64,000 nucleotides of DNA from Deltaproteobacteria bacterium. Lineage in GTDB: Bacteria; Myxococcota; Myxococcia; Myxococcales; SZAS-1. The number at the start of each line of letters is the position of its first letter. Positions within the stretch are counted from its first letter, which is position 1. The notes below the pieces were generated by a model. It worked only from the letters and a program-made list of their open reading frames with translations, made no database searches and was not told where the DNA came from. Made by a program: the position numbers and the translations under genes. Shown piece after piece: positions 1 through 64,000 of the stretch. Location: contig JAFEBB010000033.1 in the NCBI GenBank assembly GCA_018266075.1, positions 1 to 64,000 on the forward strand. Direction: 5' to 3'.

Positions 1-1627
1 CGCGCTCGGCTTCTTCGCGCTCGGCGGTCTCGCGGGCGACGCGCTCGGCTTCTTCACGCTCGGCCTGCTCGCGGGCGACGCGCTCGGCTTCTTCGCGCGC
101 GGCCGTCTCGCGGGCGATGCGCTCGGCTTCTTCACGCTCGGCCGTCTCGCGGGCGATGCGCTTGGCTTCCTCGCGCGCCAGCGCCTCGGCGCGCTCGCGG
201 GCCTCGCGCTCTTCGGCGTCGCGGGCGAGGGCTTCGGCGCGCTCGCGGGCCTCGCGCTCCTCGGCCTCTGCCTTCGCGCGCTGCTCGGCCAGAATTCGCT
301 TGGCCTGCTCCTCCAGCCGGGCGATCTCCTCCTGCTGCCGACGCTCCTCTTCGGCGCGCTCGCGCTGGCGGGCCTGGAGAGCCTCGCGGGCGGCCTGCTC
401 GACCTCTTCGACGCGCGCCGCTTCATCGCGCGCGAGCCGCTCCGCGTCGCCGCGATCAGCTTCGGTCTCGAGCCAGCGCGCCCGCGCATGGATGTCGGCA
501 TCGACCTCCGCGGCCTGGGCAGCCTCGGCGCGCAGGACGGACTCGGCGTAGGCCGCCTTGTGCATCGCAGCGGCCATGTCGATGACAGGGGCGGTGCGCT
601 CGCCCTGCGTGGCCGCCTCCAGGCTCGCCGAAAAGGCGTCGTGCTCTTCCCAGGCTTGCGAGTGCGCGGCCTGGGTCGCCTCCTGCTGGGCGCGCAGCTT
701 CTCCTGCTCACGCGCCTGCCGGAGCTCGATGTAGCGCTCCTCTTCGACCAGCCGCTCGCCCTCGAGATCCTGGAGCTGCGCCGTGGCGCTCTCCAGCTGG
801 CGCTGCTGCTCCGCGTGGAGCCGCTCAGCCTCGCGCGCGACCTGCAGCGCGAGCGCAGCCTGTTTCTCGGCCTCGGCCTTCTTCCGCAGCGCGTCGGCTT
901 CGGCAGCGAGGTCCACGGCCGTGACCAGCTCGAGCTCGATGAGCAGCGCCACCAGCGCGCGCGCGCGCTCCGCGGGAAGACCCGACTCGCGTGCGAAGTC
1001 GCTCGCGGTCATGCCCGGACGCAGGAGCTCCAAGGCCTTGCGCTCGTCGTCGCGCAGACGCAGCGCGGGCACGGCGCCTTCGAGCGCGGAGTTCAGCCGC
1101 GCGGCGTGCGCGCCCAGGCTCTCCACCAGCGCCTGCGTGCGCGGCTGGCCGCTCGGCAACGCGAGCGCATCGAGGAGGGCGCGCTCGGGCGAGAGCCGCA
1201 CCTTCGACGACGGGGGCAACGGCTCGGGCTTGAACTCGACTTCGCCCGCAGTCAGCGCCCCCAGCGCCTCGAGGTTGCGCTCCTCCTGCAGCTCGAGCGC
1301 CTCTTGCAGCCGGTCCTCGCCAAGCACGCCGGTCTTCACCAGCGCCTGCTCCAGCGGCACGCCGCCGTAGACCTCTTCCAGCGCGCGATCCAGCGCGAGC
1401 TCGTCGAGCCAGCCCAGCTCGAGCAGGAGCTGGGGCAGCGGGCGATAGCCGGCGGAGAGCACGGTGCCTGCAGGTCGGCCCTCGGAGAGGTAGAGCCGGT
1501 TCACCGCGCCGCCGGACTTGAACGTCACGCAGCCCGTGGCGCGTGCGTCGCGGGCCCAGGTGAGCACGTGGGCGAGCGGCGCATCTTCAAGGCGGCCCTG
1601 TGGGGCGGCTGGTCGGGGTACGGCCAC
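1..1627 (-). CDS. DUF4388-type protein with long coiled coil, cut by the left window edge
   Basis: The reading frame is open on the minus strand from a GTG at 1627 to the window edge, about 542 codons so far. An in-frame TAG lies only 9 bases upstream, so GTG is the only plausible start. The first ~50 residues (GRLEDAPLAHVLTWARDARA, then TGCVTF, LYLSEGRPAGTV) resemble DUF4388/PATAN-like domains, which are common in myxobacterial signalling and motility proteins. A mixed alpha-helical region follows. From about residue 240 the protein is almost entirely Glu/Ala/Arg/Gln coiled coil, ending in near-identical 13-residue repeats at the window edge. It starts 9 bases after the trmL stop, so the two are probably cotranscribed. 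A cytoplasmic scaffold or regulatory role is inferred. The C-terminus is not visible. Confidence 0.8.
   Translation of the reverse strand, partial: MAVPRPAAPQGRLEDAPLAHVLTWARDARATGCVTFKSGGAVNRLYLSEGRPAGTVLSAGYRPLPQLLLELGWLDELALDRALEEVYGGVPLEQALVKTGVLGEDRLQEALELQEERNLEALGALTAGEVEFKPEPLPPSSKVRLSPERALLDALALPSGQPRTQALVESLGAHAARLNSALEGAVPALRLRDDERKALELLRPGMTASDFARESGLPAERARALVALLIELELVTAVDLAAEADALRKKAEAEKQAALALQVAREAERLHAEQQRQLESATAQLQDLEGERLVEEERYIELRQAREQEKLRAQQEATQAAHSQAWEEHDAFSASLEAATQGERTAPVIDMAAAMHKAAYAESVLRAEAAQAAEVDADIHARARWLETEADRGDAERLARDEAARVEEVEQAAREALQARQRERAEEERRQQEEIARLEEQAKRILAEQRAKAEAEEREARERAEALARDAEEREARERAEALAREEAKRIARETAEREEAERIARETAAREEAERVAREQAEREEAERVARETAEREEAER
2..157 (-). 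repeat. Tandem 39-bp coding repeat (13 residues, 4 copies)
   Basis: Four back-to-back 39-bp units at 2-40, 41-79, 80-118 and 119-157 encode variants of VARETAEREEAER on the minus strand. Units differ by only a few bases. The array lies in the coiled-coil part of the DUF4388-type gene and probably continues past the left edge. More diverged copies lie at about 158-260. Confidence 0.9.
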
Positions 1628-1636
1628 GGCCGGAGT

Positions 1637-2143
1637 CTACCGGGAGGTGGCCCCTACGCCAAAGTTTGCGGTCACTTGGCGCAGGGCCTCGTAGGTGACG
1701 ATTCCGGCGCAGGTGGAGAGGTTCAACGATCGACGGTCGGCCAGCATGGGCACGGCGTACACATCTGCCGGCCGCGCCTCGAGGATTCGCTTGGGCAGGC
1801 CCTCCGTCTCGGAGCCGAAGAGCAGGTAGTCGCCTGCCTGGTAGGGCGCGGCCACGTAGCTCTTCTCGCCGCGCGCGCTGAACAGGTGCAGCCGCTTGGT
1901 GCCGTGCTCGGCGAGGAACGCCTCGAGGTCGGGGTAGAGCCGCTCGAAGACGTGCGCCCAGTAGTCCAGCCCGGCGCGCTTGAGCTCGGCGTCGGCGATG
2001 GAGAACCCCAGCGGGCCAACCAGGTGCAGCCGCGCGCCCGTGCAGGCGCAGAGCCGCGCGATGTTGCCCGTGTTCGGCGGGATGCGCGGCTCCACGAGCA
2101 CCACGTTGAGCGGCGGCGTCGGCGGCGTGAGGACGACGGACAT
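1637..2143 (-). CDS. trmL: tRNA (cytidine/uridine-34 2'-O)-methyltransferase, SPOUT class
   Basis: A 168-residue protein of the length and motif order of TrmL, which 2'-O-methylates the wobble nucleotide of certain tRNA-Leu species using SAM. Visible are LVEPRIPPNTGNIARLCACT from about residue 16, LLFGSETEGLP near 117, and VPMLADRRSLNLSTCAG near 133-150. The last two form the SPOUT trefoil knot that binds SAM. The ATG at 2143 places the first beta strand about 12 residues in, close to known TrmL proteins. The frame stays open upstream, but that stretch is antisense to the divergent lipoprotein gene. The DUF4388-type gene follows after 9 bases. Confidence 0.93.
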   Translation of the reverse strand: MSVVLTPPTPPLNVVLVEPRIPPNTGNIARLCACTGARLHLVGPLGFSIADAELKRAGLDYWAHVFERLYPDLEAFLAEHGTKRLHLFSARGEKSYVAAPYQAGDYLLFGSETEGLPKRILEARPADVYAVPMLADRRSLNLSTCAGIVTYEALRQVTANFGVGATSR

Positions 2144-2216
2144 GCCGAGCTTGTACACGAAATCGGAAGACGCGCCTGCGACCCGCGCTATCGTGTGGCG
2201 CACGGAAGGGGAAAAC

Positions 2217-2828
2217 ATGAATCTCATGCGCGCGTCGATTCTGGTGGTTGGGCTGGTCTTCGCCGTCGGTTGCTCCGGCAATGGCGGCGGCAGCTCGGGC
2301 AGCAACGGTGCGGGAAGCAGCGGCGGCTCGGGAAGCACCGGCGGAACGAGCGGCGCGGTGAACTTCAACCCGTCGTACGAGCTCGTGCACGTCAACGTTG
2401 GGCACGACTCCTCGACGAACACCGACTTCGTGACCGGGGCTTCGTTCATGGTCACGGACTTTGCGGTCACGTGCGCGGACTTCCCCGCCGGGTCCGCCAA
2501 TCTGCAGCACCTTCCGGACCTCTCCAACCACACCCTCACGTTCGAGGTGGATCACGAGGCCGACGGCGGAAGCGGCCAGACTCACCTTGGGCCCGGCACT
2601 TATCCGGGCATCGGCGCTGGCTCGGTGCCGCCCGAGGGCAACTTTGCCCAGGGCACGATGAATTACAACGCCACGGGTTACATCACCGCCAACGGCGGAA
2701 GCGTGACGCTCTCGCAGCTGGATCCTTCCGGCGCTGCGGGAAGCTACACCCTCAACATGACGGACGGGTCGAGCGCGGCGCCGGTCACCGTCTCGGGCTC
2801 GCTGGCTTCGCCGACGCTGTGCCCCTGA
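2217..2828 (+). CDS. Small lipoprotein with Gly/Ser spacer and C-terminal Cys-Pro
   Basis: A 203-residue predicted lipoprotein. ATG 2217 is preceded by a GGAAGGGG ribosome site. The signal peptide ends in FAVGC with the lipidated Cys at residue 19. It is followed by a ~25-residue Gly/Ser spacer and a beta-rich domain. An internal Cys (TCADFPAG) and a C-terminal Cys in the last residues LCP may form a disulfide. The same layout occurs in the lipoprotein at 31773-32351, so the two look like distant paralogs. Function unknown. Divergent from trmL with a 73-bp shared upstream region. Confidence 0.85.
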   Translation: MNLMRASILVVGLVFAVGCSGNGGGSSGSNGAGSSGGSGSTGGTSGAVNFNPSYELVHVNVGHDSSTNTDFVTGASFMVTDFAVTCADFPAGSANLQHLPDLSNHTLTFEVDHEADGGSGQTHLGPGTYPGIGAGSVPPEGNFAQGTMNYNATGYITANGGSVTLSQLDPSGAAGSYTLNMTDGSSAAPVTVSGSLASPTLCP

Positions 2829-2837
2829 TCGATCGCG

Positions 2838-3197
2838 ATGCGCTACCGCTGGGTCAACGCGAGCAAGCAGGACGCCGTCATCGCCACGGACGCCGAGCGC
2901 GCCGACACCTTCGGCTCGCGCTTCAAGGGCCTTCTCGGCCGCGACAGCCTCGCCGAGGGCGGCGGCCTGCACATCGAGCCGTGCAACTCGATCCACATGT
3001 TCTTCATGAAGTTCGCCATCGACGTGCTGTTTCTCGATGAGGACTTGAAGGTCGTGCGCGCCATCAGCGGCATCAAGCCCTGGCGCGTGACGCGTGTGTA
3101 TCCCGACGCCGCGTCGGTTCTCGAGTTGCCGGTGGGCGTGATCGCTCGGACGGGCACCGTCTCGGGCGATCAGCTCACGTCGCAGCCGGTGACATGA
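2838..3197 (+). CDS. DUF192 family protein
   Basis: A 119-residue protein matching the short DUF192 (ProtA-like) family: RFKGLLGRDSLAEGGGL, then CNSIHMFFMKFAIDVLFLD, and a final SVLELPVG. The family adopts a small beta fold and has no firmly assigned reaction. No signal peptide is visible, whereas many homologs are secreted. It lies 9 bases after the lipoprotein gene and its stop overlaps the next start as ATGA, so it is translationally coupled to the PP2C-like gene. Confidence 0.88.
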   Translation: MRYRWVNASKQDAVIATDAERADTFGSRFKGLLGRDSLAEGGGLHIEPCNSIHMFFMKFAIDVLFLDEDLKVVRAISGIKPWRVTRVYPDAASVLELPVGVIARTGTVSGDQLTSQPVT

Positions 3198-3865
3198 TCG
3201 CGTTTGCGACGCAGGCGGTGCGCGAGCTGGGGACCAACTGGTGCCCTGAGGTGGCTTCGACGCTGTCGGTGCGCGATCGCCTCTTGTTCGCCGTGTGCCA
3301 GATCTACGATGACCAAACGCCGGTGCGCGAGTCCGCTCGGGCAATCATGGCCGAGCTCGATTCGGCTCACGCCGAGCGCGTGGATCTCGAGAGGTGCTTC
3401 ACGCGTGTGAATCTCCGCCTCCAAGCGCACCTGGCCGCCTGCCACCAGCCGATGGGGGGTGGCGCGAGCCTCATCGCTGCGAGCGTCAACGCCAACGGAA
3501 GAGCAATGCTTGCGCATGTAGGCGAGGTGACGGCGTTTCGCGTGCACGACGGCGGAGTGGAGCGCCTCTGCATTCCGCATACGCTTGAAGACGAGCGAAA
3601 GCAGCGATCGCTTCCAGATTGGAACGTCTCGCGCGTGCTCCTGAGATCACTCGGCTCTCCGAACTGGCGGCCCGACGTCGTCACATTCGAGCTCGTGCCG
3701 GGCGATCGGTTGGCCCTGATGACTCGCGAGGTCGCCGATGTGACGCCGCACGGAATTCGCGCGGAGATCTTGCGCGGTCCGCTGGAGATCGCGGCGCAGA
3801 AGCTCGTCGACGCGCTGCCGCACAATCGCGTGGGCGCCTGCGTGGTCGTGAACTTCGAAGCCTAG
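3194..3865 (+). CDS. Degenerate PP2C-like (PPM) protein
   Basis: A 223-residue cytoplasmic protein. The centre, GGGASLIAASVNANGRAMLA then HVGEVTAFRV and later LVPGDRLALMTREVAD, follows the PPM phosphatase pattern (GTTA, AHVGDSR, LxPGDxLLLcTDGv). However, the DGxGG metal motif is absent from the N-terminus, GDSR reads GEVT, and TDGV reads TREV. Metal-dependent phosphatase activity is therefore unlikely. A binding or regulatory role is inferred. ATGA overlap with the DUF192 gene. Its 3' end overlaps the convergent nucleotidyltransferase gene by 4 bases. Confidence 0.7.
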   Translation: MIAFATQAVRELGTNWCPEVASTLSVRDRLLFAVCQIYDDQTPVRESARAIMAELDSAHAERVDLERCFTRVNLRLQAHLAACHQPMGGGASLIAASVNANGRAMLAHVGEVTAFRVHDGGVERLCIPHTLEDERKQRSLPDWNVSRVLLRSLGSPNWRPDVVTFELVPGDRLALMTREVADVTPHGIRAEILRGPLEIAAQKLVDALPHNRVGACVVVNFEA

Positions 3866-4869
3866 CGCGCGGTGTTCGTCCTAAGTCGCACGGCGCCGTG
3901 CAGCTTCTCGCCGTCCGCGAGCTCGCCCGAGATGAGCGCGCCATCCACGAGCTCGGCCGTACCCGGGACCTTGCCATTCACGGCCGCGTTCGGCCCGAGC
4001 CGCGCGCCTTGCTCGATGATCGCGTTCGGGCCGATCCACACCGGCGGGATCACGCTCACGCCACGCGCGACCTTGGATCCGTGCTGCTGCCAGATGCCCC
4101 CACGCGAGGGCGGCCAGAGCGGGCTCACGCCCGGGAACTTGTTGAAGTCGAGCGCGCCGTGCAGCAGCTCGGCCTGTGTCGAGATATATCTCGCCGGCGT
4201 CCCCAGGTCCGACCAGTAGCCGCTCTGCACCACGTGCCCGTGCACGCGGCCGCCGTTCGCGATCAAGGAAATGTAGACCTGTCGGTTGATACAGGCCTCG
4301 CCGCTCGCGGGGACGGCCTTCACCACGCTCGGCTCGACGATGTGCACTCCCGTGAAGTGCCAGTTGGTGAGGCCCGCGCCGCCCGGGCCGTTACCGGCGA
4401 TGCGCCGCACGCCGTGGTAGCCGTCGAGTTCCACTGCGCCGTACTTCTCGTTGGGCGGCATGGGCCGCAGCACCATCGTCGCCGAGGCGCCCGAGGCCTG
4501 GTGCGCCGCGAGCGCATCCTTGAGATCGATCTCCGAGAGGATGTCGCCGTTCCAGAGCACAAACGGCGCGTCGGTGGGCAGGAAGCGTGCGGCCTCGCGG
4601 AGCGCGCCGCCGGTGCCTTGAATCACCGGCTCGTGCGACACCTCGAGCGGCAGCTTCAGCGCCGTCGCCGCCGCGCGCGCCGCGGCTTCCATCTCCTGCG
4701 GCAGGTGGTGGGTGTTGATGACGAAGCCGTCGACGCCCTGGGCCGCGAGGTGCGCGAACGTCCACTGCACCAGCGGCACGCCGAGCATGGGCAGGGCGGG
4801 TTTGGGCAGCGCGTCGGTGACGGGCTTCAGCCGCGTGCCCAGCCCCGCGCAGAGCACGAACGCCTTCAT
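3862..4869 (-). CDS. MurU/mannose-1-phosphate guanylyltransferase-like nucleotidyltransferase
   Basis: A 335-residue protein. The N-terminal Rossmann-like domain begins with the pyrophosphorylase signature LCAGLGTRLKPVTDALPKPA (G-x-G-T-R and the distal Lys) and has the metal Asp in NGDIL near residue 110. After about residue 250 come hexapeptide-like repeats (VIPPVWIGPNAIIEQGARLG) of a left-handed beta helix. It starts 3 bases after the gene for an AmgK-like sugar kinase. In Pseudomonas, AmgK phosphorylates the anomeric carbon of N-acetylmuramate and MurU uridylylates it, feeding peptidoglycan recycling past the fosfomycin target. The pairing supports that role. MurU itself lacks the beta helix, so another hexose-1-phosphate substrate is possible. 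Confidence 0.82.
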   Translation of the reverse strand: MKAFVLCAGLGTRLKPVTDALPKPALPMLGVPLVQWTFAHLAAQGVDGFVINTHHLPQEMEAAARAAATALKLPLEVSHEPVIQGTGGALREAARFLPTDAPFVLWNGDILSEIDLKDALAAHQASGASATMVLRPMPPNEKYGAVELDGYHGVRRIAGNGPGGAGLTNWHFTGVHIVEPSVVKAVPASGEACINRQVYISLIANGGRVHGHVVQSGYWSDLGTPARYISTQAELLHGALDFNKFPGVSPLWPPSRGGIWQQHGSKVARGVSVIPPVWIGPNAIIEQGARLGPNAAVNGKVPGTAELVDGALISGELADGEKLHGAVRLRTNTAR

Positions 4870-4872
4870 CGG

Positions 4873-5910
4873 CTAGCGCAGCTCCGGCACGTGCTTGGCG
4901 ATGATGGTGCGCAGCTCGGCCAGCTCGGGCACGCGCTCGAAGGCCTCGCGCACGTAGCCCAGGCTGGGCGTCACGTAGGGCAGGAAGCCGGGGTTCTTCT
5001 TCACCACGTCGATGAAGATGAAGCGGCCCGCGTCCTTGAGCTTTCGCTGCACGGTGAGCCGGTCGAAGGTCGCGATGAACTGCTTGGCGTCGAGCTGCTC
5101 GCCGCCTTCTTTGTGATAGCTCGCGATATATCGATTCAGCATCTTCTCGATGAAGGGCCGATCGAGCTGCACGTACGAGTCACGCAAGAGCGCCACCAGG
5201 TCGTACTGGCGCGGGCCCTGGAGCGCGTCCTGGAAGTCGATGACCACCAGCTTGCCGTCGACGACCATGAGGTTGCGGCTCTGGTAGTCGCGGTGGGTGA
5301 AGCCGCGCGGCTCCTTGTCGAGGGTCTCGGCGAGGTTGCGGAAGAGCTCGCCCATGCGCTTGAGCTCGGCGCCGCTCATCGTCAAACCCTGGCGCACCTC
5401 GAGGCCGTAGGCGCGGAAGTGGTGCAGCTCCCACTCGTACAAGTCGGCGTCGAAGGCGCGGCCGAACGCGAGGCAGCCCGCGTCGCGCTCCTTGTCGGCG
5501 CGCGCCCGCAGGGCGGCGAGGGTGTCCACCGCGTGGCCGTACCACTGATCGCGCTCGGCCGGCCCGCGCGCCTGCGCGTGCTCGAAGAGCTCGTCGCCCA
5601 GATCCTCGAGCACCATCAAGCCGCGCTCCGGCTCGAAGCGGCGAATCTCGGGAACGCGCACGCCGAGCTTGTTCAGGTAGCGGTGCACGTTCACGAAGGG
5701 CAGCTCCTTGGGCGGCTCGCCCTTGGTGGCCTCTTCGCTCTTGGTGTCGAGCGGCATGACCATGACCACGTGGGTCTGGCCGTTCTCGCGCACGCGGAAG
5801 TAGCTGCGGTTGGACGCGTCGCCCTTGAGCTTGATGATCTCGGCGCCGTCGGTCTTGCGCCCGGTGGCGCGGTTCACGACGTCGCGGAGCAGGATGTCGA
5901 TGTCAGCCAT
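4873..5910 (-). CDS. amgK: AmgK-like anomeric sugar kinase (aminoglycoside phosphotransferase fold)
   Basis: A 345-residue APH-fold kinase. Visible are LKGDASNRSYFRV (nucleotide loop, the usual AmgK N-terminal signature), LMVLEDLGDELF, the catalytic loop FTHRDYQSRNLMV and the metal-binding VIDFQDALQGP. This is the pattern of N-acetylmuramate/N-acetylglucosamine 1-kinases of the peptidoglycan salvage pathway. It lies immediately upstream of the MurU-like gene (3-base gap) in one minus-strand unit. A terminator at 5993-6020 separates it from the preceding gene, so its promoter should lie in 5911-5992. No MupP-type phosphatase is seen nearby. Confidence 0.85.
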   Translation of the reverse strand: MADIDILLRDVVNRATGRKTDGAEIIKLKGDASNRSYFRVRENGQTHVVMVMPLDTKSEEATKGEPPKELPFVNVHRYLNKLGVRVPEIRRFEPERGLMVLEDLGDELFEHAQARGPAERDQWYGHAVDTLAALRARADKERDAGCLAFGRAFDADLYEWELHHFRAYGLEVRQGLTMSGAELKRMGELFRNLAETLDKEPRGFTHRDYQSRNLMVVDGKLVVIDFQDALQGPRQYDLVALLRDSYVQLDRPFIEKMLNRYIASYHKEGGEQLDAKQFIATFDRLTVQRKLKDAGRFIFIDVVKKNPGFLPYVTPSLGYVREAFERVPELAELRTIIAKHVPELR

Positions 5911-5992
5911 GCGCGGGACGTTAATGCGAGCGGGGCGGGCTGTCGAACGAAGCTTCGTGCACGTCTGCTTGGCGACCGAGCCCGCAAAACGA

Positions 5993-6020
5993 AAGGCGCC
6001 CGGCCACTGCCAGGCGCCTT
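5993..6020 (-). terminator. Rho-independent terminator of the Cys3His gene
   Basis: Perfect 8-bp stem (AAGGCGCC / GGCGCCTT, 5993-6000 and 6013-6020) with a 12-base loop. Read on the minus strand it is followed by TCGTTTTG. It lies 20 bases beyond the stop of the 6040-6324 gene. Confidence 0.75.
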
Positions 6021-6039
6021 CGGTGCTGTCGAATCGCGA

Positions 6040-6324
6040 CTACGACGCGGCAGGAGCAGCGGCAGCCGGAGCGGCCGCGGTGATGCCCTTCATCTCGTTG
6101 TAGTGCGTCTCGCAGAGGCCGCTCTTGAACTGCTTCTTCTTGCAGTCGGCCTTGTTGCAGGTCTTGTAGCGGGCGTGGGGCAGGGCACCGTCGGTCCACT
6201 TGGCGTAGTGGAAGTAGCAGAAGCCCTTCGCACGGTACGGCCGCTTGCAGCCCTCGATGCTGCACTTCTTCTTGCCGCCGCCCTTCGCAGCGCGCCAGGT
6301 CGTCTTCTTCTTCTTGTCCGCCAC
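6040..6324 (-). CDS. Small basic protein with two Cys3His zinc-binding-like modules
   Basis: A 94-residue protein with a GTG start at 6324 behind an AAGGGA ribosome site. The N-terminus is Lys-rich (MADKKKKTTWRAAKGGGKKK). Two modules of identical spacing follow, each C-x4-C-x9-C-x2-H: CSIEGCKRPYRAKGFCYFH and CNKADCKKKQFKSGLCETH. The tail is Ala/Pro-rich. The spacing and the basic N-terminus suggest zinc binding and a nucleic-acid-associated role, but I do not recognise a named family. Single gene with its own terminator, between the kinase gene upstream and amgK. Confidence 0.8.
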   Translation of the reverse strand: MADKKKKTTWRAAKGGGKKKCSIEGCKRPYRAKGFCYFHYAKWTDGALPHARYKTCNKADCKKKQFKSGLCETHYNEMKGITAAAPAAAAPAAS

Positions 6325-6406
6325 GGGTGCTCCCTTGGAATCTGAAAGAGGGCGGCTCCTATAGCGGGAAGGCCGGGCAAGTTCAAGCGTGTAGCCTGCC
6401 GAGCGG

Positions 6407-8401
6407 CTACTCGATCTTGGTGGGCGCGGCGCCGGCGCGGCACTTGGCGACCGCTTCCTTGCCCTCGTGGCTCAGGCCCGAGGAGAGCGCGGTCGCGCGG
6501 TCGAAGGCGGCCTGGGCGTCGTCGCAGCGGCTGTCGGAGGCGGCGCGGCGGCCCTCGGCCATGGCCGACTGCGCCTGCTGGATCTCCTCGCGCAGGATGT
6601 TGGCCTTGGCCGCAATGGCGGTGTTCGAGGGCACCAGGTCCAGCGTCTCCAGGGCGGCGCGCAGGTTGCCGGTCCGGAACGCGCCCGAGGCCTGGTTGTA
6701 GTTGCCCAGCGCCGCCTGCTCGGCCACGGCGTTGGTGAGCTGCGCGGTGCTACCGGGGTTCGGATTTCTCGGTGCCTTGGGGTGTCCAGGCGTCGGCGTG
6801 GGAGCGGGCGTCGGCGTGGGCGCCGGAGTCGGGGTGGGAGCGGGCGCCTGCGCAGTGACGTTGTTCGGCGTCGGCGCGGGAGCTGGCGCGGGCGCAGGGG
6901 CCGGCGCGGGCGCAGGGACGGACGGCATCGGCGTGGGGCTCGCGACGGGGACCGGCGCGGGCGCAGGATCGGGCTTCGCGGTGAGCTTGGGCACCACCAG
7001 CACACCGATGAGCGCCAGCACGGCAACGGCCGCGATGCCCGCGAAGAGCCCGTTCTTCGACGATGCCGGCGCCTCGGCGCGCGCCTGTGGACGCTCGTTC
7101 TGCAAGGGCAGCGTCTGCGAGGCCGGCGTCCGCGGCTCGGTCGGATTCTGCTGCGGCACCGGCGCGCCCGGCATGCCCGGCTGGCGGATGAGCGTGGCCT
7201 GGTCCAGCAGCGGCGCGGGCGTCATCGACTTCGCGACGAGGTTCGCCGGAATCGCGAGCTGGCTCCCGGTCGCAGCCGAGACCTCGGCGATGGCCGGGCT
7301 CGACTGCATCGCCGCCATGCCCGGCATGCTCCCCGGCATCGGTGTCGACGACTGCACCGCGCCCGGCCCCAGGAACGTGCGTCCCTTCGAAGCTGCGTCG
7401 GGCGGCGAGAGCGCCTGCATCTGCGAGTCGGTGAACGGCCGGATCTCGTTCTGGGTGGGCAGCGCCTTCGAGAGCGCGTCGGCGAACTGGCCCATGGAGA
7501 TGAAGCGCTCGTCGCGGTTCTTGGCGCACGCGCGCTGGATGACGGCGTCCAGGCCTTCGGGCAGATCGCGCCCCGTCTCGACTTCAAAGAGATGCGGAAC
7601 GGGCTCGGTCACCTGCGCACGCAGCAGATCGGTGATCGACGTGTACGTGTACGCCTGCCGCCCCGAGAGCATCTCGAAGAGCACCAGGCCGAGCGCGTAG
7701 ATGTCGGAGCGGTTGTCGATGTCCTTGCCGCGCGCCTGCTCCGGGCTCATGTAGCGCGGCGTGCCGCAGATGGTGCCCTGCACCGTGAGCTGCGTGGCGT
7801 TGTCGCTCACGATGCGCGCGATGCCGAAGTCGAGCACCTTGGCGTGGTAGTTCCGCAGCCCGCGCACGAGCATGATGTTCTCGGGCTTCAGGTCGCGGTG
7901 GATGATGCCCTTCTCGTGCGCGTAGCCGAGCACGTCGCAGCACTGCACGCAGATGTCGAGCGCGTCGCCAATGGGCATGCGCCCGCGCTCGGAGATGGTC
8001 TTGCCGAGGTCGCGCCCGGCGATGAACTCCATGGCCAGAAAGAGCTGGCCGTCATCGGTCTGGCCGGAGTCGACGAGGCCCACCGCGTTCGGGTGCGAGA
8101 TGGCCCCGTAGGTCTTCACCTCGCGCCAGAAGCGCTTCATCACCTCGGGCTCGTTCGAGAACTCGGGGTTGAGGACCTTGATGGCCACGATCTGGCCCAC
8201 GCCCTCGCGGATGGCCTTGTAGACCGTGCCCATGCCGCCCTGGCCGAGCTTGCTCTCGATCTTGTACTTGCCCAGCAGCAGCTGGCCGATGAGGTCCTTG
8301 CGCTTGGGGGCGATGTTCAGGAAGAGCTTGGAGTGGCACTCGGGGCACTCCCCGGGCCAGACCTCGCCCTCGGCGCTGCAGCCCTGACACATGTACGCCA
8401 T
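6407..8401 (-). CDS. Transmembrane Ser/Thr protein kinase with N-terminal zinc ribbon
   Basis: About 664 residues. ATG 8401 is preferred over GTG 8410 because GGGGAG lies 8 bases upstream of it. Residues 5-22 form a zinc ribbon (C5-x2-C8, C19-x2-C22). The kinase domain from ~45 to 310 is complete: LGQGGMGTVYKA, AIKVL, IIHRDLKPENIML, LDFGIARIV, GTPRYMSPEQARG. A ~130-residue linker leads to one membrane segment (LFAGIAAVAVLALIGVLVVP), a Pro/Ala-rich stretch repeating APAPTPTPAP and a helical C-terminal domain of ~100 residues that resembles TPR sequence. Hanks-type kinases of this layout are abundant in myxobacteria. The ligand and substrates are not visible. Confidence 0.93.
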   Translation of the reverse strand: MAYMCQGCSAEGEVWPGECPECHSKLFLNIAPKRKDLIGQLLLGKYKIESKLGQGGMGTVYKAIREGVGQIVAIKVLNPEFSNEPEVMKRFWREVKTYGAISHPNAVGLVDSGQTDDGQLFLAMEFIAGRDLGKTISERGRMPIGDALDICVQCCDVLGYAHEKGIIHRDLKPENIMLVRGLRNYHAKVLDFGIARIVSDNATQLTVQGTICGTPRYMSPEQARGKDIDNRSDIYALGLVLFEMLSGRQAYTYTSITDLLRAQVTEPVPHLFEVETGRDLPEGLDAVIQRACAKNRDERFISMGQFADALSKALPTQNEIRPFTDSQMQALSPPDAASKGRTFLGPGAVQSSTPMPGSMPGMAAMQSSPAIAEVSAATGSQLAIPANLVAKSMTPAPLLDQATLIRQPGMPGAPVPQQNPTEPRTPASQTLPLQNERPQARAEAPASSKNGLFAGIAAVAVLALIGVLVVPKLTAKPDPAPAPVPVASPTPMPSVPAPAPAPAPAPAPAPTPNNVTAQAPAPTPTPAPTPTPAPTPTPGHPKAPRNPNPGSTAQLTNAVAEQAALGNYNQASGAFRTGNLRAALETLDLVPSNTAIAAKANILREEIQQAQSAMAEGRRAASDSRCDDAQAAFDRATALSSGLSHEGKEAVAKCRAGAAPTKIE

Positions 8402-8572
8402 CGCGACCACTCCCCGAGCGCACCAAGGCGCGCGTGCCGATTCTCGGGCATCGGCGCGATTGGCTCAACCTGCGGCGCTTTCTCGGGTCACAATAGTGGC
8501 GGGGCGGCGATCGGCGCTGCTGAAACCGATCTCCGGACTGGGCCGTAGGTCATCCAGGACAAGGAGCGGCCA

Positions 8573-9535
8573 ATGCTCATCAAGAAGCCTGCCGACGTCG
8601 CCAGCTCGGAGCTCACCTCCGAAGCGCTCTACCTGCGGCGGCGCGAGTTCCTGGCCGCGGGCGTCGCCGTGGCAACGCTGGGCTCGCGCCTCGCGCGCGC
8701 GGTCGAGCCCACTGCGCCTGCTCCTGCGCCGGCCGTCGACGGTCTGCCGCCGTTCGCCAAGAGCCCGCTCTCCACCACGTCCGAGAAGCAGACCTCACTC
8801 GAGGACGCGACCCATTACAACAACTACTACGAGTTCGGCACGAGCAAGTCCGACCCGGCGGAGAACGCGGGCGCGTTCAAGCCGAGGCCCTGGACGGTGA
8901 AGCTGGAGGGCGAGCTCGCCAAGCCGCGAACCATCGATCTCGACGAGCTCATGAAGCTGGTGCCGCTCGAGGAGCGCATCTACCGCATGCGCTGCGTCGA
9001 GGCGTGGAGCATGGTGATCCCCTGGGTCGGGTTGCCGCTGGGGGCGCTGCTCAAGAAGCTCGCGCCGACGTCGAAGGCGAAGTTCGTGGAGTTCACGTCC
9101 ATCGTCCGTCCGGAGCAGATGCCGGGGCAGACCGCGCCAATCCTGCCGTGGCCGTACGTCGAGGGCCTGCGCATCGACGAGGCCATGAACCCACTCACGC
9201 TGCTCGCGGTGGGGCTCTACGGGAAGGTGCTGCCCAACCAGAACGGCGCGCCGCTGCGGCTGGTGGTGCCGTGGAAGTACGGCTTCAAGGGCATCAAGGC
9301 GATCGTGTCCATCAAGCTCACGGACAAGCAGCCCAAGAACACCTGGAACATCCTCTCGCCCGAGGAGTACGGCTTCTACGCGAACGTGAACCCCAAGCAC
9401 GATCACCCGCGCTGGAGCCAGGCCAAGGAGCGTCGCATCGGCGAGTTCTTCAAGCGCGAGACGCTGATGTTCAACGGCTACGCGGACCAGGTCGCCTCGC
9501 TCTACAGCGGCATGGACCTCGACAAGAACTTCTGA
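8573..9535 (+). CDS. msrP: Protein-methionine-sulfoxide reductase catalytic subunit
   Basis: A 320-residue molybdopterin enzyme of the sulfite-oxidase fold. ATG 8573 follows an AAGGAG site. A Tat signal ([13 protein letters not shown], residues ~21-33) directs export of the folded cofactor-loaded enzyme. The Mo-ligating Cys is C141 in [11 protein letters not shown]. The late motif [17 protein letters not shown] also matches MsrP/YedY. It repairs oxidised Met in periplasmic proteins using electrons from MsrQ, encoded 3 bases downstream. The 171-bp divergent region shared with the kinase gene should carry the promoter. Confidence 0.96.
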
Positions 9536-9538
9536 TCG

Positions 9539-10165
9539 ATGAAGCTCTCCGATCGCCTGCTCAAGCCGCCGGTCTTCGCGCTCTGCCTCGCGCCGCTCGC
9601 GTGGCTGGTCGCGCGCGCGGTGCTGAACCAGCTCGGCGCGAATCCCATCGAGAAGGTGCTCAACGCGCTGGGGTGGTGGGCGCTGTTCATGCTCGTGGCG
9701 TCGCTGGCGATGACGCCGCTGCAGCTGGTGATGGGCTGGAACTGGCCGATTCGAATCCGGCGGATGGTGGGGCTCTTTGCGGCGTTCTACGCGAGCCTGC
9801 ACCTGCTCGTGTACGCGGGCGGCGACAACGCCTTCAACTGGCACGACATCTGGGCCGACGTGGTGAAGCGCAAGTTCATGACCATCGGCTTCGCCGCGTG
9901 GCTGCTGCTCGTGCCGCTGACCATCACCTCGACGCAGAAGATGATGCAGCGCCTGAAGTACGCGCGGTGGAAGAAGCTGCACCGGCTGGCGTACGTCGCG
10001 GCGGCGCTCGGCGTGGTGCACTTCATCTGGCGCGTGAAGCGCGACGAGACCGAGCCTCTTCGCTTTGGCGCGGTGCTCGCGGTGCTGCTGCTTCTGCGCG
10101 CGATCTACGCGATGCGCGGGAAGACCGGGCCAAAGATTCGACGGCCGCAGGCCGTGCCCGACTAA
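9539..10165 (+). CDS. msrQ: Heme-binding membrane subunit of the methionine sulfoxide reductase
   Basis: A 208-residue protein with about six membrane segments, the size and layout of MsrQ/YedZ, a ferric-reductase-like b-type cytochrome. Candidate heme-ligating His residues lie in FYASLHLLVYAGGDN, HRLAYVAAALGVVH and nearby. It passes quinol-derived electrons across the inner membrane to MsrP. It starts 3 bases after the msrP stop, as expected for the msrPQ operon. Confidence 0.95.
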   Translation: MKLSDRLLKPPVFALCLAPLAWLVARAVLNQLGANPIEKVLNALGWWALFMLVASLAMTPLQLVMGWNWPIRIRRMVGLFAAFYASLHLLVYAGGDNAFNWHDIWADVVKRKFMTIGFAAWLLLVPLTITSTQKMMQRLKYARWKKLHRLAYVAAALGVVHFIWRVKRDETEPLRFGAVLAVLLLLRAIYAMRGKTGPKIRRPQAVPD

Positions 10166-10229
10166 CGTTCCGCCGACAACGAAGGCATCCCCCGCAAGGC
10201 TTGGCGAGCGACCAGGCCGACGCCACCTT

Positions 10230-10245
10230 GGCTGGTACGCCAGCC
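10230..10245 (+). other. Short hairpin just upstream of the CBM9-like lipoprotein ribosome site
   Basis: GGCTGG and CCAGCC flank the tetranucleotide TACG, directly before the CGGAGG ribosome site at about 10245-10250. No T tract follows, so it is more likely a 5' leader structure than a terminator for msrPQ. Role unproven. Confidence 0.35.
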
Positions 10246-10256
10246 CGGAGGCGGAC

Positions 10257-11021
10257 ATGTCGGTTCGGTGGTGGATGGTCCTCGCGCTCACGCTCGCGGC
10301 ATGCGCGAACGGCGCGACCGATCCGACGAACGGTCAGGGCAGCACCAGCGGCGATCCGTTGAGCGGCAGCAGCGGAGGCGACACCGGCGGCTCCGGCGGC
10401 GGCGTCCAGGCGTGCGCGCAGAACACGGCCATCACCCAGCTGCCGGGCTGCGGCACGTCGAGCGACACCATCGATGTGCACGCGGGCTGTCAGCCGAACG
10501 TCGACGGCGCGCTGCACATGGAGGAGTGGCAGGACGGCGCGTGCCTCACGAGCGCGAACGGCGACATGACCGTCTACGTGAAGTACGCGGGCGAGACGCT
10601 CTACCTGGCCGCGGCGACCATTCCGAGCTGCAACTGCCCCATGGTCTTCGCGTTCGATCCCGACGGCGCCGCCACGCTCGACGGCGACGAGTTCGAGATC
10701 CACCTCTTCGACGATCCCTTCAGCGGCAGCGGCGATCGCTTCGACTCCATCTACCGCCAGGGCGCGTGGACAGGCGGCTCCGCGCCCTCGGACATCACCA
10801 CGGTGTGTCCCACGCCCGCGCCGCGCGCGCCGAACTCGATCACCTACGAGTGGGCCATTCCGTTCTCGGCGCTGGGCATCACGCCGGGCTCGCCACACGC
10901 GTTCAAGCTCGCCATCGATCACAAGGGCAAGGATTGGCCGAGCACGCTCGCGCCGGACTCCCTCGGCAACCTCGATGTGTCGCAAGGCGGGACGCTGATG
11001 TCGTCGACGAACTGGCAGTAG
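10257..11021 (+). CDS. Lipoprotein with CBM9-like domain
   Basis: A 254-residue predicted lipoprotein. ATG 10257 follows CGGAGG, and the signal peptide ends LAAC with Cys16. A Gly/Ser/Thr spacer runs to about residue 48. The body resembles carbohydrate-binding family 9 sandwiches: VDGALHMEEWQDG, TLYLAAATIPS, DGDEFEIHLFDDP, ITYEWAIPFSALGITPG. Such domains bind sugar ends or act as surface lectins. Several Cys pairs suggest disulfides. It probably sits on the outer membrane, but the ligand is unknown. Confidence 0.8.
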   Translation: MSVRWWMVLALTLAACANGATDPTNGQGSTSGDPLSGSSGGDTGGSGGGVQACAQNTAITQLPGCGTSSDTIDVHAGCQPNVDGALHMEEWQDGACLTSANGDMTVYVKYAGETLYLAAATIPSCNCPMVFAFDPDGAATLDGDEFEIHLFDDPFSGSGDRFDSIYRQGAWTGGSAPSDITTVCPTPAPRAPNSITYEWAIPFSALGITPGSPHAFKLAIDHKGKDWPSTLAPDSLGNLDVSQGGTLMSSTNWQ

Positions 11022-11048
11022 CTTCAACCCAGCGTCAGAACCGCGGAC

Positions 11049-11220
11049 GTGAGCTCGCGACTGGACTTCGAACTTCTGCAAACCGAAATCGTCGCTACAT
11101 GTCGACAAGCGTTCCGCGACATTCGGGTCGCTCACCCGAATGAAGAGATCTGCGCCTTCGCCCTCTACAGCGACGACGGCGCCATGACTGTGTGTCCCGC
11201 GTTTGGACCCGCAGCTGGTA
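11049..11220 (+). pseudogene. Truncated DUF4303-like gene remnant
   Basis: A GTG-started frame encodes about 55 residues typical of DUF4303 N-termini (RQAFRDIRVAHPNEEICAFA, then LYSDDGAMTVCPAFG). It then runs into sequence antisense to the methyltransferase-like gene, with no family resemblance. Full DUF4303 proteins are roughly three times longer. The codons are less GC-biased than those of neighbours. I read this as a 5' fragment left after deletion or rearrangement. Family assignment is from memory of the FALYSDD and TVCP motifs. Confidence 0.6.
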
Positions 11221-11225
11221 GCGCG

Positions 11226-12245
11226 TCACTTGCGCCGCGCGAGCGTGTAGAGCACCGAGAGATCGTGTTGCAGATCCATCGCGTCCTGGCCCTGGTCCCA
11301 ACGCAGCGTGTGCGCGAGCTGCCGAATCGCGGGTGCGTCGTCGCGGTCGATCTCGAGGACGTCGAAGCCCGCGGCCTCGAGTTGCTGGCGCGAGAACGGC
11401 GAGCGCCCGTCGCTCCAGGGAACGAACGGCTTGTCCTCGGGCGTGAGCGCCGGACAGATGTTGTAGATGAGGAACCAACCGCCGGGCTTGAGCGCGTCGT
11501 GCACCGCGCGCAGGTATTCCTCGTCGGTCACGCCGAGATGAATGAGGAACTTGTCGTCCGCCTGCCGATACGGGTGGATGTAGCCGCGCTTGAGCGTGTT
11601 CTTGGAGATGAAGAGATCGAGCGCCGTTCCCGCCTCGCGCGCGATGTTCGCGTCGGCCGGAAAGCGGCCGTCGAGGATGTGCACGCTGCCGCCCTTGCTG
11701 CCCACGGGCCCCACGTCGCCCGCGCCGGAATAGAGCAGCGGCAACATCGGGTCGACGTCGATGCCTGTCTCGGTCCAACCCAGCGACGCCAGCAGCCGCA
11801 GCGGGCCCACGCCGCCGTAGCCGAAGTCCATCGACTTCACGCCGGGTGAAGGCTGCAAGCCGTGCTGCCCGAGCAGATCGAGCGCGCGCGCGTACGCGAG
11901 CGGCGAGCCGTACTTGGTCTCGTAGTACAGCGGCTCGTCGACTTTCACAGTCGTGAGCGCCTTGCGCTCGGCGTCGGGAAGCGCGGCGGCCTGGGCTTCG
12001 GTGAACCAGTGCTTGTCGGGCGACTTGTAGAGCGTCCGCGGCGGCACGTGGGGCAGCTCGGCCGTCGCCGCGAGGAACTGCTTGGCGAGCTCGCTCGTGA
12101 CTTGAGGCTCGAGCGCCTTCGCGTCCTTCTGAAGTTGCTCGACGGTGCCCTCGAGCTCGTCGGGAACGGCCGGAACGGGCGCGAGCACAGGCTGCGTGGT
12201 GGCGCAGCCTGCGAGCGCGAGCCCAACGACCGCCCAGCGCCGCAT
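11226..12245 (-). CDS. Predicted lipoprotein with SAM-methyltransferase-like fold
   Basis: A 339-residue protein. It starts MRRWAVVGLALAGCATTQ, a good lipoprotein signal with Cys14. The second half looks like a class I methyltransferase: motif I MDFGYGGVGPLRLLASLG, the acidic end of strand 2 in GIDVDP, and ALKPGGWFLIYNI at the post-II position. A lipoprotein would sit outside the cytoplasm, where SAM is not expected, so either the signal is used differently or the fold has another job. Its ATG overlaps the TGA of the upstream peptidase gene by one base (TGATG), implying translational coupling. Confidence 0.75.
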   Translation of the reverse strand: MRRWAVVGLALAGCATTQPVLAPVPAVPDELEGTVEQLQKDAKALEPQVTSELAKQFLAATAELPHVPPRTLYKSPDKHWFTEAQAAALPDAERKALTTVKVDEPLYYETKYGSPLAYARALDLLGQHGLQPSPGVKSMDFGYGGVGPLRLLASLGWTETGIDVDPMLPLLYSGAGDVGPVGSKGGSVHILDGRFPADANIAREAGTALDLFISKNTLKRGYIHPYRQADDKFLIHLGVTDEEYLRAVHDALKPGGWFLIYNICPALTPEDKPFVPWSDGRSPFSRQQLEAAGFDVLEIDRDDAPAIRQLAHTLRWDQGQDAMDLQHDLSVLYTLARRK

Positions 12246-14713
12246 CACGGCGCCGAGGGCGTGTTGGTGTACGGCTGGTAGTCGCGGCACTGCTTGCCGC
12301 GGAGCGACGGGCAGGGCGGCAACGGCGTCGTCGCGGAGACGCCAGTGAGGACCGGCAGCGCGATGCTCGACGGGTACGCTGCGCTCGCGCCGATGTCGTA
12401 GCTCACGCTGCCCGGGAAGCTCTTGAGCGCGAACGTCCACGCGGCGCGGCTGTCGCCCGGCGTGTCGACGAGCACGCGGATCTTCGAACCCGCCCGGAAC
12501 ACGTGGTTGAACGACGGGATGCCCACGCGCGCCTGCACCCAATCGCCGGGCGTGAGGAGCTGCTCGTCGGCCTGGGTGTACGTGTGCTCGGGCCAGAGGT
12601 CGGTGGCGCTCGGGTCCAGCGCGCGCAGGCTCGCGCGCAGCCAGCCGGTCTGCACGAACATCTCCTGGCCGTCGGGGCGCACCTCGGTGAGGTTCACCTC
12701 GAGGTCCGCGTCGTCCACGGGCGAGCGCACCCACAGGTCCGCGCTGGCCGTGCCGAGCATCACCAGGTCGCTGGCGAGCGGCGCGGTCTCGAAGACCACG
12801 TCGTAGCCCGCGGGCGGCTCCTTCCAGTCGTACGCCGGCAGCGGATCCCACACGTCGCCGCCGTCGGCGAGGATGCCGCGGTGGCCGGCGTCCGGATCGA
12901 GCAGGAACGTCGCGCCGGGCGCGCCGCCATCAACGACTGCGGGCGCGGTGTCGGCCATGGTGCCGTCCGGCTGGAAGTAGAAGCGCGTGGTGGTGGTGTT
13001 CGACGGCGGCCAGGCGTCGAAGTGCATCTCGAAGGTGCCCACCGGCGAGCCGGGGTTCGCCGTGTCGCCATCGCCGTTCTCGAAGATGGCGCGCAGCGGC
13101 TGCTCGGCCTCGTACGCGGTCTTGGCAGAGGCCCAGTCCGGGTAGTTTGCGAAGCGATCCGGCGGGAGCTGCATCTGCTCCTTGAACACCTGCTGGAACA
13201 GCGTGGGCGCCAGCGTGCGGACCTCGCTCGAGATGACCGGCACCTGCTGCGCCACGTAGATGTCGAGGAACGCCTTCCACTCCACCATCACCTGCGGCGC
13301 GAAGCCGTCGATGTGCACGCCGTTGTAGACGGTGAAGCGCGTGAGCGGCGAGCCGGTGAACTTGTCGAGCAGGGTGAAGAAGAACGGCCCGGTCTGCTCA
13401 TCCTCCTGCGAGCACGCGAGGAACACCGGCACCTGGATCTGGTCGACGAACTTGGTGGGATCCACGCGGCCCACGAGCGCGTCGGTGTAGTAGGCCTCGC
13501 TCTGCGCCTCGGCGATGACATTCACCTTCTGGCTGTGCAGGAGCTGGTTCTCGGCGCAGACCGTGTCGCCCGCGTTCACCTGGCCCTGCTCCCAGCCCTG
13601 GCCGTACGGATCGGCCTTGTCCACGACGCTCGAGATCCACTCCAGCGCGAAGCCGTCGTTGAAGATGCCGCCCGGGCGCGCGGTGGAGTACGTGCCGCCG
13701 ATGACGGAGAGCGGGGTGATGGCCGCGAGGTGCGGCGGGTGCATCTTGGCCACGAAGAGCTGGGTGATGCCCGGATAGGAGATGCCGGTCATGCCCACCT
13801 TGCCGTTCAGCACCCAGGGCTGCGCGGCGACGGCCTCGATGATGTCGTAGCCGTCGGTGAGCTGCAGGTCCTCGAAGTAGTCGTACGCGCCGCCCGAGCA
13901 GCCGGTCCCGCGCATGTTCACGCCCACCGTCGCGTAGCCCATGAGCGCCGCGATCTCCGCGCTCGGATCATTCGGCGCGTCGCAGAGCACGGGCAGGTCG
14001 TTGCAGAGCGTGCCGAAGTTGCCCAGCGGCTGGCCCGGCTGCGACGGGCTGTAGCCCGAGTAGTTCACCACCGTCGGGTACGGCCCGGGCCCGGCGGGGA
14101 AGGTGATGTACGCCGAGAGCTGCGTGCCGTCGCGGGTGGTGATGTACGTGAAGCCCTTGGTGAGCGACTGGCTCGAGTAGAAGCTCTGCGCGGGCAGGCT
14201 GTCGGCCACCGTGGACACGTGCACCGGGCCCTCGGTCTCGGCCGGCGTGAGGTTTGGCGCCACGACCGTGTAGTCGCCCTCGGGAACCTGGCGCCAGATG
14301 AGGCTGCCCTGGCTGTCGGCGACGCCGGTCTGCGACACGTTGTTCTGCGCGTCGTGCAGCTCGAGCTGCGTCGACGGCGGGGCCATCCACACCATCACCT
14401 CGGCGACGCTGCCGCGGACCTTGAACGCCGTGCTCCCGGTGCTGCCGCTCGTGCTGCCGGAGCCGTTCGACGCGCCCGTGCTGCCCGAGCCGCTCGACGT
14501 CGTCGAGGCGCTGCCGCTGGAGCCGCTGGTGCTGCCCGTCGACGCCGCGCCGCTGCTGCCTGCGCTGCCGCTGGTGCTGCCGGCGGTCGTGGTGGACGTG
14601 GTGGTGGTGGAGGTGGAGCTGCCGCCGGTGGAGCTGGACGACGACGAATTGCTGCCGCCACAGCCGACGACGAGGAGGGTGAACGCCGCGAGGGCGAGGA
14701 GTTGGGAGCGCAT
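12245..14713 (-). CDS. S15/CocE-type peptidase lipoprotein with Ser/Thr/Gly stalk
   Basis: An 822-residue lipoprotein. ATG 14713; the signal ends LLVVGC with Cys18. Residues ~20-98 are almost pure Ser, Thr and Gly. An alpha/beta-hydrolase of the X-Pro dipeptidyl-peptidase S15/CocE class follows: YPTVVNYSGYSPSQPG, YATVGVNMRGTGCSGG, nucleophile Ser312 in GMTGISYPGI, and His in NGVHIDGFAP. The C-terminal part (EVNLTEVRPDGQEMFVQTGW, VRVGIPSFNHVF, IRVLVDTPGD) fits the jelly-roll domain of this family. Substrate (peptide, ester or amide) cannot be told. Cell-surface location is inferred from the lipobox and stalk. Coupled to the methyltransferase-like gene. Confidence 0.9.
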   Translation of the reverse strand: MRSQLLALAAFTLLVVGCGGSNSSSSSSTGGSSTSTTTTSTTTAGSTSGSAGSSGAASTGSTSGSSGSASTTSSGSGSTGASNGSGSTSGSTGSTAFKVRGSVAEVMVWMAPPSTQLELHDAQNNVSQTGVADSQGSLIWRQVPEGDYTVVAPNLTPAETEGPVHVSTVADSLPAQSFYSSQSLTKGFTYITTRDGTQLSAYITFPAGPGPYPTVVNYSGYSPSQPGQPLGNFGTLCNDLPVLCDAPNDPSAEIAALMGYATVGVNMRGTGCSGGAYDYFEDLQLTDGYDIIEAVAAQPWVLNGKVGMTGISYPGITQLFVAKMHPPHLAAITPLSVIGGTYSTARPGGIFNDGFALEWISSVVDKADPYGQGWEQGQVNAGDTVCAENQLLHSQKVNVIAEAQSEAYYTDALVGRVDPTKFVDQIQVPVFLACSQEDEQTGPFFFTLLDKFTGSPLTRFTVYNGVHIDGFAPQVMVEWKAFLDIYVAQQVPVISSEVRTLAPTLFQQVFKEQMQLPPDRFANYPDWASAKTAYEAEQPLRAIFENGDGDTANPGSPVGTFEMHFDAWPPSNTTTTRFYFQPDGTMADTAPAVVDGGAPGATFLLDPDAGHRGILADGGDVWDPLPAYDWKEPPAGYDVVFETAPLASDLVMLGTASADLWVRSPVDDADLEVNLTEVRPDGQEMFVQTGWLRASLRALDPSATDLWPEHTYTQADEQLLTPGDWVQARVGIPSFNHVFRAGSKIRVLVDTPGDSRAAWTFALKSFPGSVSYDIGASAAYPSSIALPVLTGVSATTPLPPCPSLRGKQCRDYQPYTNTPSAP

Positions 14714-14819
14714 GGCGGCGCAGCCTGCCCGGGGCCGCGCGGCGATGCAACGGCGGCGGTGCTCGCGTTTTGAGGTGCGGTTGCTCCAAGCGCGCGCGAG
14801 GAAGGATGCTGCGGCTCGA

Positions 14820-15565
14820 ATGAACGTCCTCATCACCGGCGCTTCGTCTGGGATCGGCAAGGCGCTCGCGCTCGAGTTCCACGCCGCCGGCCACACCATC
14901 ACGCTCGCGGCCCGGCGCAAGGACCTGCTCGATGCCATCGCCGCCGAGCTGAAGGAGCGCTGTCACGTCGTGGTGGTCGATCTCGCGAAGCAGGCCACGG
15001 ACACCTCGTGGCTCGCGTCGGTGCCGGCGGTGGACGTGCTCGTGAACAACGCAGGCATCCAGTGGGTGGGCGCGACCGCCGCCATCGGCGTCGACGAGGC
15101 GGAGAACATGCTGCGCCTCAACCTCATCGCGCCGCTGATGCTCACGCGCGCGGTGCTGCCCGCGATGCTCGCGCGCGGCGCGGGCACGATCGTGGACGTC
15201 GCCTCGATGGCGGGGGTGGCGCCGGCGCGCGGGATGTCGTGGTACGGCGCCTCGAAGGCGGGCCTGGTGTCGTTCTCGGAGTCGCTGCGCACCGAGCTCG
15301 AGGGCACGTGGTGACGGTGTTCCCTGGCCCGGTGGAGACGCCCATGGCCGCGAACGCGCGCGAGCAGCTCGCGAAGATCGTGGGCAAGGTGCCCTCGGTG
15401 CCACACGGCGACGCGCGCGAGCTGGCGCGAAGGATTCGCGAGGCCGTCGAGCAGCGGCACGCGCACGTGGTCTACCCGTGGTTTCACCGCGTGCGCTTCG
15501 TGCCCTGGTTTGGCAAGTGGCTCACCGCGCGCGCCGCGCCGAAGATCAATCCGCGGCCGACATGA
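14820..15565 (+). pseudogene. Short-chain dehydrogenase/reductase gene interrupted by a frameshift
   Basis: From ATG 14820 the frame encodes a classical SDR: MNVLITGASSGIGKAL, VLVNNAGIQ, and the catalytic YGASK. It stops at TGA 15312-15314 just after SLRTELEGT. The rest of the family (VVTVFPGPVETPM onward to 15565) continues in the -1 frame from about 15305. One missing base near 15306-15310 would restore a ~248-residue protein. The distal frame ends in an ATGA overlap with the next gene, which argues that the intact form was the ancestral one. A sequencing error is the main alternative to a real mutation. Confidence 0.85.
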
Positions 15566-16245
15566 GCGACGTCGCGACGAGCGAGCCACGCGCCAGGCGC
15601 GCACGCGCGCGGTTTCAGTTTCAGCTCCCGGCCGGTTGGTCGCGGGCCGAGCCCACGCCGCCGGCCGATCCGCGCTTCGTGCCCATCGTCGCGCTCGCGG
15701 GACGTGCGGCCGAGCTGGTCGATCACTACCTGCGCCTGCCGCGCCTCACCTGCTGCTCGTTCCGGGCCGGCTATCGCGTGTTCGTGGATGATCGCTGGTG
15801 GCTCGAGGGCGTCGACGAGCCGTGGATGTCGATGAACTGGGTGCGCGCGTGCTCGGAGTTGCTCGTCGACGCGACCGCACGCGAGGTGAAGACATTCGTT
15901 TGGGAAGAGTCGCGGCTGCAGCTGCGGCGTGAAGACGATTGGCTGCGACTCGTCGACGACGCGGCGCCGACGGTCTATCCGCCGGTCTGGGTTCCGCTGC
16001 GCCCGTTTGCGCGCGACCTGTGGCTCGGCGCGCGCGCGTTCGAGCGGCTCGCCAACGAGATCGCGGCAGAGGTCGCCCGACGCGGCGGAACGCCGGAGAA
16101 GCTGGCCGAGCTGCGCCAGCACAACCCGGCGCGCTCGGCTTCCCCCGCTCAGACGGAGCTCGAGAAGCTCAGCCAGATCGAGCTCAACTTCGCGCGCGCG
16201 CGCGTGGACCTGCATCCGCTGAGGGATTTTCTCGGCGTCATCTGA
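15562..16245 (+). CDS. Hypothetical protein coupled to the SDR gene
   Basis: A 227-residue protein starting at ATG 15562, inside the ATGA overlap with the SDR frame. It has no signal peptide. It is rich in Trp and Arg, with stretches such as VDDRWWLEGVDEPWMSMNWV and YPPVWVPLRPFARDLWLGAR and a helical Glu/Arg C-terminus. I do not recognise a family. Tight coupling implies a role linked to the reductase. Confidence 0.75.
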   Translation: MSDVATSEPRARRARARFQFQLPAGWSRAEPTPPADPRFVPIVALAGRAAELVDHYLRLPRLTCCSFRAGYRVFVDDRWWLEGVDEPWMSMNWVRACSELLVDATAREVKTFVWEESRLQLRREDDWLRLVDDAAPTVYPPVWVPLRPFARDLWLGARAFERLANEIAAEVARRGGTPEKLAELRQHNPARSASPAQTELEKLSQIELNFARARVDLHPLRDFLGVI

Positions 16246-16324
16246 AAGTGATTCGATTGGGAAACGGGCGCGTCTATTTCACCGACGAGAACGGCACCTG
16301 TTCGAGGTGACGTGCTGAGCCGAG

Positions 16325-17932
16325 CTACTTCAGCGGCACCAGCTTCTCATCGCGCTCCACCCACGCCGGCAAGTCCGGGTGCAGGGCCATCAAGTTCGCG
16401 TTCGCCTCGCCATGATCCCACGCCCAGATGATGGGCCCGCGCAGCAGCGGATCGTTCTGCGGAAACACCGAGCCCAGCGCGTCCACGAAGATCACGCCGC
16501 GCTCGATGTGGTTGCGCTCGAGCTCGTCGAGCAGGTGGTGATCGACGCCCCAGTAGCCGCTCGCGTATTCGCGCCCGAGCAGCGGCATGCAGACCAGCAC
16601 CGAGAACGCCACGCCGAACACCGGCACCATCGCGAATGCGCGCGCGGAGAGGGTGGCGCCTTCGAATCGCTCGCGCAGCGCCACCAGCCCGCGCGCCGCG
16701 AGTGGAATCGCGAGCGCGACGCCCTCGTAGAAGTAGCGGGGGCCGAAGCAGAAGTCGTGGTACTTGTGCGCCGCGTAGGCGACCACCAGCGTCGCGATGG
16801 CGCCCGCGAAGGTGCGGCACCAGCGGTCCGCGATGCCCAGCGCAAAGGGCAGCGCGACGACGGCCAGCGCGGGCACGGGCCAACCCAGCAATTGCAAGTT
16901 GAGCGCGTTGAGCCCGGCGAGCGTGACCCGCAGCGCGTCGACGGGCGTGTAGACCGCGGCGCTCGCTTGCCCCAGCGCGCCAAATGGATTCGCGCCGAAG
17001 CTCGGCAGGTGCTCCGCGCCGTAGGCCTCGACGTATCCGAAGCGAAGCGCGTGTCCCGTGGTCGCCGCGTTGAACGCGAGCATCCCCACGACGCCCAGCA
17101 CGCCGCCGAGCGCGACCGGCCAGAGCGTACGCAGCAGCTTCGGATCGCCGCGAAGCGCGAGAACGAGCTCGAGGGCGAAGGGCGGGGCGAGCCCGAACGC
17201 GGTGTACGGCCGCGTCAGGATGAGCCACGCCAGGCCGAAGCCGGCGATCGCCGCATCCACGAGGCGTCCGGTGCGTCGCGCGCGGAGGTAGCCCAGCAAC
17301 GCCAATGCGAAGGCGAAGAGCGCAGTGGCGTGGTTCATGTACTCCGATGACATGAACAGGATGAACGGCGAAGCCAGCGCGAGCACGCTGGCGAGGGCGC
17401 CCACCGTCGGTCCCCAGAGCTCGCGGGCCACGAGCGCGATGAGGGCCACGCTCGCGGAGCCCAGAATCGGGTTCACGAGCTGCGGCGCGTGCACGAGCAG
17501 GCCGAGCGCGAGCATCGCCACGTGGCCCGGCGGGTACTCGCTGTACCAGCGCTCGCCGAGGATCATGTTCGGGAAGACGAAGAACCCCGCCGGATGCGGC
17601 GCGGGCACCCAGAGGTGACCCAGCGCGAAGATGCGCGCGTGCATGAGCTGCGCGGCGCTGTCCTGCACGTGCGGAATGCCGCCGAACACCGCGTGCGAAA
17701 TGATCGCCGCCGCCACGAGCTCCACCGCGGCGACGATGCCCACCACCCGGAAGAACGCGCCCGTGGAGAGCTCCGGCCAGCGCGAGACCGGCCGGCGTCC
17801 AATCTTGGCGATGAGCAGCAGCAGCGGCACGACGAGCAGGCTCGCGCCCAGTACGCCGCGCACGCTCGACGCGCCCTCGGCCACGGGGAGGAGCGTGACC
17901 AGCACCACGACGAGCCAGATCCAGCGGCGCAC
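16325..17932 (-). CDS. Polytopic membrane protein, GT-C glycosyltransferase-like
   Basis: A 535-residue protein with about twelve hydrophobic segments and a GTG start at 17932. The first large loop carries GERWYSEYPPGHVAML, resembling the YPPG loop of ArnT/PMT-type GT-C enzymes, which use polyprenyl-linked sugars. The C-terminal ~60 residues form a soluble tail. Catalytic acids cannot be assigned with certainty. A perfect TAAC-N6-GTTA palindrome (17987-18000) lies about 55 bases upstream of the start. Confidence 0.7.
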   Translation of the reverse strand: MRRWIWLVVVLVTLLPVAEGASSVRGVLGASLLVVPLLLLIAKIGRRPVSRWPELSTGAFFRVVGIVAAVELVAAAIISHAVFGGIPHVQDSAAQLMHARIFALGHLWVPAPHPAGFFVFPNMILGERWYSEYPPGHVAMLALGLLVHAPQLVNPILGSASVALIALVARELWGPTVGALASVLALASPFILFMSSEYMNHATALFAFALALLGYLRARRTGRLVDAAIAGFGLAWLILTRPYTAFGLAPPFALELVLALRGDPKLLRTLWPVALGGVLGVVGMLAFNAATTGHALRFGYVEAYGAEHLPSFGANPFGALGQASAAVYTPVDALRVTLAGLNALNLQLLGWPVPALAVVALPFALGIADRWCRTFAGAIATLVVAYAAHKYHDFCFGPRYFYEGVALAIPLAARGLVALRERFEGATLSARAFAMVPVFGVAFSVLVCMPLLGREYASGYWGVDHHLLDELERNHIERGVIFVDALGSVFPQNDPLLRGPIIWAWDHGEANANLMALHPDLPAWVERDEKLVPLK

Positions 17933-17986
17933 GCGGCGTTTGTAGCACAGGCGCGCCGCAGCGCGTAGGGCAGGGGCGCCCGAAGT

Positions 17987-18000
17987 TAACCGAACTGTTA
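17987..18000. repeat. TAAC-N6-GTTA palindrome, intergenic copy
   Basis: Perfect copy: TAAC, CGAACT, GTTA. It lies between the stop of the octaheme cytochrome gene and the start of the GT-C-like gene. One of ten similar sites in the window; see the finding on dispersed palindromes. Could be an operator for the downstream gene. Confidence 0.4.
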
Positions 18001-18010
18001 TGGAGCGGAG

Positions 18011-18038
18011 GTCCGTCCGCGTCCGCGTCCGCGTCGCG
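18011..18038. repeat. GTCCGC hexanucleotide microsatellite
   Basis: Three perfect GTCCGC units (18015-18032) with partial units on both sides, in the gap after the cytochrome gene. A possible slippage site; no coding role seen. Confidence 0.6.
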
Positions 18039-18074
18039 AACGGGCGACGAGGCCCAGGTTCCAGTAGATGGCCA

Positions 18075-19820
18075 CTACAGGCCGGAGCGCGCGTTGAGGC
18101 TCTGCAGCAGCGCGTCGATCTGCTTCTCGCGCTCGGCCGGCGAGCCCTGCAGCGTGTACGTCGAAGCGTCGAGCTTCTTTCCGGTCACGTACTCCACGGA
18201 CTTGAGCGCGTAGACGCGGTTGATGGGCTCCTGATCGTCGAGCTCGTGGATGAGCTCGGGCAGCTTCTCCTTGGCCCACGGCGAGTGCGCCCAGCTCCGC
18301 GTGGCCAGCAGCCGCATCGGCTGGTCCGCGTGGAGCCAGATGTCGCCCATCGGCGTGTTGAGCTTGTCCGGCGCCACGCCCTCGACGCTGATCGACTGGT
18401 TCCAGCCCTTCTTCAGCTCGGCCACCGTCCAGGCCACCGACTTGTCGAGGTGGCAGAGGTTGCACGCGTTGGTGGAGTTGGCCTTCACCATCGAGGCCTC
18501 CACCGGCTTGGAGATGTGGTGGGTGCGCACGATGTCGTCGAGGCCCATCACCTCGCGCGGCATGTGGCAGTCGAGGCAGGTCACGTCGGGCCCGTGGCGG
18601 GTGTGCGTGGCCACCGCGGTCGCGTCCTGGAACTGGGTGTGGCACTTCACGCAGGTGGCCAGGTGCTTGGCTTGCGGCGGGCTGGCCTCCGGCGCGCCCT
18701 TCTCGTGCGGGTTGTGGCAGTCCACGCAGCGCATCTTGTTGGCGCAGGCGCCGGTGACGAAGTCGAGCGCCTCGCTGGAGTTCGCGACCGAGGCGCCGTT
18801 CGGGTACAGCGGCGAGTTGCCCGAGTGGCACTGCGCGCAGATGCCGTTCACGCTCTCCGGATCGGTGCGCTCGCCCTTCACCGGACGGCTGGCGACGACG
18901 GGCGTCACCTTCACCATCGAGCTCGTGGGCGCAAAGTGGATGTCGTCTTCTTCCTCGGCGTGCTCGCGGCCGCCGAAGTGGCAGCTCTCGCAGCTGATGC
19001 CGAGCGTCACCAGGTCCTTCGAAGGATCGAGCAGCTTGCGGACGTTCTCGAACGAGTCCACGTCGGGCTTCACGTTGACGTTCGGCTTGAGCGCCTCGCT
19101 GAGCGGCCCCAGCGCGCCCGACACGTTCGCGAACGGGAAGCCCGAGAACTTCCGGTGGAACACCCGGTACACGTACGGGTAGGTGTTATGACAATTCATA
19201 CAATCTTCATTGTATAGGCGAATGTCTTTCACATAATCGACGCCCTCGGTCGTCGCGATGCCGTGCTCGAGGTGCTCCGCGCCGTCGGCGTCGAGGAAGG
19301 CCTTGGGCAGCCAGCGGTTCAGGCTTCGCCAGTAGCCGAAGGGCAGCATGTGCTCTTTGTAGAGCGGGCTATCGAGTGGCTCTGGGCCCTTCACCTGCTT
19401 GGCGATGTAGTACTGCTGGTACACCGTGCCCACGGTGCGCGTGATTTGGTACTGGCGCAGGAACTGGCCGTCGCGCTCCACGGTGGCGAGGTACTTGTCG
19501 CCCTCGTGGGTGAAGGTGATCACGCCATGCGGGACCTCGAGCTTGGCGTCGTTGAAGTCGCCCTCCACCGACTCCGCCGACGCCATCTGGTTCATGCGCC
19601 GGTGCGGGTGGTTCAGCCAGAGCTTGTGCTCCTTGGCGTGACAGTCGTTGCAGCGGTCCGGGCCCACGTAGTCCGCGGGCAGGACGTTGCTGTAGGTGAT
19701 GCTGCGATCGACCTGGTCGTCGGGGAGGACGCGCGCATCCGGGCCTGGGCGGTGGGTCGCCCAGAACGCCACGCCGGCCACGTTCATCGCCAGCAGGAGG
19801 AGAATCAGCTTCCTGCGCAT
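18075..19820 (-). CDS. Octaheme c-type cytochrome
   Basis: A 581-residue secreted cytochrome. ATG 19820 follows GGAGGG. An N-terminal hydrophobic segment (RKLILLLLAMNVAGVAFW) is the export signal or anchor. Eight CxxCH heme sites are present: CNDCH, CMNCH, CESCH, CAQCH, CVDCH, CVKCH, CLDCH and CNLCH. Several distal His residues (HPHRRMNQ, THTRHGPD, THHISKP) can serve as sixth ligands. The C-terminal ~120 residues are helical and heme-free. Electron transfer or a periplasmic oxidoreductase role is expected, but the substrate cannot be assigned. A CcsA-type heme-export gene lies 2 kb away. Codons around the second heme site are unusually AT-rich. Confidence 0.92.
   Translation of the reverse strand: MRRKLILLLLAMNVAGVAFWATHRPGPDARVLPDDQVDRSITYSNVLPADYVGPDRCNDCHAKEHKLWLNHPHRRMNQMASAESVEGDFNDAKLEVPHGVITFTHEGDKYLATVERDGQFLRQYQITRTVGTVYQQYYIAKQVKGPEPLDSPLYKEHMLPFGYWRSLNRWLPKAFLDADGAEHLEHGIATTEGVDYVKDIRLYNEDCMNCHNTYPYVYRVFHRKFSGFPFANVSGALGPLSEALKPNVNVKPDVDSFENVRKLLDPSKDLVTLGISCESCHFGGREHAEEEDDIHFAPTSSMVKVTPVVASRPVKGERTDPESVNGICAQCHSGNSPLYPNGASVANSSEALDFVTGACANKMRCVDCHNPHEKGAPEASPPQAKHLATCVKCHTQFQDATAVATHTRHGPDVTCLDCHMPREVMGLDDIVRTHHISKPVEASMVKANSTNACNLCHLDKSVAWTVAELKKGWNQSISVEGVAPDKLNTPMGDIWLHADQPMRLLATRSWAHSPWAKEKLPELIHELDDQEPINRVYALKSVEYVTGKKLDASTYTLQGSPAEREKQIDALLQSLNARSGL
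19198..19215. repeat. AT-rich perfect hairpin inside the octaheme gene
   Basis: ATACAAT and ATTGTAT flank CTTC (GAAG on the coding strand), covering codons for LYNEDCM just before the second CxxCH. The surrounding gene strongly prefers G/C in third positions, so these codons are atypical. Confidence 0.6.
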
Positions 19821-19921
19821 TCGCCCTCCGGCGGCATTTGCCCGCGCGGAGGATCTTGCCAGAGGTCGCGCGCGTGGACCACTTGACCGTGGTCTGTTAA
19901 TCCCGAGCGCTGGAGGCGACG

Positions 19922-21802
19922 TTGGTCGAACCGTCCAGCCCGAGCTCGGGAGCGCCGACCGCGGGTGCGTGGCGGGTTTGGGCGCTGACCGCGCTGGCCT
20001 TCGCGCTGCTGGCGCTGGCGTTCATGGCGCCGCTGCTCCACCACCTCGACAACTGGTGCATCGAAGACTGGGATCAGCACGCGTTCTACCACGAGGCTCC
20101 GCGCGTCAGCGTTCTGCAGTACCACCAGCTGCCGCTGTGGAATCCCTGGTACTGCGGCGGCACGGATCTGCTCGCGAATCCGCAGAACCGCGCGCTCTCG
20201 CCGACGTTCGTCATCGATCTGCTGCTCGGCGCCATCGCGGGCCTGAAGATCGAGTACTGGCTGCACGCGGTGCTGGGGATGCTCGGGCTCTATGCGCTCG
20301 CGCGGCGGCTGGGCGTGTCGGCGCTGGGCGCGTGGCTGCCCGCGTGCGCGACGTTCCTGAGCTCGCTGTACGCGCTGCCGGTGTCGGCGGGCATGAGCTG
20401 GGTGACGTCGCTGGCGTTCATGCCCTGGGCGGTGCTCGCGTTCCTGCACGCGTACGAGAAGCCGCTCTTCTGCTTGCTGACGGGCGCGGCGCTGGCGCTG
20501 ATGAACTTCAACGGCGGCGCGTACACCTCGGTGATCCTCTGCACGTTCCTCGGCTGCTACGCGCTTGCCCAGATTCCACGCGTCGGCTTCAAGCGCAGCG
20601 CGATGCTGCTCGTGGGCGCCGTCGGCTCGAGCGTGCTGCTCGGCGCGGTGAAGCTCTTCCCGGCCGCGGCCTTCATGCACGAGCACCCGCGGAAGATCGA
20701 TCTGCTCTCGGGCTTGAGCGTGGAGTCGCTGCTGGTCGGCCTGTTCAGCCTCGATCAGCGATTGCAGGTGGCCTACACGCACTTCGACGGCCTCCACTTC
20801 GATCCGGTCGTCGACGGCCCCACGTTCAGCCTGTGGCACGGCATCGCCACCGAGTTCGACGACGTGGGCATGTACATCGGCGTGGTGGGCCTGCTGCTGC
20901 TCGTCATCGGGCTCGCGACTTCGGCCCGAAAGCGGCGCGGGCTCGCCCTGACGATGTTGGGCTTTCTGTGGCTCTCGCTGGGCGACCGGATGAAGCTGAG
21001 CCCGTTGAAGCTGCTGCACCTGCTGCCGGTCTTCGAGTCGATGCGCTACGCCGAGCGCTACCGGTTCATCTGGTTCCCCTGCGCGATGATCTTCGCGGCG
21101 CTCGGGCTGGACTGGATTCGCGCGCGGCTCGACGGACGCTTTGCGTTCAAACGATTGGGAACGGCCGTGGCGATTCTGCTGCTCGGGCTGGAGCTCGCCG
21201 ATTTCCACCGCGTGGTGACGCCGGTGTACGCGGCAGCGTGTCCCATCACACCGTTCGCGCTGCCGACGGCGAAGTCGTTTCACCAGGAGCTCTCGCCGCC
21301 GAGCTACGGACCGAATGGCCCCATCGCGCCCGACGCGAAGGGCTTCGAGGTCATCTACGGCTCGTTCAGCTCGCACCTGCCGACGCTGCTCAGCAACGTG
21401 GGCGCCGTCGACTGCTACGAGACGGCGTGGGTGCCGCGACAGGCCGTGCCCGCGTCGAACCCGGGCTATCGCGGCGAGGTGTGGTTGGCGGGGCAGGGCA
21501 GCGTCGACACCCTCGAGTGGTCGCCGAATCGGCTGCGCTACGCCGTGCACGCGCAGCAGCCCGGGAAGCTCGTTGTGAACCAAAACTTTTACTCGAGCTG
21601 GCGCGCGTCTGACGGACGCCCGGTGCGGAACGAGAACGGGCAGCTCGCCGTCGACGTCACGCCGTCCGACACGACCATCGAGCTCGAGTACGTGCCGCGG
21701 AGCTTTCAGCTCGGGCTGGTCGTGAGCGCGATCTCGTGGATTGCGCTTGCCGGACTTGGGCTGTCGAGGCTGCGTCGCGCGAAGGTTCAGCCCGCGCCGT
21801 AG
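19922..21802 (+). CDS. YfhO-like polytopic membrane protein
   Basis: A 626-residue protein with a TTG start at 19922 behind GGAGG. About a dozen membrane segments are followed by a periplasmic beta-rich C-terminal domain and a last membrane helix. The pattern ([45 protein letters not shown], and late [15 protein letters not shown]) matches YfhO-type proteins, GT-C-like enzymes of Gram-positive lipoteichoic-acid or glycolipid modification that also occur in myxobacteria. Substrate unknown. Divergent from the cytochrome gene. Its 3' end overlaps the convergent ccsA-like gene by 16 bases. Confidence 0.78.
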
Positions 21803-23211
21803 GTGTGCAAGCCCTCGCCGGTGAGGCCGAGGTTCACGCCCATGTAGCAGAAGATCACCACCGCGAATCCGGAGACCGCGAGCGCCGCGCCGGGCTTGCC
21901 CGTCCAGCCCAGCGTGATTCGCGTGTGCAGATAGATGGCGTACACGAACCAGGTGATGAGCGCCCAGGTCTCCTTCGGGTCCCAACCCCAGTAGCGGCCC
22001 CAGGCCTCGTACGCCCACATCGCGCCGAGCACGATGCCGATCGACAAGAGCGGGAAACCGGCCACGATAACCTTGTAGGTCACGTCGTCGAGCAGCTTCG
22101 GCTCGGGCAGCGCCAGGCTGAGCTTTTCGCGGCTGCCGAGCAGACCCACGAAGCCCACCAGCAGCACGAAGATGAGCGTCACCAGGCCGAGCCCGTAGTT
22201 CGAGTTGGTGTGAAAGATCATCGAGCTCGTGTCGACGCCCTGCGCGACCTGTCCGCCGAGCTGCTCCGGCAGCGCCGCCGGCGCGTGACCCAGCGCCTTC
22301 ACCAGCACCAGCGCGAGCGCGAGGCCCAGCGCGCCGCCCGCGCCCAGGAAGACCTTGATGCCGCGGCCCTTGAGGCCCACGTCGTCGCCGCGCGCGTCGA
22401 GGTGGAAGACGATCGCCGCGATGATCAGAATCGCGATGGCCACGAGCAGCAGCGGGCCCGCGCCCGGCACGGTCACGAAGAGCTTGGTCGCTTTCTGCGC
22501 GCCCTCGGGGAAGTAGTGCACCGGCTTCCACGCGCCGCCCATCCAGGCCGAGGGCGTGAGGCCGAACCTGCCGTGCAGGAAGAGGTCGCCGCCGCCGGTG
22601 AGCGCGAGCACCGCCGCTGCCGCGAGGCTGAGCCACTTGCCCATCGCCGCCGAGTGCGCGCCGACCTTGATGAGGAACATCAGCGCCGCGAACGCCGCGA
22701 TCATGAACAGCGAGTACGAGAGGAACAGGAACCACACGTGAATGAGGATCCAGTAGCTCTGGAGCGCGGGCACGAGCGCGCGTGCGTCCTTCTCGGTCAC
22801 GATGTACGCCTCGAAGAGCGCGAGCAGCGTGACGCCGACGGCGCCAATTCCGATCGGCCGGATCTTCCACTTGGCCTCGATGACCAAATAGAAAACCATC
22901 AGCGCCCACGAGACGAAGATCAGCGACTCGTACAGGTTGGTGTACGGCGGGTGCGAGATGTACACGTAGAGCTTGGCGAGCCCCGTGGGCACATCACCCA
23001 CGGCGACGCGCGCGTTGAACTCGGTCGTGCCCGTCACGTACCAGCGGTAGAGCAGCCAGCTCGAGTGCAGCGTGAGCCCGATGGCCGCGGCGATGGTGGC
23101 CAGCCGCTTCACCACGTTCCACTTCGCGGCGAGCGTGCCCAGGTAGAGGCTCTCGGCCACGCCGTAGGTGACGCACGTCCCCACGAAAAGGCCCTGACTC
23201 ACGTCCACCAT
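21787..23211 (-). CDS. ccsA: Cytochrome c biogenesis protein, CcsA/ResC type
   Basis: A 474-residue polytopic protein. The C-terminal WWD signature ([20 protein letters not shown]) with nearby His residues marks the heme-handling CcsA/CcmF family of system II cytochrome c maturation. CcsA exports heme and, with CcsB, attaches it to CxxCH apoproteins. Typical CcsA proteins are near 320 residues. Here an extra ~150-residue segment with membrane helices ([15 protein letters not shown] to GLLGSREK) lies before the WWD domain. No ccsB/resB gene is visible. It presumably serves the octaheme cytochrome nearby. Confidence 0.88.
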
Positions 23212-23239
23212 GGCGACCGCCTCGTTTTCCCCGCCAATC

Positions 23240-23605
23240 TTAATTCAGCAGCTCGGCCTCGCGCTCGACCGGCACACCATCGAGTGGCTTCCGCCCGGCA
23301 AAGCCTTCGTCCACGCCGTGCCAGTGCGTGAGCCGCTTCTCGCCGAACTGCCAGCACAAGAGGACGATTTCCGACCCGCGCCGGCAGGGAAAGTCCACCA
23401 GCCCGCGCTCCAGGTCTTTCAGCTCGCCCCCGAGCTCTTCGATGCGCGTGACGAGCGCGTCGGCGTCGGCCTGCAGGCGCTCGAGCTGGGGCTGGGCCGT
23501 TGTCGCGCGGATCTCTGCGTGCAGCACCATCAGCCGGCCCACGAGCAGCTCCAGCGAGGGGATCAGACCCTGGACCTCCGAAGGACTGAACGTGCGCTGG
23601 GGCAT
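23240..23605 (-). CDS. DUF2203 family protein
   Basis: A 121-residue cytoplasmic protein matching DUF2203: [17 protein letters not shown], a helical middle with [17 protein letters not shown], then [17 protein letters not shown] and FAGRKPLDG. Conserved Cys, Trp and His in the last part suggest metal binding, but no function is established. It lies 28 bases upstream of ccsA on the same strand, probably one transcript. Confidence 0.85.
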
Positions 23606-23769
23606 GGGCGGGGGCTACTTAGGAGCCGGCTTCCCCATTGTCAAACGGACAGTTGCCGGGCTGGATGCGCGGCGCCACGCCGTTCGGAGCAGGGCGCCAA
23701 GCCCCGGAAATCCTTGCGGCGCAGCGTTCGCAGCGGGTACATACCGGGCCCCTTCTCCGAGGAGTCCCC

Positions 23770-24426
23770 ATGCGACGCTTCAGCTCTCTCGTCGTGGCCG
23801 CCGCCGCGCTCTCGCTCGCCAGCCTGTCGTATGCCGCGCCCGCCGCCTCGCCCACCAAGTGGATGGACCTGGCCAAGGCCGGCACGCCGCTCTACGCCAC
23901 CATCGACACGAGCATGGGCAAGATCGTCGCGGAGCTCGATCCCAAGATCGCGCCCATCGCGGTCGAGAACTTCGTGGGCCTGGCCATGGGCGAGAAGGAG
24001 TGGAAGACGCCCGCCGGCGAGATGGTGAAGAAGCCGCTCTACGAGGGCACCACGTTCCACCGCGTGATCCCCAACTTCATGATCCAGGGCGGCGACCCCG
24101 AGGGCACCGGCATGGGCGGCCCCGGCTTCAACATCCCCGACGACTTCCCCAACCAGCACGGCCTGACCTTCTCCAAGGGCACGCTGGGCATGGCGCGGAC
24201 CATGGCGCCCAACTCGGGCGGCTGCCAGTTCTTCATCACCGTGGGCGACGCCAAGTGGCTCGATGGCCAGTACACCGTCTTCGGCCACGTGCTCACCGGC
24301 CAGGACGTCGCCGACAAGATCTCGCTCGTCCCGCGCTCCACGCCCGGCGACAAGCCGAACACGCCGGTGACCATCAAGAAGATCACCATCACCGACAAGG
24401 CGCCCGCGGGCACCAAGAAGAAGTAG
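23770..24426 (+). CDS. Secreted cyclophilin-type peptidyl-prolyl isomerase (first of two)
   Basis: A 218-residue protein. ATG 23770 follows GAGGAG; the signal peptide is cleaved near SYAAPAA. The cyclophilin core has the active-site Arg in FHRVIPNFMIQGGDP, Gln in GGCQFFIT and the loop NSGG. It catalyses proline isomerisation during folding of exported proteins. The C-terminus is Lys-rich. A second cyclophilin gene follows after 6 bases. Confidence 0.94.
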   Translation: MRRFSSLVVAAAALSLASLSYAAPAASPTKWMDLAKAGTPLYATIDTSMGKIVAELDPKIAPIAVENFVGLAMGEKEWKTPAGEMVKKPLYEGTTFHRVIPNFMIQGGDPEGTGMGGPGFNIPDDFPNQHGLTFSKGTLGMARTMAPNSGGCQFFITVGDAKWLDGQYTVFGHVLTGQDVADKISLVPRSTPGDKPNTPVTIKKITITDKAPAGTKKK

Positions 24427-24432
24427 GTCCCT

Positions 24433-25152
24433 TTGGCGCGCGCGGCGATTCGACAGACGCTTCTCGTCGCGCTCGCAAGCGCAACGCTGAGCGTGTCGAC
24501 GGCGCGCGCGGCCTCGAGCACGCCCGCCGCTCAGCCGGGCACGCCGGCCGTGACGCCAAACGCGCAGGGCGTCGCGCTCATGGACAAGGCCCGCGCCGGA
24601 AAGCCGCTCTGGGCCACGCTGGAGACGTCGAGCGGCAAGATCGTGCTCGAGCTGCAGACGGCTGCCGCGCCCCAGTCGACGGCCGCGTTCGTGGGCTACG
24701 CGACCGGCGGGCTCGTGTGGCAGAAGAACAAGCAACCCTCGAACGCGCCGCTCTACGACGGCACGATCTTCCACCGCGTGATCCCCGGCTTCGCGATCCA
24801 GGCCGGCGATCCCACGGGAACGGGCACCGGCGGCCCCGGCGCGACCACGCCTGACGAGAGCGCGTCGCCCGCGCAGAAGGCGCTCCACTTCACCAAGGGC
24901 ACCGTGGGCCTCTCGCACGTGCCCGACGTGAACGCGAACGGCTCGCAGTTCTTCATCACCCTTGGCGACGCGCCCTGGCTCGACGGACGCTTCACGCAGA
25001 TCGGCAAGGTCGTGGCCGGTCAGGACGTCGCCGATGCGATTGGCGCCACGCCGCGCGGCCCCAACGATCGACCGCTCCAGCCGGTGACGCTCAAGTCCGT
25101 GCGCATCAGCGACAAGGCGCCGCCGCTTCCCAAGGCGCCCAAGAAGAAGTGA
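24433..25152 (+). CDS. Secreted cyclophilin-type peptidyl-prolyl isomerase (second of two)
   Basis: A 239-residue protein with a TTG start at 24433 and a signal peptide ending near ARAASS. The core motifs FHRVIPGFAIQAGDP and NGSQFFIT are intact, but the inserts differ from the upstream copy, so this is an old tandem duplication. It ends KAPKKK, as the first copy ends in a Lys cluster. The era gene starts just after its stop, suggesting read-through from the cyclophilins into era-der. Confidence 0.92.
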   Translation: MARAAIRQTLLVALASATLSVSTARAASSTPAAQPGTPAVTPNAQGVALMDKARAGKPLWATLETSSGKIVLELQTAAAPQSTAAFVGYATGGLVWQKNKQPSNAPLYDGTIFHRVIPGFAIQAGDPTGTGTGGPGATTPDESASPAQKALHFTKGTVGLSHVPDVNANGSQFFITLGDAPWLDGRFTQIGKVVAGQDVADAIGATPRGPNDRPLQPVTLKSVRISDKAPPLPKAPKKK

Positions 25153-25153
25153 C

Positions 25154-26100
<947 letters not shown>

Positions 26101-26104
<4 letters not shown>

Positions 26105-27450
26105 GCCGCCCGGTCGTGGCCATCGTGGGCCGGCCCAACGTGGGCAAGAGCACGCTCTTCAACCGCATCGTCGGCAAGCACCTCGCGATCGTGGAGGACG
26201 TGCCCGGCGTGACGCGCGATCGCCACTACGCCGACGCCGAGTGGGACGGCTTCAACTTCACCGTCGTCGACACCGGCGGCTTCCTGCCCGAGACCGACGA
26301 CAAGCTCCTGCAGCAAGTGCGCGACCAGGCGCGGCTGGCGATCGATGAAGCGAGTGCGGTGATCCTCGTGGTCGATGCCATGGCCGGGCTCTCCGGCGCA
26401 GATCAGGAAGTCGGCAGCCTTCTGCGCAAGAGCGGCAAGCCGGTGTTCGTCGCGGCCAACAAGATCGACGGCGCACGGCGCGAAGAAGAGAGCGGCTACG
26501 CGGAGATCTATCGGCTCGGCTTGAAGTACGTGATGCCCACCAGCGCGGAGCACGGGCGCGGCGTGGCGGATCTGCTCGACGAGGTGGTGAAGACGCTGCA
26601 GAAGCTGCCGGCCGAAGAGAAGGTCGACGAGACCGCGTGCCGGGTGGCGATCATCGGCCGACCCAACGTGGGCAAGAGCACGCTCGTGAACGCCATCGTC
26701 GGCGAGGAGCGCGTGGTCGCGAACCCGCTCGCCGGCACCACGCGCGACTCCGTGGACACGCCGTTCGAGTTTGGTGGCATGAAGTACGTGCTCACGGATA
26801 CGGCGGGCATCCGTCGCAAGAAGTCGATCGCGCAGAAGGTGGAGCACTTCAGCGTGCTGCGCGCGTTCAAGTCGCTCGATGGCTGCGACGTCGCCGTGCT
26901 GATGATGGACGCCACCCAGCCCGCCGTCGATCAGGACGCGAAGATCGCCGGGCTCGCGCTCGAAAAGGGCAAGGCGCTGATCCTGTGCATCAACAAGTGG
27001 GATCTCGTCGAGAAGGATCCCGGCGCGGCCGAGCGCTATCGCGCGGCGATCAAGCGCGAGCTGGCGTTCGTGTCGTTCGCGCCGGTGATCTTCACGAGCG
27101 CGGCCACGGGCGCGAAGGTGGAGAAGGTGCTCGAGGTCGCGCACGAGCTCTGGAACCAGTTCCAGGACAAGGTTCCCACGCCGAAGCTCAACCAGTTCTT
27201 GAAGCACGCCACCGACGCGCACCCGGCGCCGCTCGATCACGGCAAGCCCATCAAGCTCTATTACATCGCGCAGGTGGGCACGCGGCCACCGAGCTTCTCC
27301 ATCACCGTGAACCGGCCGAAGTCGGTGCCGGAGCACTACCAGCGCTACTTGATCAACCAGCTCCGCGACGCGTTCGGCTTCAAGGTGCCGCTGAAGCTGC
27401 TCTTCAAGGAGCGTCCGGGGCACGGGCAGCCGCGACACCGCGCGCGGTAA
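26101..27450 (+). CDS. der: GTPase Der (EngA)
   Basis: A 449-residue double-G-domain GTPase for 50S subunit assembly. Two GRPNVGKST P-loops lie near residues 8-16 and 182-190, each followed by DT(G/A)G and NK(I/W)D motifs. The C-terminal KH-like domain ends with the conserved FKERPGHGQPRH. Coupled to era by the ATGA overlap. No transfer signs. Confidence 0.98.
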
Positions 27451-27462
27451 GCTCGTCGCCTC

Positions 27463-28692
27463 GTGCTCGCGCTCCTCGTCGCCGTCTCACTCAGCCAGCT
27501 CTCGCCGTCGCCGCAGCCGCTGCGGGTGCTCGTGGTCTCGCGCGACGCCCAGGCCGATGCTCTGGTTCCGGAGATCTCCGCGCGCTTGCCCATGCACGGC
27601 ATGGCCGCGGTGCCGCGCGAGGCGGTGCTGATGCCGCTTCGCACCGCGGGGCAAGCGACGTCGACCTGGCGCGAGGCGAACGCGCAGCAATCGCAAGGGC
27701 TGCAAGCCGAGCAGGACCTCGATCTCGCGCGGGCGCGCACGCTGCTGGCAGGCGCGCGCGAGAAGCTCCTCGCCGTGCGCGCGGATCTCGTCGATCCCGA
27801 GGGCTACGGGCTGCTGCTGGCCGAGCTGGCGCGGGTCGAGGACGAGCAGGGCGATGCCACGGCCACCGACGAGACGCTGCGCGAGTGGGCTTCGCTTCCG
27901 GTGGCGCCGCTGGACGCGCGCACGTTCCCGCCGCCATTCGTGGCCCACGCGGCCCGCGCGCGCGAGCGCGGTACAGCACGTCCGCAAGAGCTGCCGCTGC
28001 CATGGATCTGGCAGTCGAACGCCGTGGACGCGGTGGTGGTGCTGGAGACGGGGGTCGCCGGCGAGGCGTCGTCGCTGGTGATGCTCGAGTACGCGCGCGA
28101 CCAGTCGGGGCCCGCACAGGTGGCGAGCGCGGAGCTCCTGGACATCACGCAGCGCACGAACGAGATCGACCGCGCCCTGGGCTCGCTCGCGCCGCGCGCC
28201 GCCGTCGCGACGCCCGCGCCGCCGCCGACGAACATGGTGCTCCTCGGCGCGAGCTTCATCTTCCCGAGCTTCGCGGGCTACGCGCGTGCAGGGCAGGGCA
28301 CCTTCGGGCTCGGGCTCGCGCTGCTCGGGCGGTACGAGCGGCCCACGGGTCCGGCTTACGGCGGACGGCTGGACCTCACCTGGGGGAACTACAACGTCGA
28401 GCAGGCCACCGCGACCGCGCGCTGCACGCTCGCGCGCCGAATGGTGCGCCTCTCCGTGGAGCCAGGCGCGGGCATCAAGATTCGCCAGGGCGTCATCGCC
28501 AGCGACGGAGCGATCGATCCGCACAAGACCGCGGTCAGCCTCTTCGCGGATTGTGGCGGGTACGTGGGCCTGCAGGCCGGCGACAACGTCTGGGTCGAGC
28601 TCGGGCTCACGCTCGGGCTGGACCTGCTCGCGACGGACTACGACGTGAACGTGCCGGTGGCGCTGCGCACGAGTGCGGGCTTCCGCTTCTGA
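27463..28692 (+). CDS. Hypothetical protein with outer-membrane-type C-terminal half
   Basis: A 409-residue protein with a GTG start 12 bases after der. A short hydrophobic N-terminus could be a signal peptide. The middle (~60-160) is helical and TPR-like. From ~255 the sequence alternates polar and apolar residues with many Gly/Tyr (GASFIFPSFAGYARAGQGTF, FGLGLALLGRYERP) and ends in Phe (AGFRF), as outer-membrane barrels do. Function unknown. Convergent with the PEGA kinase gene, 3-base gap. Confidence 0.72.
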   Translation: MLALLVAVSLSQLSPSPQPLRVLVVSRDAQADALVPEISARLPMHGMAAVPREAVLMPLRTAGQATSTWREANAQQSQGLQAEQDLDLARARTLLAGAREKLLAVRADLVDPEGYGLLLAELARVEDEQGDATATDETLREWASLPVAPLDARTFPPPFVAHAARARERGTARPQELPLPWIWQSNAVDAVVVLETGVAGEASSLVMLEYARDQSGPAQVASAELLDITQRTNEIDRALGSLAPRAAVATPAPPPTNMVLLGASFIFPSFAGYARAGQGTFGLGLALLGRYERPTGPAYGGRLDLTWGNYNVEQATATARCTLARRMVRLSVEPGAGIKIRQGVIASDGAIDPHKTAVSLFADCGGYVGLQAGDNVWVELGLTLGLDLLATDYDVNVPVALRTSAGFRF

Positions 28693-28695
28693 CGC

Positions 28696-30354
<1,659 letters not shown>

Positions 30355-30549
30355 GGGGATTGCCGGCCGGGCTTGTTCTAGCACCACCCAGGTGTCGACG
30401 AGGGGGGCCGGCGTTCGATTCACCCCCATGTGACAAACGCCCCCAGGCCGAACGCCCAAGGTCATTCCTCGGCCGACCGAGCGCAACCCCTTGACCCATC
30501 GGGCCTTGGGCCGTGGCCCCAAACGCCCGAGCGCACTAGACTGCGCCGA

Positions 30550-31743
30550 ATGCGGTCGAGCTCCCGACGCGTCCAGCTGGCAGTGCTGGCCTCCGTGCTC
30601 TTGCACGGCGCGCTCGCGGTGTTTGTGTTGACCCGCAAACCCACGCCGCCTCCCAAGTGGGAGAACGCGCCGCTGGTCATCGAGATCCGCGAGAAGCGGG
30701 CGGAAAAGAAGCCGCCGCCGCCCGCGCCCCTGAAGCCGACGGAGCCGCCGAAGAAGCTCTCGAAGTCGAACAAGTCGCCGCTGCCGAAGGCGGGCAGCCA
30801 CACACCGCAGCCTCCGCAGCTCGCCGAGAAGCCGAGCGCGCCGCCGTCTGCGGCATCGCCGGGTGCGCCCGAGGTGCCGAGCGCTGCGCCGGCCGTGAAG
30901 GCGCCCAACCTCGCCGATGCGGCCACGCGCTCGGCCGACCGGGTGGCCCAGAACTCGCTCGCGCTGGAGCCGCCCAAGCTGCCGCCGCCTCCCGAGGATC
31001 GCTCGGTCCAGGCGCCGTTCGTCATCGACAACCCCAACGAGCGCGTGGCGTCGATGCTGCGCGAGCCGCTCGGTCGCGATCGCGTCGAGCGCGGAATGTA
31101 CGACCCGTACTTCCACCAGATGGGCGAGGCCATGTCGAAGCAGTGGCAGGCCGAGAAGAAGGTCGACGAGAAGGGCCTCAAGGGCTTCCTCGACGAGGCC
31201 GCGCGCGGGCTCGCGGTGGGCGCGCAGCAGTGGATGCTGGCGTGGCAGGCCGCCGCCGAGCAGTACGGCAAGACCGGCAATCCCGGCGACATCGACGGCC
31301 CCTACGACATCGACGGGCGCCTCAAGGAGCACATCCCGCCCGGCGTGACCCAGACGATGCCCAACCAGCTCTCGTCCTCGCGCATCGCGCTCGTGCGCAT
31401 CACGCAAGGGCTGAACGGCAAGCTCCTGCACGTGGAGCTGGTGCAGCCGTCGATCGATCCCGCCATGGACGCCGAGGTGATGCGCGAGCTCAAGCTCGGC
31501 GAGATGGTGCTGCCCGTGCCGCCCACGAAGGGCATGGGCATCCACGATCCCATTCGCAGCATCTGGGCGTTTCAGCTCACCGTCAGCATCGCGCCGCCCG
31601 CGCCCATGATCAGCGGCTCGTTCGATATCGAGGCGCTCTTCGACAAGAAGACCCGCGAGGAGATGGGCGGGAGCCTGGTGGATGTGCGGCTGCCGCTGTC
31701 GAGGCGGATCTCGAAGCGGGTGGATCTCGTTTCGGTCGAGTAA
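30550..31743 (+). CDS. TonB/TolA-like energy-transducer protein
   Basis: A 397-residue protein. An N-terminal anchor (VQLAVLASVLLHGALAVFVL) is followed by a Pro/Lys-rich periplasmic stretch (EKKPPPPAPLKPTEPPKK), the TonB/TolA layout. The C-terminal ~130 residues (GLNGKLLHVELVQPSIDPAM, then LPVPPTKGMGIHDPIRSIWA) resemble a TonB C-terminal fold. No exbB/exbD is nearby. It could couple to an unlinked motor, or be a periplasm-spanning structural protein. It faces away from the PEGA kinase gene, which may regulate it. Confidence 0.7.
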   Translation: MRSSSRRVQLAVLASVLLHGALAVFVLTRKPTPPPKWENAPLVIEIREKRAEKKPPPPAPLKPTEPPKKLSKSNKSPLPKAGSHTPQPPQLAEKPSAPPSAASPGAPEVPSAAPAVKAPNLADAATRSADRVAQNSLALEPPKLPPPPEDRSVQAPFVIDNPNERVASMLREPLGRDRVERGMYDPYFHQMGEAMSKQWQAEKKVDEKGLKGFLDEAARGLAVGAQQWMLAWQAAAEQYGKTGNPGDIDGPYDIDGRLKEHIPPGVTQTMPNQLSSSRIALVRITQGLNGKLLHVELVQPSIDPAMDAEVMRELKLGEMVLPVPPTKGMGIHDPIRSIWAFQLTVSIAPPAPMISGSFDIEALFDKKTREEMGGSLVDVRLPLSRRISKRVDLVSVE

Positions 31744-31772
31744 TTCCGACGACGTAACGGTTCTGTGAATCC

Positions 31773-32351
31773 CTACGGACAGAACGGCGCGTCGAACGTG
31801 CCCGAGAGCTCCGTGAACTGCTGGTTCTGGTCCGGAACGGTCGCCTGGAACGAGCCCTGGACCTCCTGATCACTGGAGACGGTGAGGTTGAGGTTGCCGT
31901 CGCTGGCCTCGAAGACGGCGCTCTGGCCGCCGTCCGGGTACGCGATTCCCCAGCCGAGGCCGGCCGCGTACCCGCTCGCCGGCACCTGCGTCACGAGTTG
32001 ATACGAGCCCACCGGCGGCGGACTGCTCACGCCGGTGCCGTAGACCTTGATGATGATGAATTCGAACTCGCCCGGCGCCCGCGCGCCATGCAGCGCCTCC
32101 AGCGCGCCGCACGACATGCCGGTGTTGGTGATGTCCACTTCGTAACCCACCTCCGCCGCCGTCTGGGAATCGAAGAGGTGCAGCTCGAACGCGCCGGCGT
32201 CGCCGAACGCGTTGGGGCCGGAGAGCGTGACCGCACCCGGGCCGCCATCGCCCGCCGCGCCTGCGTCGAGTCCGCCATCGCCGACGGTGGTGTTGTTGAG
32301 CTCGCAGCCGGCGAAGGCGAGCAAGATGCAAACGGCGAGCTTCTTCTTCAT
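31773..32351 (-). CDS. Small lipoprotein with C-terminal Cys-Pro (paralog of 2217-2828)
   Basis: A 192-residue lipoprotein: MKKKLAVCILLAFAGCELNN, Cys16. A short Gly/Asp/Ala spacer leads to a beta-rich domain with an internal Cys (GMSCGALEALHGARAPGEFE) and the tail SGTFDAPFCP. The order of features mirrors the lipoprotein at 2217-2828 (inner Cys, VGSYQ/GPGTYP turn, final Cys-Pro). Function unknown. Convergent with the TonB-like gene. Confidence 0.82.
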   Translation of the reverse strand: MKKKLAVCILLAFAGCELNNTTVGDGGLDAGAAGDGGPGAVTLSGPNAFGDAGAFELHLFDSQTAAEVGYEVDITNTGMSCGALEALHGARAPGEFEFIIIKVYGTGVSSPPPVGSYQLVTQVPASGYAAGLGWGIAYPDGGQSAVFEASDGNLNLTVSSDQEVQGSFQATVPDQNQQFTELSGTFDAPFCP

Positions 32352-32432
32352 CGTTCCGCTCCGAGCCCGATCAGGCAGTCGACCGGGAACGCATTCTCAG
32401 GAAACCGCGATTGCGCTACAAGCACCACGCGC

Positions 32433-34463
32433 ATGGACCGCCGCCTGCTCATGGCTCTGACGCTCGCCGCTGGGTGCACCAGCGCGCCTACCGTCATCAC
32501 GCCGCCGCCCCCGCCCGCGGGCATCGACGCGACCATTCTCGATCGCTCGGCGGATCCTTGCGCGGATTTCTATCAATTTGCTTGCGGCGGCTGGCTCGCG
32601 CGCACCGAGATTCCGCCCGATCGGCCGACGTGGAGCCGCGGCTTCTCCGAGATCCAGGAGCGCAACCTCGCCATCGAGAAGCAGATCCTCGAGGACTACG
32701 CCGCTGGCCAGAAGCTCGACGACGTGCCCGAGGCCAAGAAGCTCGGCGACTACTTCGCGGCGTGTATGGACGAGCAGGCCGTGGAGAAGGCCAACCTCGC
32801 GCCGCTGGAGACGGAGCTCGCGCGCCTGCGCGTGCGCGACGCCGCGTCGCTCGAGCAAGCGGTGGCCCGGCTGCAGAACGACGGCATCCGCGCGCTCTTC
32901 ACGCTCGGTGAAGACCAGGACGCGCGCGACGCCACGCAGGTCGTCGCCACGCTCGGCCAGGGCGGCATGGGCCTGCCCGATCGCGACTACTACCTGCGCG
33001 ACGATCCCAAGACCCAGCGCACCCGCGACGCGTACCTCGCGCACGTGCAGAAGATGCTCGAGCTCTCGGGCGTGGCACCGGCCGACGCGCAGACCCAGGC
33101 GCGAAGCATCTTCCACCTCGAGAAGGAGCTGGCCACGGCCGCGCTCTCGCGCGTGGACCGCCGCGATCCGCAGAAGACGTATCACCGCCTCGAGCTCGCC
33201 GGGCTCACCCAGCTCGCGCCGCACTTCGACTGGGCCGCGCTCTTCGTCGATTTGGGCCATCCGGGGCTGAAGGCGATCAACGTCAGCGAGCCGGAGTTCT
33301 TCAAGGAGCTCGACGCGCTCGTGCAGGCCACGCCGCCCGCAGATTGGAACGCGTACCTGCGCTGGCACCTCTTGAACGCCGCGGCGCCCGCGCTGCCCGC
33401 GCGCTTCGTGGACGAGGACTTCGCCTTCACGCGCGAGCTCACCGGCGCGCCGCAGAACCTGCCGCGCTGGAAGCGCTGCGTGGCGTCGACGGACAAGAAC
33501 CTCGGCTTCGCGCTCGCCCACGCGTACGTGAAGCGCGTGTTCCCGCCCGAGAGCCGCCAGGTCGCGACGGACCTGGTGAAGGAGATCGAGAGCGGCTTCG
33601 GCAGCAACCTCGACGGCCTGGCGTGGATGGACGCGGCGACCAAGCAGAAGGCGCAAGCGAAGCTGAGCGCCGTCGCGAACCAGGTGGGCTACCCCGAGAC
33701 CTGGCGCAGCTACGACGCGCTCGAGATCCAGCGCGACGCCTACCTGCGCGACGTCTTCGCGGGGCGCGCGTTCGACTTGCAGTACGAGCTCGACAAGGTG
33801 GGCAGGCCCGTGGACAAGGCCGAGTGGCACATGACGCCGCCCACGGTGAACGCCTACTACTCCGATTCACTTAACCAAATGGTTTTCCTCGCCGGCATCC
33901 TCCAGCCGCCGTTCTTCGGCCGCGAGAGCGCCGCGCCCGTGAACTACGGCGGCATCGGCATGGTCGTCGGCCACGAGCTCACCCACGGCTTCGACGACAA
34001 GGGCCGCCAGTTCGACGCGAGCGGCAACCTCGCCGACTGGTGGAGCCCCGAGGCCGGCAAGGCCTTCACCGAGCGCGCGAGCTGCGTACAGAAGCAGTTC
34101 GACGGCTACGTGGCCGTGGACGACGTGCACGTGAACGGCGCCCTCACCCTCGGCGAGAACATCGCGGACCTCGGTGGCATGAAGCTCTCGTTCGCGGCGA
34201 TGCAGGCCCGCGAAGCCAAGACACCAAGCGCCGCTGCCGAGTTCACGCCTGAGCAGGCGTTCTTCCTTGGCCAGGCGCAGGCGTGGTGCCGCAAGGATCG
34301 CGAGCCGTACGCGCGCTTGCTGGCGACGATCGATCCGCACTCGCCCGCGAAGTGGCGCGTGGTGGGGCCGATGTCGAACCTGCCGCAGTTCGCTGCGGCC
34401 TGGCATTGCCCGGCGACGGCGCAGATGGTGCGTCCGGCCGAGACGCGCTGCGAGGTGTGGTGA
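32433..34463 (+). CDS. M13 (neprilysin-family) metallopeptidase lipoprotein
   Basis: A 676-residue zinc peptidase. ATG 32433; the signal ends LTLAAGC, a lipoprotein site. The helical N-domain (DPCADFYQFACGGWL) is typical. The catalytic motif HELTH starts at His514 and the third ligand is Glu575 in GENIADLGG. VNAYY upstream is the substrate-binding motif, and the C-terminus ends CEVW as in PepO/neprilysin proteins. It cleaves oligopeptides outside the inner membrane. The stop overlaps the next start (TGATG), so it is coupled to a TPR lipoprotein. The coding sequence contains a TAAC-N6-GTTT patch at 33872-33885. Confidence 0.95.
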   Translation: MDRRLLMALTLAAGCTSAPTVITPPPPPAGIDATILDRSADPCADFYQFACGGWLARTEIPPDRPTWSRGFSEIQERNLAIEKQILEDYAAGQKLDDVPEAKKLGDYFAACMDEQAVEKANLAPLETELARLRVRDAASLEQAVARLQNDGIRALFTLGEDQDARDATQVVATLGQGGMGLPDRDYYLRDDPKTQRTRDAYLAHVQKMLELSGVAPADAQTQARSIFHLEKELATAALSRVDRRDPQKTYHRLELAGLTQLAPHFDWAALFVDLGHPGLKAINVSEPEFFKELDALVQATPPADWNAYLRWHLLNAAAPALPARFVDEDFAFTRELTGAPQNLPRWKRCVASTDKNLGFALAHAYVKRVFPPESRQVATDLVKEIESGFGSNLDGLAWMDAATKQKAQAKLSAVANQVGYPETWRSYDALEIQRDAYLRDVFAGRAFDLQYELDKVGRPVDKAEWHMTPPTVNAYYSDSLNQMVFLAGILQPPFFGRESAAPVNYGGIGMVVGHELTHGFDDKGRQFDASGNLADWWSPEAGKAFTERASCVQKQFDGYVAVDDVHVNGALTLGENIADLGGMKLSFAAMQAREAKTPSAAAEFTPEQAFFLGQAQAWCRKDREPYARLLATIDPHSPAKWRVVGPMSNLPQFAAAWHCPATAQMVRPAETRCEVW

Positions 34464-35179
34464 TGCACGTGCGCGTGCTGCTGGCGTTGGCGCTGATCGG
34501 CGGGTGCTCGACGTCGAAGCCTGCGCCGCAGCCGACGACGCCGGTGGAGCAGGGGCCCGCGCCGCTCGACGAGCTCGACAAGGCACATCGGGCCGACGCG
34601 GCCGGCGATCTCGCGGGCGCGCGGACGCACCTCGAGACCGCCATCAAGTGGGCGCCGAACCTGGGCATCGCGCACGTGGATCTCGCGGACGTGCTCATGC
34701 GGTCGGGCGATGAAGGTCCGGCGCTCGCGGCGGCGATCGATTCGGGCAAGAGGCTCGAGCCGACGAATCCGCGGCTCTGGCGCATCGCGGGCATGTACGC
34801 CGAGGACCAGGGTGACGCCGCGAATGCGATCTCCGCCTACGAGACCGCGTTGCGCTTCCAGCCCGGCGATCTCAAGTCGCGCTTCCGGCTTGCAGGGCTC
34901 TACGCGGGCGCGGGCAAGGTGAACGAGAGCATCTCCGCGTACCAGGCTGTGCTCGCGCAGGACGCAGCCGATCGCCGCGCGCGGCTGTCGCTGGCCGACG
35001 AGCTCATCAAGGCGCGCGATCTCTCTGGCGCCGAAGCCCAGCTGACCTTGCTGACGCAGCAGGATCCGAAGAACGCGCTCTACCAGCAGAAGTTGCAGGC
35101 GCTCCTGGTCCAGGAAGGCAAGGTCGCGCCGGAGAAGAACAACCGCAACCTGCGTCCGCTGCGGAAGAGCAAGCGCTGA
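34463..35179 (+). CDS. TPR-repeat lipoprotein
   Basis: A 238-residue protein. It starts MHVRVLLALALIGGCSTSK (Cys15), followed by a short Pro/Thr spacer. About five tetratricopeptide-like repeats run from residue 35 to 210 (for example PRLWRIAGMYAEDQGDAANA). The tail is Lys/Arg-rich. It is likely a periplasmic protein-protein adaptor, coupled translationally to the M13 peptidase. Confidence 0.85.
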   Translation: MHVRVLLALALIGGCSTSKPAPQPTTPVEQGPAPLDELDKAHRADAAGDLAGARTHLETAIKWAPNLGIAHVDLADVLMRSGDEGPALAAAIDSGKRLEPTNPRLWRIAGMYAEDQGDAANAISAYETALRFQPGDLKSRFRLAGLYAGAGKVNESISAYQAVLAQDAADRRARLSLADELIKARDLSGAEAQLTLLTQQDPKNALYQQKLQALLVQEGKVAPEKNNRNLRPLRKSKR

Positions 35180-35210
35180 GAGGGCGTCTGCCGCTAGACT
35201 CTCGGCAGGC

Positions 35211-36248
35211 ATGTCCTTCGACCTCGACCGACTCCTGCCGGCCGCGCCCACGAGCCCGCTCGACGAAACCGGCGCCCCGCGAATTGGCGCCTACGCGGGC
35301 TCCATGGAGCACGTGGACCTCGGCCCGCTCCGCGGCACCGGCCTGCGCGGCCGGCTGCGCCAGATCACCCGCGAGAAGCGCTGGACGTTCGTGATGCTGA
35401 CCAGTCGCGACGTGGTCTGCTGCTTCGCGATCGTCGACCTCACCTACGCCGCCAACTGCTTCATCTTCGCGGCCGATCGCCACGACAAGAAGATGATCGT
35501 GGAGAAGAGCTTCCTCGGCCTGCCGGGCGTGAGCGCGCACGTGGCCGAGCGCCCCGGCGTGGGCGCGCGCGCGAGCTTCTCCGCCAAGGGCGCGGAGCTG
35601 CACGTCGAACGCGTGGGCGCGAAGTACCTGGGCACGGCGCGCGTCGACGACGGCAAGCTCAGCCTGAATTTCACGCTCGACACGCAGCCCGCCGCGCCCG
35701 CGGTGACGCTCATCGTCCCCGTGGCCGGCGGCATCTTGAATTGCACCCAGAAGTGGTCGGCGCTTCCGGCGCACGGCTCGCTCGTGGTCGGCGAGCGGCG
35801 CTACGACCTCGACGGCGGCTTCGGCGGCATGGACTACACGTACGGCCTGCTCGCGCGGGAGACGATCTGGCGCTGGGGCTTCGCGAGCGGCCTGGCGACC
35901 GACGGCACGCCCGTGGGCTTCAACGTGGGCGAGGGCATCAACAGCGCCGTTCCCGGCGAGAACGCGCTCTGGTTCGGCAACCAGCCCTGCTACCTGCCCG
36001 ACGTGCGCTTCACCTTCGATCGCCAGAACCCGCTCGAGCCCTGGCGCATCCAGAGCGACGACGGAAGCGTGGACCTGCGCTTCACCGGCGCCGGCTTCCA
36101 CCGCGAGGCGCGCAACCTGGTCGTCGCCGCCAGCAAGTTCGTCCAGGTGGCGGGCGAGTTCTCGGGCAAGCTCCGCGGTCGCGGCGGCAAGGTCGTCGAG
36201 GTGCAGGGACTTCCGGGAGTGGTCGAAGATCAGTTCGTCCGCTGGTAG
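35211..36248 (+). CDS. DUF2804 family protein
   Basis: A 345-residue protein matching DUF2804 throughout: PLDETGAPRIGAYAGS, EKRWTFVMLTSRDVVCCFAI, DYTYGLLARETIWRWGFASG, GTPVGFNVGEGIN and a C-terminal GVVEDQFVRW. No signal peptide. The family is a lipocalin-like beta protein without a proven role. It stands alone between the TPR lipoprotein and the cyclase gene. Confidence 0.88.
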   Translation: MSFDLDRLLPAAPTSPLDETGAPRIGAYAGSMEHVDLGPLRGTGLRGRLRQITREKRWTFVMLTSRDVVCCFAIVDLTYAANCFIFAADRHDKKMIVEKSFLGLPGVSAHVAERPGVGARASFSAKGAELHVERVGAKYLGTARVDDGKLSLNFTLDTQPAAPAVTLIVPVAGGILNCTQKWSALPAHGSLVVGERRYDLDGGFGGMDYTYGLLARETIWRWGFASGLATDGTPVGFNVGEGINSAVPGENALWFGNQPCYLPDVRFTFDRQNPLEPWRIQSDDGSVDLRFTGAGFHREARNLVVAASKFVQVAGEFSGKLRGRGGKVVEVQGLPGVVEDQFVRW

Positions 36249-36302
36249 GAGGCGGCGCGCGGGTGTGAGATCGTCGAGCGCGCTGTTGCTGGGCCAGGAG
36301 CA

Positions 36303-37706
36303 ATGCACCTCACCGAAGACAACTACAAGCAGCTGCTCGCCGGCGAGGAGTTCCCCGGCTCGGAGGAGCTCGCCAAGCACCTCGAGTCGCCGTGCCCCGC
36401 GTGCGAGGCGTTCCTCGGCGAGCGCCGGCCGCAGAGCGTGCTCAAGCCGCTCCTGCTCACCCAGACCGTGCCCCCGAGCGCGCCTGCGGTGGCGACCAAT
36501 CGGACGCCTGCGCGTCTGGTCTCGTGGCACCGCGCCGAGAACCTGGCGCTGATGCTCACCGACATCAAGGGCTTCACCGAGCGCACCAGCCGCAAGACGC
36601 GCGCTGAGGTCGAGCGGCTCCTGCAAATCCACGAGGCGCTGATGCTGCCCGTGTTCCGCGCCTTCAACGGCGTGGTGCGCAAGAGCATCGGCGACGCCTA
36701 TCTCGTGACTTTCGAGTCGCCCACCAACGCGGTGCTCTGCGGCGCGGCGATTCAGGACCGGCTCTTCACCTTCAACCAGGCCGCGCCCGAGCCCGACCGC
36801 ATGGAAGTGCGCGTGGTGCTCAACGCCGGCGAGGTGCGCGCCGAGCCGCGCGACGTCTTTGGCGAGCCGGTGCACATCGCCCAGCGCGTGGAAGAGGTCG
36901 CGGAGGCGAACGAGGTCACTCTCACCGAGGCCATGTTCCTGGTGATGAACAAGGCCGAGGTGCCCTCGGTGGAGCTGGGGCAGTTCGAGCTCCGCGGTAT
37001 TAACGAAAAGGTAAAGCTCTTCAAGATCCCGCGCGGCGGGCGCACCGCGAATGGCGCGTCGCCGAATCCGAACCACGCGACCCTGCCGTTCGGCGGCCTC
37101 GGCCTGCAGCGCGCGGGCAAGCTCCCCGAAACCGACCTCGCGACGATCGAGCGCGCCCTCGTCGCCCGCCAGAGCCGCCGCGCGCTGGTGGCCCAGGCCC
37201 AGCGCTTCCTGCGCAGCCCGGAGGGCATCAAGGTCACCGCGGCCGTGGCGGGCGTGCTGTTGCTGGGCATCGTGGGCGTCAGCGTGAAAATGGCCATGAA
37301 GCCCAAGGTCGAGCGCGCCCTCGACGCCGGGAAGATGGCCGAAGCGCGCGAGCTCGTCGCCCTCATGCCCAAGGGCCCGGACAAGACCTACTGGCAGGCC
37401 CGCCTCGACGAGAAGGACGACGCCGGCCGCGCCATCCACGGCTACGTCACCGCCGCGCACGACAACGCCGAGTGGGTGAAGCCCTCCATCGAGCGGCTGG
37501 GGCTCATCGCCAAGGGCGGCAACTGCGAGATCAAGGTTCGCGTTGCCGACGCGCTGGGCGAGCTGGGCGAATCCGCTGGCCGCTCCGTGCTCGAGGACCT
37601 CAGCAAAGAACAGCCCGAGAAGGACGACTCCTTCCTCGGCCGCCTCCGCGACCCGTGCGATCCCGCGAAGCACGCCGAGAAGGCCCTCGAGAAGATCACC
37701 CACTGA
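36303..37706 (+). CDS. Class III nucleotide cyclase with zinc-motif N-terminus and C-terminal membrane helix
   Basis: A 467-residue protein. Near residue 25-35, KHLESPCPACEAF has the H-x4-C-x2-C order of zinc-binding anti-sigma domains. The cyclase domain (~75-240) has the first metal Asp in LMLTDIKGFT, a Lys in VVRKSIGDAYLVTF (adenine-type) and the second metal Asp in GDAY. The transition-state motif reads VHIAQRVEEV, with His for the usual Asn. A membrane helix (VTAAVAGVLLLGIVGVSV, ~315) is followed by a helical ~130-residue extracytoplasmic domain. cAMP synthesis is likely but may be impaired. A TAAC-N6-GTAA patch lies at 37001-37014. Confidence 0.85.
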   Translation: MHLTEDNYKQLLAGEEFPGSEELAKHLESPCPACEAFLGERRPQSVLKPLLLTQTVPPSAPAVATNRTPARLVSWHRAENLALMLTDIKGFTERTSRKTRAEVERLLQIHEALMLPVFRAFNGVVRKSIGDAYLVTFESPTNAVLCGAAIQDRLFTFNQAAPEPDRMEVRVVLNAGEVRAEPRDVFGEPVHIAQRVEEVAEANEVTLTEAMFLVMNKAEVPSVELGQFELRGINEKVKLFKIPRGGRTANGASPNPNHATLPFGGLGLQRAGKLPETDLATIERALVARQSRRALVAQAQRFLRSPEGIKVTAAVAGVLLLGIVGVSVKMAMKPKVERALDAGKMAEARELVALMPKGPDKTYWQARLDEKDDAGRAIHGYVTAAHDNAEWVKPSIERLGLIAKGGNCEIKVRVADALGELGESAGRSVLEDLSKEQPEKDDSFLGRLRDPCDPAKHAEKALEKITH

Positions 37707-37720
37707 CCCACCCGATTTCG

Positions 37721-37737
37721 CGTGTGGCCCCCACACG
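37721..37737 (+). terminator. Candidate terminator hairpin after the cyclase gene
   Basis: Perfect 7-bp stem CGTGTGG / CCACACG with a CCC loop, 15 bases after the cyclase stop. It is followed by CCTTTGG, with no real T tract, so termination may be weak or Rho-assisted. Confidence 0.35.
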
Positions 37738-37757
37738 CCTTTGGCAAGCTCATCGCG

Positions 37758-38684
37758 ATGCTCGGCAGCCTCCTCGCGCTGGCCCTCACTGCTGCGCCGC
37801 AGGTCCGGCAGGTGGTGATCTACCCGCTGCGCCACCCCGATGGCCGCGACGCCCAGGCGGCGGCGCTGCAGCGGCTGGTGGAGACGAGCCTCACTGCGCG
37901 CGGGGTCGTGCTCGGGACGGGCGGCAACGACGGCTTCGCCGCCTGCAACAGCGCCACCTGCCTCAACTCGCGCACCCAGGCCCGGCCTGGTGAGGCGGCG
38001 GTGGTGGCGAGCTGGACGTCGTTCGGCGCGTCGTCGGTGCTCACCCTGGTCGTTGTGGATGACCGCGAAGGCCACCAGGCGTTCGAGCTCGCGGCGCCGG
38101 CGGCCAGCGACTTCGAGCTGCCGTTGATCGTCAACAGTCTCGCCACCCAGCTCGGCGACAAGCTCGACCTGCCGCCGCCAGGCGAAGTGCGTCACCCCGA
38201 GGCGGACCACCTCACGTTCGGGCTCTCGCTGAAGGTCGGCAACACCATCGGCGCCACGCAGTCCACGAGCAAGTTCTCGGGGTTGAACCTGAACTTCGCG
38301 CTCGAGGGCGACTACCTGGCCGCGCCCGAGTTCTGGCCATTCGTGGATCTCTCCGTCGTGCTCGCGCGCGCCACGAACGGCCAGCGCGTACAGCTGGTGC
38401 CTTTCCTGCTCGGCGCCAAGTACGTCTTCCGAAAAGGCCACGACCTGCGGCCGTTCCTGGGCATGGCGCTCGGGTTGAGCTTCCTCGCTCAGAACCCCGA
38501 CGCCGACACCGGCACCTCGAGCACCTTCGAGGTCAACGGCGTCGGTGGCGTGAACTGGTCGCTCTTCGACGAGCTCGCGCTCGTCGCCGAAGCGAAGGCC
38601 AACTTGAACGGCCTGGAAGCGAGCGGGAGCTCGGGCCTGGTGGCCGCCATGCAATTCAACTTCGGCGCCCTGGTGCTGTTCTAA
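37758..38684 (+). CDS. Putative outer-membrane beta-barrel protein
   Basis: A 308-residue protein. ATG 37758 opens a plausible signal peptide (MLGSLLALALTAAPQ). A ~120-residue N-terminal periplasmic domain is followed by alternating-hydrophobicity strands (LTFGLSLKVGN, FALEGDYLAAPEFWPFVDLS, FLLGAKYVFRKGHDLRPFLG) and a C-terminal LVLF, as in small porin-like barrels. Function unknown. The stop shares one base with the next ATG, so it is coupled to the TPR lipoprotein. Confidence 0.75.
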   Translation: MLGSLLALALTAAPQVRQVVIYPLRHPDGRDAQAAALQRLVETSLTARGVVLGTGGNDGFAACNSATCLNSRTQARPGEAAVVASWTSFGASSVLTLVVVDDREGHQAFELAAPAASDFELPLIVNSLATQLGDKLDLPPPGEVRHPEADHLTFGLSLKVGNTIGATQSTSKFSGLNLNFALEGDYLAAPEFWPFVDLSVVLARATNGQRVQLVPFLLGAKYVFRKGHDLRPFLGMALGLSFLAQNPDADTGTSSTFEVNGVGGVNWSLFDELALVAEAKANLNGLEASGSSGLVAAMQFNFGALVLF

Positions 38685-39982
38685 TGCGGCCCATGCGAAC
38701 CCAGCTCTCGCTCGTGCTCGGCTTTGCCCTCGCGGCCTGCACCAAGGAGCCGCCGCCGGCGCCGCCGGGTCGGCCCATCGACGTGTGCGCGGGCGTGTCC
38801 AACCAGGTCGACTGCGGCATCAAGCCCGAAGGTCCGCTGCCCGAGGGCTTCGACGCCGCTGCCAACTGCTACACCGTGGGCAACCAGCAGTTTCACTGCG
38901 GGCTCTTTGAAGCCGCGGCCGGCTCGTTCCAGCGCGCCACGCAGATGAAGCCCGACGCGCGCTACTTCCACGCCTACGGCGACGCGCTCTACCTCCAGGA
39001 GAAGTGGCAGTCGGCGCACGAGGCGTTCCGCAAGGCCGTGGAGCTCGACCCGAAGAAGCGCGAGAGCTGGGCACGCGTGGCCGAGATTGGCGTGCGCCTG
39101 CACCTGCTCGACGAGGTGCACGACGCCGCGCAGAAGGCGCTCGCGATCGATCCCAGCAAGCCCGACGTGATGCGCGCGGAGGCCGAGGCGTACGCGGCGG
39201 ACTCGCAGTTCGACAAGGCGATCGATGAGCTCCACGCCGCCGAGAAGCTTGGGACGTCGCAGAACAAGCTCGAGTGTGCGCAGCAGGAAGTGGAGATCGC
39301 GTCGCTGAAGCTCAAGCGCCTGCAGAAGGACGGGGGGACCGATGATCGAATTGCGGATGCCCAGGAGCAGGTCGCGGATGCGCTGGAGCGAGAGCTCAGC
39401 TTTGGCGACGGAAAGATCGCCGAGCAGGGCATCTATCGCTCGCTCGCCGATGCCCGGCTCGCCGCAGGACAGTTCGACAAGGCGGAAGCGGCGCTGCTCA
39501 AGTCGTCGGAGATGAACCCCAAGGACTTCATCAGCGCGCGCATGGTGGGCATGATCCGGGAGCAGCGCCACGACACCGCAGGCGCGCGCCAGGCGCTGCA
39601 AGCGTCGCTGAAAGTCGAGCCCAAGCAGGCCATGCCGTACATCGTCCTGGGCCGCATCGACGCAGCCGCGGGCGACATGCCCTCAGCCAAGAAGGACTTC
39701 GACGAGGCGCTGAAGAACGAAGACGGCAAGGACGCCCTCGAAACGCGCCAGCTCGCCGAGCTCGCCACGAAGGTCGGCGCGAAGGACAAGGCCGAGGCGC
39801 TCTACAAGTCACTCGACGAAGATCCCGATCAGTCCGCGCGCGTGGATTTCTGGCTCGATCAGGCCGCGGCGTCGAACGCGCTGGGCCACGCGGATGACGT
39901 GAAGAAGGCGTGCAAGCGCGCGCACGCGCTCGTCGAGACCGAGACCTGTCCGCCCAAGCCCGACGCTAGCCAGCACCGGTGA
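38684..39982 (+). CDS. TPR-repeat lipoprotein
   Basis: A 432-residue lipoprotein. The signal ends GFALAAC (Cys19) and is followed by Pro-rich sequence and a Cys-bearing segment (CAGVSNQVDCGIKPE). At least eight TPR-like repeats follow, with a charged coiled stretch near 210-240. Probably a periplasmic scaffold for the barrel protein it is coupled to. Its 3' end overlaps the convergent PF06541-like gene. Confidence 0.85.
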   Translation: MRPMRTQLSLVLGFALAACTKEPPPAPPGRPIDVCAGVSNQVDCGIKPEGPLPEGFDAAANCYTVGNQQFHCGLFEAAAGSFQRATQMKPDARYFHAYGDALYLQEKWQSAHEAFRKAVELDPKKRESWARVAEIGVRLHLLDEVHDAAQKALAIDPSKPDVMRAEAEAYAADSQFDKAIDELHAAEKLGTSQNKLECAQQEVEIASLKLKRLQKDGGTDDRIADAQEQVADALERELSFGDGKIAEQGIYRSLADARLAAGQFDKAEAALLKSSEMNPKDFISARMVGMIREQRHDTAGARQALQASLKVEPKQAMPYIVLGRIDAAAGDMPSAKKDFDEALKNEDGKDALETRQLAELATKVGAKDKAEALYKSLDEDPDQSARVDFWLDQAAASNALGHADDVKKACKRAHALVETETCPPKPDASQHR

Positions 39983-40418
39983 TCGTCGCGGCCAGCACCT
40001 CGCCCACGCTCACCGCGTTGATGCCGTGGACCACCGCGAGCCGCACGGGATCGAAGAGCAGGGCGGCCAGGTACCACGCCGGCGCGTAGTCGAGCCGCAC
40101 CAGGCCGCGCACGTTGATGCCCGTGGCGCCGTAGTCCCACGGGCAGCGTCCGAGCACACGCCGCAAGATCGACCCGCTCGCAAACTCCATCGCGTAGATG
40201 ACCGCCACGTACAGCGCCGCGCGCGCGGGCCACGACACCGCCGACATGTGCGTGCCGAGCTGATCCAGCGCGAGCATGCCCAGCCCGTAGATGGGGTGCA
40301 TCCACAGGTAGGTGCGCGCGGTGGCAGCGCGGTCGCGGGCGAGCACCGCGCTCGCCCCGGTGAAGAGCACCTCCACCACCCAGCCCAGCAAGCCGTAGAT
40401 GAAGAACCTCGCCAGCAC
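39966..40418 (-). CDS. Four-helix membrane protein of the putative ABC-transporter type IV (PF06541-like) family
   Basis: About 150 residues with four membrane segments. The pattern (FFIYGLLGWVVEVLF, LWMHPIYGLGML, CPWDYGATGINVRGLVRLDY, PAWYLAALLFD) matches the small PF06541-type membrane family, whose role is unclear. I chose GTG 40418. A GTG at 40469 would add 17 residues, but their codons (CGA, AGG, CCT, AGG, TTT, TTT) lack the local G/C third-position bias and look non-coding. Confidence 0.75.
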   Translation of the reverse strand: MLARFFIYGLLGWVVEVLFTGASAVLARDRAATARTYLWMHPIYGLGMLALDQLGTHMSAVSWPARAALYVAVIYAMEFASGSILRRVLGRCPWDYGATGINVRGLVRLDYAPAWYLAALLFDPVRLAVVHGINAVSVGEVLAATITGAG

Positions 40419-40540
40419 GCCCGACCCCGCATCGCCGTCCGAAAAAAACCTAGGTACTCGCCTTCGCACCCGGGAAGCGGGCGATGCACCTCGCCTTCAT
40501 CCAGCGGTCAGAACAGGCGTCGCGAAGCGGATGGCTCGGT

Positions 40541-40569
40541 TTGACACCCCCGGGATCGCCCGCTAGCTT
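40541..40569 (+). promoter_or_regulatory. Sigma-70-type promoter of the nucleotide-sugar genes
   Basis: A perfect -35 box TTGACA (40541-40546), a 17-bp spacer and a -10-like TAGCTT (40564-40569), 35 bases before the GTG start at 40605. Good spacing, weak -10. Confidence 0.6.
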
Positions 40570-40604
40570 GCCGCCGATTTTCATCCTTTCGACGGGAGCG
40601 CGGA

Positions 40605-41552
40605 GTGTCCGGACTGGGCGGCAAGCGTGTGGTGGTGATGGGCGGCGCTGGCTTCCTGGGTTCGCACCTGTGCGATGCCATCCTCGCCCAGGGCGGCAGC
40701 GCGGTGGCCGTCGACAACCTCGTCACCGGCGACCTGCGCAACATCGCGCACCTGCGCGAGAAGCCGAATTTCGAGTTCATGCAGCACGACGTCACCGTGC
40801 CCTTCGACGTGAAGGGCCAGGTCGACTACGTCCTGAACATGGCCTCGCCGGCCTCGCCCTTCGACTACGCGCGGCTGCCGATCGAGACCCTCCGCGTGGG
40901 CTCGCTGGGCACCGAGCACGGCTTGCAGCTCGCGCTGGCCAAGAAGGCCGTGTTCCTCCAGGCGTCCACCAGCGAGATCTACGGCGACCCGACCGTTCAC
41001 CCGCAGCCCGAGAGCTACTGGGGCAACGTGAACTCCATCGGCCCGCGCAGCTGCTACGACGAGGCCAAGCGCTACGGCGAGGCCATCGTCATGGCGTACC
41101 ACCGCACCCACGGCGTGAAGACGCGCATGGTCCGCATCTTCAACACCTACGGGCCGCGCATGCGCACCGAGGACGGCCGTGTGGTGCCCGCGTTCGTGAG
41201 CCAGGCGCTGCGCAACGAGGACTTCACCATCTTCGGCGACGGCAGCCAGACGCGCTCCTTCTGCTACGTGGACGACGAGGTGCGCGGCATCCTGCTCCTC
41301 GCGCAGTCGGACGTGGCGGAGCCGGTGAACATCGGCAACCCGAACGAGTTCACCATGCTCCAGCTCGCCGAGGTGGCGCGGAAGGTGACCGGCTGCACCT
41401 CCAAGACTTCCTTCAAGCCGCTGCCCAAGGACGATCCCAAGCAGCGCAAGCCCGACATCACCCGCGCCAAGCAGCTCCTCGGCTGGGAGCCGCAGATCCA
41501 GCTCGAAGAGGGATTGAAGCGCACGGTGGCGTGGTTCAAGACCCAGGTCTGA
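40605..41552 (+). CDS. UDP-glucuronate decarboxylase-like SDR (UDP-xylose synthase family)
   Basis: A 315-residue extended SDR with a GTG start at 40605. NAD-binding GGAGFLGSH lies near residues 13-21. The active site YDEAKR sits in [18 protein letters not shown], the signature of UDP-glucuronate decarboxylases, and [10 protein letters not shown] and [10 protein letters not shown] also fit. It would convert UDP-glucuronate to UDP-xylose for surface polysaccharide. A second nucleotide-sugar SDR follows 78 bases downstream. Confidence 0.9.
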
Positions 41553-41630
41553 ACCGTCCGGCTGCGCGCATTGTGGCGGCGGGGCGGGGTGGGCACCTTT
41601 GCACCGCGGAAAGAACTCGGGAGGCGGGCC

Positions 41631-42572
41631 GTGAAGATCCTGGTCACCGGTGGCGCGGGCTTCATCGGCTCGCATGTGTGCGACGCGTTCCTGGCCAAGG
41701 GCCATGAGGTCCACGCGCTCGACGATCTCTCGTCGGGCAAGCGCGAGAACCTCGACCCGAAGGTGAAGCTCACCGTCGCCGACATCCGCAGCAAGGACGC
41801 GCAGGAGCTGATCCTCGCGCAGCGCTTCGACGCCATGGCGCACCTCGCCGCGCAGATGGACGTGCGCCGCTCCGTGGCCGATCCGCGCTTCGACGCCGAC
41901 GTGAACATCGGCGGCTTCATCAACCTGCTCGAGGCCTGCGTGAAGGCGGGCACGAAGCGCGTCGTCTTCTCGTCGACGGGCGGCGCCATCTACGGCGAGC
42001 AGGACGAGTTCCCCGCGAAGGAGTCGCACGCGACGCGGCCCGTGTCGCCGTACGGCACCAGCAAGGCCGCGGGCGAGCTGTACCTCGGCTACTACAAGGC
42101 GCAGTTCAACCTGGGCTACTGCGCGCTGCGCTACGCGAACGTGTACGGGCCGCGTCAGAACCCGCATGGCGAAGCGGGCGTGGTGGCCATCTTCTCCGAG
42201 CGACTGCTCGATGGCCGGCCGTGCACCATCTTCGGCGACGGCAAGCAGACCCGCGACTTCGTCTATGTGAAGGACGTGGCCCGCGCGAACGTGCTCGCGC
42301 TCGAGAGCGACTTCGTGGGGCCCGTGAACATCGGCACCGGCAAAGAGACCGACGTGAACGAGCTCTACAAGCTGCTCGCGCAGGCCGCGGGCTCCAAGGC
42401 CGACGCGACGCACGCGCCGAAGAAGCCCGGCGAGCAGATGCGCTCGTGCATCGACAACGGCCGCGCGCGCGAGCTCTTCGGCTGGAAGCCGGAGCGCAGC
42501 CTCGCCGACGGGCTCGCGGAGACGATCGCGTTCTTCCGCGGCGTGAAGTCGGGCTCGCGGCAGACGGCGTAG
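41631..42572 (+). CDS. UDP-glucose 4-epimerase-like SDR
   Basis: A 313-residue extended SDR. GTG 41631, behind GGGAGG, is preferred because upstream codons do not resemble the family. Motifs are ILVTGGAGFIGSHV, HLAAQMDVRRSV, FSSTGGAIYGE, the catalytic YGTSKAAGE and RYANVYGPRQNPHGEAGV. This is the bacterial GalE/WbpP-like subgroup that interconverts UDP-glucose/galactose or their N-acetyl forms. Substrate choice is not decidable here. With the upstream decarboxylase it supplies envelope sugar nucleotides. Confidence 0.9.
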   Translation: MKILVTGGAGFIGSHVCDAFLAKGHEVHALDDLSSGKRENLDPKVKLTVADIRSKDAQELILAQRFDAMAHLAAQMDVRRSVADPRFDADVNIGGFINLLEACVKAGTKRVVFSSTGGAIYGEQDEFPAKESHATRPVSPYGTSKAAGELYLGYYKAQFNLGYCALRYANVYGPRQNPHGEAGVVAIFSERLLDGRPCTIFGDGKQTRDFVYVKDVARANVLALESDFVGPVNIGTGKETDVNELYKLLAQAAGSKADATHAPKKPGEQMRSCIDNGRARELFGWKPERSLADGLAETIAFFRGVKSGSRQTA

Positions 42573-43115
42573 TCAGGCCGCACGACCGGAGATGACGACG
42601 CGGCGCACGGCGTGTCGCAGCCGAAGCCTTCGCTCCACGAAGCGCCGATACTCGCGCTGGTGCAGCTGACCGCAGCGCCGGTAGTGCAGCCCGGCGGCGA
42701 TGACCGCCTCGCGATCGTCGTGCCAGACGCGCACGCGCTCCATCAGCCGCTCGTGAAGGGCCTCGAGCCGCTCGGGAGGTCGCGCGCGGTCGATTCGGAG
42801 CAGCGCCTGGACCAGCGTGTCGGCGTCGATCTCGTCGAGGTATTCGATCTCGCCGAGCATGTGGGCCTGGTAGCGCAGCGTCAGTGACGCCTCGGCCACC
42901 GCCTCCGCGCTCTCCGCGTGGGCAATCGTGGCCTGCACGAGCGCGTCACCCGCCCGGCAGAGCTGCTCGTGGACCGACTCGAGCCGCGCCCAGGCCGAGA
43001 GTGCGGCCTCCGCGGCGGACTCCGCCTCTGCATCCATCGACTCCAGAACGACGGCAAGGTCCTCGTTCAAGTCAGCGGGCGTGATGCACGGCGGCGAGAA
43101 GACGAAGTGGCGCAT
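42573..43115 (-). CDS. Hypothetical helical protein
   Basis: A 180-residue protein. ATG 43115 lies 7 bases after a strong AAGGAGG site. The sequence is almost wholly helical and Ala/Glu/Arg-rich with a conserved-looking start (MRHFVFSPPCITPADLNEDL) and a basic C-terminus. No signal peptide or membrane segment. Family not recognised. Confidence 0.72.
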   Translation of the reverse strand: MRHFVFSPPCITPADLNEDLAVVLESMDAEAESAAEAALSAWARLESVHEQLCRAGDALVQATIAHAESAEAVAEASLTLRYQAHMLGEIEYLDEIDADTLVQALLRIDRARPPERLEALHERLMERVRVWHDDREAVIAAGLHYRRCGQLHQREYRRFVERRLRLRHAVRRVVISGRAA

Positions 43116-43271
43116 GACAGCCTCCTTGCGCTCCCCGCTTTGCAGCATCTCGGCCAGCATCCAACCTCGCGAAACCTGGAGCTTGTCCCCGTGAGGTGTC
43201 CGCGGCGCGATCAGCCCGCGATCGCCGCGCGGACGGTGTCGGCGCCTGGACGGATGTGCTAGGTCAGCGCG

Positions 43272-43934
43272 GTGCACCTCCTGCTCGCCCTGGCCCTGAT
43301 GGCCGCTTCCGCACCCGCGCCAGTCAACGACGCGGCGGCCTGCGAGAAGCTCTGGGACGACACCGTCGCCGCTGCGGCGCCCGACCTCGATCCGTCGGAC
43401 GACCTGCGCAAGGGCTACCTGCTGCGCGAGAAGCAGCAGCTGGTGATGAAGTGCAAGGGCGCGTCGGCGGAGGTCGTGAGCTGTCCCAAGCAGGCCACGG
43501 CCGCGTGCGCTGCCAAGTTCCCGCAGCCGCCGGATGGCGGGCGCGCGCTCGGCCTGGCCACGTGCGTGTACCCGGAGGTTCAGCGCTGCGTGCAGGAAGG
43601 CCTCATCGCCACGGCGTCCCACGGCGACGTGGCCGCGCTGCTTGCCGAGCTGGAGTCGGGCAAGCTCGCGCCGGAGAAGGGCGGCCTGGTCAAGCTGACC
43701 GGCGAGCGCATGCTCTTCAGCCAGAAGGGCGAAGCGCTCGCCGAGAAGCACGACAAGGGCTACTGGCTGCTCCTGGTGACCAAGCGTGCGGGCGCGCGCA
43801 TCGACGGCGTGCTGCTCAAGTCGGCCGGCGCGTCGGCGCTGCCCGCCTCGGGCGACCTGACGATCTCGGGCCTGCACGCCTACGTGGTGAAGGCGGCGGC
43901 GGGCGGCGTCCGGGTGAGCACCGAAAAGCCCTGA
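43272..43934 (+). CDS. Hypothetical secreted Cys-containing protein
   Basis: A 220-residue protein with a GTG start at 43272 and a signal peptide (MHLLLALALMAASAPA). Six Cys lie in the first ~110 residues (ACEKL, MKCKG, VSCPK, AACAA, ATCVY, QRCVQ), suggesting disulfides. The C-terminal half is beta-rich. Family not recognised. Upstream of lepA but separated by ~105 bases without a clear signal. Confidence 0.7.
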   Translation: MHLLLALALMAASAPAPVNDAAACEKLWDDTVAAAAPDLDPSDDLRKGYLLREKQQLVMKCKGASAEVVSCPKQATAACAAKFPQPPDGGRALGLATCVYPEVQRCVQEGLIATASHGDVAALLAELESGKLAPEKGGLVKLTGERMLFSQKGEALAEKHDKGYWLLLVTKRAGARIDGVLLKSAGASALPASGDLTISGLHAYVVKAAAGGVRVSTEKP

Positions 43935-44039
43935 TTCAGGCCCGGATCCCGGCGGCCGCTGCCGCTGGTATTCGTCGGCCCCATTTGTTACTCACCGCCG
44001 ACTTTCCGACGGCCCTACAGGCCAACCGAGCGTCTTTCC

Positions 44040-45845
44040 GTGCCCGCTGAGAACGCCAACATCCGCAACTTCTCGATCATCGCCCACATCGACCACGGCA
44101 AGAGCACGCTCGCCGATCGACTGCTGGAGTTCACGGGCACGGTCACCAAGCGCGAGGCGCAGGAACAGTTCCTCGACAACATGGAGTTGGAGCGCGAGCG
44201 CGGAATCACCATCAAGGCCCAGTCGGTGCGCATGAAGTACCGCGCCAAGGACGGCAAGGACTACATCCTCAACCTCATCGACACGCCCGGGCACGTGGAC
44301 TTCGCGTACGAGGTCAGCCGCTCGCTGGCCGCGTGCGAGGGCGCCATCCTCGTGGTTGACGCGAGCCAGGGCGTTGAAGCCCAGACGCTCGCCAACGTGT
44401 ACATGGCCCTCGAGCACGACCTCGCCATCGTGCCGGTGATCAACAAGGTCGACCTGCCCACCGCCGACGTACCCGGCGCGCGCCGCGAGATCGAGGACGT
44501 CATCGGCCTCGACGCCAGCGAGGCCGTGCCCGCCAGCGCCAAGGAAGGCATCGGCATCACCGAGATCCTCGAGGAGATCGTCAAGAAGGTGCCGCCGCCC
44601 AAGGGCGAGCTGAGCGCGCCGCTCAAGGCCCTCATCTTCGACAGCTGGTACGACAGCTACCGCGGCGTGGTGATGCTCATTCGCGTGCTCGAGGGCACGA
44701 TCTCGCCCAAGCAGAAGATCAAGTTCTGGAGCAACAACAAGGAGTACGAGGTTCAGGAGGTCGGCTTCTTCGCGCCGTTCGCCAAGCCGGCCGACAAGCT
44801 CATCGCCGGCGAGGTGGGCTTCCTGGTCGCCAACGTGAAGGAGATCCAGGACGCGAAGGTGGGCGACACCGTCACCGACTTCCGCAAGCCGACCGACTCG
44901 CCATTCCCGGGCTTCAAAGAAGTGAAGCCCATGGTGTTCAGCGGCATCTTCCCCATCGACTCCGCTGAGTACGAGAACCTCCGCGACGCGCTCGCCAAGC
45001 TCAAGCTCAACGACTCCGCCTTCACCTACGAGCCCGAGGTGAGCCAGGCGCTCGGCTTCGGGTTCCGCTGCGGCTACTTGGGCCTCTTGCACATGGAGAT
45101 CGTGCAGGAGCGGCTCGAGCGCGAGTACAAGCTCGACCTCATCACCACCGCGCCGAGCGTGGTCTACAAGGTGTACCTGAACGACACGACCGAGCTGGTC
45201 GTCGACAACCCGGCCAAGCTCCCTCCTGTGCAGAACATCGAGCACATGGAGGAGCCCATGCTCACCTGCAACATCCACGTGCCCCAAGACTACGTGGGTG
45301 CGGTGCTCAAGCTCTGCCAGGACCGCCGCGGCATTCAGCAGGACCTGAAGCACGTGGGCGCGCGGCGCCTGCAGGTCATCTACTTGATGCCGCTGTCGGA
45401 GGTCGTCTTCGACTTCTTCGACAAGCTCAAAAGCGTGACCCGCGGGTACGCCAGCCTCGACTACGAGCTCGCGAAGTACCAGACCTCGGAGCTGGTGAAG
45501 CTCGACATCCTCATCAACGGCGAGCCGGTGGACGCGCTCAGCATCATCGTGCACCGCGAGCGCGCGTATCAGCGCGGCCGCGACGTGTGCGCCAAGCTGA
45601 AGGAAGTGATCCCCAAGCAGATGTACGAGATCGCCATCCAGGCGGCGATCGGCAGCAAGGTCATCGCCCGCGAGACCATCAAGGCCTTCCGCAAGAACGT
45701 GCTCGCCAAGTGCTACGGCGGCGACATCAGCCGCAAGCGCAAGCTCCTCGAGAAGCAGAAGGAGGGCAAGAAGCGCCTCAAGCAGGTGGGCAACATCGAG
45801 ATTCCCCAGGAGGCGTTCCTGGCGGTGCTCAAGGTCGAGGAGTAG
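44040..45845 (+). CDS. lepA: Elongation factor 4 (LepA)
   Basis: A 601-residue translational GTPase with a GTG start at 44040. The P-loop is AHIDHGKST at ~13-21; [16 protein letters not shown] and NKVDLP follow. The EF-G-like domains and the LepA-specific C-terminal domain ([19 protein letters not shown], then [10 protein letters not shown]) are complete. It acts on ribosomes in initiation and back-translocation. Here it is not followed by lepB, which lies 5 kb downstream. Confidence 0.98.
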
Positions 45846-45848
45846 GCG

Positions 45849-46253
45849 CTACTTCGCCTTCTCCATCGACTGCGCGTACTCGAAGACGTCGGCCACGATG
45901 GCGTAGGCGTTCTTGTCGGTCGACCTCGTCAGCACGTTGAGCTGCTTGGCGGAGACGGTGCCGGTCTGCTGGGCGTCGAGCCCCGAGATGTGCCCGCCGC
46001 CGTAGATGGCCTCGATGCCGGCGCCGAAGAGCGAGCGCCCGCTGCGCCAACGCGGCGTGTTCTCGAGCAGCGTGGAGAGCGCCTCGGTCTCCGCCTTGGA
46101 GAAGCCGAGCCGCTTGGCGTTGCGGGCGAGGTCGCGCTGGGTGACGACGCCGTCGTGGTTGGTGTCGAGCTTCTGGACGTCGTGGGCGAGCTTCTCACCG
46201 GCGCGGAACGCATCGGCGGTGCGGACACTGCCGGTGGGCTTGATGGCGGTCAT
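45849..46253 (-). CDS. Small EF-hand-like protein
   Basis: A 134-residue protein starting at ATG 46253. Near residues 30-41 it has one canonical calcium loop, DTNHDGVVTQRD. A second, poorer loop is possible at LDAQQTGTVSAK. No signal peptide, so it would be a cytoplasmic calcium sensor unless exported otherwise. Convergent with lepA, 3-base gap. Confidence 0.78.
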   Translation of the reverse strand: MTAIKPTGSVRTADAFRAGEKLAHDVQKLDTNHDGVVTQRDLARNAKRLGFSKAETEALSTLLENTPRWRSGRSLFGAGIEAIYGGGHISGLDAQQTGTVSAKQLNVLTRSTDKNAYAIVADVFEYAQSMEKAK

Positions 46254-46357
46254 GACAGGCTCCGTTGCAGGGGGTGCGCGGATTGTCGGAGCCGGAAGCG
46301 GGTTGTCGCTGGTTGGCGCGCGGCGCACGCGCTCGCGGCGTGGCGCGCACACTTCGA

Positions 46358-46762
46358 CTATCGGCGGGCCCGCGCCTTGTTCGGCTTCGGTGAACTGAAC
46401 GCGACGGCGTCCGGGCGCGGCTTCCCGGGCTGCGTGGTGAACTGCGATTGCGCTCGCGCTTTCGCGTAGGTGCGCTCGGACTTCGTCGGTTCCAGCACGA
46501 GCGCGAGCGTGTCGCCGACCTTCAAGTTCGCTTCGTCACGGAACTCGTCGTCGAGCGCGATGAAGAAGCGGCCCCAGCGATCGCCGATGTAGCCGTCGTA
46601 CTTCGTGCCGTTCACCGAGCCCCGCACGAGCCAACCGTGCCGGCGGCCAGCGAGGCGCACCGGCTTCTGGCCCCAGCGCTCCTCGGGATCGAACGGCACG
46701 ATCACCGCGCAGACGCCTTTGTGTCCCTCGAACAGCTCTGACTCGAAGCGCGCCTTGGCCAT
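46358..46762 (-). CDS. DUF1905 family protein
   Basis: A 134-residue protein from ATG 46762. The pattern F-E-x-E-L-F, KGVCAVIVPFDPEE, VRGSVNGTKYDGYIGDRWGR and LKVGDTLALVLEP matches the small beta-barrel DUF1905 domain. The tail is basic and Pro-rich. Role unknown; homologs often accompany YdeI/OmdA-type domains. Confidence 0.85.
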   Translation of the reverse strand: MAKARFESELFEGHKGVCAVIVPFDPEERWGQKPVRLAGRRHGWLVRGSVNGTKYDGYIGDRWGRFFIALDDEFRDEANLKVGDTLALVLEPTKSERTYAKARAQSQFTTQPGKPRPDAVAFSSPKPNKARARR

Positions 46763-46804
46763 GCGCAAATCGTGACACGCTGATGCGTATCATTGCAGGC
46801 GAAG

Positions 46805-47590
46805 ATGTCGGCGCGAGGTGCCCGCGTGTTCCAGCGGTACGTGGCCATTGGCGACAGCACCACGGAGGGACTCGACGATCCCGACGGCCGGGGCGGCTAT
46901 CGCGGCTGGGCCAATCGGCTCGCGGAGATGCTCGCGCGCGAGAACCCTCGGCTCCTCTACGCCAACCTGGCCATCCGCGGGCTCATCACGCGGCAGATTC
47001 GCGAGACCCAGCTCTCGCGTGCGGTGGCCATGAAGCCGGATCTGTCGACGGTCGTCGCGGGCATGAACGATCTGCTCCGGCCGCGTTTCGATGCACGCGC
47101 GTACGGATCCGACATGGAGGCGATGTTCGGCGCGCTGGTTCGGGGCGGCGCCACGGTGCTTTCGTTCACGATTCCCGACCTCACGCCGGTGATGCCGCTC
47201 GCGCTCCCGCTTCGACGCCGGCTGATGGCCTTGAACGAGCAGCTCCGTCGCGCCGCGCTGGTGACGGGTGCAATCCTCGTGGACTTTGCTGCGCATCCGG
47301 TCGCGTCGGATCCACGAATCTGGGCCGAGGATCGGCTGCACGTGAATCCCGTCGGTCACGCGCGCGTGGCGGCCGCGTTCGCCGACGCGCTGAAGCTGCC
47401 CGGCTCGAATGCTTCGTGGTGCGAACCATTCTCCGAGCCCCTGCGTCGCGGCCCACACGAGCTCCTGCGCGCCGAGGTGGTGTGGGTGCGGAGGCACTTC
47501 TGGCCCTGGCTCAGCTGGCACCTGCGCGGTCACACCAAGGAAGAAGTTCGCGTGCCCAAGCGGCCCGAGATGAGCCCGATCGAGGGCTGA
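46805..47590 (+). CDS. SGNH/GDSL-family hydrolase
   Basis: A 261-residue esterase or lipase-like protein. ATG 46805 is chosen over TTG 46793. Block I reads AIGDSTTEGL with nucleophile Ser. Block III reads VVAGMNDLL (Asn), and the C-terminal DRLHVNPVGHAR supplies Asp and His. No signal peptide, so it is probably cytoplasmic. Substrate unknown (acyl or acetyl esters). Confidence 0.92.
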   Translation: MSARGARVFQRYVAIGDSTTEGLDDPDGRGGYRGWANRLAEMLARENPRLLYANLAIRGLITRQIRETQLSRAVAMKPDLSTVVAGMNDLLRPRFDARAYGSDMEAMFGALVRGGATVLSFTIPDLTPVMPLALPLRRRLMALNEQLRRAALVTGAILVDFAAHPVASDPRIWAEDRLHVNPVGHARVAAAFADALKLPGSNASWCEPFSEPLRRGPHELLRAEVVWVRRHFWPWLSWHLRGHTKEEVRVPKRPEMSPIEG

Positions 47591-47600
47591 CGGTCCGCAG

Positions 47601-50531
47601 CTACTCCACCCAGCGCGCCACGAAGAGGTTGGTGTCGTGGCTGCCCGGCGCGCTCGCGCGATTCGACGCCCACACCACGAACTCGCCGTCCGGGCTGAAC
47701 ATGGGGAAGCCGTCGAAGCCGGGCGAGGTGGTGACGCGCTCCGGCTCGCCGCCGGCCTTGTCCACGAGCCAGAGATCGAACTCACGGCCCTGCGGATCCC
47801 CCTTGTTCGACGCGAAGATCACGTGGCTCGAGTCGGGCGTGAAGAACGGGCAGAAGTTCGCGGCGCCATTGTGGGTGAGCTGCCGCAGGTTCGTGCCGTC
47901 GGACTTCATCACGAAGAGCTCCATGTTCGTGGGCTTCACCAGGCCCTGGGCGAGCAGCGTCTTGTACTCGTCGAGCGCGGCGCCGGTCGGATGGTTCGCG
48001 CGGAAGACGATCTCGCTGCAATCGGAGTTGTAGAACGCGCCGCCGTCGTACCCAGGCGTATTCGTGAGTCGTTTCACCTGGCCGGCCTCGTCCATTTCAT
48101 ACAATTCGAGATCGCCGTCGCGCGTGGACGTGAACACGAACTTGCCGCCGCGCGGGCACCAGGTCGCTTCCGCGTCGTAGCCGTTCGCGGTGGTGAGGCG
48201 CTTCGCGTGCGAGCCGTCCGGGTCTGCCTCGAAGATGTCGTACGTGGGGTAGACGGCCCAGACGTAGCCGTGCGAGCGGTCGGGCTCCTTGGGGCAGCTC
48301 TCGCCGCCCAGCTCCGTCGACGCGTAGATGATCTTGTCCTGCTGCGGGTAGCGGAAGTAGCCGCAGGTCGTGCGTCCCTTGCCGCTGGAGACCATCTTCG
48401 TCTCGCCGGTCGCGAGATCCAGCGTGAACTGCTGGTCGCACTTTCGATCGCCGGAGTAGCCCTGGAAGATGAGCTTGGTGCCGTCGGGGCTCCAGTACGC
48501 CTCGGCGTTCTGGCCGCCGAAGGTGAGCTGGCGAATGTCACGAAAATGTCTTTCGCCTTCGAAGGTCTTCTCGAAGGGCTTGCCGGCCTTGATGACGAAG
48601 CTCTTTCCGGGGCGATTTGCAAAATACTCGGCGACCTTGGGCTTCGGCTCCGGCGTCGGCGGCGCGTTGGACGCAGCAGGCCCGCTCGCGGACGCCATCT
48701 TCGCGTCGGCGCCCGGGTGCGCCTGACCGGGCTTGATGTTGCCCATGTCCGAGCGCGAGCCGAGCGTGGCGCGCAGCGTGAGGTTTTTTCCAGCGCGCAC
48801 GACGACCACGTCGATGGTGTCGTTCGGCTTGTGGTCCTGGAGCGCGTAGGTCATGTCGTAGAGGTTCTCGATACGCGTGCCGGCCATGCCGATGATGCGG
48901 TCGCCGCCCTTGATGCCGGCCTTGTCCGCGGGGCCGCCGGCGCGCACGTCGCTGAGCTTCACGCCGCCCTCGGTCGCTTCCATCGCGCTGTAGTCGGGCA
49001 CGGTGCCGAGGTACGCGCCGTAGCCGCGGCTGTCGCCCTCGAACGCGGGCGCGGTCACCGAGCGCGCGTACTGCGGCGCCTGGGCGTCGGTCGCGAGCTC
49101 GCTGAGCACGTGCGTGGTGGTCTCGATCACGCGCGCCGCGCCGGCGAAGTTGAGCGTCTCGGGCTTGTCGTCGGGCGTGTGGTAGCGGTCGTGGCTGCCG
49201 GTGAAGAAGAAGATCACCGGGATGTGCCGCGCGTAGAACGCGGTCTGATCCGACGGGCCGTAGCCATCGCCGTGCGCGTTGATCTTCAAGCCGCCGAACG
49301 GCTGCGCGCGATCGAGGATCGACTTCCACTCCGGCGCCGAGTCCGAGCCCATGGCGATGAGGTTGTCGTCGCGGAGCTGGCCGACCATGTCCAGGTTCAC
49401 CATCGACACCACGCGCTCGAGCGGGAAGGGCGGGTGCTCGGTGAAGTACGACGAGCCCGCGAGACCGCTCTCCTCGCCCGAGAACAGCATCACCACGAGC
49501 GTTCGCGCGCTCGGCGCGTCCTTGAGCAGCGCCTGGGCCTTCTCTGCCGCGAGCACCACGGACACGTCGCCCGAGGCGTTGTCGTCTGCGCCGTTGTGGA
49601 TCGCGTGCACGTTGGGCCGCATCGAGCCCTCGCCGCCGTAGCCGAGGTGGTCGTAGTGCGCGCCCACGACGACGATCTGGTCCTTGAGCGCGCCCTTGCC
49701 CGGCAACACGCCGGCGACGTTTGCGGTTTCACTCCAGGTGTTGGTCACGTTGACCTTGCCCGAGAGCGTGAGCCCGCGAATCACCTTCGAGCGCGGCTTG
49801 AGATCGCGGTCGACGTCCTTCTGGAACTGGTCGAGCTTGATGCCCGCGCGCTCGAGCCACTTCTGCGCGGTCGAGGTCTTCACCTGCAGCACCGGAATTC
49901 CCGACGGGCTCTCCGGGCCGTCATTCGCGAGCGCGGGCAGCTTGTCCTTGCCCTCGTCTTGTAACGGTCCGGTTACAAAGACGACGGCCGCCGCGCCGCG
50001 CTCGCGGGCCTGCAGGACCTTGTAGCGCAAGGCCGACCAGCGGCTCGGGCGCCGGCCGTCGAAGATGGACGCGTCGTCCTTCTCCTGCGGCTCGTAGCGC
50101 AGCATCACCGCGACCTTGCCCTTCAGGTCCACGTTGGCGAGCTCGTCGTAGCCCAGCGACGGCGCCGCGATGCCGTAGCCCACGAACACCGCCTCGCCCT
50201 TGAAGCTGCCCGAGCTGGTGAAGCCGAGCGGCGTCCAGTCGGCGTCGGCGACGCCGGAGAGCGCGTTGCCCTCGGCCTTCGCGACGCCGGTCTTCACCTT
50301 GAATGGCTGGCGGTACGAATTTCCGAACGCGGGCTTGAGCCCCTCGGCCTTGAGCCGCGCCTCGATCCAGTTGGCGGCCTTCTCGATTCCCTTCGTGCCC
50401 AGGCCGCGGCCCTCCATGTCGTCGGCGGCGAGGACCTTCACGTCGGCCTCGAAGCGCTTGGCGAGGTCGGCTGGAGCATCGGCCGCGGCGGGCGCTGCGG
50501 CGAGGAGCAGGACGAGACCGATGGGACGCAC
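47601..50531 (-). CDS. M28 peptidase with PDZ and TolB-like propeller domains
   Basis: A 976-residue secreted protein with a GTG start at 50531 and signal peptide LVLLLAAAPAAADA. Residues ~20-480 are an M28 zinc aminopeptidase with a PA-type insert (GKVAVMLRYEP to VLQVKTS). Metal-site motifs are GAHYDHLG, NGADDNASG, FSGEESG, VNLDMVGQ and a late HDRYHTPDD. A PDZ domain (GVKLSDVRAGGPADKAGIKG, then GDRIIGMAGTRI) spans ~525-600. The last ~320 residues are a six-bladed propeller of TolB/PD40 repeats (AYWSPDGTKLIFQG, FTPDSSHVIFASN, FSPDGEFVVWASN). It is likely a periplasmic peptidase whose propeller binds substrate or envelope. Contains a perfect TAAC-N6-GTTA palindrome. Confidence 0.92.
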   Translation of the reverse strand: MRPIGLVLLLAAAPAAADAPADLAKRFEADVKVLAADDMEGRGLGTKGIEKAANWIEARLKAEGLKPAFGNSYRQPFKVKTGVAKAEGNALSGVADADWTPLGFTSSGSFKGEAVFVGYGIAAPSLGYDELANVDLKGKVAVMLRYEPQEKDDASIFDGRRPSRWSALRYKVLQARERGAAAVVFVTGPLQDEGKDKLPALANDGPESPSGIPVLQVKTSTAQKWLERAGIKLDQFQKDVDRDLKPRSKVIRGLTLSGKVNVTNTWSETANVAGVLPGKGALKDQIVVVGAHYDHLGYGGEGSMRPNVHAIHNGADDNASGDVSVVLAAEKAQALLKDAPSARTLVVMLFSGEESGLAGSSYFTEHPPFPLERVVSMVNLDMVGQLRDDNLIAMGSDSAPEWKSILDRAQPFGGLKINAHGDGYGPSDQTAFYARHIPVIFFFTGSHDRYHTPDDKPETLNFAGAARVIETTTHVLSELATDAQAPQYARSVTAPAFEGDSRGYGAYLGTVPDYSAMEATEGGVKLSDVRAGGPADKAGIKGGDRIIGMAGTRIENLYDMTYALQDHKPNDTIDVVVVRAGKNLTLRATLGSRSDMGNIKPGQAHPGADAKMASASGPAASNAPPTPEPKPKVAEYFANRPGKSFVIKAGKPFEKTFEGERHFRDIRQLTFGGQNAEAYWSPDGTKLIFQGYSGDRKCDQQFTLDLATGETKMVSSGKGRTTCGYFRYPQQDKIIYASTELGGESCPKEPDRSHGYVWAVYPTYDIFEADPDGSHAKRLTTANGYDAEATWCPRGGKFVFTSTRDGDLELYEMDEAGQVKRLTNTPGYDGGAFYNSDCSEIVFRANHPTGAALDEYKTLLAQGLVKPTNMELFVMKSDGTNLRQLTHNGAANFCPFFTPDSSHVIFASNKGDPQGREFDLWLVDKAGGEPERVTTSPGFDGFPMFSPDGEFVVWASNRASAPGSHDTNLFVARWVE
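49962..49975. repeat. TAAC-N6-GTTA palindrome inside the M28 gene
   Basis: Perfect copy whose arms extend to 7 bp (TTGTAAC at 49959-49965, GTTACAA at 49972-49978) around GGTCCG. On the coding strand it uses the codons GTA, ACC, GGA, CCG, TTA, CAA, including the rare Leu codon TTA. Confidence 0.5.
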
Positions 50532-50663
50532 GGGCGACTCCGGGAGCTGAGGCGCGGGAGTCTAGTCCCCCGAGCGCGCGGGTCCAGGCCTGCCAGCGAG
50601 CCCACAGTCCGCTGGAAAAAGCCGTTGGTTCAGCCTCGCGGTTCGACTACGTTCCGCGGCCTG

Positions 50664-51623
50664 ATGGCCAGCCTCCGCTCCTCCCGCCGCGACGCCAAGG
50701 ACCTCCTCAAGGAGGTCAAGGGGCTCACCAAGAAGCAGGGCAAGAAGGTGCCCGCCGAGGGTTTCTCCAAGGTGGCCAAGGCCCAGGACGAGCTCGAGAC
50801 GGCCATCCGCGGCAACCAGCCCGATCAAATCGTCGGGCTCACGCGCAAGCTCGACGAGCTCACCGGCCAGGTCTACGCCGGCCTCCGCAAGAGCCACGCG
50901 CGGCAGTACATCGAGAGCATCGGCAGCGCGGTGCTGGTGGCGGTGCTGCTGCGCCTGTTCGTGGTGGAGATGTTCAAGATCCCCTCGGGATCGATGGTGC
51001 CCACGCTGCAGATCGGCGACCACCTCTTCATCTCCAAGTTCATCTACGGCATCCGCATCCCGTTCGTGAACTCGATGCTGGTGCAGTGGCACAACCCGCA
51101 GCCGGGCGACGTGATCGTCTTCAACAGCCCCATCGAGCCCGACAAGGACCTCATCAAGCGCGTGGCCGCGGTGCCCGGCGACAAGATCGAGGTGCGCAAC
51201 GACATCGTCTTCGTGAACGGCCAGATGCAGCCGCGCCGGAAGGTGAAAGAGGACTACCAGTACTGGGACTATGACGAGAACACCGACCGCTGGTTCGACG
51301 AGACCCGCGACTCGCTGTGGGAAGAGACGCTGGGCAAGGAGACGCACGCGGCGCTCGAGCGGCGAGACATCCTGCACGCCGTGCTGGAGGGGCCGTTCAC
51401 GGTGCCGCCCGGCCAGATCTTCGTGCTCGGCGACAACCGCGACAACTCCGCCGACAGCCGCTTCAACGGCGGCTGGACCGTTCCCTACGGCAACATCAAG
51501 GGCAAGGCGTTCATCATCATGTTCTCGTGGGGCAAGGGCGGCTGGTGGTTCTGCCACGAGGGCGGCTTCCCCTGCACCGAGTCGGGCCTGCGGCTGGACC
51601 GGTTCTTCAAGGGCATCCCGTAA
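50664..51623 (+). CDS. lepB: Signal peptidase I
   Basis: A 319-residue type I signal peptidase. A helical ~85-residue cytoplasmic N-terminus (KDLLKEVKGLTKKQGKK) precedes one membrane helix (AVLVAVLLRLFVVEMF). The catalytic Ser110 lies in PSGSMVPTL and Lys165 in LIKRVAAVPGD; GDNRDNSADSR is box E. It removes signal peptides from the many secreted proteins encoded here. Start ATG 50664; a GTG at 50625 is possible. Confidence 0.96.
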   Translation: MASLRSSRRDAKDLLKEVKGLTKKQGKKVPAEGFSKVAKAQDELETAIRGNQPDQIVGLTRKLDELTGQVYAGLRKSHARQYIESIGSAVLVAVLLRLFVVEMFKIPSGSMVPTLQIGDHLFISKFIYGIRIPFVNSMLVQWHNPQPGDVIVFNSPIEPDKDLIKRVAAVPGDKIEVRNDIVFVNGQMQPRRKVKEDYQYWDYDENTDRWFDETRDSLWEETLGKETHAALERRDILHAVLEGPFTVPPGQIFVLGDNRDNSADSRFNGGWTVPYGNIKGKAFIIMFSWGKGGWWFCHEGGFPCTESGLRLDRFFKGIP

Positions 51624-51710
51624 CCTCCGCGTCGCCGCGTTGTCGCCAAACTGCCGAGATCTGTCGGGCGGTTGGCGCGCGCGAAGTCCTGGCGATAAGC
51701 TTGAGGGGTC

Positions 51711-53111
<1,401 letters not shown>

Positions 53112-53115
53112 CCGG

Positions 53116-53712
53116 ATGCTGAACAGCAGCGTGCTCGTGCTCAACCGCCTCTATCAACCCATCCACGTGACCAACGTGCGCCGCGCGTTCGCCCTGATGT
53201 ACCAGGGCGTGGCCCGCGCGGTGGACGCGGAGTACCGCCTCTTCGACTTCGAGTCGTGGACGCAGCTCTCCGCGGCCCTGCACGACTCGGTGGGCGCGGT
53301 GGGGCGCCGCATCCGCGTGCCGCGGGTGATCGTGCTCACCTCGTACGAGCACCTGCCCAAGAACCGGGTGCGCTTCTCGCGGCTCAACATCTACGCGCGC
53401 GACCAGAACACCTGCCAGTACTGCGGCAAGGTCTTCCCGCGGCACGAGCTCAACCTCGACCACGTGGTGCCGCGCAGCAAGGGCGGCGTGACGAGCTGGG
53501 AGAACGTGGTGTGCAGCTGCATCGCGTGCAACCTGCGCAAGGGCGGCCGGTCGCCGGAGGAGGCGCGCATGCCACTCTTCAAGAAGCCGGTGCGCCCGCG
53601 CTGGACGCCGTTCTTCCGCACGCCCACCGGCCGCAAGACCTACCGCGAGTGGATCCCGTTCCTGAACCTCGCCGACGCGAGCTACTGGAACGCCGAGCTC
53701 AGCGAGGAGTGA
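53116..53712 (+). CDS. HNH endonuclease family protein
   Basis: A 198-residue protein. The N-terminus VLVLNRLYQPIHVTNVRRAF is typical of a widespread chromosomal HNH group. The nuclease motif has CQYCGK, LNLDHVVPRSKGG (catalytic His) and CIACNLRKGG, with the two CxxC pairs binding zinc. The gene stands 4 bases after selA and shares one base with the next start. No toxin, intein or restriction partner is seen, and its chromosomal role is unknown. Confidence 0.93.
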   Translation: MLNSSVLVLNRLYQPIHVTNVRRAFALMYQGVARAVDAEYRLFDFESWTQLSAALHDSVGAVGRRIRVPRVIVLTSYEHLPKNRVRFSRLNIYARDQNTCQYCGKVFPRHELNLDHVVPRSKGGVTSWENVVCSCIACNLRKGGRSPEEARMPLFKKPVRPRWTPFFRTPTGRKTYREWIPFLNLADASYWNAELSEE

Positions 53713-54143
53713 TGCCCTCCCTCGACGACGCACGCAGCAAGCTCGACGCGCTGGAGCAGAGGCCGCCCACGGGCGTGATGGGCTGGAGCGCCTCGGAGAT
53801 CCTCCAGCACTGCGCGCAGAGCGTGGAGATGAGCATCCAGGGCTTCCCGACGATGCGGAGCATCATCGTCCGCGGGCTCTTCGGGCCCATGGTGAAGCGC
53901 AAGTTCCTCAAGGCCGGCGCCATGAAGCACGACCTCACCGCGCCCATCCCCGGCGCGCCGCCGCTCGATCGCGAGGTGCCGCTGGCCGAGGCGCTCAAGC
54001 GCCTGCGCGCGTCGTTCGATGCGTTCCAGGGCTATCGCGGTGAGCTGTCGCCGCACTTCGCGTACGGCGCGGTGAGCCACGACGAGTACGCGCAGCTGCA
54101 TGCGATGCATGTGCTCGAGCACCTGCAGGCGCTCGGGCTCTAG
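53712..54143 (+). CDS. DUF1569 (DinB-like) protein
   Basis: A 143-residue helical-bundle protein. WSASEILQHCAQSVEMSIQG and the late HDEYAQLHAMHVLEHLQAL match DUF1569 in the DinB superfamily, whose His residues bind a metal. The ATG shares one base with the HNH stop (TGATG). Function unknown. Its stop overlaps the convergent Cys-rich gene by 4 bases. Confidence 0.85.
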   Translation: MPSLDDARSKLDALEQRPPTGVMGWSASEILQHCAQSVEMSIQGFPTMRSIIVRGLFGPMVKRKFLKAGAMKHDLTAPIPGAPPLDREVPLAEALKRLRASFDAFQGYRGELSPHFAYGAVSHDEYAQLHAMHVLEHLQALGL

Positions 54144-54448
54144 CGAGCCTTCGTGCCTGGACAGCTCTGCTGGCCACCCATGCACGCGCCCAGCGTCGCC
54201 GCGTCTTGCTGGACCTCGCTGACGTTTGCGGGCGCCTTCGCCTTGAAGTGCACGACCGCGCCGTCGCTGGTGTTCTGCACGACCACGTCGGCCTTCTGGG
54301 GCAAGGCGCCGCACACGCCAGCGTGCCCCGTCGTGGAGGCGCCGCAGGGACACGCACCGGGCGCCGGGGCTTGCGTCTGCGGCGTTGCGGCCATGGCGCT
54401 TCCTCCGAGGAGGAGCGAAGCGGCGAGGGTAGAGAGCAATCGAATCAT
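54140..54448 (-). CDS. Small secreted Cys-rich protein
   Basis: A 102-residue protein. The signal peptide MIRLLSTLAASLLLGGSAMA is followed by a Pro/Gln spacer and Cys residues in GACPCGAS, GVCGALPQ, GACMGG and SCPG. The middle (ADVVVQNTSDGAVVHFKAKA) is beta-rich. The Cys-x-Cys pattern and terminal Cys pair could bind metal or form disulfides. Family not recognised. Confidence 0.8.
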   Translation of the reverse strand: MIRLLSTLAASLLLGGSAMAATPQTQAPAPGACPCGASTTGHAGVCGALPQKADVVVQNTSDGAVVHFKAKAPANVSEVQQDAATLGACMGGQQSCPGTKAR

Positions 54449-54497
54449 GGAGTCCTCGGGTCAGGGCGAGCCGCCCGCATCAAAGCGAAAGCGTCGC

Positions 54498-54522
54498 CGG
54501 TCGAGGCTGCAAGCCTCGACCG
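54498..54522 (-). terminator. Hairpin terminator after the NBR1-Ig lipoprotein gene
   Basis: Perfect 11-bp stem CGGTCGAGGCT / AGCCTCGACCG with a 3-base loop, 33 bases past the stop at 54555. Read on the minus strand, moderately T-rich sequence (GCTTTCGCTTTG) follows. Confidence 0.6.
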
Positions 54523-54554
54523 AGCAGCGCTGCCTTCGAGCTCCAGGCATCGCG

Positions 54555-56153
54555 TCAGTCGGCCGTCGGGTAGCCCACGCCGAGCAAGTAGGCCTTCTCC
54601 GTGGCGATGTCGGAGGCGGAGACATCGCCGCGCACCCAGCGATAGGCGTCGTACTCGAAGGCGATGGGGAAGAACGGACCGCGCGGCGTGCCGCCTTGCA
54701 GGTAGTAGGGCGGGCTCGGATCGTCGCCCGACGGCTGATCGCTCGGACGCACATATGCGGGCCCCAGCTCGCGACCCGCGATCTGCCACACCTGATCGCC
54801 CGTGGGCGGGCCGGGGAACTCCTGCAGGATGACGTCGAGGTCCTGGCCGGCGGCGGAGGTGTAGTTGGCCGCGCTGCCGCCCCAGTGCGCGTAGCCCGCT
54901 GCGAGCTCCACGCCAAGGTAACCATTCGGTAACAACGCGCGCGCCTGCTGCAGGTAGAGATCGAGCTCGGCGGGATACACGTACGTGCCACTCGAGGGAT
55001 TGCTCGCGTCGGGCGCCCAGCCCGGCACCACGCCGTCCCAACCGGGCACGAAGAGAATGTACGGCGTGAGGTCCGGCGACTCCTGGAGCACGCCGACGAT
55101 CGACGCCAGGTTCTGCATCAGCCACGAATAGCCGTACGTCCAGCCGACGGGATCGTTGTAGCCGCCGGCGGGGTTGCTCTCGCCATCGCCGGCGAGGAAG
55201 ACCATCACGATGAAGCCGTTCTCGATGGCCTCCTTCACCAGCGCGCGGAAGGCGGGCAGGTCGCCGCTGAGGTCGTTTCCTTGGATGGGGTACGCGTAGC
55301 CCTGGTCGCCGGCGTAGTTCCAGCTCAGCGCCATGATGAGGTGCGTGTCGCCGGCGGCGTGCTTGGCCGCGTACACGAGCTGGCGATCGCTCGGGGAGAT
55401 CGAGGTGATCGCCGGCTCGAACCACGGGATCGTTCCGTAGTCGGGCAGGGTGACGCTCAAGCCCTGGAAGGTGAGCTGCACCGCGCCCACCTGATCGCGC
55501 CTGGGCGGCGCGGGCAGGCTCGGCGCGTTAACCGAAATGTTCACAACGGGCGTCGTCGCGCCGAACCACTGCACCTGGTCCTGCAGCATCTGCCACTGCA
55601 TCGTGTATGTGCCTGGCGTCGAGGGCGCAGTGAGCGTCGCGGTGAACGTGTACGAGCTCCCGGGCGCCACGCACGCCGACGCATCCATGAAGATGCGGTT
55701 GGTGCCGAAGGTGGTGTTGTCCTGCGGGTGCTGCGTGCCGAGGTAGTAGCCCTTCGACGGGTAGAGCGCCCAGGCCATGTTGCCGCTGTTCTGCATCACC
55801 ACCGTGACCTGGAACGTGCTGCCCGCGACGACGTTCGTGGGCACGTTCTGCGAGACAAACGTCGCGTCGTTGGTGCCGCTCACCGGACCCGTGCAGCTCA
55901 CGCCGGTCGTGCCGGTGCTGCTGCTGGAGCTCGAGCTCGACGTGTTGGACGTGCCCGATGACGTCGACGACGTGGACGCGCCGGTGCTCGAGGTTGTGCT
56001 GGTGCTGCCGCTGGTCGACGTCGATGTGTTGCTGGACGTGCTCGTTGTGTTGCTCGACGTCGTCGCGCCGCCGCTCGAGCTCGAGGTGCTGTTGTTCGAA
56101 CCGCACGCCGCGAGGCAGAGCGCGGCGAACGCGGTGAAGCGAGCGATGGACAT
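54555..56153 (-). CDS. Lipoprotein with Ser/Thr stalk, NBR1-like Ig domain and TIM-barrel-like domain
   Basis: A 532-residue lipoprotein. ATG 56153; the signal ends LCLAAC (Cys17). About 65 residues of Ser/Thr/Asn/Gly follow. Residues ~95-205 resemble an NBR1-type Ig domain (VVAGSTFQVTVVMQNSGNMA, then TYTMQWQMLQDQVQWFG). The C-terminal ~300 residues (PWFEPAITSISPSDRQLVYA, LIMALSWNYAGDQGYAYPIQ, VMVFLAGDGESNP, LGVELAAGYAHWGG) look like a glycoside-hydrolase-like TIM barrel. Substrate unknown. Surface display is inferred. Two TAAC-N6-type patches lie inside the gene (54919 and 55529). Confidence 0.82.
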   Translation of the reverse strand: MSIARFTAFAALCLAACGSNNSTSSSSGGATTSSNTTSTSSNTSTSTSGSTSTTSSTGASTSSTSSGTSNTSSSSSSSSTGTTGVSCTGPVSGTNDATFVSQNVPTNVVAGSTFQVTVVMQNSGNMAWALYPSKGYYLGTQHPQDNTTFGTNRIFMDASACVAPGSSYTFTATLTAPSTPGTYTMQWQMLQDQVQWFGATTPVVNISVNAPSLPAPPRRDQVGAVQLTFQGLSVTLPDYGTIPWFEPAITSISPSDRQLVYAAKHAAGDTHLIMALSWNYAGDQGYAYPIQGNDLSGDLPAFRALVKEAIENGFIVMVFLAGDGESNPAGGYNDPVGWTYGYSWLMQNLASIVGVLQESPDLTPYILFVPGWDGVVPGWAPDASNPSSGTYVYPAELDLYLQQARALLPNGYLGVELAAGYAHWGGSAANYTSAAGQDLDVILQEFPGPPTGDQVWQIAGRELGPAYVRPSDQPSGDDPSPPYYLQGGTPRGPFFPIAFEYDAYRWVRGDVSASDIATEKAYLLGVGYPTAD

Positions 56154-56251
56154 GGTGGTGTCGACTCCGCGCACGAGGCCGGCACGGTTGTCGGCGCGCG
56201 GCGGATTGTGTTGTGTCAAGACGTTGCGCGCGATCGAGCCCCTGCCGCCAG

Positions 56252-56695
56252 CTACCGAAGCCGCTTCGAGTAGAAGACGCGCGGCAACGGTTGATAGCCG
56301 GCGCGCTCATAGAGCGCGACTGCCGGCGCGTTGTCCGCATAGACGCCGAGGTGGATGGCCGAGGCGCCGTCTTCGCGCGCGAGCGCGTCGAGATCCGCGA
56401 GCGCACGCGTGGCCAGCCCGCGCCTTCGCGCGTGGGGCTCGAGGTAGACCTCGGTCAGGAACGCATCGCGCCCGCCGAACTCGAGGTCGTAGCCGTAGGT
56501 CAGCACCACGTAGCCCGCGATGGCGCTCGCTCCGTCGAGGACCAGCAGCACGCGTCCCAGAGAGCGGTCGTCGAGCAGCCGAAGCAGCGCAAGCCGGGTG
56601 CGCGCCTTGTCGAACGGAACGCGCTCGAGGCGATTGAACTCCACCATCATCTCGAGCAGGTGCTCGAGGTCATCGCGGCTGGCTTGGCGCAGCAT
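56252..56695 (-). CDS. GNAT-family N-acetyltransferase
   Basis: A 147-residue acetyltransferase. Motif A, VYLEPHARRRGLATRAL, binds the acetyl-CoA pyrophosphate. HLGVYADNAPAVALYERAGY is the C-terminal GNAT signature. Start ATG 56695. Acceptor substrate not predictable. It stands between the lipoprotein and cyclase genes, on the same strand. Confidence 0.93.
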   Translation of the reverse strand: MLRQASRDDLEHLLEMMVEFNRLERVPFDKARTRLALLRLLDDRSLGRVLLVLDGASAIAGYVVLTYGYDLEFGGRDAFLTEVYLEPHARRRGLATRALADLDALAREDGASAIHLGVYADNAPAVALYERAGYQPLPRVFYSKRLR

Positions 56696-56750
56696 GGCGG
56701 CTCCTGAGCGGAGTACGGCTCGAGGACGGTGCCGGTGAATGCCGGCCGAC

Positions 56751-58058
56751 TCAGGCCGACGCGCGCACCGCCGGCGCAGCGAGCCCGAACACGCGCACCA
56801 CTTCTTCCTTGCCCTTGAGCTTGTGCTCGCCGCGATCTTCGCAGCCGCTCGCGAGCTCCTGCGGAAGCCCGGCCATGACCGCCGCCGTGAGCAGCACGTC
56901 GGTCCCCAGCGCGTTGTTCAGGTTCTCCACGCGCGAGGCCGTGTTCACGGCGTCGCCCACCACCGCGTACTTCACGCGCGTGTGCGAGCCGAGGTTGCCC
57001 GCGACCACGCGACCCGAGTGCAGCCCGATCCGCGAGGCGAGCTGCGGGATCCCGTGCGACTTCCACTGCGCCGACTCGCCCGTGGCGTCCCAGTGCTTGT
57101 TGAGCTCCTCGGTGCGCACGCGCATGCGCGCGGCCACGCGCACCGCGCGCGCGGCGTGGTCGGGCAGCGAGTTGGGCGCGCCGAACACGGCCAGGATGGC
57201 GTCGCCGAGGAACTCGATCACGCAGCCGCCCTCGGCGTTGATGATCTCGCTCATCGCGCCGAAGTACTCGTTGAGCAGTCCCACCACGCGGTCGGGCTGC
57301 AGCGATTCGCAGATCGTCGAGTAGCCGCGGAGGTCGCTAAACAGGATTGTTACGTCGCGGGACTCGCCGCCGAGCTTGGTGCCGTCCGGGTTGTCGAGCA
57401 CCGCCTGCGCGACCTCCTCGCTCACGTAGCGGCCGAAGGTCTCACGCAGCATGCGTCGCGCCTGCTCGAGGACCTTCTGGCGCGCCACGCCGGCCACCAG
57501 CTCCCGCGTGAACGTCACGATGCTCAGGCACACGAAGCCCAGCACCGCGTACGCGCCCATCACCGCCGCCACGCCGCCCCATTCCACCTCGCCGAACAGG
57601 AGCAGCATGGCGGAGGCGCCCGCACAGAAGAGCACGGTGGCCACCACGCTTCCCGTGCGCATGGTGAGCACCGAGATGCCCACCAGCAGCATCAGCAGCG
57701 CGCAGCCGAGCGTGGCCATCCCCGCCGGCGAGGGAGCCAGCGGAATGGCGGCGAGCATGATCTGGAAGATGAAGGGCAGGTCGAGCACCGGCCCGCCGAG
57801 CCACGACTTGCGCAGCACGATCGGGTTCGCCATCGCCACGAAGAGCAGCGCCAGCGAGGCAATCAGGTAGGCCACGGCGTAGGGGAAGGCGGCCCGGAGA
57901 TCGGCGCGCGTGCCATGCACACCGTAGATGCCGCAGGCGGCCAGTGTGGTCGCCGCGGCGATCCCGCGGAGCAGCAGGTATCGTCGCGCATTGCCAAGGC
58001 GGATCTCCGAGGCCACCCGCGAGAACCCGCTTCGGTCTGAGTCGTGCGCGTCGCTCAC
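56751..58058 (-). CDS. Membrane-bound class III nucleotide cyclase
   Basis: A 435-residue protein. GTG 58058 has AGGAGG 6 bases upstream. About six membrane helices form a sensor-like N-terminal half (residues ~25-195). A short coiled linker (ARRMLRETFGRYVSEEVAQA) leads to the cyclase domain with VTILFSDLRGYST (metal Asp), VIEFLGDAILAVFG (second Asp; Glu at the purine-selecting position where Lys is usual) and VGDAVNTASRVENL (Asn/Arg). It probably makes cAMP or cGMP in response to a membrane cue. A TAAC-N6-type patch covers the FSD codons. Confidence 0.9.
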   Translation of the reverse strand: MSDAHDSDRSGFSRVASEIRLGNARRYLLLRGIAAATTLAACGIYGVHGTRADLRAAFPYAVAYLIASLALLFVAMANPIVLRKSWLGGPVLDLPFIFQIMLAAIPLAPSPAGMATLGCALLMLLVGISVLTMRTGSVVATVLFCAGASAMLLLFGEVEWGGVAAVMGAYAVLGFVCLSIVTFTRELVAGVARQKVLEQARRMLRETFGRYVSEEVAQAVLDNPDGTKLGGESRDVTILFSDLRGYSTICESLQPDRVVGLLNEYFGAMSEIINAEGGCVIEFLGDAILAVFGAPNSLPDHAARAVRVAARMRVRTEELNKHWDATGESAQWKSHGIPQLASRIGLHSGRVVAGNLGSHTRVKYAVVGDAVNTASRVENLNNALGTDVLLTAAVMAGLPQELASGCEDRGEHKLKGKEEVVRVFGLAAPAVRASA

Positions 58059-58163
58059 GCCGCGCCTCCTTCGCCGATCTCCGTGGAGCATCTCACGCCA
58101 CGGGAGCGCGAGGGAGATCGGTTCTTCGTGGACGCACGCCCGCGCGCCCGCGAGACTTGCGCG

Positions 58164-59123
58164 ATGTTGCGGCTCGCCCTCATCGCTCTGAGCGAGCTCG
58201 TCTTCACGCTCGGCCGACGGCTCACGCGCGGCCCCATGCGGCCAACGTGGACGTTCAAGCTCGAGTGGCTGGCGATGGCGCTTCATCGCGACACGCTGGC
58301 TTCGAGAGATGAAACCATTCGGTTACATCGCGCGCGCTCGGATGCGATGGCGGGCGAGCCCAAGCTGCTCGGGTTGCAGCGCGTGGACGAGACGATCGCA
58401 GGCGTACCGTGCGTGCGGCTGGAGCACGCGGACGGCGCGCCGAATCGGCCGCTGTTCGTGTACCTGCACGGCGGCGGCATGCAGAACGGGTCGTTCCGGA
58501 CGCACGGCGGGCTCGTCGCTGCGCTCGCGAAGAAGAGCGGCCTCGATGCGCTGGTTCCGCTCTATCGCCTCGCGCCCGAGCATCCGTATCCCGCGGGCCA
58601 TGACGACGTGACTGCGGTGGTGCGCGAGCTGAGCAAGTCGACACCGCTCGTGCTCGCGGGCGACTCCGCGGGCGGGCTCTTGATGCTTGGGCTCTGCATG
58701 CGGCTTCGGGCGGAGGGCCTCGCGATGCCGCTGCGAGGCGTGGCCATCTGCCCGTGGGTCGATCTCGCGCGCGAAGCGCCGAGCCGGGTCGAGAACACGC
58801 GCTTCGATTGGTGCCTCCGCGAGGACTGGCTGGCCTGGGCCGAGACCTACGCGCCGAACGTGAATCGCGAGACGCCCGAGCTCTCGCCCGTGCGCGCGGA
58901 CCTCACGGGCTTGCCGCCGCTGCTCGTGCAGTACGGTACCGCGGAGTGCATCGCCGACGAAGCGCACGCGCTTTGTGAGCAGCTGCGACGTGCGAACGTG
59001 AACGTCACCGAGCAGCCCTGGCCCGACATGATCCACGACTGGCACATCCTGGCGGGGCAGGGCATCCCGCAAGCAAGAGACGCCATCGATACCGCTGCGC
59101 GCTTCCTCGCGGGCCAACCCTGA
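58164..59123 (+). CDS. Alpha/beta hydrolase of the HSL (hormone-sensitive lipase-like) family
   Basis: A 319-residue esterase. The oxyanion motif is YLHGGGMQNGS and the nucleophile lies in LAGDSAGGLL. The Asp/His pair falls in YGTAECIADE and DMIHDWHIL. ATG 58164 avoids overlapping the divergent cyclase start; the frame is open further upstream to a GTG at 58044. A short N-terminal hydrophobic helix may anchor it. A TAAC-N6-type patch at 58312-58325 introduces a TTA Leu codon. Confidence 0.9.
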   Translation: MLRLALIALSELVFTLGRRLTRGPMRPTWTFKLEWLAMALHRDTLASRDETIRLHRARSDAMAGEPKLLGLQRVDETIAGVPCVRLEHADGAPNRPLFVYLHGGGMQNGSFRTHGGLVAALAKKSGLDALVPLYRLAPEHPYPAGHDDVTAVVRELSKSTPLVLAGDSAGGLLMLGLCMRLRAEGLAMPLRGVAICPWVDLAREAPSRVENTRFDWCLREDWLAWAETYAPNVNRETPELSPVRADLTGLPPLLVQYGTAECIADEAHALCEQLRRANVNVTEQPWPDMIHDWHILAGQGIPQARDAIDTAARFLAGQP

Positions 59124-59147
59124 CGCGTTCGGGTACCCTTCGCGGAC

Positions 59148-61769
59148 ATGCCCGCGCCCCTCGAGAAGCTGCTCCCCAAGCCTGGCGATCCACCGCTGTC
59201 GAGCGACGAGATCCTCTCGCGCTTCGTGGGCTACGTGGCCGACCAGGGCCTCGAGCTCTACCCCGCGCAGGAAGAAGCAATCCTGGAGCTGCTCGCGGGC
59301 AAGCACCTCTTCCTCGCCACGCCGACGGGATCGGGCAAGTCGCTGGTCGCGATGGCGGCCATCTTTCAGGCGCGCTGCGAGGGCAAGACCGCGTACTACA
59401 CGTGCCCCATCAAGGCGCTCGTGAACGAGAAGTTCTTCGCGCTCTGCGAGGCGTTCGGCGCCGAGAACGTGGGCATGGCCACGGGCGACGCGAGCATCAA
59501 CAAGGACGCGGCCATCGTGTGCTTCACGGCCGAGATTCTCGCCAACGCCGCCCTGCGCGATCCGTACCGCGAGATCGACTGCGTGGTGATGGACGAGTTC
59601 CACTACTACGCCGACAAGGATCGCGGCGTGGCCTGGCAGATCCCGCTGCTGCTGCTCGAGAAGACGCGCTTCCTGCTCATGAGCGCCACGCTCGGAGATA
59701 CTTCACACATCCAAGCAAAGTTGCAGGAGGTGTCGAAGCGCGAGGTGGCGAAGATTGCCAGCGCGCAGCGCCCGGTCCCGCTCGACTACGAGTACGCCGA
59801 GACGCCGCTGCACGAGACCATCCAGAAGCTGCTCGAGACGGAGCGCGCGCCGGTCTACCTCGTGAACTTCACGCAGCGTGCGGCCGCCGAGCAGGCCCAG
59901 GCGCTCACCAGCGTGAACTTCAGCAGCAAGGAGACGAAGGCCGCCATCGCCGCGGAGCTCGAAGGCGTCCGCTTCGACACGCCGTTCGGAAAGGACATGC
60001 AGCGCCTGCTGCGCCATGGCGTCGGGCTGCACCATGCGGGCCTACTTCCGAAGTATCGACTGCTCGTCGAGAAGCTCGCGCAGATGGGACATCTGAAAGT
60101 GGTGAGCGGCACGGACACGCTCGGCGTGGGCGTGAACATCCCCATTCGCACCGTGCTCTTCACGCAGCTCTGCAAGTACGACGGCGAGAAGACCGGCATC
60201 CTCACCGCGCGCGACTTCCATCAGATCGCCGGACGCGCGGGACGCAAGGGCTTCGACGATCGCGGCACCGTCGTCGCGCAGGCGCCCGAGCACGTCATCG
60301 AGAACGCGCGCATCGCTGAGAAGGGGAAGAAGAACGCCGTCAAGAAGCAGCCGCCCACCAAGGGCTACGTGCACTGGGACAAGAACACGTTCGAGAAGCT
60401 CATCGGCAAGGCGCCGGAGCCGCTCGAGTCGCGCTTTCAGGTCACGCACGGGATGCTGCTGAATCTCCTCCAGGCGTATCCGACGCCGTCCGCGTGGCGC
60501 TCCGAGCAGCCCGAGGCGCGCGGACCGAAGCCGCCGCGCGGTGGTGGCTATGGCCGACTCGTGCAGCTCATCTCGCGCTCGCACGACAACGCCTACCTGC
60601 AGCGCAAGCACCGGCGACATGCGAAGCGCGCCTTCTCGAGCTTGCGCAGCGCGGGGATCGTGAACGTCGTGTTCGGCGAGCAGAAGCTCGGGCGCTTCGT
60701 GGAAGTGAGCGATGCGCTCCAGCGAGATTTCTCACTCAACCATTCCCTTTCACTCTTCCTGCTCGACATCCTCGCGCGCATTCCGCGCGAGTCGGAGACC
60801 TACCCGCTCGACGTGATCAGCATGGTGGAGGCCATCCTCGAGAACCCGATGGCCGTGCTCTACAAGCAGGTCGACGAGCTCAAGACGCGCAAGATGACGG
60901 AGATGAAGGCGCAGGGCATGGAGTACGAGGAGCGCATCGCCGAGCTCGAGAAGATCACCTGGCCCAAGCCGCACGCGGATTTCATCTACGCGAACTTCAA
61001 CGCCTTCGAGCAGCTGCACCCGTGGCTGAGCGACGACGACATCCGGCCGAAGAGCGTCGCGCGCGAGCTGCTCGAGAGGTTCTGCACCTTCAACGACTAC
61101 GTGCGCGAGTATGGCCTGCAGCGCAGCGAGGGCGTGCTGCTGCGGTACTTGAGCGATGTGTACAAGACCGTGGTTCAGAACGTGCCCGAGACCTACAAGT
61201 CCGACGAGTTGCTCGATCACGTCGCCGCGCTGCGCACGCTCTTGCGCTCCACGGACTCGAGCCTGCTCGACGAGTGGGAGAGCCTCCGCAATCCTGGCGC
61301 GGCGAAGGAGCCGGGTGCTGTCGTTCCAACGGGCCCGCTGCCGCTCGATCACGATGCCAAGGCGTTCAACGCGCGCGTGCGCGCGGAGTTGCACCGGCTG
61401 GTGCGCGCGTTCGCAGCGAAGAACGCCGAGGACGCGCTCGCTGCCATCTTCGATCCCGACGAGCAGTGGGACGCCGCGAGGCTCGCCGAAGCGTGGAATC
61501 CCTTCTTCGCCGAGCACGACAAGTTCGATCTCACGCCGCAAGCGCGCCGGCCGCAGCACACCTTCATCACCAAATCCGGCCCGGGGAAGTACGACGTCCG
61601 GCAGCGCGTGTTCGCGTTCGAGCCGCCCAAGCCCCAGGTCCAGATCGAGGGCGTCGAGCCGGAGCCCGAGGAGCCGGGCGGCGAGTGGTTCCTCGAGGGC
61701 GTGGTGGATCTGTCCGTCGAGCGCCCCCCGGACGCGCCCCTCGTGGGCCTTCGCCGCTTCGGCCGCTGA
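59148..61769 (+). CDS. DEAD/DEAH-box helicase of the Ski2/DUF3516 type
   Basis: An 873-residue superfamily 2 helicase. Walker A is TPTGSGKS (Lys64), motif II is DEFH, motif III is SATLGD, and motif VI is HQIAGRAGRKG. The C-terminal ~450 residues match the DUF3516 extension found in bacterial Ski2-like proteins (GMLLNLLQAYPTP, YPLDVISMVEAILENPMAVL). It probably unwinds RNA in turnover or ribosome biogenesis. It starts 24 bases after the hydrolase gene. Confidence 0.94.
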   Translation: MPAPLEKLLPKPGDPPLSSDEILSRFVGYVADQGLELYPAQEEAILELLAGKHLFLATPTGSGKSLVAMAAIFQARCEGKTAYYTCPIKALVNEKFFALCEAFGAENVGMATGDASINKDAAIVCFTAEILANAALRDPYREIDCVVMDEFHYYADKDRGVAWQIPLLLLEKTRFLLMSATLGDTSHIQAKLQEVSKREVAKIASAQRPVPLDYEYAETPLHETIQKLLETERAPVYLVNFTQRAAAEQAQALTSVNFSSKETKAAIAAELEGVRFDTPFGKDMQRLLRHGVGLHHAGLLPKYRLLVEKLAQMGHLKVVSGTDTLGVGVNIPIRTVLFTQLCKYDGEKTGILTARDFHQIAGRAGRKGFDDRGTVVAQAPEHVIENARIAEKGKKNAVKKQPPTKGYVHWDKNTFEKLIGKAPEPLESRFQVTHGMLLNLLQAYPTPSAWRSEQPEARGPKPPRGGGYGRLVQLISRSHDNAYLQRKHRRHAKRAFSSLRSAGIVNVVFGEQKLGRFVEVSDALQRDFSLNHSLSLFLLDILARIPRESETYPLDVISMVEAILENPMAVLYKQVDELKTRKMTEMKAQGMEYEERIAELEKITWPKPHADFIYANFNAFEQLHPWLSDDDIRPKSVARELLERFCTFNDYVREYGLQRSEGVLLRYLSDVYKTVVQNVPETYKSDELLDHVAALRTLLRSTDSSLLDEWESLRNPGAAKEPGAVVPTGPLPLDHDAKAFNARVRAELHRLVRAFAAKNAEDALAAIFDPDEQWDAARLAEAWNPFFAEHDKFDLTPQARRPQHTFITKSGPGKYDVRQRVFAFEPPKPQVQIEGVEPEPEEPGGEWFLEGVVDLSVERPPDAPLVGLRRFGR

Positions 61770-61828
61770 TCCAGCGTTTGGGCTTGGTTGCAAGTGGATG
61801 TAGGATTTTGGGCGTAGCCCCCTGCGCC

Positions 61829-62794
61829 ATGAGCTCGCCCGTCCCCAGACCCGTCGCTGTGCCGCACGCGGAGCCCGCGCGGCGCCGCCGCATGATCGCC
61901 GTCGGAGGCGGGAAGGGCGGCATCGGCAAGACGCTCGTGTCCTCGAGCCTGGCCATCGAGCTCGCGCGCCGCGGCAAGGAAGTCGTGCTGCTCGACGCCG
62001 ATCTCGGCGGCGCCAACGTGCACACCTGCCTGGGCATGGACCCGCCGCTGGTCACGCTCTCGGACTTCGTGAACAAGCGCGTGGCGCGAATCGAAGACGT
62101 CGCGCTGCCGACGGGCATCGAGGGCCTGCGCGTGGTGGCCGGCGCGCTCGACGCGCTCGACGCCGCGAATCCCAAGTACCAGCAGAAGCAGAAGCTCTTG
62201 CGCCAGGTGCAGCAGCTCGACGTGGACTACGTGGTGCTCGATCTCGGCGCCGGCACGCACTTCAACGTGCTCGACTTCTTCCTCGTGGCCGACCAGGGCA
62301 TCGCGGTGCTCATGCCCGAGCCGACCAGCATCGAGAATGTTTACCGTTTTGTTAAGGCCGCGTTCTTCCGGCGGCTGGGCTACCTGTCGGATCAGCTGCC
62401 CATCAAGCAGCTCGTGGAGCAGGCCATGAGCCAGCGCGGCGCGCCGCGGACGCCGTATCAGCTCCTCACCGAGGTGGAGCGCCTGGCCCCCGAGGCCGCG
62501 CCGCTCATCCACCAGACCATCGCCTCCTACCGCCCCGGGCTCATCGTGAACCAGGCGCGCAGCCGCGAAGACTTGGAGATGGGCTACTCGGTCACGGCCG
62601 CGTGGAAGAAGTTCTTCGGCCTGGAGATGGATTTCCTGGGCGCGCTCTCCTACGACGACGAGGTCTGGCGCTCGGTGCGTCGACGCCGGCCGGTGCTGGT
62701 CGAGAAGCCGTCGTCGCGGGTGGCGCAAGACTTTGCTTCGGTGGTCAACGAGCTCCTCTTCCTCGAACAGCAACAGCGCGCGCGCTCCGCATGA
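61829..62794 (+). CDS. MinD/ParA-family ATPase
   Basis: A 321-residue P-loop ATPase. The deviant Walker A motif VGGGKGGIGKT has its signature Lys at residue 29. Switch I (LLDADLGGANVHTCLGM) and switch II (YVVLDLGAGTHFNVLDFF) are typical of the FlhG/MinD group in this phylum. The C-terminal third (MGYSVTAAWKKFFGLEMDFL) is shared with that group. It likely positions or counts a membrane or polar complex. The stop overlaps the next start (ATGA). Confidence 0.93.
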   Translation: MSSPVPRPVAVPHAEPARRRRMIAVGGGKGGIGKTLVSSSLAIELARRGKEVVLLDADLGGANVHTCLGMDPPLVTLSDFVNKRVARIEDVALPTGIEGLRVVAGALDALDAANPKYQQKQKLLRQVQQLDVDYVVLDLGAGTHFNVLDFFLVADQGIAVLMPEPTSIENVYRFVKAAFFRRLGYLSDQLPIKQLVEQAMSQRGAPRTPYQLLTEVERLAPEAAPLIHQTIASYRPGLIVNQARSREDLEMGYSVTAAWKKFFGLEMDFLGALSYDDEVWRSVRRRRPVLVEKPSSRVAQDFASVVNELLFLEQQQRARSA

Positions 62795-63831
62795 AGAGCC
62801 CCCTCGAACAGAATTACTACGAGCTGCTCGAGGTGCCGCGCGACGCGACGCTCGCCGAGGTCGATCGCGCCTACGATCGCGCGCGGGCGTACTACGGCGC
62901 GGGCAGCGTGGCCGTGTACACGCTGGTGCAGCCCGACGAGCTCAAGCGCGTCCAAGACCGCATCGACGAGGCGTATCTGATCCTCGCGGACGAGAAGGCG
63001 CGCCAGGAGTACGACGCGCGCATCGGTCCGCCGGGTCCCGACGAGCGCCCGCTGCACAAGGACGTGCGGCTCGCCCGCGAGAAGGACGAGGCCAAGAAGG
63101 AAGAAGCGCGCAAGGAGAAAGAGGCCGAGCGCCTGGAGGCCGAGAAGGCCGCCGAGAAAGCAGCCGAGCAGCCGCCTCCCGCGCCGCCGGCCACCGAGGC
63201 CAAGCCGCCCGAGCCCGAGGTGAAGCGCGAGCCGACCCCCGCGCCGATGCCTGCCGTCGCCAAGGAGCCCACGCCCGCGCCGATGCCGGCCGTGGCCAGG
63301 GACACGACTCCAACGCCGATGGCTGCCGTCGCGAAGGAGCCCGAGCCGAAGCCGTCGGAGCCGCCGCCTGCGTCCGTTGCGAACACTGCCCGGCCTCCCT
63401 CGCAGGCGAACAAGATGGCGAGCGAGGGCCCGCTCCCGCCGCCGTCGATGGACTACCCGGAGCCCACGCCGCGCGCGGCCGCGTTCGCTGCGACCGTGAA
63501 GAAGGAGCGGCCGCCGGAGGTCTCGCCGAAGCCGGCGCCGAAGCCCGAGGTGCCCGACGACGCGGTCTTCACCGGCGACCTCCTGAAGCGCCTGCGCGAG
63601 GCCGCCGGGATCACCCTGCACGAGCTCGCGGACCGCACCAAGATTGGCCGTCCGCACCTGGACAACATCGAGAACGATCGCTTCGGCGCGCTGCCGGCGC
63701 AGGTGTATCTGCGTGGCTTCCTGATGTCGTATGCGCGGGAGCTCCGGCTGGATCCGCTGCGAGTCTCCAAGAGCTACCTGGAGCAGGTGGCGGCCCAGAA
63801 GGGCAAGGCGGGGGCCAAGCCGCGAAGTTGA
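62791..63831 (+). CDS. J-like domain plus RodZ-type HTH protein
   Basis: A 346-residue protein coupled to the MinD-like ATPase. Residues ~5-75 resemble a J domain (NYYELLEVPRDATLAEVDRA, AYLILADEKARQEYDARIG), but the HPD tripeptide is missing, so DnaK stimulation is unlikely. A Lys/Glu helix and a long Pro/Ala linker with three 12-residue repeats follow. The last ~80 residues are a RodZ/HTH_25-type helix-turn-helix (LREAAGITLHELADRTKIGR, then HLDNIENDRF). Unlike RodZ, it has no membrane helix. It is probably the partner or regulator of the ATPase. Confidence 0.88.
   Translation: MKSPLEQNYYELLEVPRDATLAEVDRAYDRARAYYGAGSVAVYTLVQPDELKRVQDRIDEAYLILADEKARQEYDARIGPPGPDERPLHKDVRLAREKDEAKKEEARKEKEAERLEAEKAAEKAAEQPPPAPPATEAKPPEPEVKREPTPAPMPAVAKEPTPAPMPAVARDTTPTPMAAVAKEPEPKPSEPPPASVANTARPPSQANKMASEGPLPPPSMDYPEPTPRAAAFAATVKKERPPEVSPKPAPKPEVPDDAVFTGDLLKRLREAAGITLHELADRTKIGRPHLDNIENDRFGALPAQVYLRGFLMSYARELRLDPLRVSKSYLEQVAAQKGKAGAKPRS
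63229..63336 (+). repeat. Three 36-bp coding repeats in the linker of the J/HTH protein
   Basis: Units at 63229-63264, 63265-63300 and 63301-63336 encode EPTPAPMPAVAK, EPTPAPMPAVAR and DTTPTPMAAVAK. The third unit is diverged. Confidence 0.85.
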
Positions 63832-63887
63832 TTTCAGGGGGAAGCGTCCGTACCATCGTGCGGGTCTAGAGCTGAGAGGAACTCCGG

Positions 63888-64000
63888 GTGCCCATCACCG
63901 ACGAAGAGCGCGCGAAGGCCATGCGGTTGGCCCGCGCCATCGCCTCCGACATCTCCCTCTACAACGAGGAGAAGATCGTCAAGGGCATCCAGGCCGACAA
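63888..64000 (+). CDS. Conserved hypothetical protein, cut by the right window edge
   Basis: A GTG at 63888 with GAGAGGA upstream opens a frame that stays open to the edge (37 codons). The visible sequence (VPITDEERAKAMRLARAIAS, then DISLYNEEKIVKGIQAD) resembles a short segment I recall from proteins of deltaproteobacteria and myxobacteria that lie near MinD or regulatory genes. The function is unknown. Confidence 0.75.
   Translation, partial: MPITDEERAKAMRLARAIASDISLYNEEKIVKGIQAD

Follow-up and report, generated by a model that had tools for sequence, protein, structure and literature searches.

The last genes of the 64-kb stretch of DNA analysed here (the window) raise the question of whether a ParA/MinD-class ATPase and the protein encoded directly behind it, in which a J-like domain is joined through a linker to a helix-turn-helix (HTH) domain, work together as one unit, and, if so, how the two would be connected and what they would serve (Table 1). 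Both ORFs lie on the forward strand and overlap by ATGA, the start at 62791 falling inside the end of the ATPase gene, so the ATGA coupling given in the preliminary description of the locus holds. Pfam assigns the neighbours of the pair in the window to a helicase, a hydrolase and a cyclase, and a gene for RomX follows. The DUF3516 helicase occupies the place that HNH, SelA and SLT genes hold in many relatives.

Table 1. Positions in the window of the two paired genes, their domains and adjoining genes
Feature	Position	Strand	Evidence
ParA/MinD-class ATPase, FlhG/FleN-like, 321 aa	61829..62794	+	Pfam ParA, FleN match, structure model
ATPase residues 163-174 (PEPTSIENVYRF), with three J-pairing residues, matching MinD helix 7	62315..62350	+	alignment
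J-like/linker/HTH adaptor protein, 346 aa, ATGA-coupled	62791..63831	+	ORF, Pfam
J-like domain without HPD, residues 6-79	62806..63027	+	Pfam DnaJ
Loop SVAVYTL, residues 39-45, just after the place of the lost HPD	62905..62925	+	alignment
Three 12-residue Pro/Ala repeats in the linker, residues 147-182	63229..63336	+	sequence
RodZ-type HTH (HTH_25), residues 259-331, without membrane helix	63565..63783	+	Pfam, fold match
RomX orthologue, GTG start at 63888, cut by the window end (to ~64157 on the contig)	63888..64000	+	8zna match, family profile
DUF3516 DEAD-box helicase gene, upstream of the pair	59148-61769		Pfam
Class III nucleotide cyclase gene, upstream in the window	56751-58286	-	Guanylate_cyc 2.1e-28

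The ATPase scores 68.4 bits against the Pfam ParA profile (cut-off 27.1), and the deviant Walker A motif with its signature lysine, the catalytic aspartate and the Walker B aspartate are all present, with K29, K34, D56, D58 and D138 found in 49 of 49 aligned relatives. FleN is its best solved relative by sequence (2.3e-25) and also the best fold match of the structure model (pTM 0.83). The cut-off of the bacterial MinD equivalog is missed (67.4 versus 212.9 bits), and on the question of a MinD-type membrane-targeting helix, 14 ATPase C-termini compared by eye had no common tail. The protein, previously called MinD-like, thus belongs to the ParA/MinD class as proposed, but it is nearer to FleN/FlhG than to MinD. 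An N-terminal DQAxxLR motif is a hallmark of FlhG/FleN; it was not found at the N-terminus of the window ATPase (MSSPVPRPVAVPHAEPARRRR). Relative to FleN, the ATPase is longer by an insert of about 50 residues, profile positions 173-232 standing where FleN has 9 residues, and these extra residues were modelled as helices between 190 and 233.

Within the phylum, Myxococcota, a match to the ATPase at E<=1e-30 was obtained in 144 of 195 genomes, a number that includes some with a sister ATPase only (for example G016, G017, G110 and G148). The J gene lies directly downstream in 68 of the 70 genomes read with an orthologous ATPase locus; the 70 derive from the loci of 71 genomes, the window's own included, after removal of G017 (L079, sister type at 36%), with the sister-ATPase loci L080-L089 also left out. 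Because the J gene is so regularly found directly downstream at orthologous loci, the architecture goes beyond chance, and the pair is a real conserved unit. The two exceptions are G012, in which the ATPase is fused to the HTH without any J (L066), and G046, which has the ATPase elsewhere (L042) and an intact J/HTH gene between HNH and RomX (L105). In 59 of 69 genomes, the stop codon of the ATPase gene overlaps with a possible start (ATGA in 31, GTGA in 25 and TTGA in 3; G046, without J at that place, is included). At L057 (G157), J and HTH are in two different frames, which suggests a frameshift or an assembly error. The synteny survey advised in the preliminary description therefore finds the pair conserved, in a second phylum as well, and the HTH not only with unrelated partners. 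A scan of the genome collection by back-translated peptides gave 4 loci only. No description of the pair was found in a literature search of titles and the starts of abstracts, a search outside which the romX neighbourhood lay. Plasmid-borne spread was considered and rejected, since 72,556 plasmid records contained nothing matching the J/HTH protein at E<=1e-5, and so was a defence system, the PADLOC matches being only weak and generic.

The J-like domain, which in family members typically starts 5 residues from the N-terminus, scores slightly below the Pfam DnaJ cut-off in the window protein (26.7 versus 27.8 bits). The DnaJ model is matched by 41 of 44 family members at E<=0.01, and the solved J domain 9dyv matches the window domain with an E of 8.5e-6. 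Where solved J domains have YHPD, the window protein aligns with YGAG, and none of the 77 J hits at loci of the pair, which come from 68 genomes, some contributing two, has HPD; the ordinary J domains of L100 and L101 show HPD in the same alignment. At the HPD place, these 77 ATPase-paired loci have a loop of the form S-x-A-x-Y-x-L, with Tyr at residue 43 in 76 and Phe in the remaining one, and with Ser39, Ala41 and Leu45 each found in 65. The J domain had been described as degenerate, and HPD is indeed absent, but, judged from its sequence, the domain is not merely decayed: a conserved loop stands in place of HPD. Residues 1-80, which include the J-like domain, were modelled poorly, with pLDDT of 40-73 in ten-residue blocks, and no J domain is named among the 50 fold matches listed, which are mostly HTH proteins.

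The linker (residues 80-261) varies between 0 and 466 residues among family members, with a median of 160; in the window protein, it bears the Pro/Ala repeats reported before, the third of the three being imperfect. The HTH_25 profile is matched by 44 of 44 family members, with 68.7 bits in the window protein (cut-off 24.6). The assignment to a RodZ-type HTH without a membrane helix likewise stood, as a 19-residue window with a mean hydropathy above 1.6 occurs in only 1 of 44 members. In the structure search, the HTH fold matched YmfM (3fym) best and RodZ (2wus) fifth, and, more weakly, DNA-bound XRE proteins such as SinR (3zkc); the net charge of the HTH has a median of +2 in the family.

These matches bear on two other readings of the pair. 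We consider it unlikely, though worth weighing, that the J/HTH protein regulates transcription of the gene row in which it lies, with the ATPase as antiactivator, as FleN is for FleQ. The closest relatives of the ATPase, FleQ-FleN complexes included, speak for such an arrangement, as do the weaker HTH match to the DNA-bound XRE proteins and the positive median charge; against it, the best HTH match is the RodZ-type YmfM. FleQ is an AAA+ enhancer-binding protein, and the J/HTH protein differs from it in having no AAA domain by Pfam. Another reading, with a slim chance of being right, makes the pair a shape module, with MreB as the target of the HTH, as in RodZ, and the HTH protein positioned by the ATPase. 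HTH_25 is the RodZ domain and its fold matches the RodZ-MreB complex 2wus, but the J/HTH protein has no membrane helix and does not reach the RodZ equivalog cut-offs, and another HTH_25 protein of this genome is a better RodZ candidate (L182, G000:C45:43890-44072; hydrophobic C-terminal stretch by eye).

The pair extends beyond Myxococcota. In a second phylum, entered through the genome of L009, 30 of the 99 genomes searched had an ATPase profile match at 1e-40, and J plus HTH lay directly downstream in 10 of 20 ATPase loci fetched. Locus L143 has the order ATPase, J/HTH, RomX, pseudouridine synthase. Residue 43 is Tyr or His in 8 of 11 J domains of this phylum and neither in 3 of 11. Eleven sister-ATPase loci (L079-L089), 32-40% identical to the window ATPase, have no J/HTH gene. 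A gene for a PilZ protein lies just upstream in 3 of 3 tested second-phylum loci without J (L130:1024-1476, L131:926-1468, L136:941-1456), and, of four Myxococcota sister ATPases tested, two carry a fused C-terminal PilZ (L082, L089) and two have none. PilZ, a c-di-GMP receptor type, is thus a partner of some sister ATPases, adjacent or fused. With J/HTH in some loci and PilZ in others, the ATPase family therefore seems to exchange partner modules. After one sister ATPase (L083:5995-6402), a FliJ-like gene was matched at 1.8e-4, below the cut-off, which hints that this class may function in flagella or export.

The fate of the J domain where the ATPase is missing bears on how the two proteins are connected. 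Among 9 lineages that keep the HTH but in which the orthologous ATPase was not found (absence scored at E<=1e-20), J is either absent or has its loop destroyed in 8; in this ATPase-less set, G016 and G017 keep the sister type only, and ParA-like matches of another, partial or sister kind were seen in G042, G018 and G110. Nothing but the HTH remains in g8 (L107, L112), g38 (L108, L109, L181), f17 (L172, L173, L174) and f23 (L176, L179), and a J remnant without the loop in g44 (L102, L103), g24 (L104), g31 (L118) and f12 (L110); loci cut by contig ends (L113, L115, L116, L119, L120, L121) were excluded from the scoring, and genome G158 lay outside the set. The exception, g9 (L105, L106, L117), has the loop intact, though two of its three genomes have no ATPase at that threshold; the third has the ATPase elsewhere. 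By genus, the loop pattern fits 43 of 46 versus 1 of 9 lineages (Fisher p=1e-6, with genera that are not independent and a second row entered by hand).

Compared with 46 loci that have an adjacent ATPase, 12 that have none show lower J scores (p=1e-4), a comparison in which the J profile, built from ATPase-bearing loci, favours the 46; the HTH profile, built likewise, serves as control, and HTH scores have no clear drop between the same loci (p=0.08). The 46 include L057 and L066 at a J score of 0 (other frame and fusion without J, respectively), and the 12 include L105, whose genome has the ATPase elsewhere. An independent-pairs test on the pseudouridine synthase tree gave 3 fully supported pairs (9 on all branches), of which on average 2.4 of 3 go the same way and 0 the opposite way, too few for significance.

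Two gene fusions point in the same direction. In L111, ATPase, J and HTH form one 737-aa frame in which the loop is degraded to SAASEGL, and in L066, the ATPase is fused to the HTH and J is missing. If the role of J is to dock the HTH protein onto its ATPase, J would be dispensable once the two are covalently joined, and both fusions fit; the first case is qualified by the ATPase of L111, which forms a long branch and groups with sister ATPases. Despite the broad match of the family to the DnaJ model, the absence of HPD from all 77 J hits, the decay of J upon ATPase loss and the fusions with the ATPase make it hardly credible that the J-like domain has kept a role with Hsp70 or in folding and is paired with the ATPase by shared expression only.

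A candidate docking site emerged when 61 J-paired ATPases were compared with 30 others, the thresholds used yielding nine pairing-specific positions. E164 is present in 61 of 61 J-paired ATPases, E169 in 61 of 61 and R173 in 54 of 61, versus 6, 1 and 1 of the 30 others. All three share a 12-residue segment, PEPTSxENxYRF, which in the others is mostly PQxTSxQNxYxF. When aligned with E. coli MinD (3q9l; ATPase residue 177 on chain residue 159), they fall at MinD 146, 151 and 155; residues S148, D154 and I159 of MinD helix 7 are given in the available text of PMC6803595 as a site common to MinC and MinE. The three residues do not strictly track J, as L066, without J, keeps them and L111, with J, has lost all three. 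On the ATPase tree, 4 changes suffice to account for J pairing, so that descent may explain part of these residues. Because of the co-loss and the pairing-specific residues, we infer that the J-like domain probably docks on the ATPase through the loop replacing HPD. Known ParA/MinD partners use a charged, disordered N-terminus, according to the accessible portion of PMC10241942, which, as the J domain here typically starts 5 residues from the N-terminus, counts against the proposed docking.

The explanation we favour, and regard as reasonably probable, is that the pair forms one working unit, in which an ATPase is joined by a cognate J-like adaptor docking by its loop, with the HTH carrying cargo. 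In such a unit, the ATPase would cycle between a monomer and an ATP dimer, as the intact active site suggests. The J-like domain, having no HPD, should not drive Hsp70; its S-x-A-x-Y-x-L loop would dock on the ATPase, with the helix corresponding to the MinC/MinE site of MinD as the most likely place. The linker of variable length, presumably flexible in view of its low-confidence model and its Pro/Ala/Glu make-up, would tether HTH_25, which may bind cargo, either protein or DNA. Upon loss of the ATPase, the J domain would no longer be needed and would decay, the HTH keeping an independent role.

What the unit serves may be read, tentatively, from its surroundings. The third gene of the row has no Pfam or NCBIfam match, and the idea that it represents an unknown family was rejected on a match of its 89-residue product, over residues 3-89, to the solved RomX structure 8zna (E 4.6e-37), a protein of M. 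xanthus. The family profile matches RomX with an E of 4.7e-45, and the relative of this protein in L055 is identical to 8zna over 87 residues. The short conserved family of the preliminary description is RomX, which 171 of the 195 genomes possess. Together with RomR, RomX acts as exchange factor for MglA in Myxococcus front-rear polarity (PMC10329633, PMC7332107, PMC9481161), and neither the ATPase nor the J/HTH protein is among the module members named in the available text of these papers.

Adjacency to RomX is partial. RomX lies <=4 kb downstream on the same strand in 29 of 66 ATPase loci tested (the fusion L066 among them); 13 of the others are cut short and 24 have no RomX, of which 20 have a J domain, which puts RomX beside the pair at 29 of 49 clear loci. 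Among the larger clusters, the conserved neighbour families of the relatives are SLT, SelA, HNH, RomX and pseudouridine synthase; the SLT, SelA and HNH clusters, upstream of the pair, cover 25-29 of 52 loci. HNH, RomX and pseudouridine synthase stand side by side, with both genes of the pair lost, in G164 and seven f2 loci (L162-L167, L169, L170); RomX as an inseparable part of the pair was rejected on these loci. Of the 11 second-phylum genomes in which the pair was seen, 9 gave no match to RomX at 1e-8. The polarity module of the preliminary description thus gains an adjoining polarity gene in Myxococcota, but the support is positional and RomX persists without the pair. Because adjacency is partial and RomX is mostly missing in the second phylum, the link to polarity may be taken as a lead within Myxococcota and not as a general property of the pair. 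The leading guess for the task of the unit, from the gene row with romX, would be the placing of the RomR/RomX-MglA polarity machinery.

Among ParA/MinD ATPases, the partners vary widely, and many of the enzymes still count as orphans (available part of PMC10241942). If the docking proposed here is true, the J-like domain would be a new type of partner, in which a chaperone module has been retargeted to a different ATPase. The route by which RomR/RomX and MglB/RomY complexes reach the poles was called unknown before PMC10329633, as far as the accessible text of that paper goes, and the row with romX bears on that route. In its widest form, the proposal is that the J domain changed masters, its HPD loop having been rebuilt as a dock for a MinD-fold ATPase and not for Hsp70, so that it founds a new class of ParA/MinD partner that in Myxococcota helps to place RomR/RomX-MglA at the poles; we put this forward as possible, though doubtful as a whole.

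Among known systems, FlhG/FleN, the ATPase of polar flagellum number, provides the nearest solved relatives by sequence and fold. The pair's ATPase differs in its extra residues and its J/HTH partner, and no flagellar gene is among the five conserved neighbour families identified from the larger clusters. MinD with MinE and MinC is of the same ATPase class, and the three J-pairing residues map to the helix used by MinC/MinE, but the pair's ATPase lies below the equivalog cut-off and its partner is unrelated to either protein. In mitochondria, Pam16/Magmas has a J-like domain without a working HPD that acts as a partner, its own partner being Pam18. The J/HTH protein is like it in using an HPD-less J-like domain as a partner and unlike it in what is bound, Pam18 not being a MinD-fold ATPase. 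PomX/PomY/PomZ of Myxococcus xanthus, compared by description only, likewise comprises a ParA/MinD ATPase with cognate partners, and the available text of PMC13170346 mentions no J or HTH partner. SflA of Vibrio is a DnaJ-domain protein genetically tied to the MinD-like FlhG, but, in the accessible text of PMC7226244, it is a membrane protein with a TPR-like part, encoded outside flagellar gene clusters, and no HTH is mentioned. RodZ has HTH_25 in common with the J/HTH protein, which has no membrane helix and carries a J-like domain in front. The RomR/RomX exchange factor of MglA is related by position, as RomX is encoded by the gene adjoining the pair. We infer that the pair represents a ParA/MinD ATPase with a new sort of partner.
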